Shown here piece by piece: positions 1-37,979 of a stretch of DNA of 37,979 bases; position 1 is the stretch's first letter; each line of letters opens with the position of its first letter. The notes under the pieces are model-generated. The model saw only the letters and a program-made list of their open reading frames with translations. It had not been told where the DNA came from and searched no databases. The DNA comes from Myxococcaceae bacterium (GTDB lineage: Bacteria > Myxococcota > Myxococcia > Myxococcales > Myxococcaceae): contig JADCJJ010000185.1 in the NCBI GenBank assembly GCA_020247085.1, positions 1-37,979 on the forward strand, written 5' to 3'. Position numbers and translations under genes: made by a program.

Positions 1-305
1 CCGGCGAGGCGCACGAAGTCCTCGGACGGCGAGAAGGGGGTCTCGGCGGCCGGGAAGACGACCCAGACGACGCCCGTGGCGCTCATCTGCGTGACGACCC
101 GGGTGAGGTGGTCGACGAGCGCGAGCTTCTGCTGGGCGAACAGCACCGTGAGGTCGATGCCGGTGCGCGCGGTCTCGACGAGCGCCACGTCGGGGAGGGG
201 CCCCAGGGCGTCGAGGAAGCCCTCGGGCGCGTTGCGTATCGACACGTTCATGCCGGGGCGAACACCCAACAGCGACGCCAGCAGCTCGGGCGGGCCGAAC
301 GTCAT
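1..305 (-). CDS. DUF3052-like protein (C-terminus truncated by window edge)
   Basis: Reverse-strand reading from the ATG at 305-303: MTFGPPELLASLLGVRPGMNVSIRNAPEGFLDALGPLPDVALVETARTGIDLTVLFAQQ... resembles the DUF3052 family. Start overlaps the stop of the upstream acylphosphatase (ATGA). Confidence 0.7.
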   Translation of the reverse strand, partial: MTFGPPELLASLLGVRPGMNVSIRNAPEGFLDALGPLPDVALVETARTGIDLTVLFAQQKLALVDHLTRVVTQMSATGVVWVVFPAAETPFSPSEDFVRLA

Positions 306-601
306 CGCCGCACCGAGAAGCCAGCCACCGCCGGTTCGACCTCGACCTCTTCGCGCTCGACGCCCGTGACGTGGGCCTCGCTGGGACCGCGGCGGCTCCA
401 GGCGACGAAAGCCTCGACGGCCTCGCGAGCGCCGACGACCAGCGCCTCGACGGAGCCGTCGGAGCAGTTGCGAACCCAGCCAACGAGCGCCAGCCGACGC
501 GCCTCGTCCTGGGCCGAGGCGCGGTACGACACGCCCTGCACCAGGCCGGAGATGCGGAGGTGGACGGCGCACGTCGACATCGCGGGCGCGCCCTCTATCA
601 C
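302..601 (-). CDS. Acylphosphatase
   Basis: 99 aa; VHLRISGLVQGVSYRASAQDEARRLALVGWVRNCSDGSVEALVVG matches the acylphosphatase signature (GxVQGVxxR ... GWVRNxxDGxVE). Confidence 0.93.
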   Translation of the reverse strand: MIEGAPAMSTCAVHLRISGLVQGVSYRASAQDEARRLALVGWVRNCSDGSVEALVVGAREAVEAFVAWSRRGPSEAHVTGVEREEVEVEPAVAGFSVRR

Positions 602-611
602 GCCGCCATCG

Positions 612-2894
612 TCAGATGTACCCGAAGCGACGCCGAAGGGCCCACTCCGAGCCCATGATGGCCACCATCAGCACCAGCCAGTACCAGCGGTCCCACAGGG
701 GCTGGTCGCGCGAGCGGCCGACCTCGACGAGCGGCGGCTCCCGCAGGGGCACGTCGGCGATCGAGAAGGCCGTCGAATCGAAGAAGGCGCCCCCGGTGGC
801 CTTTGCGATGGCCTCGAGCAGCTCGCCGTTCACCCGGGCGTCGGCCAGCTCGGGGCCCGTCGCGCGCACGGCGACGGCGTCTGACATCTCACCCAGCACC
901 GTCTCGCCCTGCCGGGCCCGGGCGACGATCTTGTAGGGCCCGGCGGGCGCCCCCTGAAACTCGACGTGCGCGGTGCCGTCGGGGCCCGCGCCAACGGTCT
1001 GCTGCGCGACCACCGCGCCGTCGTCGGCCGAGATGAGCTCGACCGTCACCTGCGCGCCGGCGACGGGCTGGAAGTCGCTCGAGCGCGCGACGACGCCGAC
1101 GCCGACGGGCTTGCCCGGTTCGACGCTGGGGCTGTCGGCGGCGACGCTCATGGCGGTCAGCTCAGGGTCGCGCACCAGCCAGCGCACCGCGTTGCTCCAC
1201 AGCCGCTCGTACACACGCGACGGCGCGCCGCCGGCGTGCGAGGTGAACGCCCAGGCCCAGCTCCCGTCGGTGGTGAGGGCCATCACCCGGCCGCGGCCGT
1301 ACTCCCAGATCGACAGCACCGGCGCGCTCTTGCCGTCGACCATCGCGAAGGGGTGGTCGAGCAGCACGGTGGCGCCGGGGCGCGCGCGCACCGTGTTGAG
1401 GCCGGGCACGGGGGGCAGCGCGTCCCACGCGGCCTCGGTGGACTGTGAGCCGGTGCCGATGGCGGTGATGGGGTGCCGCGCGCCCTCGGGGGTCAGCCGG
1501 GCCTTGAAGGGCCCGGAGTCAGAGGGCCCTGCGGCGGCGACCGGCAGCAGCTCGGAAAACGAGGTCCACCGCGCGTCGGCGAAGGTGCGATCGCCTCCGA
1601 CGAAGGCGAGCGCCCCACCGTTGAGCAGGTAGGCCTTGATGCTGTCCTCATACTCGCCGAGCGAGATACCGGGGTCGTCGTTGTTGAAGTTGAGGATGGC
1701 GATGAGGTCGAACGTGTTGACCTTCTCGCGGAAGATCTCGTTGCGCGGGAACGGAATGAGCGACAGCTCGTCCTGGTTGACGGTCATGTCGTCGTTCGAG
1801 CCGCGCAGGATGTAGAAGCTGATGAGCTCGACGTTCGCGTCCTGCTTGAGCAGCCCGCGCAGGAAGCGCTCGTCCCACGAGGGGCGGCCGGCGACGAGCA
1901 GCACGCGCACCCGGTCGCGGATGACCTTGAGCGTGAAGGCCTTGGCGTTGTTCTCGGCGACGGCCTCGCCCGGGTACACGGGCACTGAGACGGTGTAGAC
2001 GAAGCGGCCAGTCTGGTCGGGCGCGAACGAGAACTTCGCCACCTGCACGTCGTCGTCGCTGCTGAACGAGAGGGGCGTCGAGGCCACCACGCGCCCCTCG
2101 CGCCGCAGCACCGCCTGGGTCGACAGCCCCTTGAAGCCGCGCGCGTGCACCTCGACCTCGGCGCTGATGCTGTTGCGCACGAACGCGAAGTCGTCGACCT
2201 TCACCGCGTCGATGGCCAGATCCTTCAGGCCGCCCTCGCCCACCGCCACCGTCGAGATCGGCACGTCGAAGGCCCGCAGCAGCGACGTCGCCCGGCCGTC
2301 GAGCCCGCCGGCGAGCGCGCCGTTGTCGGCGCCGTCGGAGAACACGATGACCCCCGAGAGCTTGCGGGCGCTGGTGCCCTCGGAGGCCTTGAGGGAGCGC
2401 AGCGTCGACAGCAGGTCGGTGCGCCCGCCGCGGGCCGGCTCGGCCTCGAGGGCCTGCACGCCGACCGGCGACAGCTCGGGGTCGAAGCCGAGGAGCTCGA
2501 AGGCGAAGCGGTCCTTGAGGGCCTCCAGTTGGGGGGCGAGCGTGGTGAGCGCCTCGGCGACGGCCTTCGATCGGCTCGCCTCGCCGACGGCCGTAGGGAA
2601 GGTCATCGACGCCGAGCGATCGATGAGCACGGCGACGCGGTTCTTGACGCGCGCGACCTGCACGCGACGCAGGCCCGGCTCAAGCAGGAAGAAGAGCGCG
2701 CAGCCCAGCGCGAGGGCGCGCAGGCCCCACAGGGCCCACTTGCGGCCGGCGACGGGCTCGCGCCTGACGCCGAAGCACGCCAGCGCGGCCGCGACGACGA
2801 GCGCCGCGCCGAGGGCCCAGAGGGCGAGCGCCGGGAGCGCCGAGAGGCTCACCAGCTTCCACGTGTCGACGGGCGCCGCGTCCACCGACGTCAC
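612..2894 (-). CDS. Membrane-anchored VWA / glutamine-amidotransferase-like protein
   Basis: 760 aa; N-terminal TM helices, VWA MIDAS motif VAVLIDRSASM (DxSxS), VIVFSDGADN, GATase1-like core RVRVLLVAGRPSWDERFLRGLL, C-terminal TM. GTG start overlaps the stop of the upstream DUF4159 gene. Confidence 0.85.
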   Translation of the reverse strand: MTSVDAAPVDTWKLVSLSALPALALWALGAALVVAAALACFGVRREPVAGRKWALWGLRALALGCALFFLLEPGLRRVQVARVKNRVAVLIDRSASMTFPTAVGEASRSKAVAEALTTLAPQLEALKDRFAFELLGFDPELSPVGVQALEAEPARGGRTDLLSTLRSLKASEGTSARKLSGVIVFSDGADNGALAGGLDGRATSLLRAFDVPISTVAVGEGGLKDLAIDAVKVDDFAFVRNSISAEVEVHARGFKGLSTQAVLRREGRVVASTPLSFSSDDDVQVAKFSFAPDQTGRFVYTVSVPVYPGEAVAENNAKAFTLKVIRDRVRVLLVAGRPSWDERFLRGLLKQDANVELISFYILRGSNDDMTVNQDELSLIPFPRNEIFREKVNTFDLIAILNFNNDDPGISLGEYEDSIKAYLLNGGALAFVGGDRTFADARWTSFSELLPVAAAGPSDSGPFKARLTPEGARHPITAIGTGSQSTEAAWDALPPVPGLNTVRARPGATVLLDHPFAMVDGKSAPVLSIWEYGRGRVMALTTDGSWAWAFTSHAGGAPSRVYERLWSNAVRWLVRDPELTAMSVAADSPSVEPGKPVGVGVVARSSDFQPVAGAQVTVELISADDGAVVAQQTVGAGPDGTAHVEFQGAPAGPYKIVARARQGETVLGEMSDAVAVRATGPELADARVNGELLEAIAKATGGAFFDSTAFSIADVPLREPPLVEVGRSRDQPLWDRWYWLVLMVAIMGSEWALRRRFGYI

Positions 2895-3637
2895 CGCCTC
2901 CGCTTCATGATCTCGAGAAGGTGCACGCCATCGTCCTTGTAATCGAGGCAGAGGGCGTACATGGCGACGTTGAGGGCGAGGCGGGTGGCGTACTCACGCT
3001 GGCGCTCTCCGCCGGGCGACACGTCGAACTCGAAGGCCCCCGACTCGTCGCGGGCGAGCGCGCCCATGACGTCGTTCTGTGAGTAGAGCACCGCGGCGCG
3101 CTTGCCGATGGTCCAAGCGTCGAGCTGGGCCGAGGTGAGGACGCGCCCGGGGGCCGTGTCGAGCAGAAAGAACGACTTGAAGACGACGTGGTTGGCCGGG
3201 AGCGGCCGGGCCGGCACCTGGGGCAACACCCGCGCCATCTCGCGGCGGAAGCTCGCGTCGAAGCCCGACCCCGACGAGCCGTCGTTCGCGTCGGCGAAGA
3301 GGAAGCCACCGAAGGTGAGGAAGCGGCGCAGGTTCTCGACCTGCGCCGGCGTGAAGGCAGGCAGCTCGCGGTCGGACGACAGGTAGAGGAAGGGCAGCTC
3401 GAAGAGGCGGGGGCTATCGAGCGGGAAAGCGCGGGCCTCGAGCACCGTCTCGACCGAGGTTCGGCGCTGCAGCTCCCAGGCGAGGCGTCGCAGGCCCGAG
3501 GCCCGCACGTCCCACGCGCCGCCGTGCTGAGCGACGGCGGGGATGAAGCGCGACGCGTCTCCGAAGGCACGGGCGAGGGCCGGCGCGGCGAGCGACGAGA
3601 GCAGCACCTGCCGACGTGTCACCACCTTCGAACGCAC
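2891..3637 (-). CDS. DUF4159-type protein with Tat-like signal
   Basis: 248 aa; N-terminus TRRQVLLSSLAAPALARA resembles a twin-arginine signal; LPFLYLSSDRELPAFTPAQVENLRRFLTFGGFLFADAND matches DUF4159. Translationally coupled to the VWA gene. Confidence 0.8.
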   Translation of the reverse strand: MRSKVVTRRQVLLSSLAAPALARAFGDASRFIPAVAQHGGAWDVRASGLRRLAWELQRRTSVETVLEARAFPLDSPRLFELPFLYLSSDRELPAFTPAQVENLRRFLTFGGFLFADANDGSSGSGFDASFRREMARVLPQVPARPLPANHVVFKSFFLLDTAPGRVLTSAQLDAWTIGKRAAVLYSQNDVMGALARDESGAFEFDVSPGGERQREYATRLALNVAMYALCLDYKDDGVHLLEIMKRRR

Positions 3638-3689
3638 CCGCTCACCTCCGCCCGTTCCCTTACCGTGGAATCACGCTATACGCCCGACC

Positions 3690-4043
3690 ATGGCGAAGGC
3701 GGCGAAGAAGTCCTCCCCGGACGCGCGGGCTGACGGAGCCCAGCGCTCCGTGCTGGCCGCGGCCTGGGCGGCGGTCGAGTCTGGTGACGTGACGACGGCG
3801 CGCGCGCTCGCCAGGTCCGTCATCGGCGGCACGAAGGGCCCCGACGACGACGCGGTGGCGAAGGCGCTGGCGAAGCAGCTCACCGCGCCCGACCAGGACG
3901 TAGGCGAGCTGCCCGAGCAGGTGGCCCAGGCCATCGTCGATCGCACCACGGTGCCGCCGCGAACCTATGCGTACGGCGCCATCTGCCTCGCGGTCTTCCT
4001 GACGCTCGCCGCCCTCGCCCGCGCTCGCTACGGGGGCGCCTGA
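3690..4043 (+). CDS. Small hypothetical protein with C-terminal TM helix
   Basis: ORF continuing from 3543; the internal ATG at 3690 (MAKAAKKSSPDARADG...) is the likelier start. C-terminal hydrophobic segment YGAICLAVFLTLAALA. Confidence 0.6.
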   Translation: MAKAAKKSSPDARADGAQRSVLAAAWAAVESGDVTTARALARSVIGGTKGPDDDAVAKALAKQLTAPDQDVGELPEQVAQAIVDRTTVPPRTYAYGAICLAVFLTLAALARARYGGA

Positions 4044-4054
4044 CGACGGCCGCC

Positions 4055-4786
4055 GTGGAGACGCTGCTGCGCGCGCTCGAGCCGTACAAGCACCTCGACC
4101 CCGGGGGGTGGCTCGCGCTCTTTCGCCTCCTTCCGGTCTGGGCCGGGGTGCTGCTGGCGCTGGTGGGCGTGGGCCTGCTCGCCCGTGGCGGCGGCGCGCT
4201 GTTCCGCGTCGTGGCCGGCCCCCTCGGCGTGATGATCGGCCAGATCTGGGTCGGCCCGCTGGCGACGCGGCTGGGGTTTCAGACGCAGGCGGGGTCGATC
4301 GCGCTGGCGGCGTCGGCGCTGCTGGCCGTGCTCGGCCTGGCCGTGCCGGCCTCGACGGTGTTCTTCGGCTTCGGCATTCCCATCGGGCTGATGGCGGCAA
4401 CCCTGGCCGGACCTGACTGGCTGCTCGGCTTCGTGCCGGCGTTCATCGTCGGGGGCGCCGTCGGCGTGGTGTTGGAGCGCCCGGTGTCGGTGCTCCTCGC
4501 GGCGACGAGCGGCGCCTGGCTCCTGGTGCTCGGGCTGATGGCGGCGCTGTCGGGCAGCGCCGGCGGGCTCGTCGAGCGCCTGGCGGCGCACTGGCCGGCG
4601 GCGATCTCGGTGGCCGCCGTATTCGCGGTGGCCGGCTTCGGGTACCAGATCTTCGTCATGCCGCCGCCCGAGAAGGCCGCGCAGCGCGCGAGGGAACGGG
4701 CGCAGGCGAAGCAGGCCGAGGCCGAGAAGAAGGCGCTCGAGAAGCGCTGGGCCAGCTACTCGAAGGGTCGCAAGGGCGGCGACTGA
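4055..4786 (+). CDS. Polytopic membrane protein with charged C-terminal tail
   Basis: 243 aa; GTG start; several hydrophobic helices followed by [25 protein letters not shown]. Confidence 0.75.
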
Positions 4787-4884
4787 ACGGCCCACGGCGG
4801 TCACCGACGCCCGCGCTTTCCTCCGGGTTTCGGGCGGGCCGTGCACTACGCTGTCAGGCCTTTCTCGCGGTCCCCGGAGCAACC

Positions 4885-5208
4885 ATGTCCCTCGTCGTCG
4901 AAGACTTGAAGGTCGGCACCGGCGCCGAAGCCGTCGCCGGCAAGCGCGTCACCGTGCACTACGTCGGCACGCTCACCAACGGCTCGAAGTTCGACTCGAG
5001 CCGCGACCGGGGGCAGGGCTTCAGCTTCGGCCTGGGCGCGGGCCAGGTGATCTCCGGCTGGGACCAGGGCGTCGCGGGCATGAAGGTCGGCGGGGTGCGC
5101 AAGCTCACCATTCCGCCCGAGCTCGGCTACGGCGCGCGCGGCTTCCCGCCCGTCATTCCCGCGAACTCGACGCTCGTCTTCGAGGTCGAGCTGCTCTCTG
5201 TGGGCTAG
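4885..5208 (+). CDS. FKBP-type peptidyl-prolyl cis-trans isomerase
   Basis: 107 aa; [65 protein letters not shown] is canonical FKBP. Confidence 0.97.
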
Positions 5209-5225
5209 CGGCAACGCCGTCGCGA

Positions 5226-6704
5226 ATGAACGAGAACGCGCTCAACGCCAACGTCGGCCACCGCCTGCGGGCGCTGCGGCTGTCGAAGAACGTCAAGCAG
5301 GCCGACGCGGCGCGCGAGCTGGGCGTGAGCCCCGCGTACCTGAACCTCATCGAGAAGGGGAAGCGCGTCACCCCCTTCCCGCTGCTGTGGAAGGCCCTGC
5401 GCTACTTCCAGGTCGACCCCGAGGCCTTCATGGCGCAGCTCGGCGACGGGCGCGTCGACCAGGCGCTCGCCAGCCTGCTCGACGAGCCGCTGCTGCGCAC
5501 GTTGAACCTCGACCAGGAGTCGCTCCAGTCGCTGTCGGCCGAGCCGAAGCTCGCCGGCACCGTCGCGGCGCTGTTCAACCTCTACAAGAACACGCGCATG
5601 CAGCTCGAGAACGTGATGACGCAGCTGTCGAGCCACGAGCGGCCGCCCGCCGCGGGCCCCGATGGGAAGCTCGACTACTCGCCGTTCGACGAGACGACCG
5701 ACTTCCTCGAGGCCCACAAGAACTACTTCCCCGAGCTCGAGGGAGAGGCCGACGGCCTGCGCGTCGACTTCAAGCTGGAGCGGCAGACGCTGTCGTCGCA
5801 GCTCGTGCGCATCGTCGAGGAGCGCTTCGGCTACCAGGTGCGGTTCGAAGAGGCCCAGGGCTCATCGTCGGTGGTGCGGCGGCTCGACAAGGAGCAGCGG
5901 CAGCTCACCCTCTCGCCGGGCCTCACCGAGCAGACGCTCAAGTTCCAGCTCGCCGCGACGCTGGGCCTCCTGGTGCTCGACAAGACGCGCCTGATGGAGC
6001 GCATCGTCGGCCAGCGCATGCGCCACGCCGAGACGCCGAGGCTGGTGAAGGTGCACCTCGCCAACTACTTCGCCGGCGCGCTGATGCTGCCCTACGGGGA
6101 CTTCTTCAAAGAGGTGCAGCGCACGCGGTACGACATCGAGCTGCTGACCCACATCTTCAACGTCACCTACGAGACCATCGCGCACCGCGTCTGCAACCTC
6201 GGTGACCCCAAGCGGCTCGGGCTGCCCTTCCACTTCCTGCGCTGCGACATCGCCGGCAACATCTCGAAGCGCTACTCGGCGACGGGGCTGAAGTTCGCGT
6301 CGATGGGCTCGTGCGCGAAGTGGGCCGTGCACCTCGCCTTCCTGAACCCCTCGCAGCTGACGCGCCAGTACTCGCAGATGCCCGACGGCACGACGTACTT
6401 CGACTTCGCCCGCGTGCAGCTGCAGCCCGTCGAGGGGTCGATCGTACGCGGCACCGCCTACTCCATCGGCCTGGGCACGCACGCCGAGAACGCGAAGTAC
6501 CTCGCCTACGGCCTGCCGATGACCGACCTCAAGCGCGACGCGGTGCCCACCGGCATCAGCTGCCGCTTCTGCGAGCGCACCGACTGCAACCAGCGCGCGG
6601 CCGCCAGCTACCGCTTCGCCTTCTCGTTCGACGAGTACACGAAGAAGGACTGCTTCTTCTCGCCCCTCGTCACGGGCGACCTCGTCGGCGGCCCGAAGCG
6701 GTAG
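5226..6704 (+). CDS. XRE-family regulator, short-chain fatty-acyl regulator (ScfR/RamB-like) type
   Basis: 492 aa; N-terminal HTH (GHRLRALRLSKNVKQADAARELGVSPAYLNLIEKGKR), IrrE-like middle, C-terminal cysteine cluster SCRFCERTDCNQRAA typical of the RamB/ScfR family. Confidence 0.88.
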   Translation: MNENALNANVGHRLRALRLSKNVKQADAARELGVSPAYLNLIEKGKRVTPFPLLWKALRYFQVDPEAFMAQLGDGRVDQALASLLDEPLLRTLNLDQESLQSLSAEPKLAGTVAALFNLYKNTRMQLENVMTQLSSHERPPAAGPDGKLDYSPFDETTDFLEAHKNYFPELEGEADGLRVDFKLERQTLSSQLVRIVEERFGYQVRFEEAQGSSSVVRRLDKEQRQLTLSPGLTEQTLKFQLAATLGLLVLDKTRLMERIVGQRMRHAETPRLVKVHLANYFAGALMLPYGDFFKEVQRTRYDIELLTHIFNVTYETIAHRVCNLGDPKRLGLPFHFLRCDIAGNISKRYSATGLKFASMGSCAKWAVHLAFLNPSQLTRQYSQMPDGTTYFDFARVQLQPVEGSIVRGTAYSIGLGTHAENAKYLAYGLPMTDLKRDAVPTGISCRFCERTDCNQRAAASYRFAFSFDEYTKKDCFFSPLVTGDLVGGPKR

Positions 6705-6866
6705 CCCCGCCCGGCGACCTTGGCGTCTGGCCAACCGCCCCGCGCCGCCGGCAGCCCCGCGAAAGGCGACGTTGACAGGCGTTCCCCCGCGGGCGGATGG
6801 TCAGCCCGCCTCCGTCGCCGGGCCGAGCCGACGGGCGCCAGCCAGGCTCAGGACAGGACCCTCACC

Positions 6867-8216
6867 ATGCGCCACGCCGCCCTCGTCGCACTGCTCTTCG
6901 CCGCCGCCTGCGGCCCGCCGGCCCCGCTGCCGCTCGTCTTCGAGCCCAGCGCGGTCGTGCCCGCGCCCACGGTGACGCTCAAGCCGCCGCCGGGCCCCTT
7001 CAACGGCACCGTCACGGTCACCGTCTCGGCCGACCAGCAGGCCACCATCTTCTGGACGACCGAGAAGGTGGACCCGCGCACGACGACGCGCGGGCGGCGG
7101 GAGGCGAAGGCGCCGGCCACCATCACCCTCGACCGCACGACGACGCTCACCCTCTTCGCCAGCAACGACGGGAAGGACAGCGAGCTCGTCACCGGCACCT
7201 GGGTGCGCGCCGGCGGCCCCGCGGGCACCATCTCAGGCACGGTGGTGTTCGGCGGCTTCTGCGCCGGCAAGGACATCGGGCTCGGGCGCAACGGGCAGAT
7301 CGGCCGACTCGGCAAGGCGCCGATGATGGCCGGCTCCCTGCCCTTCTCGTTCACCGGCGTCACCAGCGGCACGCAGCGCCTCGTCGCCTACTGCGATCGC
7401 AACGGCGACGGCTCGCTGACGCCCTTCGCCGACTACGCCGGCGACCCGGTGTCGGTGGCCATCGACCTCGCCGACCCCTTCAAGGCCTCGGCCGAGAACG
7501 TCACGGTGTACGTGGGCGCCTCGGGGAGTGGCCTGGGCACGCTGCGCGGCACCATCGTGCTGCCCCGGCCACCGGCGTTGCAGAACCTGTCGCTGTCGGT
7601 GCTCTCGCCCGACGCGCTCACCGGCGGGCTCGACCCGCAGAACCTCTTGCAGCAGTTGCAGAACGGGTACCGCATCTTCACCTCGGCAGGCCAGACCGAG
7701 TACCCGTACGTGGTGACCGACCTGGCGCCCGGCCGCGTCCTGCCGGTGCCCTCGCTGTTGGGGTTCGGCAGCGGTGGCTTCGCCATCAACCTGCTCGCGA
7801 ACCCGCTGCGGCCGGTGCAGATCGAGGCCGACCGTGAGACGGTGCAGGACTTCGCCTTCGGGCCCGTCACCTTGAGCGGCGACATCACCCTGCGGGCGAT
7901 GAACGCACCGACAGGCGGGCTCGCCTTCGGCATCGTCGCCGCGCGCATCACCTCGCTCCAGGACGGCATCCAGGCGGTGCTGATGCCCGTCGTCTTCACG
8001 CGCGACCCCATGACGAACGACGCCCGCTCGTCGTACTCGGGCGCGGCGCTGAAGGCGAACCAGAGCGTCGCGCTGCGGGTGTTCTCGAACGCGAACGGCG
8101 CCAACCCCATCACCGACGCGCTCACCTGGGTCATCAACCCCTTCAGCGCGACGCCGCCGCACGGCACGGTGCAGGTGGGCGCCACCGACACCACGTTCGA
8201 CCTGGTGGTGCCGTAG
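6867..8216 (+). CDS. Lipoprotein with chitobiase/hexosaminidase C-terminal-like domain
   Basis: Internal ATG at 6867 gives a signal peptide and lipobox MRHAALVALLFAAAC; PPPGPFNGTVTVTVSADQQATIFWTTE...ITLDRTTTLTLFASNDGKDS resembles CHB_HEX_C repeats. Confidence 0.75.
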   Translation: MRHAALVALLFAAACGPPAPLPLVFEPSAVVPAPTVTLKPPPGPFNGTVTVTVSADQQATIFWTTEKVDPRTTTRGRREAKAPATITLDRTTTLTLFASNDGKDSELVTGTWVRAGGPAGTISGTVVFGGFCAGKDIGLGRNGQIGRLGKAPMMAGSLPFSFTGVTSGTQRLVAYCDRNGDGSLTPFADYAGDPVSVAIDLADPFKASAENVTVYVGASGSGLGTLRGTIVLPRPPALQNLSLSVLSPDALTGGLDPQNLLQQLQNGYRIFTSAGQTEYPYVVTDLAPGRVLPVPSLLGFGSGGFAINLLANPLRPVQIEADRETVQDFAFGPVTLSGDITLRAMNAPTGGLAFGIVAARITSLQDGIQAVLMPVVFTRDPMTNDARSSYSGAALKANQSVALRVFSNANGANPITDALTWVINPFSATPPHGTVQVGATDTTFDLVVP

Positions 8217-8238
8217 GGCGCGCGGCCCTCGGGGCTCC

Positions 8239-9132
8239 TCAGGCAGCGCGCGCGCGCATCACCTGCTCGGGCGAGCCCTCGGGGCACACCTCGAGCAGCT
8301 TGAAGCGGGAGCGGGCGCCGAAGTTGTTCCGGCGGATCATGCTGCCCAGCACCGAGAGCACCTCGCGCGTCGCGTCGAGGCCGAGGTCCAGCGCGGCGAA
8401 GACGTCGACGCCGGGCCCCCGGTACAGCTCGCGGCTCGACGGCTCGTTCGCGCCGGCGGTGAGGCGCCCGAGCGGCGAGCCGAGGGCCATCGCGAAGAGG
8501 AAGAAGCCGCGCACCCAGCCATCGACCTCGAGCTTCGAGGGGGCCTCGCCGAAGGCCTCTTGCGACGAGACGCGCATCAGCTCGTACAGGCCGCGGCCCA
8601 CGCCCTTCACCCCCGAAGCCTTGCGGATCTGCATCTTCGTCCGGATGGCGCTCGTGCCCACCAGCGGGCTCCCATGCAGCTCCTGCATCAGCGCGAGCGA
8701 CTGGGCCCACTCGATGCGGTGCCGGGCGGCCGGCGGGGCCTCGCGGGCCCCGGCGTGCGTCGCCACCAGCGCCTGCACCACCGGCTCGAGCGCCCGCCCG
8801 ACACACAGCTGGGTGAAGTAGCCCGCGACGAAGGCCAGCCCCGCCTCGGTGCCCACCAGGGCGCCGTTCGACACCAGCTCGGCGGCCTTGACGCCGAAGG
8901 CGACGGGCGCCCGCTCGCGCATCAGCCGGCTGAAGGCCGGCGCCACGCCCTGCCCGCGCCACGCGTGGACGCCGGCGGTGAGGCCGCCGAACCAGGGCAG
9001 CTCCACCAGCGCCGCGCCGAAGCGCGCGTACTCGAGGTCTTCGCCGAGGGCCCGGGAGAACTCCTGCGGCAGCGAGTTGACGTGGGCGGCCAGGCGCTCC
9101 ACCGCCGTCAGGTACGTCAGGAAGGCAGGCAT
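8239..9132 (-). CDS. Hypothetical protein, possibly zinc-dependent phospholipase C-like
   Basis: Start at ATG 9132-9130 (MPAFLTYLTAVERLAAHVNSLPQEFSRALGEDLEYARFGAALVELPWFGGL...), 297 aa; scattered His/Asp pattern is suggestive only. Confidence 0.55.
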   Translation of the reverse strand: MPAFLTYLTAVERLAAHVNSLPQEFSRALGEDLEYARFGAALVELPWFGGLTAGVHAWRGQGVAPAFSRLMRERAPVAFGVKAAELVSNGALVGTEAGLAFVAGYFTQLCVGRALEPVVQALVATHAGAREAPPAARHRIEWAQSLALMQELHGSPLVGTSAIRTKMQIRKASGVKGVGRGLYELMRVSSQEAFGEAPSKLEVDGWVRGFFLFAMALGSPLGRLTAGANEPSSRELYRGPGVDVFAALDLGLDATREVLSVLGSMIRRNNFGARSRFKLLEVCPEGSPEQVMRARAA

Positions 9133-9219
9133 CGCGCTCACTGTAGCTTTCCCGTGGCGCGCCCACACCCACGAGATAAGACCCTCGCTCCCTCTGCTTG
9201 TGAAGGAGCACTCCGCCCC

Positions 9220-10776
<1,557 letters not shown>

Positions 10777-10786
10777 CGCTGGTGCT

Positions 10787-11626
10787 TCAGGCCTGCCGGC
10801 CGGGGCCGGACGGGGCCTCGGCCTCGAGCCGGCGCTTCGTCAGGTCGAGGTACTGGGGGTCGAGATCGATGCCCACGAAGCGACGGCTCCGCGCCTTCGC
10901 CGCCACGCCGGTGGTGCCGCTCCCGCAGAAGGGGTCGAGCACGAGCGCGTCTTCTTCGGTGCAGGCGTCGACGATGCGCTCGAGCAACTTGCGCGGCTTC
11001 TGGGTGGGGTGCCGGCCGTGCACCTTCTCGCTCGGCCGGGGCGTCGGCATCGTCCACACGTCGCGCATCTGCTTGCCGCCGTTCTCTTCCTTCATGCGCT
11101 TGTAGTTGAACGTGTGGAGCAGCTTCCCCTTGCTCATCGGCGCCGCCCAGATCAGCAGCTCGGTCGAGTGCGTGAACGTGCGGCAGGCGAGGTTCGGTGA
11201 GGCGTTCGGCTTGAACCACGTCACCATGTTGAGGATCTTGAAGCCGAGCTTCTGCATCGCGAAGCCGACGTTGAAGATGACGTGCTGGGTGCCCGACACC
11301 CAGAGGGTGCCCGAGGGCTTGAGCACCCGGTGGCACTGCTCGAGCCACCGCGCAGTGAAGTCGTGGTCGTGTTCGACGCCCCGCGAGGCGTCCCAGGCGC
11401 CCTTATCGACCTTCACCCGGCGGCCTGACTGACACGTCGTACCGCCGTTCGACAGGAAGTACGGCGGGTCGGCGAAGATGAGGTCGAACGTCGCCGCCTC
11501 GAACCCCTCGAGCAGCCGCTGCGAGTCACCCTGATACAGAAGCCAGTCGCGCCCCCGCGCGTGGACGTGCGACGACAGATCGATTCCCGCGCGCGCGCGC
11601 GCGTTGGCCAACGTTGCGACGGACAT
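10787..11626 (-). CDS. Site-specific DNA methyltransferase, beta class (N6-adenine/N4-cytosine)
   Basis: 279 aa; motif IV DPPYFLSNGG precedes motif I DPFCGSGTTGVAA (beta-class order). Region after DPPY resembles DpnA/M2.DpnII-type enzymes. No restriction endonuclease gene adjacent. Confidence 0.92.
   Translation of the reverse strand: MSVATLANARARAGIDLSSHVHARGRDWLLYQGDSQRLLEGFEAATFDLIFADPPYFLSNGGTTCQSGRRVKVDKGAWDASRGVEHDHDFTARWLEQCHRVLKPSGTLWVSGTQHVIFNVGFAMQKLGFKILNMVTWFKPNASPNLACRTFTHSTELLIWAAPMSKGKLLHTFNYKRMKEENGGKQMRDVWTMPTPRPSEKVHGRHPTQKPRKLLERIVDACTEEDALVLDPFCGSGTTGVAAKARSRRFVGIDLDPQYLDLTKRRLEAEAPSGPGRQA
11588..11603. repeat. (CG)8 dinucleotide tract at the 5' coding end of the DNA methyltransferase
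   Basis: Read directly: ...attcc[cgcgcgcgcgcgcgcg]ttggcc; covers codons 8-13 region (N-A-R-A-R-A-G) of the methyltransferase. Confidence 0.95.
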
Positions 11627-11736
11627 CTCGCCTCCGGTGTGTCGGTGTCTCGCCTGCGAACTGCAACAGGCCTGATCGAGACGGTAGACGAGGATCGATC
11701 GACGTCAACTTTCCCGCTCGGCGGCGCGGCGAACGA

Positions 11737-12840
<1,104 letters not shown>

Positions 12841-12871
12841 GAGACGAGACCTCCTGACGACTGCGGGCATG

Positions 12872-12900
12872 AAAAACCGCTCTGGTGGTGGCCAGAGCGG
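12872..12900 (-). terminator. Intrinsic terminator downstream of rpmE
   Basis: Minus strand reads CCGCTCTGG-CCACCA-CCAGAGCGG-TTTTTC: perfect 9-bp stem, 6-nt loop, T5 tract. Confidence 0.85.
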
Positions 12901-12931
12901 CGGGCACGGCGCACGACGCGGCGGCGGACCG

Positions 12932-13150
12932 TCAGGCCTTGGCGCTGCCCTTCTTGACGTCGTACTTCTTCTTGAAGCGGTCGATGCGGCCCTGCGTGTC
13001 GACGAGCTTGTACTTGCCGGTGAAGAACGGGTGGCAGTTCGAGCAGATCTCGACGTTGAACGAGCCGCGGGTCGAGCGCGTCTCGATGACGTTGCCGCAG
13101 GCGCAGCTGATGCGAGCGGGGGGGTAGACGGGGTGCAGATCGGCCTTCAT
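12932..13150 (-). CDS. rpmE: 50S ribosomal protein L31 (Cys-containing form)
   Basis: 72 aa from ATG at 13150: [63 protein letters not shown]. Confidence 0.97.
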
Positions 13151-13336
13151 GTCGAGTCCTTGTCGGCCCACCTTGCATCGGGGAGATCCCGGTGGACCGG
13201 TGGGAGCCACAGCCTGTACCGCCACTTCGGGCCACGCGCAACTGGCTCCACCGGTACGCGCGGAGGCCGGGGTGGGCACCGCGGCCGACGGTAGGGCCTG
13301 CCCTTCCCGGCCTCCCCTGCTACGACTTCGGAAGCG

Positions 13337-14632
13337 ATGCCTGCGTACAAGCTGTTGTTGGCAGACCCGAAGGGCCGCGTCATCGAGCACCCGTGGCTGC
13401 TGGCGAGCCTGCGGTCTGACGAGGCCGTGCTGCCGCCCCGGGAGCGCCCCATTCCCCTGCCAGACGGGGGAAAGCTCGCCCACCTGCCGGGGCGGCTGCC
13501 GGTGGGGTTCGACCCGACGACGAAGCAGCCCGTGTTGGTCGAGCGCTTCGAGCTCGACGGCAAGCGCTTCGTCCCTCACGCGGTAGGCGCGACGCTGCCG
13601 CCGGGATTCACCCGCACCTACCTGCCGGGAGAGGTCGCCCGCGAGGGGGGCCCCGTGCTGCCGCAGTGGGCGTACACGGCGGCGGCCTGGGGCGATGCCG
13701 GGCCGGTGGTGTGGGCGCTCCACACCGATCGCCGCAAGCACTGGACGCCAGCGCGCTTCTCGACCCCCGAGGTGAAGCGCCTCGTCGCCGAGCACCTCGC
13801 CCGGCTGCCGGGCAACCGCGTGGTCTCTCAGCTGAAGACCTGCGCCCTCGTCTATCGCTGCTTTACCAGCCAGAACATCTTCTATTCCCGCGACGAGGGG
13901 GCCCTGCCCGCCTCGGTCATGTGCAACGCCGCTTGCGTCGGCTGCATCTCGGATCAACCCGAGGGCGGACCGCCGGCCTCGCACGAGCGCATGGCGGACG
14001 GCCCCTCGGCGAACGAGCTCGCCGACGTCGCCAGCTGGCACCTCGAGCATGCGCCGGGCCGCACCATGGTGAGCTTCGGCCAGGGCTGCGAGGGAGAGCC
14101 CCTCACGCGCTGGCGCTTCATCGCCGAGGCGATAGGTCTCATTCGCGCGCGCACGTCGAAGGGGTCGATCAACATCAACACCAACGGCAGCCTCACGAAG
14201 GGCCTCGACGCGCTCTTCGACGCGGGCCTCGACGCGGTGCGCGTCTCGCTCAACTCGGCGGTGAAGGAACTCTACGAGGCGTACTACCAGCCGCGGCAGT
14301 ACGGATGGGAGGACGTCGAGGCGTCGATCGCCCTCGCGCGCAGGCGGGGCGCGTACGTCGCGCTCAACCTGCTGCTCTTCCCCGGGGTGACCGACCGGCA
14401 GGGCGAGGCCGACGCCCTGGTGCGGCTGATCAAGAAGTACCGCGTCGATCAGGTGCAGACGCGCCCGCTCGCCATCGATCCGCTCCAGTACATCGCCGTC
14501 GCCAGAGGCCGCGGCGCCGGCGGAGCCCCCATCGGCATCTCGAACCTCGTCCGCCGCTTCAAGGCCGAGGCACCGTGGGTGACGGTGGGCAACTTCGCGC
14601 GCGGGCTCGGCGAGCGGCGGCGTCGAAAATGA
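13337..14632 (+). CDS. Radical SAM protein
   Basis: 431 aa; CNAACVGC (CxxxCxxC) cluster motif, [21 protein letters not shown]; ~190-aa N-terminal extension of unclear function. Confidence 0.85.
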
Positions 14633-14633
14633 A

Positions 14634-14669
14634 CGGGGCTCCGACCAAAGGGGGAAAGCCGGAGCCCCG
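14634..14669. terminator. Perfect inverted repeat between convergent genes (putative bidirectional terminator)
   Basis: CGGGGCTCCG - ACCAAAGGGGGAAAGC - CGGAGCCCCG: 10-bp perfect stem, 16-nt loop; starts 2 nt after the radical SAM stop; no T-tract. Confidence 0.5.
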
Positions 14670-14692
14670 CGGAGTCTGGCCCAATGCCAGCC

Positions 14693-15160
14693 TCACCAAA
14701 GCTGTTGCGCGCCGACGGCCGTACTGGCGGTCGGCTCGTCGTCGTCCGTGACGGTCTTCGAGGCCGCGGCGCTCAGCGTCACCGGGGGCGCCTCGAACAC
14801 GTCGGTGTCGCCATCGACGTTCGCCGCGCGCGGCGCGACGCGCTCGAGCGACGCCGCCGCCAGCGTCGGGCCGTCGGCGACCCCCGTCACCGAGAGCCCA
14901 CGCTCGATCTGCAGCCGCTTCACCGCCGTCTCGGTACGAGGGCCGAAGACGCCGGAGCCCGCCGAGAAGTCAGCCCGCGAGAGGTAGCCCCGGGCGACGA
15001 GCTTGAGCTGAAGGTTCCGCACCGCCGTGCCCGTCGCGCCTCGACGCAGCACAGCCGCCGCCTTCGCGCGCTCGAAGCCGTCACGCCCGTGGACCGCGCC
15101 CCCCACCAGTACTGGCCGGCGGGTCGCTGCGGCGCGCATCGGAGAGAGGGGAACGGCCAT
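14693..15160 (-). CDS. Peptidoglycan-binding (PG_binding_1) domain protein
   Basis: 155 aa; LRRGATGTAVRNLQLKLVARGYLSRADFSAGSGVFGPRTETAVKRLQIERGLSVTGVADGPTL. Confidence 0.88.
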   Translation of the reverse strand: MAVPLSPMRAAATRRPVLVGGAVHGRDGFERAKAAAVLRRGATGTAVRNLQLKLVARGYLSRADFSAGSGVFGPRTETAVKRLQIERGLSVTGVADGPTLAAASLERVAPRAANVDGDTDVFEAPPVTLSAAASKTVTDDDEPTASTAVGAQQLW

Positions 15161-15423
15161 GTCCTGCGCCTATCCAAGAGCCGGGCCACTGCCCTGACGT
15201 CCACAGGTGCCTGATTCTCTTCAATCCCTTCGGACCACGTCAGCGCGCGAGTGGCGCGCCGATGCACCAGGGGCTGCCACCCGATGGCCCGTAGCGCTGG
15301 AAGATCAATGGGCTGGCTGGGCATGCAGCCTCCGGCGCATCGATGCTCCACTGGAGGGCTGGAGGGCAGGTGCTGGGCCGGAGCTGGGGCTGTGGCGGCG
15401 ACGCCAGCGCGTCGAGCGGCCGG

Positions 15424-16158
15424 TCAGGCGAGCAGCGCCAGCAGCTGAGGGAGGCCCTGGGCGTTCTTCGCGAGGGCGGCGTCGGCGCCGTACTCCTTCG
15501 CGAGGCGCTCGAGCGGGGCCTGCGCGTCGGCGCTGCACAGGACCACGCGAATGCCAGCGAAGAGCGAGTTGCCCTTGATGAACCGGCTGAGCGTCTCGGC
15601 GCTGCCCGAGGGCGCGGCGACGTCGAGCAGCGCGACGTCGGGGCGCGTCTTCTTCTTCAAGATGACCTTCGTCGCGCTCTCGGCGTCACCGGCCGTGATC
15701 ACCTCGTGGCCCCGGGCCTCGAGCTCGGCCTTGAGCTGGAGCCCAGCCGCGTCGCCGCCGTCGACGAGGAGCACGCGCCGCCGGGCGTGGAGCTCACCCT
15801 CGAGGGCGTCTCGAATCGTCTCGACGGCCGCCTCGAGCCCCTGGGACTTGGCGACGTAGCCGTCGGCGCCCGAGACGCGCACCTTCTCCATCAGCTCCTG
15901 CTCCGGCAGGTCTGAGTAAAGGAACAGGCGCGCGGACACCTTGCGCTGGACACGGAGGAACTCGACGACGTCGTCGCCATACATCTCGGGCATGTTCACG
16001 TCGACGAGCACCACGTCATAGGTGTTCGCATCGAGGCGCTCGTCGAGGCTCGCCAGGTCGCCCGCCGAATCGGCGACGATTCCGGCGGCAGAAAGCGCCT
16101 CGGAGATCAGCTGCACCGTCATCGGGCTGTCATCAATGACCAGAACGCGAGCCGTCAT
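15424..16158 (-). CDS. frzZ: Double-receiver response regulator, FrzZ-like
   Basis: Start at ATG 16158; REC1 VLVIDDSPMT...VVLVDVNMPEMYG...YVAKS; REC2 VLLVDGGDAAG...VALLDVAAPSG...LAKN. Divergent to the frzA-F-like operon, as in Myxococcus xanthus. Confidence 0.85.
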   Translation of the reverse strand: MTARVLVIDDSPMTVQLISEALSAAGIVADSAGDLASLDERLDANTYDVVLVDVNMPEMYGDDVVEFLRVQRKVSARLFLYSDLPEQELMEKVRVSGADGYVAKSQGLEAAVETIRDALEGELHARRRVLLVDGGDAAGLQLKAELEARGHEVITAGDAESATKVILKKKTRPDVALLDVAAPSGSAETLSRFIKGNSLFAGIRVVLCSADAQAPLERLAKEYGADAALAKNAQGLPQLLALLA

Positions 16159-16227
16159 GAACCGCTCGTGTTCTAGCAGAGTTCTTGACCGGCACCTCCA
16201 TGCATTTCGATACTGTCGTCCAACGCC

Positions 16228-16740
16228 GTGCACCCGACGCCCCTTCAACGCGCGCTCGCCGAAGCACCGGACACGGCCCGCGCCCAGGCGGCCCGCCCGG
16301 AGGAGGAGTTCTTCATCTTCACCCTGGGCCCCCTGACGATGGCGGTGACGTCGCAGCACGTCCGCGAGGTCACCCGGCTGACCCAGCCAACACCGCTGCC
16401 GCGGGCCCCCTCGTTCCTCGTCGGGGTCGTCGGCAGCCGGGGGCAGGTGCTGCCGGTCGTCGACCTGCTGCGCTTCCTGCAACAGGGCGAGGCGAAGGTG
16501 CTCGGCGGTGCCCGCATGTTCATCGGGGAGTCGAGCGGATTGATCGTCGGCTTCGTCGCCGACCAGGTGGTGGGGCTCCGGCGCATCTTCGTGGCGGACA
16601 AGCTCCCCCCGCCCGCAGGCGGCCTGGCGGCCAGCGAGTTCCTGTCGGGGCTCGTGCAGCACCGCGAGCTGGGCACGTTGAGCCTGATCGACCTGCCGAA
16701 GGTGATGCACGCCGCGCGCGCGTTGGTGGTCCGGCGATGA
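16228..16740 (+). CDS. frzA: CheW coupling protein, FrzA-like
   Basis: EFFIFTLGPLTMAVTSQHVREVTRLTQPTPLPRAPSFLVGVVGSRGQVLPVVDLLRFL is a CheW domain; first gene of the cluster. Confidence 0.88.
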   Translation: MHPTPLQRALAEAPDTARAQAARPEEEFFIFTLGPLTMAVTSQHVREVTRLTQPTPLPRAPSFLVGVVGSRGQVLPVVDLLRFLQQGEAKVLGGARMFIGESSGLIVGFVADQVVGLRRIFVADKLPPPAGGLAASEFLSGLVQHRELGTLSLIDLPKVMHAARALVVRR

Positions 16741-17102
16741 GCGAGCGCGCCGAGCTCGTCATCTTCGAGATCGCCGGGCGCCGGTTCGGCGCCGACATGA
16801 CGCAGGTGCGCCGCATCGACCGGCTCGACGTGGCGGCCAGCGTCGGGGCTCCGCTCGGGCGCGTTCACGAGGGCCGCCGCGCCCTCGTCTTCTCGCCGGA
16901 CGGCGAGCGGGAGCTGCACCTCGCCATCGACGCCGTCGCCGGCGTCCAGGCGGTGTCGAGCGACGAGCTGCGCCGGCTCCCGACCGCCGTCGGCCCGTCA
17001 CCCCTCGTCATCGGCGCATGGCTCGACCGCGACGCGCCCGTCCTTCTCATCGACCTCTACGCGACTCAAACGTCCACTGCCCCCGAAGGCCACCATGCCT
17101 GA
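16737..17102 (+). CDS. frzB: Reduced CheW-like protein, FrzB-like
   Basis: ATG at 16737 overlapping the frzA stop; AELVIFEIAGRRFGADMTQVRRIDRL...; lacks the canonical GVINLRGxxxPVxDLR segment. Confidence 0.75.
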   Translation: MSERAELVIFEIAGRRFGADMTQVRRIDRLDVAASVGAPLGRVHEGRRALVFSPDGERELHLAIDAVAGVQAVSSDELRRLPTAVGPSPLVIGAWLDRDAPVLLIDLYATQTSTAPEGHHA

Positions 17103-18351
17103 CTCCAGCCCCACGCCTCCGAAGAAGCCGAAGAAGTCGCCCCCTCCCGCCGCCCCTGAGGTGCCCGCGATGGTCTCCGCCGACGGCGCGATGACGCCGC
17201 TGCTCGCGTCACTCAATGCGCTCAGCAATGGGCGCCTCGACGCGCGAGTCGACGTCGCCGCCCTCACAGGCGAGGCCGCCGAAGCCGGCCGCCTCGTCAA
17301 CCTGCTGATGGACCGGGTCGAGAGCCGCGTCGCCGAGTCCGAGGTGCGAAAGGAGCGCACCCGGGTCATCGTCGAGCAGGCCATCGGCGGCCTCGATGCG
17401 CTCGTGCGGCAGGGCGAGCTGGCCGCCTTCGAGGCGCGCACCGACGACGCCGTGCTGTCGCCGCTCCTCGACGGGTTCTCGAAGGTGATCGAGACGCTGC
17501 GCACGTTCGTTCGCGAGATCAACGAGGCGGCGCTGCGGCTCTCGTCCTCTGCCAACGAGGTGCTCGCCGCGTCGACGCAGCACGAGTCGTCGTCGACCGA
17601 GCAGGCGGCCGCCATTCACGAGACGACCGCCACCATGGAGGAGCTCAAGCACGCCTCGGCGCAGATCGCCGAGAACGCCGGCGCGGTGGCGCGCGTCGCC
17701 GAGGAGACGCTCAACTCGGCCCGCTCGGGGCGCGGGGCCATTGCCGAGTTCATTCAGGCGATGCAGCAGATTCGCGCCGACGGCGTCGCGGTCAGCGAGT
17801 CGATCACCAAGCTGCTCCGACGCGTCGAGCGCATCGGCACCGTCGTCGACGTCATCGACGAGATCGCCGACCGCTCCGACCTGCTCGCCCTCAACGCGGC
17901 CCTCGAGGGCAGCCGGGCGGGAGAGGCCGGGAAGGGCTTCAGCATCGTCGCCGCCGAAATGCGGCGCCTCGCCGAGAACGTGTTGGACTCGACGAAGGAG
18001 ATCAAGAACCTCATCACCGAGATCCGCGAGGCGACGGCCGCGGCCGCGACCGCCGCTGACGCCTCACGCCAGGCGACCGACGCCGGCGAGCGGCTGGGCA
18101 GCGTCGCCGCGAGCGCCGTCGAGGGCATCTTGTCGGGCGTGCAGGAGACGAGCGACGCCGCCCGCGTCATCAACCTCGCGACGCAGCAGCAACGCACCGC
18201 GACCGAGCAGGTCGTCGCGTCGATGGGCGAGATCGAAGACGTGACGCGCCAGACGACGCAGGCCTCGAAGCAGGCGACCGGCGCCGCCGCCGAGCTTACG
18301 CAGCTCGCCGGCCGCCTCTCGGAGCTGATCAAGCGGTTCAAGGCCGACTGA
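17095..18351 (+). CDS. frzCD: Soluble methyl-accepting chemotaxis protein, FrzCD-like
   Basis: 418 aa, no TM segment; signalling tip DEIADRSDLLALNAALEGSRAGEAGKGFSIVAAEMRRLAENV; basic N-terminus TPPKKPKKSPPP. Confidence 0.9.
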   Translation: MPDSSPTPPKKPKKSPPPAAPEVPAMVSADGAMTPLLASLNALSNGRLDARVDVAALTGEAAEAGRLVNLLMDRVESRVAESEVRKERTRVIVEQAIGGLDALVRQGELAAFEARTDDAVLSPLLDGFSKVIETLRTFVREINEAALRLSSSANEVLAASTQHESSSTEQAAAIHETTATMEELKHASAQIAENAGAVARVAEETLNSARSGRGAIAEFIQAMQQIRADGVAVSESITKLLRRVERIGTVVDVIDEIADRSDLLALNAALEGSRAGEAGKGFSIVAAEMRRLAENVLDSTKEIKNLITEIREATAAAATAADASRQATDAGERLGSVAASAVEGILSGVQETSDAARVINLATQQQRTATEQVVASMGEIEDVTRQTTQASKQATGAAAELTQLAGRLSELIKRFKAD

Positions 18352-18357
18352 CCCCGC

Positions 18358-20934
18358 GTGGATACCGAGAGCCTCAAGAGGTCGCTGCTGACGAAGTTCG
18401 TCGAGGTGACGAACGACCGCCTGCAGGCGATTCAGCTCGGGGTGCTCGAGCTCGAGCGGCCCAACGGGGCGCACGCGGCCGAGAACGTCGCGCGGGAGCT
18501 GCACACCATGAAGGGCGAGGCGCGCATGCTCGGCCTGCCCGCCGTGGGGCAGCTGGCGCACGCCTGCGAGGATCTGCTCAAGGCCTTCTCGGACAAGAAG
18601 GTCGCCGGGAAGACGGCGACGGACCTGCTCCTTCACGCCTGCGACGCGGTCGCTGACCTCCTCGAGGATACCGCCGGCGCCAAAGAGGGCACGCCGGCGT
18701 CCGCCGAGATGGCGGAGCGGCTGGCGCGGGCCGCAGGCACCCCGGTTCCGCCACTCAAACCAGTGCCCATGGCGCCGCGCAAGGCGAAGCCCGGGCCAGC
18801 CCCCGCTGCCGCGCTGCCGTCTCCCGTGACGGCGACGGGGCCTGCACCGACCGCCGCAGTGCCACCCGCCTCTCTGGCGCCGACGGCACCCGTGCCGCCT
18901 GCACCAGCGACCACCTCGCCAGAGCCGCCCCCTCAAGCCACGTCGGCCGCCCCGGTCACGTCGGCCGCCCCGGCCACGTCGGCCGCCCCAGCCACGTCGG
19001 CCGCCCCAGCCACGTCCGCCGCCCCGGCCACGTCGGCCGCCCCAGCCAAGTCGGCCGCCCCGGCCACGTTGGCCGCCCCAGCCACGTCGACGGCGCCACT
19101 CGCGTCGACGGCCCCAGTCGCGTCGACTGCGCCAGTCACGTCGACGGCCCCAGTCGCGTCGGCTGCGCCAGTCACGTCGACGGCCCCAGTCGCGTCGGCG
19201 GCCCCGACGCCGCGGCCTGCCGAAGAGCGGCCGGTGGCTGACCGCACCATTCGCGTCAACGTCGAGCTGCTCGAGACGGTGGGGTTGCTCGCCGGCGATC
19301 TCTTGGTCGAGAGCGCCCGGAGCGAGCTGCGAGGGCGCGAGCTGCAGCGTCTGTTCGAGCGCTTCGCGCGCCTGGGCGAGGGGCTGATGCGGCTGGCGGA
19401 GTCGGCCTCGTTCGACCCCGAGGGGCGCCAGCGGCTCGACCTGCTCGAGAGCGACCTGTCACTGCTGCGCGACGACGCGTTCCGTTTCGTCCGGCGCCAC
19501 TCCGACGGCCTGAACACGCTCGGCAGCAACCTCACGCAGCTCGCCGACCACGTCGCCGACGCGCGCCTGGTGCCGCTCTCGACGGTCTTCGAGGCCTTCC
19601 CCCGCGCCGTGCGCGACCTGGCCAACGCGACGGGCAAGCAGGTCGAGCTGCACATCGAGAACACCAACGCGGCGGTTGACCGCTCGATGGTGGCCGACGT
19701 GCGCGACGCGCTGATTCACCTGATCCGCAACGCGATCGATCACGGCGTCGAGTCGCCCGAGCTCCGCGAGACGCTGGGCAAGCCGGCCATGGGCCTCGTG
19801 TCGCTCAGGGCCCGCGCCGACGGCGACATGCTGGCGGTCGAGATCGAAGACGATGGGCGCGGCATCGACCCGGCGCGGCTGCGCGAGGCGGCGGTGCGCA
19901 AAGGCCTGATCTCGACGGCGCAGGCGCAGGCGCTGGGCGACCGAGAGGCGGTCGAGCTCATCTTCAAGCCCGGGTTCTCGACGACCGAGAACGTCACCGA
20001 CGTGTCCGGGCGCGGCGTCGGCATGGACGTCGTCAAGCGCAAGGTCGAGTCGCTGGGCGGCTCGGTGATGGTGACGAGCCGAATCGGGCGCAGCACCACG
20101 GTGTCGCTGCGCCTGCCGCAGTCGCTGGCGCTGATGCGGGTGCTGCTGGTGCGTCTGGGCGACGACGTCTACGGAATGCCGGCGGCCGACGTCGAGGCGG
20201 TGGCCCGCTTCACGCAGGCCGATCGGCTCGAGGTCTTCGGCACGCTGGCGGTCATGCACCGCGGCAAGCCCATCGCCTTCACCGCGCTGGGCCCGATGTT
20301 GGGGCTCAACGGCGGGCCGCGCTTCGACCGCCCGCCGTGCGTCGTCGTGCGCTTCGGAGACGAGCGGGCGGCGCTGGTCGTCGACGGCTTCCTCGACGAG
20401 CGTGAGGTGGCGGTGAAGCCCATCGGCGGCGACTTCCTCAAAGGGGCGCCCTTCGTCGCCGGCTCCGCGGCCCTCGAGGACGGGCGCATCGCCGTGCTGC
20501 TGCACGTGCCCGACGTCATGGCCGAGGTGCGGAAGCTGGCGCGGCCCGTCGACACCCGGGCCTCGCGGCGGCTCAAGGTGCTCCTCGTCGACGACAGCCC
20601 CATCGCGCGGGCCACCGAGTCGGCGCTCGTGCGCGCCCTGGGCCACGAGGTCGAGGAGGCGCAGGACGGCGAAGACGCGTGGGAGCGGCTGCAGCGCGGC
20701 GGGCCGTACGATCTCGTCTTGTCGGACGTGCAGATGCCGAGGCTCGACGGCTTCGCGCTCACGCGGCGCATCAAGTCGCACCCCGAGTTCTCGCGCCTGC
20801 CCGTGGTGGTGCTGTCGTCGCTCGCGGCGCCCGAAGACAAGCGGCGCGGGCTCGACGCCGGCGCAGACGCGTACCTGGTGAAGGGCGAGCTCGGCGTCGA
20901 GACCCTCGCGCTGACGGTGGACCGCCTGACGTGA
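18358..20934 (+). CDS. frzE: Hybrid histidine kinase CheA-REC, FrzE-like
   Basis: 858 aa; HPt LHTMKGEARMLGLP, HATPase RNAIDHGVESPELRE, CheW-like regulatory domain, C-terminal REC LLVDDSPIARA...LVLSDVQMPRLDG...YLVKGE. Confidence 0.9.
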   Translation: MDTESLKRSLLTKFVEVTNDRLQAIQLGVLELERPNGAHAAENVARELHTMKGEARMLGLPAVGQLAHACEDLLKAFSDKKVAGKTATDLLLHACDAVADLLEDTAGAKEGTPASAEMAERLARAAGTPVPPLKPVPMAPRKAKPGPAPAAALPSPVTATGPAPTAAVPPASLAPTAPVPPAPATTSPEPPPQATSAAPVTSAAPATSAAPATSAAPATSAAPATSAAPAKSAAPATLAAPATSTAPLASTAPVASTAPVTSTAPVASAAPVTSTAPVASAAPTPRPAEERPVADRTIRVNVELLETVGLLAGDLLVESARSELRGRELQRLFERFARLGEGLMRLAESASFDPEGRQRLDLLESDLSLLRDDAFRFVRRHSDGLNTLGSNLTQLADHVADARLVPLSTVFEAFPRAVRDLANATGKQVELHIENTNAAVDRSMVADVRDALIHLIRNAIDHGVESPELRETLGKPAMGLVSLRARADGDMLAVEIEDDGRGIDPARLREAAVRKGLISTAQAQALGDREAVELIFKPGFSTTENVTDVSGRGVGMDVVKRKVESLGGSVMVTSRIGRSTTVSLRLPQSLALMRVLLVRLGDDVYGMPAADVEAVARFTQADRLEVFGTLAVMHRGKPIAFTALGPMLGLNGGPRFDRPPCVVVRFGDERAALVVDGFLDEREVAVKPIGGDFLKGAPFVAGSAALEDGRIAVLLHVPDVMAEVRKLARPVDTRASRRLKVLLVDDSPIARATESALVRALGHEVEEAQDGEDAWERLQRGGPYDLVLSDVQMPRLDGFALTRRIKSHPEFSRLPVVVLSSLAAPEDKRRGLDAGADAYLVKGELGVETLALTVDRLT
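18937..19206 (+). repeat. In-frame tandem repeat: 15 units of 18 bp (6 aa, ATSAAP/VASTAP-type) in the CheA linker
   Basis: ATSAAP VTSAAP ATSAAP x4 AKSAAP ATLAAP ATSTAP LASTAP VASTAP VTSTAP VASAAP VTSTAP VASAAP; second half shows a 36-bp higher-order period. Confidence 0.95.
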
Positions 20935-21944
20935 CGACGAAGGTCAAGGTGCTGGTGGCCGAGTCCACCCCGCTGTTGGCGCCGCGTCTTGGGCCGCTGT
21001 TCGGCCGACGGCTCGAGCGGGTCGGCGAGGCCGTCACGCCGGAGCGGCTGGTCGCGGCGATTCGGGAGCACCAGCCCGGGGTGGCGCTGCTGCGCGTCGA
21101 CGGAGCGTCGCCCGCGCTCGAGCGCGCCGTCGTGGCGACGATGGCCGAGGCGCCGCTGCCGCTGCTGCTGATGGCGGGGCCCGGCGCCCCGCGGCAGGCA
21201 GCGCTCGCGCTGTTGAGCGCCGGGGCCCTCGACGTGCTACCGCTGCCCACGGTCCTCGACGAGCCGACGGTCGCGTCGCTCGAGCGGTCGGTGGTGCTGC
21301 TGTCGACGGTCGCGGTCGTCGAGCACCCGCGTGGCCGGCGGGCGCAACCGAAGGGCCCGGCGCCAGGAGCACGGCCGGAGCACCCGGTGGTCGCCATCGC
21401 GGCCTCTCTCGGTGGGCCGCGGGCCATCGGCGCCGTGCTGTCGGGCCTGCCGCGGCGCTTCGGCGCGCCGATCTGCGTCTGTCAGCACATCACGGCGGGC
21501 TTCACCGAAGACCTGACCCGCTGGCTGACGGCCGAGACGGGCCACGTCGTGAGCGAGGCCAGGGACGGCGCGGTGATGACGCCGGGCCGGGTGTACGTGG
21601 CGCCCTCCGACGTCCACCTCACCCTCACCGCCGAGGGCACCACCCGGCTCGAGTCCCGCGACCCGGTCCGGGGCTTCCGCCCGTCGTGCGACGTGCTGCT
21701 CGAGGGCGCCGCCGAGGCCTTCGGGCGAAGGGCCATCGGCGTCGTGCTGACTGGCATGGGCCACGATGGCGCCCGCGGGCTCGGCGAGATCCGCAGGCGG
21801 GGCGGGCACACCATCGCGCAGGACGAGCAGAGCAGCGTGGTGTGGGGCATGCCGGGAGAGGCGGTCGCGTTCGGCGCCGCCGAGGTCGTCTTGCCGCTCG
21901 AGCAGATCGCCGCGCAGCTCATCAAGTGGGTACCGGGGCGATGA
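20931..21944 (+). CDS. frzG: CheB-type methylesterase, FrzG-like, with degenerate receiver
   Basis: GTG start overlapping the frzE stop; catalytic Ser AASLGGPRA, His CQHITAGFTE, Asp GMGHDGARG retained; receiver-like N-terminus without acidic residues. Confidence 0.87.
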   Translation: MTTKVKVLVAESTPLLAPRLGPLFGRRLERVGEAVTPERLVAAIREHQPGVALLRVDGASPALERAVVATMAEAPLPLLLMAGPGAPRQAALALLSAGALDVLPLPTVLDEPTVASLERSVVLLSTVAVVEHPRGRRAQPKGPAPGARPEHPVVAIAASLGGPRAIGAVLSGLPRRFGAPICVCQHITAGFTEDLTRWLTAETGHVVSEARDGAVMTPGRVYVAPSDVHLTLTAEGTTRLESRDPVRGFRPSCDVLLEGAAEAFGRRAIGVVLTGMGHDGARGLGEIRRRGGHTIAQDEQSSVVWGMPGEAVAFGAAEVVLPLEQIAAQLIKWVPGR

Positions 21945-23476
21945 GCGGCTCGGGCCTGACCATCGAGCGGGCGGCGCTCGAGCAGCTCGCCGCGCTGCTC
22001 CTGGAGCACGCTGGCCTGAAGATCACCCCTGACGGGTACAAGGGCCTGCGCCTGGCGCTCGAGGCCCGCATGCCGGCGCTGGGCCTGGTCGACGCGACCG
22101 ACTACCTGCTGCAGCTCAAGTATGCGTCGGCCGAGGACGAGCTGCGGGCGCTGTTGCCCCTCGTCACCGTCGGCAAGACCGAGTTCTTCCGCGATCACCG
22201 CCAGTTCGAGGCCCTCGAGCGCGAGGTCTTCCCCCCGCTGCTGGCGCGCGCTCGCCGCGAGGGGCAGCCGGTGCGCGCCTGGTCGGCTGGCTGCGCGACC
22301 GGAGAAGAGGCCTATAGCATCGCGATGGTGGCGCTCGACGCCGGGGCCGGGCCGCGCGAGTTCGACTTCTGGGCGACCGACCTCAACCCGGTGGCGATCG
22401 ACACCGCCGCGGCCGGGCGCTACCCGGTTCGACGCCTGCTCGGGGTGAGCGAGCCGCGGCTGGCCCGCTACTTCACGGCCTCTGACGAACACTACGAGGT
22501 CAAGCCCCAGCTGCGGCATCAGGTGCGCTTCGAGCAACAGAACCTCGCGGCGCCGCACTGGCCCCAGGTGGGCGCGCAGGCGCTCGACTTCGTCTTTTGT
22601 CGCAACGTCATCATCTACTTCGATCAGCCAGCGATCGTCCGGGTGATGGCGCGGTTCTTCGAGGCGCTGCGCCCGGGGGGCTGGCTCTTTCTGGGCTACT
22701 CCGAGACCCTCTTCCGGGTGCCGACGGGCTTCGAGATGGTCGAGGTGGGCGACGCCTTCATCTACCGGCGGCCGCTCGAGGCACGCCCCGCGGCGGCTGG
22801 CGTGCGTCGGCTCGCCACACCCGCCTCGCCCCCCGGTGTCGAGCCTTCGGCCCCCCGCTCCGCTCCGTCGAGCCCCGAGCACCGGAGCGCGCCGCCGCCG
22901 ACTCCAGGGCCGCCGCCAGCGCCGGTGCCCGTGGACCCCGCCGACGGGCCGCGGCCGGGGGCCGGCTCTCCGGTCGAGCGCCTGGCCGAGGTGATTCGAG
23001 ACCTCGAGGCCGGGGCCTTCCCCCGCGCGCTCCGGCTCGCCCACCGGCTCGTCGACGACGTCCCTCACGACCTGGCCGCCAGGGTGACGCTGGGCAACGT
23101 GCACGCGCTGATGGGCAACGTCGACGAGGCCCGCGAGGCCTACCAGCAGGCGCTCCAGCGCGAGCCGCTGTCCATCGAGGCGCGGCTGTACCTGGGACTC
23201 GCGGCGCTGCAGGGAGGCGAGAGCGAGGTCGCCCGCCAGGAGTTCACCCGCGCCCTCTTCCTCGAGCCGGCCCTGGCGCTGTGCCACTACCTGCTGGGGC
23301 AGGTGCAGGAGCGCCTGGGCGAGCTGGACGCGGCGCGTCGGAGCTACCGCAACGCCATGGCGCTCAAGAAGGACCCGCCGCGGCCGCTGGTGGGCCACTT
23401 CCCGGACCTGCCGGCCTCGAACGAGGCCATCGCGCAGGCGGCGCAGCTCCGCCTCGCGGCGCTCTCCGAGCGGTGA
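21941..23476 (+). CDS. frzF: CheR methyltransferase with C-terminal TPRs, FrzF-like
   Basis: ATG at 21941; TVGKTEFFRDHRQF, AWSAGCATGEEAYSIAM, DFVFCRNVIIYFD, followed by TPR units (VTLGNVHALMGNVDEAREAYQQALQREP...). Confidence 0.9.
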   Translation: MSGSGLTIERAALEQLAALLLEHAGLKITPDGYKGLRLALEARMPALGLVDATDYLLQLKYASAEDELRALLPLVTVGKTEFFRDHRQFEALEREVFPPLLARARREGQPVRAWSAGCATGEEAYSIAMVALDAGAGPREFDFWATDLNPVAIDTAAAGRYPVRRLLGVSEPRLARYFTASDEHYEVKPQLRHQVRFEQQNLAAPHWPQVGAQALDFVFCRNVIIYFDQPAIVRVMARFFEALRPGGWLFLGYSETLFRVPTGFEMVEVGDAFIYRRPLEARPAAAGVRRLATPASPPGVEPSAPRSAPSSPEHRSAPPPTPGPPPAPVPVDPADGPRPGAGSPVERLAEVIRDLEAGAFPRALRLAHRLVDDVPHDLAARVTLGNVHALMGNVDEAREAYQQALQREPLSIEARLYLGLAALQGGESEVARQEFTRALFLEPALALCHYLLGQVQERLGELDAARRSYRNAMALKKDPPRPLVGHFPDLPASNEAIAQAAQLRLAALSER

Positions 23477-23536
23477 CCAAGGGGCGCGCCGCATCGGCGT
23501 GCTGACCGGCCGGGGCTTTCGTGGCAGACCAGGGCC

Positions 23537-24490
23537 ATGGCGACTTCGGCGGCGTCGAGCCCGGTGTTGAAGGCCGATTGGGTGTGGATGGACGGCGCGC
23601 TGGTGCCGTGGGGCGACGCGCAGGTGCACGTGATGACGCACGCGCTGCACTACGGGCTGGGCGTATTCGAGGGCATTCGCGCGTACAAGACGAAGGACGG
23701 CCGTATCGCGATCTTCCGGCTGCGCGAGCACATCCGCCGCTTCCTCGACTCGGCGCACATCATCATGCTCGCGATGCCGTACTCCGAGGACCAGCTCGTG
23801 CAGGCGTGCATCGACGTGCTCGCCAGGCAGGCCGACCGGTTCCCCAACGGGGCCTACCTGCGGCCGGTGGCCTTCATGGGCGACGGCGCGATGGGGTTGG
23901 GGGCCATCAACCCGACGCGCGTCGCCATCTGCGCGTGGGAGTGGGGCAGCTACCTGGGCGACAAGGGCCTCAAGGAGGGCATCCGCGCCAAGGTGTCGAG
24001 CTTCACCCGCATGCACGTCAACGTGAACATGGTGCGGGGGAAGATCTCGGGGCAGTACGTCAACTCGATCCTCGCCAAGCGCGAGGCGGTGCTGGCGGGG
24101 TACGACGAGGCGATCCTGCTCGACATCTCGGGCTTCGTGGCCGAGGCCTCGGGCGAGAACGTGTTCTGCATCGGCCGGCATGGCGCGGTGCGAACGCCTT
24201 CGCTGTCTTCGCCCATCCTCCGCGGCATCACGCGGGACACGGTGCTGGAGTTGCTGCGCGACCAGGGCCGGCAGGTCGAAGAGGTCTCGTTCACGCGCGA
24301 CGCGCTCTACATCGCCGGTGAGGTGTTCTTTACCGGCACCGCCGCCGAGATCACCCCCGTGCGCGAGGTCGACAATCGCACCGTCGGCGAGGGCCGCCCG
24401 GGGCCCATCACCCAGTCGATTCAGGAGCTCTACTTCCGCGTCGTGCGCGGCCACGAGCCGAAGTACCAGCACTGGCTCACGTACGTGTAG
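23537..24490 (+). CDS. ilvE: Branched-chain amino acid aminotransferase (class IV)
   Basis: HALHYGLGVFEGIRAYKTKDGRIAIFRLREHIRRFLDSA, SGENVFCIG, FFTGTAAEITPVREVDNR. Confidence 0.96.
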   Translation: MATSAASSPVLKADWVWMDGALVPWGDAQVHVMTHALHYGLGVFEGIRAYKTKDGRIAIFRLREHIRRFLDSAHIIMLAMPYSEDQLVQACIDVLARQADRFPNGAYLRPVAFMGDGAMGLGAINPTRVAICAWEWGSYLGDKGLKEGIRAKVSSFTRMHVNVNMVRGKISGQYVNSILAKREAVLAGYDEAILLDISGFVAEASGENVFCIGRHGAVRTPSLSSPILRGITRDTVLELLRDQGRQVEEVSFTRDALYIAGEVFFTGTAAEITPVREVDNRTVGEGRPGPITQSIQELYFRVVRGHEPKYQHWLTYV

Positions 24491-24557
24491 ACGCGGCGGG
24501 GTGTGCGCCCGCAGCGCGGCGCGGGTCCGGCGCGGCCCCAGACGTCGAGCGGGCGTC

Positions 24558-25949
24558 TCAGAAGTGCAGCACGACGCCCTCGGCGCCGGGGGTGAGGGCG
24601 AGGGGCGCCGCCGAGAGGTCGAGCACGACGCGCGTCGAGGGGCCTTGCCTGCCCACGCGCACGCGGGTGACGCGGCCGGGCGCGCGCAGAGACAGCGTGG
24701 CGCTCGCGCGCGGGGCGTGGCCGCCGAGGTCGAAGACGAGCCGGGGTGGAGCCTCGAGCGTGAAGACACGATCGACGTACGCGCCAGCGCGCAGCACCGG
24801 CCGGACCTCGAGTTCGTTGCCATCACCACGCCACTGCAGCGCGCGCGCCGCGCCCGACGGCAGCGTGACGCGCCCAAGGGGGGCGGACGCCACCGACGGA
24901 CCCGGGCGCCGCGGGGCGAGGGGCGGCGCGGCAGTCAGCGTCGTCGTCGGGCGGGGTTCCGCGAGCGCAGGCGGCGGGGGCGCCTCCACGTTCGCTCCCG
25001 GAGCTGCCGCGACGCCGGCAGCCGACGAGGCGGCGGCCCCGGTCGCGGGCCCTGACAGCGCGGGCGGAGCGGCAGCCAGTGCCCGCTCGGCGGCAGGCGT
25101 CAGTGGGGCCAGCTCGTCGTCACGGACGCCCTGCGCATCGCGAACCGCCTCGGCACGGCGGACCGGCTCGGCGCCTGGGAGGGCGTCGACGTCGCGAACC
25201 GCCCCGACGTCCTGCGCGGCCTCGACACCGCGCACGCCCTGCGCGTCGTGAACCGCATGGATGTCGTGCGTGGAGTCGATGGCGCGCGCCCCCACGAGGT
25301 CAAGAGGGGCCTCGGCGTCACCCTGATTCGGCCGCGGTGCCGGTGGCTCGATGGAGGCCGATGGGCTCGCGCCCCCCTCGGTGGCGTGCAGCGCCCGGAG
25401 CGGGCCAGCCCCTGCGAAGACCAGCACCGCGGCGGCGAGCGTCGTGATGAGCCCGGCCGCGACGAGCGCCAGCCGCCTCAGCGGGCGCACCGGCGGCGGC
25501 GCTCCCCTGAGCGGCGTGCCCGTATCGAGCGTTTCGACGAGGTAGTCCACCAGGGCCTTCGAGCGGGGGTGCAGGGCCTCGGTGAAGCGAATGCCGACCC
25601 CCTGGTACCGGCCCTCGTGCGCCGACTGCTGGTGACGGCACCACCGCACCTCGCCCTGCATGAAGGGCAGCACACGGCCCTGCGCCTCGAGGGCGATGGC
25701 GACGCGGGCGCCGCGCTCGAGCGGCTGAGGCATGCGCACGAAGAGTCCGTCTCGGGAGAGGTTGGCGGCGAGCGTGCGGAAGGCGCGCGGCGCGCCGTCC
25801 ACCGTCGTCACCCGCACCGGGTGCCTGAAGCGCACGCGGCGGGGCCTGACGGTGGCGTCGTCGTCTCCGCCGCCCATCGGCAGCGGCGCGGTGACCGCGA
25901 GGGCCCGTGGGGTGCTGGGAGACGTCTCGAGGGGCATGATCGGCTCCAC
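24558..25949 (-). CDS. PilZ domain - TM - low-complexity linker - AMIN domain fusion
   Basis: N-terminal PilZ motifs RFRHPVR (RxxxR) and NLSRDG ((D/N)xSxxG); TM LRRLALVAAGLITTLAAAVLVFAGAG; C-terminal AMIN pattern PPRLVFDLGG...RVTRVRVGRQGPSTRVVLDLS...VVLHF. Confidence 0.8.
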   Translation of the reverse strand: MEPIMPLETSPSTPRALAVTAPLPMGGGDDDATVRPRRVRFRHPVRVTTVDGAPRAFRTLAANLSRDGLFVRMPQPLERGARVAIALEAQGRVLPFMQGEVRWCRHQQSAHEGRYQGVGIRFTEALHPRSKALVDYLVETLDTGTPLRGAPPPVRPLRRLALVAAGLITTLAAAVLVFAGAGPLRALHATEGGASPSASIEPPAPRPNQGDAEAPLDLVGARAIDSTHDIHAVHDAQGVRGVEAAQDVGAVRDVDALPGAEPVRRAEAVRDAQGVRDDELAPLTPAAERALAAAPPALSGPATGAAASSAAGVAAAPGANVEAPPPPALAEPRPTTTLTAAPPLAPRRPGPSVASAPLGRVTLPSGAARALQWRGDGNELEVRPVLRAGAYVDRVFTLEAPPRLVFDLGGHAPRASATLSLRAPGRVTRVRVGRQGPSTRVVLDLSAAPLALTPGAEGVVLHF

Positions 25950-26105
25950 GCGCGCGAGTGTGCGGCAGCCCGGGCCCGCGGCAAGTTTCTGCGCCCACGC
26001 GGGACGCCCGCTTCAGGGCCCACCCCACCGGCCGCCCCTCAACGCGCTCCACGCCCGCGCGGATGCCCATGGGTTCACCTCGGTGTTTTCTCGCGGTACG
26101 ACACC

Positions 26106-26810
26106 GTGGTGCGTTTCTTCCACGTTCGCCGTGACGCGCTCGCTGCGGCGGCGTTCGACGCCCTGCGCGGCGCGCTCCTCGACTCGGCGTTCGTCTCGGC
26201 CAGCACCCTCAACGGGCCCTTCCGCGCGAGCCGTGGCTTCGGCGTGACCTTCACCGAGGCCGGGCGGCGCCAGCTCACCGACCGCTTCCCAGCGCTCGCG
26301 CCGTGGCTCGACCAGGCGCTCGGCCTTCCGGCGATGCAGGCCCTGACGCCATGGTGGCGGCGCACGCCGGGGCCGCTCCCCAACGCCTGGTACCTCAACC
26401 TGCTGGTGGTGGGCCCGGGGGCCGAGGTGGCGCGTCACGTCGACGGCACCCTGATGAAGCCCGCCGGCGTCACCGGGCACCCACCGGCCTGCGTCTCGGT
26501 GCTCTACCTCGAGGTGCCGGCGGCCCGCGGCGGCGAGCTGGCGCTGTGGAGCGGCGCGCTGCCGGTAGGACTCCTCGCGCCCCGCCCCGGGCAGGTGGTG
26601 CATTTCCGCGGTGACCTCGCGCACGCGGTGCGACCCTTCGAAGGGGCCCCGGGCGCGCGGCGCGCCTCGCTGGTGCTCGAGCAGTACCACTTCGCGCCAG
26701 AGCCCCTGGCCCGCCTGCCCGACTTCAAGCTCGACACGAAGGCCGGCTTCGGCGCCTTCCTCGACGATCACGCCCGGCGGCCCCCGGCGGCCTTCGACGT
26801 CGAGCCCTGA
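26106..26810 (+). CDS. Putative 2OG-Fe(II) oxygenase-like protein
   Basis: GTG start; YLNLLVVGPGAEVARHVDGTLM (HxD), GQVVHFRGDLAHAVRPF (distal His), RRASLVLEQYHF (Arg). Confidence 0.65.
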   Translation: MVRFFHVRRDALAAAAFDALRGALLDSAFVSASTLNGPFRASRGFGVTFTEAGRRQLTDRFPALAPWLDQALGLPAMQALTPWWRRTPGPLPNAWYLNLLVVGPGAEVARHVDGTLMKPAGVTGHPPACVSVLYLEVPAARGGELALWSGALPVGLLAPRPGQVVHFRGDLAHAVRPFEGAPGARRASLVLEQYHFAPEPLARLPDFKLDTKAGFGAFLDDHARRPPAAFDVEP

Positions 26811-26868
26811 GCGGCAAGCCGGCAGTCCTCCGGTGAAAGCGGGCGAGGGCGTGGTTACGCTCCGCCCC

Positions 26869-27696
26869 ATGCGCTTCAAGGGAACCGAGTCGTACCTCAC
26901 CGGCGAGAGCCTGCGCTCCGCCGTCGACTGTGCCGTCGCGCTCCAGCGTCCGCTGCTGGTGAAGGGCGAGCCCGGTACCGGCAAGACGCTGCTCGCCGAG
27001 GCCATCGCGGCGGCGACCGGCCTGCAGCTCCTCACCTGGAACGTCAAGTCGACGACGAAGGCGCAAGAGGGCCTCTACGTCTACGACGCCGTGCAGCGCC
27101 TGCACGACAGCCGCTTCAACGACAAGGACGTGCGGGACATTCGCCAGTACCTGCGCAAGGGGCCACTGGGCGAGGCCTTCGCCGCGCCCGAGCGCCGGGT
27201 GCTGCTCATCGACGAGATCGACAAGGCCGACCTCGAGTTCCCGAACGACCTGCTGCACGAGCTCGATCGCATGCGCTTCCGCGTCATCGAGACCGACGAA
27301 GAGATCGTCGCCCGGCACCGCCCCATCGTCGTCATCACCTCGAACAACGAGAAGGACCTGCCCGACGCCTTCCTGCGGCGGTGCGTCTTCCACTTCATCG
27401 AGTTCCCCGAACGCGACCTGATGCAGCGCATCGTCGACGTACACCACCCGGAGCTCGGCGACGCCCTGGTGGACCAGGCGCTGGCCGTCTTCTACGAGCT
27501 GCGGGCCTTCGCCCGGCTGCGCAAGCGACCCTCGACGAGCGAGCTCATCGACTGGCTGGCGGCGCTGAAGGCGGCCGGCGTCACGAGCGTGAAGCTCGAC
27601 GCCCAGCTGCCCTTCATCGGCGCGCTGCTCAAGCGCGAGCAGGACCTGCTGGCCTTCGCCGACCAGTTCGGTGGGCGCGCTCCGAAGCGGGCCTGA
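26869..27696 (+). CDS. MoxR-type AAA+ ATPase
   Basis: ATG at 26869; Walker A GEPGTGKTLLAEA, Walker B VLLIDEIDKAD, sensor TSNNEKDLPDAFLRRC. Confidence 0.95.
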   Translation: MRFKGTESYLTGESLRSAVDCAVALQRPLLVKGEPGTGKTLLAEAIAAATGLQLLTWNVKSTTKAQEGLYVYDAVQRLHDSRFNDKDVRDIRQYLRKGPLGEAFAAPERRVLLIDEIDKADLEFPNDLLHELDRMRFRVIETDEEIVARHRPIVVITSNNEKDLPDAFLRRCVFHFIEFPERDLMQRIVDVHHPELGDALVDQALAVFYELRAFARLRKRPSTSELIDWLAALKAAGVTSVKLDAQLPFIGALLKREQDLLAFADQFGGRAPKRA

Positions 27697-27700
27697 CGCC

Positions 27701-28873
27701 GTGTTCGTCCCCTTTCTCTACGAGCTGCGGAGCCGGAAGGTGCCGGTGGGCGCCACCGAGGCCGTCGCGTTGGCGCGGGCGCTGGTGGCGGGGCTGCACG
27801 ACAGCTCGCTCGAGGGCTTCTACTTCGTCGCCCGGGCGCTGCTGGTGCATGACGAGAAGCACCTCGACGCCTTCGACCAGGCCTTCGCCAAGCACTTTCA
27901 CGGCGTCGAGGCGAAGGCCCTCGAACTGACCGAGCAGTTGCTCGAGTGGGTGCGCGAGGCGAAGCAGCCCGACCGCCGGCTGACACCCGAGGAGAAGGCC
28001 CTGCTCGAGCAGCTCGACCTCGCGGCGCTCGAGCAGCTGTTCCAGGAGCGCCTGCGGACGCAGAAGGAGCGACACGACCGCGGCAACACCTGGGTCGGCA
28101 CCGCGGGCACTTCGCCGTTCGGCAACACCGGGAAGACCGACCGCCCCGGCTTCCGCGTCGGAGACGCTGCCGGCCAGAAGAGCGCGGTGCGCGTGGCCGG
28201 CGAGCGCGCCTTCAAGGAGTACCGAGACGACCTGGTGCTCGACGTGCGGCAGATGCAGGTGGCGCTGCGGAAGCTGCGCGCCTTCGCCCGCGAGGGCGCC
28301 GAGGACGAGCTCGACCTCGACGGCACGGTACGTGAGACGGCGCGGAACCTCGGCGACCTCGAGGTCGTGCTGCGGCCCCCCCGCACCTCGAACACCCGTG
28401 TCATCCTGCTGATGGACGTGGGCGGCTCGATGGACCCGTTCACCGCGCTGGTGTCGCGGCTGTTCACCGCGGCGAAGAAGGCGACGCACTTCAAGGAGCT
28501 GCGGACCTACTACTTCCACAACTGCGTCTACGGGCGCGTCTACCAGCACGCGAGCTTCCGGGATCCGGTGCCCCTCACGCAGCTCTTCGCGGAGACCGAC
28601 CGGCGCTACAAGCTGATCGTCGTCGGCGACGCCCTCATGGCGCCGTGGGAGCTGATGAGCGTCTCGGGCTGGAGCGACGACGAGGGGCTCGAGGGCATGG
28701 TGCACCTGATGCGGCTGCGGGAGCACTACCCGGCGAGCTGCTGGCTCAACCCCGAGCCCCCCAGCGCCTGGTGGCAGAGCACCATCGACGTCATCCGCAA
28801 GGTGTTTCCGATGTACCCTCTGACGCTCGAGGGCCTCGGAGACGCGGTCGGCCAGCTGACGAAGACGAGGTGA
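27701..28873 (+). CDS. VWA domain protein, CoxE-like
   Basis: GTG start 5 nt after the MoxR stop; VPFLYELRSRKVPVGATEAVALARAL; MIDAS variant LLMDVGGSMDPF; YYFHNCVYGRVY. Confidence 0.92.
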   Translation: MFVPFLYELRSRKVPVGATEAVALARALVAGLHDSSLEGFYFVARALLVHDEKHLDAFDQAFAKHFHGVEAKALELTEQLLEWVREAKQPDRRLTPEEKALLEQLDLAALEQLFQERLRTQKERHDRGNTWVGTAGTSPFGNTGKTDRPGFRVGDAAGQKSAVRVAGERAFKEYRDDLVLDVRQMQVALRKLRAFAREGAEDELDLDGTVRETARNLGDLEVVLRPPRTSNTRVILLMDVGGSMDPFTALVSRLFTAAKKATHFKELRTYYFHNCVYGRVYQHASFRDPVPLTQLFAETDRRYKLIVVGDALMAPWELMSVSGWSDDEGLEGMVHLMRLREHYPASCWLNPEPPSAWWQSTIDVIRKVFPMYPLTLEGLGDAVGQLTKTR

Positions 28874-28876
28874 GCC

Positions 28877-29392
28877 GTGGCGAAGGACACGAAGGATCTG
28901 CGCGACTGGCTGCCGACGATCGCCTTCTTCGGCGGGCTCGAAGACGCCACACTGACGCGCGTCATCGGCATGCTGGGCGAGCACCACTTCGAGCGGGGCG
29001 CCGAGGTCTGCAAGCAGGGCGACGCCGGGCGCGCGATGTTCATCGTTCGCGCCGGCGAGGTGCTCGTCTGCCGCGACGACGAGGCCGGGGTGCGGCGCAA
29101 GTTCGTGCGCATGGGCGCGGGGGAGTTCTTCGGCGAGATGACGCTCATCGACGTGCAGAAGCGGAGCGCCACCGTCATCGTCGAGAAGCCGTCGGTGCTC
29201 TACTCGCTCGGCAACCGAGACCTCTACCGGCTCTTCCAGGAGGACACGCAGGGCTACGTGATGATCCTCCAGAACCTCTGCCGTGAGCTGTCGCGCCGGC
29301 TGCGCGTCACCAACCAGCGCCTCCAGGCAATGGCGAGCGAGGTGGACGAAGAGGACGACCGCACGCTCATCCGCCCGGCCATCAAGCGCTGA
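28877..29392 (+). CDS. Stand-alone cyclic-nucleotide-binding domain protein
   Basis: GTG start 4 nt after the VWA stop; FFGGLEDATLTRVIGMLGEHHFERGAEVCKQGDAGRAMFIVRAGEV...GEFFGEMTLIDVQKRSATVIVEKPSVL; no HTH. Confidence 0.9.
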   Translation: MAKDTKDLRDWLPTIAFFGGLEDATLTRVIGMLGEHHFERGAEVCKQGDAGRAMFIVRAGEVLVCRDDEAGVRRKFVRMGAGEFFGEMTLIDVQKRSATVIVEKPSVLYSLGNRDLYRLFQEDTQGYVMILQNLCRELSRRLRVTNQRLQAMASEVDEEDDRTLIRPAIKR

Positions 29393-29882
29393 GCCGCACC
29401 CGCACCTTCACCTGGGGTTTGATCTTCAGCGTGCCCAGCATCGCGGAGTACGGCGTGATGCCGAAGTCGCGCTGGTCGAGCGTGAACTCGGCGACGCGGG
29501 CCAAGCCTTCGACGCGCACGGCGGCGCCCACCCGCCGGGCCACGCCGTGGAGCGTGAGCGTGCCCTCGACGCTCGCCTCAGAGAGCGCCGTGCTCTCGAA
29601 GCGGGCCTCGGGGTAGCGGCGGGCCTCGAGCACGTCGGCGACGACGTTCTTCTCGATCTCGGCCTTCATTGGCGAGAGCAGCACACCCGACGAGGCGCCG
29701 TCCTTCATGGCGGTGACGACCTTCAGCGAGCTGGTGTCGAAGGTGGCGACGAGGCGCTGGGGTTCGACGTCGACGGCGCAGCGGGTGACCTCGAGCTCGA
29801 GGTCGTGCGCGACGGCCGAGAGGAGGCCCTCCTTGAAGGTATAGACCCGCACCTGCACCTTCGACGCCTCAAGCCGTGCCAT
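29382..29882 (-). CDS. YceI-like protein without signal peptide
   Basis: MARLEASKVQVRVYTFKEGLLSAVAHDLELEV...FDTSSLKV...VLEARRYPEARFEST...GTLTLHGVAR...FTLDQRDFGITPYSAMLGTLKIKPQVKVRVRL. Confidence 0.88.
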   Translation of the reverse strand: MARLEASKVQVRVYTFKEGLLSAVAHDLELEVTRCAVDVEPQRLVATFDTSSLKVVTAMKDGASSGVLLSPMKAEIEKNVVADVLEARRYPEARFESTALSEASVEGTLTLHGVARRVGAAVRVEGLARVAEFTLDQRDFGITPYSAMLGTLKIKPQVKVRVRLSA

Positions 29883-32718
29883 GGGTCGCTCCGGGGCAGC
29901 TCGGTGGGGGGGCCGCCTGAGGGCGCGGTGAGGTACGTCGCCGGCGCGTGACGACGAACAGCGCAAAGGCGCTGAGGCCGAGGCCTCCCGGGCCGAGCCG
30001 ACAGCCGCCCCCCTGCAGGGCGAGCACCGGGGACGGCGGCGGACTGTTTCCACCCTCACCACCGCCAGCGCCGCCACCGCCACCGCCAGCGCCGCCACCG
30101 CCACCGCCAGCGCCGCCACCGCCAGTGCCACCACCGCCAGCGCCGCCACCGCCAGTGCCACCACCGCCCGTGCCGCCACCGCCCGCGCCACCGTCGACTT
30201 CGACGCCGGACCCGCCATCGAGGACAAACCCGAGCAGGCGCCGGAAGAGCTCGTTGCGCGTGGCGCGGTTGGTGACGCCCTCGAGCGGAAAGCCGAAGAG
30301 GGCCGAACGGCCGGCGATGCCCGAGGCCGCCGGCGCCCCCGTGGCGTACTCGGCGAGCAGCTGGCCAGAGCCAACGGGCGCGACGACGTCGAGCGAGCCG
30401 CCGTCCGGACCGCCGACGTCGTACGAGCCGAAGGTGCCGTCGTCCATCGACCACCCGAGGCCCTGGAGCGGGCCACGGCCGGTGAGATCGCGCGCCCCCT
30501 GCCCGCTCCCGACCGTGGCGCTACCGACGTCAGTGAAGAGGCCCAGCTCCGCGGCGGCCTCACCGCTGAACAGCACCCGCGTGCCCGCGGCGAGGGCGGC
30601 GCGGAGCGCGCTCTGGGTGGCCGCGCTGGGCGCCGCGCCCCTGGCCTTTCCTCGCCCGGCGATGAAGCTCACCGCGGCGAAGTCCGCGGGTGTGACGAGC
30701 CCGGCCTCGACGGCCTCGTCGCTCGCGCTGTCGAAGCCGAGGCCGGCGAGGTCGATTGCCTCTCCATGCACGCGCACCGTGGAGCCGTCGTTGATGCGCC
30801 GCGGGGCCACGCGCACGACGGTGCCGAGGGCGAAGCGCGACGGAAACGCCTCGAGCTGAGCTTGTGCGGCCTCGAAGCGGTCGAACCCGTTGACGACCAG
30901 CACCCGCGGAGCCCCTGCCTTCGCGCCCACCACCACCGAGGGGAAGCTCTCTCCGCCGCCGTTGACGCCGGTGACGCGGAAGTACCTGGCGCGCCCGGCC
31001 GGCAGCGCCACCTCGAGCGAGGTGGTCGTGGTCTCGAGGCCGTCGTCCCAGGCGAGGCCGTCGTCGCTCGAGTACACGCGGTACCGGATCGCCGCCTGCC
31101 CCCCGACCCCCTGGGCGTCGACCCCCGAGGGGCTCCAGCGCACCTCGGCGAGGCCGTTCGCTAGCGCGCGCGCGCGCACGGCCGTCGGCGCCTCGGGCGG
31201 GAGCTGCGGCGTCACCGAGTCGACGCTGGCGAAGTAGCGGATGATACCCTGGGTGATGGCCCGTGCGGCGACGTAGCGGAACTGGGGCTCCTTGAGCCGG
31301 TTGGCGTCGAGCGCGTTGTCGTGGAAGGCCACCTCGAGCAGCACCGCCGGCATCTCGGCGTTGTTCGTCGGGTTGAGCTCGCCGAAGTTGGCGCACAGCG
31401 TGCCGTAGTCGCGCCAGGAGGGCTCGTTCCAGCCGGCATCCTGCCGCAGGTCGTTCACCAACTCGGCGCGCATGAGGTCACCCAGCTCGCGGCTGCCAGA
31501 GACGCCCGCGTACTCGGTGGCCAGCGAGCAGTTGCCCACCGAGTCGGTCCCGTAGACGTAGGTCTGGGTGCCGCGCGCCATCGAGTTTGCGGCGTTGGTG
31601 TGCCACGCGACGTAGACGGCGGGCTCTCCGGCCTCGCGGACCCACGCGGCAAAGCGGGGCCGTGCGCTGATGTCGTTGTTCCGGTCGCTCGAGGCGCCGT
31701 TGCCGAGCGGCGCGTAGACCGACTCTGGCGCCCCCGCCCACTGTGCCTGGTACCGGGCAGACTCCTCAAAGCGCGGGCGGCCGCTGCTCCCGCCGCCGCG
31801 GTCGACCAGCCCGACCCCGCCGCCGAACTTCACCGCGTCGAGCGACAGGTTGGCGACGGGCCGCGCGTCGGTGGAGTCGTTGCGCGCCACCACCTGCGCA
31901 GCGCCGCCCGCGCGGAAGAAGAAGGTGCCCAGCGTCACCCAGGTGCCGCCATGGCGCTGCTGGTTGACCCGAAACGACGTCTCACCGCCGGCGTGGCGCA
32001 CGAGGAAGTGCGCGTCGGTCACCCGCGCCGAGAAGGCCGTGTACGCGAGCGAGACCTCGTAGAAGCCATCGCGTGGGAGCTGCGCGGTCCACGTCGCGCT
32101 CGCCGTCGCGGTCGGGGCCGCCGTCATCAACCGGTTCGTCCCCGCCGAGAAGGGGTTGACGTCGCCGGCCATGGGCAGCGTGGGGCGGCCCCACCCCATG
32201 AGCGACGAGGTGGAGAAGGCCGTGGCGGGGCCGGTCTCAGCGTAGCCAGCCTCTCCGTCATCGACGAGCACGAGGTCGGGGTTGGGGTCGCTCTCGCGCA
32301 CGGTGAAGACGCGGGCGCCGGCGTTCTGCAGCATCGGCACCAGCCACTGGTGCACCGTCTCGGTCGAGACGAGATCTTCGACGACCTCGTTGGTGTTGCC
32401 GCGCTGGGTGCGCCAGAAGAACGTGCCGGCGATGTTGGTCCAGGTGAAGCCGTGGCCAGCCGAGAGGTAGACGCTCTTGCCCGACAGCGCGCCGGCGTTG
32501 GTGAAGCGCCCCGCCGGAACGCCCGAGATGTAGGGCACGCGGTTCGTCTCGCGGCGCACGATGGGCGGCTCGTCGGCTCGCCAGGGCACCTCGAAGGGCT
32601 TCGACGGTACGGGCGCCACCGTCGGCAGGCCCTCGCCCTCGAGGCCGCAGTCGGTCCAGAAGCCGTCGGCCGAGAGGGCCGGCTGGGCGAGCACGAGGGT
32701 GAGCGCGAGCGGCAGCAT
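29869..32718 (-). CDS. N-acetylmuramoyl-L-alanine amidase (Amidase_3) with golvesin-like insert, FN3 and MYXO-CTERM-like tail
   Basis: Signal peptide from ATG 32718 (MLPLALTLVLAQPALSADG); Zn motifs SAGHG, AWHTNAAN, VLLEVAFHDN; FN3-like PTAVRARALANGLAEVRWSPSG; Gly-rich spacer then GGGCRLGPGGLGLSAFALFVVTRRRR. Confidence 0.85.
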   Translation of the reverse strand: MLPLALTLVLAQPALSADGFWTDCGLEGEGLPTVAPVPSKPFEVPWRADEPPIVRRETNRVPYISGVPAGRFTNAGALSGKSVYLSAGHGFTWTNIAGTFFWRTQRGNTNEVVEDLVSTETVHQWLVPMLQNAGARVFTVRESDPNPDLVLVDDGEAGYAETGPATAFSTSSLMGWGRPTLPMAGDVNPFSAGTNRLMTAAPTATASATWTAQLPRDGFYEVSLAYTAFSARVTDAHFLVRHAGGETSFRVNQQRHGGTWVTLGTFFFRAGGAAQVVARNDSTDARPVANLSLDAVKFGGGVGLVDRGGGSSGRPRFEESARYQAQWAGAPESVYAPLGNGASSDRNNDISARPRFAAWVREAGEPAVYVAWHTNAANSMARGTQTYVYGTDSVGNCSLATEYAGVSGSRELGDLMRAELVNDLRQDAGWNEPSWRDYGTLCANFGELNPTNNAEMPAVLLEVAFHDNALDANRLKEPQFRYVAARAITQGIIRYFASVDSVTPQLPPEAPTAVRARALANGLAEVRWSPSGVDAQGVGGQAAIRYRVYSSDDGLAWDDGLETTTTSLEVALPAGRARYFRVTGVNGGGESFPSVVVGAKAGAPRVLVVNGFDRFEAAQAQLEAFPSRFALGTVVRVAPRRINDGSTVRVHGEAIDLAGLGFDSASDEAVEAGLVTPADFAAVSFIAGRGKARGAAPSAATQSALRAALAAGTRVLFSGEAAAELGLFTDVGSATVGSGQGARDLTGRGPLQGLGWSMDDGTFGSYDVGGPDGGSLDVVAPVGSGQLLAEYATGAPAASGIAGRSALFGFPLEGVTNRATRNELFRRLLGFVLDGGSGVEVDGGAGGGGTGGGGTGGGGAGGGGTGGGGAGGGGGGAGGGGGGAGGGEGGNSPPPSPVLALQGGGCRLGPGGLGLSAFALFVVTRRRRTSPRPQAAPPPSCPGATHGTA
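30057..30192 (-). repeat. GGTGGC-type tandem repeat encoding a Gly-rich spacer (GGGGTGGGGAGGGG...)
   Basis: Plus strand shows iterated accgccagcgccgccaccgcc / accgccagtgccacc; in frame with the amidase on the minus strand. Confidence 0.9.
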
Positions 32719-32873
32719 CGCGGGGCGTCTAGCGCACCAACGAAACAAAAGACCACGCCCCGGCCCGGCTGCCGCCGTCGGGGCGTCATGCACGAGGCGG
32801 CCCCACTGCGGGGCCTGGCCGAGGCGACCCCGGGCGGAGGGACTTTGGGGGCCCCCCGCCCGAGCGCCTCGAC

Positions 32874-33992
32874 CTACTTCGTCGCGGCGAGCTGGAGCGT
32901 CGGCAAACCGCCCTGGCCCATCACGACGTGCACCTGCCCCACCTTGCCAGCGAGCTCGGCGTAGGCCTCGAGCTCCTTCAACTTGAGCAGCAGCGGGTTG
33001 TCGGCGAGCAGCTTCGCGGTCTGGGCCAGCGAGCGGGTGGCGTTCGTCTCCTCGCGGCGGAGGATGACGTTAGCCTCGGCCTGCTTCTGGGCCTCGATGA
33101 CCTTGTTGAGCAGCTCCTTCATGTCGCCCGGCAGCACCACGTCCTTGACGCCGAGCTCGATGAGCTCGAGCCCGACCGCCTCGGCCCGGGCCCTCACCGC
33201 CGGCGCCATCTCCTGCGCCAGCTCGTCGCGCGCCAGCAGCAGCTCGTCGAGCGTCTTGATGGTGATCGCGTCACGGGCCGCGAGCTGCATCGCCAGGTAC
33301 ACCACGTCGTCCGGGGCGCGGGCGACGAGGGCGAGGCGACGCGGGTCCGCCACGCGGAACGAGGCCGAGACGTTGAGCCGCAGCGTGACGCGGTCCTTCG
33401 TCATGACCTCCTGCCCCGTGACGTGCAGCTGGCGCTCCTTGAGCTCGATGGTGGTGAACTGCACCGTGCGGCGGGTCGACCACGCCGCGGCGCGCCCCGG
33501 CGGGAGCACCTGGTCGAGCGCCCCATCGACCCAGCGGAGGGCCACCGAGCCGGCCGGCACCAGCACCTCGACGTAGTCTCGGCCCTTCGCCAGCGCCGCG
33601 ACGTCGGGCGGCAGCGGCGCCGCCTCGACCCCCGAGGTATCGAAGACCTCGACCGTCACCAGCTCCTGCACGGCGGCGGTCCTCCGGTCGATGAGGCGCT
33701 CCACGGTCCACACCTGGTGCACGCCGGCGCCCAACCAGTGCACGGGCCTCCCGCGCCTGCGGACGAGCGCACGCTCGTGATCAGCCAGCGTCAGCACGGT
33801 GAGGTCGCCCTGCGGCACGAGCGCCAGGCGCCGCTCGTCGAGCTCGGCGAGCAGCCCCGAGACGTTCAGCGTCTCGACCTTCACGCGGCTGAACGGCGCG
33901 AAGACGCGGTGCACGCCCGGCGTGAGGTACCGCTGCGGGACGCCGTCGATGACGACGAAGGCGCGTTCGGTGAGGTTGATCTCGATCTTCAT
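32874..33992 (-). CDS. Slipin / SPFH (band 7) family protein
   Basis: Start ATG 33992; TTIELKERQLHVTGQEVMTKDRVTLRLNVSASFRVADPRRL...ELIELGVKDVVLPGDMKELLNKVIEAQKQAEANVILRREETNATRSLAQTAKLL. Confidence 0.9.
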   Translation of the reverse strand: MKIEINLTERAFVVIDGVPQRYLTPGVHRVFAPFSRVKVETLNVSGLLAELDERRLALVPQGDLTVLTLADHERALVRRRGRPVHWLGAGVHQVWTVERLIDRRTAAVQELVTVEVFDTSGVEAAPLPPDVAALAKGRDYVEVLVPAGSVALRWVDGALDQVLPPGRAAAWSTRRTVQFTTIELKERQLHVTGQEVMTKDRVTLRLNVSASFRVADPRRLALVARAPDDVVYLAMQLAARDAITIKTLDELLLARDELAQEMAPAVRARAEAVGLELIELGVKDVVLPGDMKELLNKVIEAQKQAEANVILRREETNATRSLAQTAKLLADNPLLLKLKELEAYAELAGKVGQVHVVMGQGGLPTLQLAATK

Positions 33993-34160
33993 TGGAGCCT
34001 CCTGGCAGACCCGGGCAGAGCCCCGGGCCTGCACACTCACGTCGAGCCTTGCGGTGCCTGACCGAGCGGGCCGTGAACCCGGCATGACGCGAACCGCCCT
34101 CGGCGCCGGTCGAGGACTTGCGCGGGCGGCCGTGCGGCATGGCACCGCGCCTCGGCCGAT

Positions 34161-34364
34161 GACGACGCAGCGGCGCAAAGCACGCATCCCTGAGGTTCCC
34201 GTGGTGTCGGCGCGCGCAGGAGGACAGCGTCCAGACGTGCCGCCAACGCCGGGCGCGCCAGTGAAGCGCGGCCGGCGACGACGCAGCGAAGCAAGGCACG
34301 CCTCCATGAAGGACCCGTGGCGCTGGCGCGGGCGAACGGGCGCGCCCGTGAAGCGCGGCTGGCG
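34161..34364. repeat. Imperfect tandem duplication in the slipin-rdgB intergenic region
   Basis: GACGACGCAGCGgcgcaaAGCACGCatccctgaGGttCCCGTGG (34161-34204) vs GACGACGCAGCGaagcaAGGCACGCctccatgaAGGaCCCGTGG (34277-34320); GGGCGCGCCaGTGAAGCGCGGCcGGCG (34251-34277) vs GGGCGCGCCcGTGAAGCGCGGCtGGCG (34338-34364). Confidence 0.8.
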
Positions 34365-34430
34365 GCTCGCTCACGGGGCTCGCGCCGTCGCTCGACGGCG
34401 CCGGCATCGAGTGCTCCGCCGACGCGCCCC

Positions 34431-35015
34431 TCAGCGAGGCAACAGGCGCTCGAGTGCTGGCTGCATCGCACGGAAGGCCTGGCCGCGGTGCGAGAGCCCC
34501 GACTTCTGCTCGTGCGTCAGCTCCGCCAGCGTGTGGCCCGACGGGAGGACGAAGATGGGGTCGTACCCGAAGCCGTGCTCGCCCCGCGGGGTGACGCCGA
34601 TGCGGCCCTCGCAGGTCCCCCTGCGAAACACCGTCGCGCCCGCGGGGCTGGCGAGGCAGAGCGCGCAGACGAAGCGCGCCGAGCGGGCCTCGGCCGGAAC
34701 CCCCTCGAGCTCAGAGAGGAGCTTCGCGATGCGCTCCGCGTCGGTCGGAGCGTAGCGGGCCGACCAGACGCCGGGCCGCCCCCCGAGCGCGTCGACCTCG
34801 AGCCCCGAGTCGTCCGCCAGCGCCCAGCGCCCGGTCGCCGCGGCCACCGCCACGGCCTTGAGCGCGGCGTTGCCCTCGAAGGTGTCGGCGGTCTCGGCGA
34901 TCTCTCCGAGCGAGGGGAAGTCCTTCAGCGAGCGCACCGACAGGCGCGCCCCGACGAGCCCCTCGAGTTCGACCAGCTTGCCCCGGTTCGTGGTGGCGAA
35001 GACGAGCTCGTTCAT
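34431..35015 (-). CDS. rdgB: XTP/dITP diphosphatase (Ham1/RdgB)
   Basis: [20 protein letters not shown]...[26 protein letters not shown]...[11 protein letters not shown]...[10 protein letters not shown]. Confidence 0.96.
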
Positions 35016-35725
35016 CCCAGGACGTGCTTCTGCAACTCGACGAGCTTGGTGATGGCCGCGGTGCCGGCGTCGAGCATCGCGTCGAGCTTCGCGCGGTCGA
35101 AGGTGCCGTGCTCGGCGGTCCCCTGCACCTCGACGAGGCGCCCTCCCTCGAGGCCAACGAGGTTCAGGTCGACCTCGGCGCTGCTGTCTTCGTCGTAGTC
35201 GAGGTCGACCGCCACCTGCCCCTTCACCACCCCGACGCTGATGGCGGCGACCGGCGTCAGCACCGGCAGCTTCGACAGCTTGCCCTTCGCCTGGACCTTC
35301 TTGAGGGCGAGCGCCAGCGCGACGAAGGCGCCGGTGATCGACGCGGTGCGGGTGCCGCCGTCGGCCTGGATGACGTCGCAGTCGAGGGTGAAGGTGCGCA
35401 CGCCGACGGCCTTGAGGTCGACGCAGGCGCGCAGCGAGCGCCCGATGAGGCGCTGGATCTCGAGGGTGCGGCCGCCCTGCTTGCCCCGGGCCGCCTCGCG
35501 GGCGCTGCGCTCGTGGGTCGACCGCGGCAGCATGCCGTACTCGGCCGTCACCCAGCCGGCGCCGGTGCCAAAGACGTGCGGCGGCACCTTCTCGTCGACG
35601 GAGCACGTCACCAGCACCTTCGTGTCACCGAACTCCACCTGGCACGAGCCCTCGGCGTGCTTGTTGACGTGCGGCGTGAGGACAATGGGGCGGGTCTCGA
35701 GGAAGCCACGGTTGAAGGAGCGCAT
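35012..35725 (-). CDS. rph: Ribonuclease PH
   Basis: Start ATG 35725; [18 protein letters not shown]...[34 protein letters not shown]...[21 protein letters not shown]. Overlaps the rdgB start by 4 nt. Confidence 0.96.
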
Positions 35726-35766
35726 GGACACCGCCTTACACCGAAAGCCCCTCGCGCCAGCAGCGT

Positions 35767-36294
35767 TCAGCCGCGCAGGACGACGACGGCCGCGAGCCGC
35801 AGGAACGCCGCCAGCGCGGAGACACCGACGGCCGCGGCGAGCGCGATGGCCACCGCCGCCGCGACGGCGAGCGCGCCGAAGCGCCCGGCAGACTGCCGGC
35901 GATGCCGAAGACGACCACCGGCACGAGGGCCGCCGTCGCCGCGGCGTTCTTCTCGGCGGCCTCGCGCAGCGCGTCGAATCGCGGCCGGTCGGCGCCGGCA
36001 CAGGAAAAACAGGTGGACGTGCCGCAGCGGGTGCTGGCCCCGGCGCGACGCGCGCGACTGACGGCTGGAGCCTTGCGCCCTCGGGCATGACGACCTCGCT
36101 CACCGGCGAGCGTGCCCTGCGCGTGCGCACCACCCGCAGCGGCCCCGCAACGGGCCCCCCCCCTCACCGACCTGCGAGCGCTGCAGCTCGTACATCGGCG
36201 CCTTCGACGGCGGCGCCACCACGACGAGCTTCCCCGCCGGCAGCGCCACGCGGAACTCGACGCGCCGCCCCGAGAACGACCAGCCCTGCGCCAT
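35767..36294 (-). pseudogene. Frameshifted gene for a small C-terminal-anchored membrane protein (or sequencing/assembly errors)
   Basis: Protein-like sequence is spread across frames: [46 protein letters not shown] / [35 protein letters not shown] / [56 protein letters not shown] / [38 protein letters not shown]. Confidence 0.65.
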
Positions 36295-36307
36295 GCGCGC
36301 TCGCTCG

Positions 36308-37081
36308 TCACTTCGCCGCCGGCGCCCCGCCCTCGACCTGCTTGCGCAGCTCGCGCGCCGACACCTGCCCCAGGAACTTGACCACGCCGCGCGCGATGCC
36401 GTCGGCGAGCTGCTGCTGGTACTTCGCGTCGGCCAGGCGCTCGCCCTCGCGGGGGTGCGAGACGAAGCCCACCTCGACCAGCACCGCCGGGGCCTCGAGC
36501 CCCATCAGCACGTAGAACGGCGCCTGCTGCACCCCCCGGTCCTGGGCGCCCGTCACCCCGATGAGCGCCTCGTGCACCGCGTAGGCGAGCCGCGACGAGT
36601 CGTGGTGCGTCTCGGCCTTCTGCAGGTCGGCCAGGATGAAGGCCAGCGTGTCGCCCGACGGCCCCTTCGCCTGCCGGCGCCCCTCGGCGTTCTCCCGCGC
36701 TGCGACCGACTTCGCGTCCTCTCCGCTCGCCGCGGCCGACAGGAAGTACGTCTCGATGCCCTCGTTGAGCCGCCGCTGCGTCGCCGTCGGCATCGAGTTG
36801 GCGTGAATCGAGATGAACAGGTCGGGCTTGCGCCGGTTCGCCAGGGCGACCCGCTCGTCGAGGTGCAGCCGCGCGTCGCCGTCACGCGTGAGCACCACCG
36901 TCGCGCCGAGCTGCGCCTCGAGCTGCGCCTTCACCTTCTTCGCCAGCGTCAGCGCGAGGTGCTTCTCGACCAGCCCGCTCACCGACTTCGCGCCCTCCTG
37001 CGCGCCGCCGTGCCCGGGGTCGATGACCACCACCGGCTGCGCCAACGCCACCACTGCCATCAGCGAGAGCCACACCATCAA
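36308..37081 (-). CDS. N-acetylmuramoyl-L-alanine amidase (Amidase_3), secreted
   Basis: Signal peptide MMVWLSLMAVVALAQP; VVVIDPGHGGAQEGAKSVSGLVEKHLAL...TRDGDARLHLDERVALANRRKPDLFISIHANS...APAVLVEVGFVSHP. Confidence 0.95.
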   Translation of the reverse strand: MMVWLSLMAVVALAQPVVVIDPGHGGAQEGAKSVSGLVEKHLALTLAKKVKAQLEAQLGATVVLTRDGDARLHLDERVALANRRKPDLFISIHANSMPTATQRRLNEGIETYFLSAAASGEDAKSVAARENAEGRRQAKGPSGDTLAFILADLQKAETHHDSSRLAYAVHEALIGVTGAQDRGVQQAPFYVLMGLEAPAVLVEVGFVSHPREGERLADAKYQQQLADGIARGVVKFLGQVSARELRKQVEGGAPAAK

Positions 37082-37142
37082 AGCCTATGAGCATCGACGG
37101 ACCACCTCCAGCCGACGCACTGCTCCCCAGGCCCCCAAGCCG

Positions 37143-37171
37143 TTGACCTCACAGGCCCATCACGTTACCTA
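37143..37171 (+). promoter_or_regulatory. Possible sigma70-like promoter upstream of ndh
   Basis: TTGACC - 17 nt - TACCTA in a locally AT-richer stretch before the NDH-2 gene; the -10 match is poor. Confidence 0.2.
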
Positions 37172-37270
37172 CTGGTGCTGATTTCTGAGTTGATTTACAG
37201 ATTGACCCCTTTCGCTGCCGACCCGCCCATGGCCCGTAAATCAGCAACTACACCCGGAGGTTGACGGCCC

Positions 37271-37979
37271 ATGACACAGCACGTCGTCATTGTTGGCGGT
37301 GGTTTTGGCGGTCTGACCGCGGCCCGGCGGCTGGCCCACGAGCGGGACCTGCGCGTCACGCTCATCGACCGGCAGAACTACCACCTGTTCCAGCCGCTGC
37401 TGTACCAGGTGGCGACGGCGGCGCTCTCGCCGAGCGACATCGCGACGCCCATTCGGCACCTCGTCGCGGGGCGACCGAACGTCGAGGTGCGCATGGGCGA
37501 GGTGACGTCGGTCGACCTGGCGGGCAAGCGGGTGCTGATGGCCGACGGCGAGGTGCCATACGACGCGCTGGTGCTGGCGGCGGGCGTGCGCCACTCGTAC
37601 TTCGGCAAGCCGCAGTGGGAGGGCGACGCGCCCGGGCTCAAGACACTCGACGACGCGCTCGAGATTCGCCGGCGGGTGCTGCTCGCCTTCGAGAACGCCG
37701 AGCGCGAGACCGACCCCGAGAAGCAGTCGGCCGACCTGACCTTCGTGGTGGTGGGCGCCGGCCCGACGGGCGTCGAGCTCGCCGGCGCCATCAGCGAGCT
37801 GGCCCGCTACACGGTGGCCGACGAGTTCCGCAAGTACAACCCCCGCACGGCGCGCATCATCCTCCTCGAGGCCGGCGACCGGGTGCTGTCGGCGTTCGAC
37901 AAGGACCTGTCGCAGAAGGCGCTCGAGTCGCTGCGGGAGCTGCACGTCGACGTTCGCCTCAACACGCGCGTCGTCGAGG
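37271..37979 (+). CDS. NAD(P)/FAD-dependent oxidoreductase, type II NADH dehydrogenase-like (truncated by window edge)
   Basis: MTQHVVIVGGGFGGLTAARRLAHERDLRVTLIDRQNYHLFQPLLYQVATAALSPSDIATPIR...FVVVGAGPTGVELAGAISELAR; two GxGxxG dinucleotide motifs. Confidence 0.93.
   Translation, partial: MTQHVVIVGGGFGGLTAARRLAHERDLRVTLIDRQNYHLFQPLLYQVATAALSPSDIATPIRHLVAGRPNVEVRMGEVTSVDLAGKRVLMADGEVPYDALVLAAGVRHSYFGKPQWEGDAPGLKTLDDALEIRRRVLLAFENAERETDPEKQSADLTFVVVGAGPTGVELAGAISELARYTVADEFRKYNPRTARIILLEAGDRVLSAFDKDLSQKALESLRELHVDVRLNTRVVE

Follow-up and report, generated by a model that had tools for sequence, protein, structure and literature searches.

The window, meaning the whole stretch of 37,979 nucleotides analysed here, carries on its reverse strand a gene for a protein that joins a PilZ domain to an AMIN domain through a transmembrane (TM) helix and a long linker (Table 1). 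The codon-position GC content of its open reading frame (83/60/88%) is a coding signature. An in-frame ATG at 25877 (Met25) provides an alternative start and would give a 439-aa form. Upstream of the gene, GAAACTTGCC is located 40 nt before the GTG at 25949 and is kept in more than 10 orthologs at an equal distance from their own GTG, and GAAACTTGC is common to relatives about 40 nt 5' of their GTG starts, the window copy likewise standing 40 nt from 25949. The conserved spacing between this element and the GTG favours the start at 25949. From the comparison of ortholog upstream regions, the element is predicted to be promoter-like, and the spacing of GAAACTTGCC to the GTG would fit a leaderless transcript. 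A regulon defined by GAAACTTGCC was considered and set aside, as the genome contains only three exact copies. The family alignment and the AlphaFold model were built on the 439-aa form starting at Met25; adding 24 converts that numbering to the 463-aa numbering used below unless stated otherwise.

Table 1. Features of the PilZ–AMIN gene and its surroundings in the window
Feature	Position	Strand	Basis or remark
PilZ–TM–linker–AMIN protein	24558..25949	(-)	463 aa, GTG start at 25949
Promoter-like element (predicted)	25957..25989	(-)	Upstream of the GTG start; ortholog upstream regions side by side
PilZ domain, residues 37–137, predicted cytoplasmic	25539..25841	(-)	Pfam PF07238
Motif 1, R35-x-x-R38	25836..25847	(-)	Invariant in 22/22; one residue shorter than canonical RxxxR
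Motif 2, N63-L-S65-R-D-G68, (D/N)xSxxG c-di-GMP motif	25746..25763	(-)	Invariant S65 and G68 in the family alignment
Single TM helix, residues 156–179	25413..25484	(-)	AlphaFold helix; hydropathy; K/R-rich N-side
Periplasmic linker, residues 180–357, disordered	24879..25412	(-)	Low pLDDT (AlphaFold)
AMIN domain, residues 358–462, predicted periplasmic	24564..24878	(-)	Pfam PF11741; structure model
2OG-oxygenase-like, MoxR ATPase, VWA (CoxE-like) and cNMP-binding cluster	26010–29392	(+)	Adjoins the gene in most orthologs
Amidase_3 protein	29869–32793	(-)	Fused Golvesin_C domain, Gly-rich tail

Domain architecture and predicted topology

Only two domains score above cut-off in the window protein: PilZ (PF07238; 39.6 bits against a cut-off of 22.5, E = 7.2e-10, residues 37–137) and AMIN (PF11741; 28.0 bits against a cut-off of 20.5, E = 2.3e-6, residues 394–447). 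The PilZ region was also matched by TIGR02266 with 45 bits, which is under the cut-off of that model, and neither a Secretin nor an Amidase_3 domain was found above cut-off with Pfam. The AlphaFold model, computed from the 22-member family alignment that includes the window protein, shows, in this order, a PilZ barrel, a TM helix (132–155), a disordered stretch reaching to about residue 333, and a beta-sandwich (334–438; all in 439-aa numbering). The sandwich, which corresponds to AMIN, reaches a pLDDT of about 95 in the full model and of 93.6 when the domain is modelled alone.

Fold comparison with Foldseek assigned both ends of the protein. The top PDB matches of the PilZ model were PilZ structures (Alg44, BcsA, PA0012, YcgR and MapZ), many of them c-di-GMP-bound, with Alg44 (4rt0/4rt1) as the best match and a probability of 1.00 for Alg44, YcgR and the PilZ domain of BcsA. 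The AMIN model matched AmiC (4bin) and PilQ (4aqz) with a probability of 1.00 and a further PilQ structure (4av2) with 0.98, the next match falling to 0.20; the E-values against AmiC and PilQ were modest (0.03–0.14). Searching the PDB with the single window sequence gave no real match, and the profile search returned AMIN proteins at marginal E-values of 0.02–0.6, a result later backed by the fold comparison.

The TM segment has a hydropathy maximum of 2.52 and is flanked by four K/R residues before and one after. Nearly all relatives have such a hydrophobic segment with more K/R on its N-side than after it; the hydropathy is weaker in a few paralogs, and one divergent relative (L062) has a reversed charge pattern. 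Owing to the K/R excess ahead of the segment, PilZ is predicted to be cytoplasmic and AMIN periplasmic. A bitopic inner-membrane protein with one TM helix, PilZ inside and AMIN outside is thus supported by the sequence, by the predicted structure and by conservation in several families. The order of parts proposed in an earlier, sequence-only reading of this DNA is borne out by the two Pfam scores, the single TM helix, the disordered linker and the Foldseek matches, and its placement of the two ends on opposite sides of the membrane agrees with the N-in/C-out topology predicted from the K/R flanks, the model and conservation.

Distribution and gene neighbourhood among Myxococcota

Whole-genome profile searches covered Myxococcota. 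The 59 genomes searched in the window's own family (f1) include matches, full-length or split, from the window's genus and from several further genera. A match in one genome of another family (f7) was all that 145 genomes of the order added. All nine genomes searched in a different class (family f11) have a match, and families f14, f24 and f25 each provide a single example with both domains. The f1 alignment consists of the window protein and 21 relatives, with a PilZ profile match in 21 of the 22 members and an AMIN match in all of them. The f11 alignment consists of eight full-length proteins from seven genomes, the protein being split or cut at contig ends in the remaining two, and both domains are matched in 8/8. 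The PilZ–AMIN architecture, thought unusual when the sequence was read alone, is recurrent in at least six myxobacterial families and is not a one-off. A pattern-based scan of genome contigs with the f1 alignment gave hits in Myxococcales only, in MAG records labelled Archangium, Myxococcaceae or similar. In many well-sampled genera of f1 the searches gave no PilZ–AMIN gene, and the MoxR–VWA locus is present there without it; motility and division therefore do not generally require this architecture. Whether the f1 and f11 fusions go back to one early origin was also considered; the PilZ tree, in which each group forms its own clade, does not settle this.

A second PilZ–AMIN paralog at a separate location (L054, L055, L056, L058, L059 and L060), with a shorter linker of 65–83 aa, is found in genera g16 and g18, and one f11 genome (G148) has two copies (L145 and L150). 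The window's own genome encodes a further AMIN protein (L064; contig C145, 4852–6861, reverse strand), in which AMIN lies near the N-terminus, ahead of a long charged stretch of coiled-coil-like character and of additional C-terminal sequence; its gene adjoins an LptD-like gene. A PilZ–DnaK fusion found in genome G088 (L153; 977–3103, reverse strand) is of a type already described for M. xanthus (PMC8316039, PMC10313047).

In the window, MCP–CheA–CheB–CheR genes and ilvE border the PilZ–AMIN gene within about 1–9 kb. The location beside a Frz motility locus, pointed out in the sequence-only reading, is real in the window but is not conserved. The CheR/ilvE side recurs in one other genome only (G050, where CheR and ilvE were seen on its short contig), and a conserved Frz partnership was accordingly rejected. 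A role dedicated to regulating the neighbouring Frz-like chemosensory locus or type IV pili would be in keeping with this proximity, with the side shared by G050 and with the AMIN fold common to PilQ. We nevertheless consider such a role very improbable, as apart from G050 no sampled ortholog locus has Frz/ilvE neighbours, and the conserved neighbours at f1 loci are instead the 2OG-oxygenase-like, MoxR, VWA and cNMP genes, often with YceI. The opposite side at f1 loci holds TauE, ATP-grasp and kinase-PEGA genes, and the neighbours of the f11 fusions differ again (VKOR-DsbA, TPR). A gene cluster that would name the process was thus not obtained, the f1 and f11 neighbours differing and suggesting no type IV pilus or division operon. 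Nor is an amidase or secretin gene conserved near PilZ–AMIN at the f1 and f11 loci. Both Amidase_3 proteins of the window are without AMIN in Pfam, as had been noticed before; the one fused to Golvesin_C ends in a Cys–hydrophobic–Arg pattern that resembles a MYXO-CTERM sorting signal.

PilZ ligand motifs and the linker

Both PilZ ligand motifs had been taken to be present, in the form of RHPVR and NLSRDG. The second is intact, but RHPVR is misplaced. In the window copy RHPVR and RVRFR both fit the RxxxR pattern, and their common R42 is not conserved; in most relatives this residue, the first arginine of RHPVR, is replaced by K, T, E, G or A. A conserved RxxxR ahead of strand 1 was not found in the window's family, where all 22 members have R35-x-x-R38 as the true motif 1. 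R35 and R38 (R11 and R14 in 439-aa numbering), S65 and G68 are invariant across the 22-member alignment. The f7 homolog, from another family of the same order, has RxxR as well. RxxxR is kept in the f11 fusions of the other class and in the f14, f24 and f25 fusions (L200–L202), and other PilZ domains of the same genomes mostly have RxxxR at the place of motif 1.

Given RxxR in place of RxxxR, binding of c-di-GMP by the window's family may have been altered or lost and cannot be assumed. It is plausible because RxxxR is present in the relatives sampled from other classes, and the complete conservation of R35, R38, S65 and G68 argues for a retained role. If the domain did not bind c-di-GMP, it would serve protein docking only, and the protein would be a structural connector between peptidoglycan and inner membrane. 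This alternative accommodates the RxxR of all 22 members and the f7 homolog, and non-binding PilZ domains have precedent; we find it rather doubtful, since the invariance of both arginines and of the S and G of (D/N)xSxxG would be unexpected had the ligand been lost, and the RxxxR retained in other classes also speaks against it.

The three parts of the protein differ in conservation, with a mean identity to the window protein of 57% for PilZ, 38% for AMIN and about 24% for the linker. The PilZ domain is under strong constraint, and these values fit an interacting PilZ domain combined with a tether-like linker. The length of the linker varies from 65 to 271 aa in f1 and from 59 to 117 aa in f11 (59–271 overall), and the f11 proteins have a second linker between PilZ and the TM helix. 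A linker that is disordered, poorly conserved and so variable in length is better suited to a tether than to a relay of conformational change. In such a relay, c-di-GMP on PilZ would alter the periplasmic AMIN domain, which would control PilQ, an amidase or some other protein of the wall in a LapD-like manner. The topology and the domain types are compatible with this inside-out scheme, and Alg44, the best match of the PilZ model, is a precedent of PilZ–TM–periplasmic design. A further precedent is LapD, an inner-membrane inside-out c-di-GMP receptor (PMC3032553 and PMC3032545). Conformational transmission through a disordered linker of 59–271 residues is unlikely, however, and the second linker in f11 and the lack of a conserved amidase or secretin gene nearby add to the case against; we therefore regard the relay as unlikely. 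Of the inside-out signalling originally suggested, the N-in/C-out topology is supported and the relay is not favoured. For a direct connection to PilQ or an amidase, suggested at the same time, the shared AMIN fold is the only evidence.

A candidate wall tether and its place among known systems

The reading that we prefer, and to which we would give an even chance, is that of a wall-tethered PilZ protein, in which AMIN concentrates a c-di-GMP-responsive PilZ domain at the septum or the poles. AMIN would bind peptidoglycan, probably, by fold homology, in the septal or polar form recognised by the AMIN domains of PilQ and AmiC. The flexible linker would be the tether between the membrane and the wall-held AMIN domain, so that PilZ would be concentrated at division sites or poles. 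There it may act as a localised docking or effector module, putatively responsive to c-di-GMP, for an inner-membrane or cytoplasmic partner. Both domains, the single TM helix with its orientation, the disordered variable linker and the constraint on PilZ are computed elements of this scheme. The tether is supported by the finding that both domains pass their cut-offs and recur, with folds matching c-di-GMP-bound PilZ structures and the AMIN domains of AmiC and PilQ. Against it stand the RxxR of the window's family, the lack of a conserved genetic partner pointing to a process, and the many genera of the family in which the architecture was not found. M. xanthus PilQ is considered to bind peptidoglycan of the septum and poles through its AMIN domains, which position the pilus machine there (PMC10653833), and the AMIN or LysM domains gained by FliO in several phyla were proposed as envelope anchors (PMC12403147); together with the variable linker, these cases favour a peptidoglycan-anchored PilZ protein.

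Among known systems, Alg44, the alginate PilZ receptor of P. aeruginosa, has in common with the window protein a cytoplasmic PilZ domain, one TM helix and a periplasmic part. In Alg44 this part is a membrane-fusion-protein-like domain within the alginate machine, whereas in the window protein it is AMIN; the neighbouring genes are unrelated, with no alginate operon, and no polysaccharide synthase was seen among them. The polar landmarks FimV and HubP combine a periplasmic peptidoglycan-binding domain, one TM helix and a cytoplasmic signalling or docking part, but with LysM and a TPR/acidic cytoplasmic region rather than AMIN and PilZ, an analogy of logic only. LapD contains degenerate GGDEF/EAL domains, a HAMP domain and a periplasmic PAS-type domain that form a structured relay, in contrast to PilZ and a disordered linker here. 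PilQ and AmiC share the AMIN fold but are a secretin and an amidase; the window protein is neither of these and has an inner-membrane anchor. FliO proteins with AMIN or LysM (PMC12403147) resemble it in having a single TM helix, a periplasmic AMIN domain and a cytoplasmic beta domain, and differ in their N-terminal AMIN, FliO core and flagellar/T3SS role, as opposed to a C-terminal AMIN and a cytoplasmic PilZ. Within the same order, the M. xanthus PilZ proteins PlpA, PixA and PixB act on motility; the accessible part of the source (PMC8316039) gives their companions as a receiver or acetyltransferase domain, or none, and mentions no AMIN there.

The search of the openly accessible literature gave no account of a PilZ–AMIN fusion, and the pairing appears to be new. 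The signalling principle is not, because Alg44 already combines PilZ with a periplasmic part and LapD is an inside-out c-di-GMP receptor; AMIN anchors are likewise known. We tentatively suggest that these proteins could form a myxobacterial class of peptidoglycan-anchored receptors, in which AMIN would read septal or polar wall chemistry as a landmark and PilZ would read c-di-GMP, in the window's family through the compact RxxR; a single protein would then combine information on position with the level of the second messenger. If true, position at the wall would be tied directly to c-di-GMP signalling within one polypeptide, and the protein would be a candidate landmark for bacteria thought to be without FimV/HubP. 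The family would also provide a natural test of whether RxxR spacing supports ligand binding by PilZ, its homologs in other classes carrying the canonical RxxxR.
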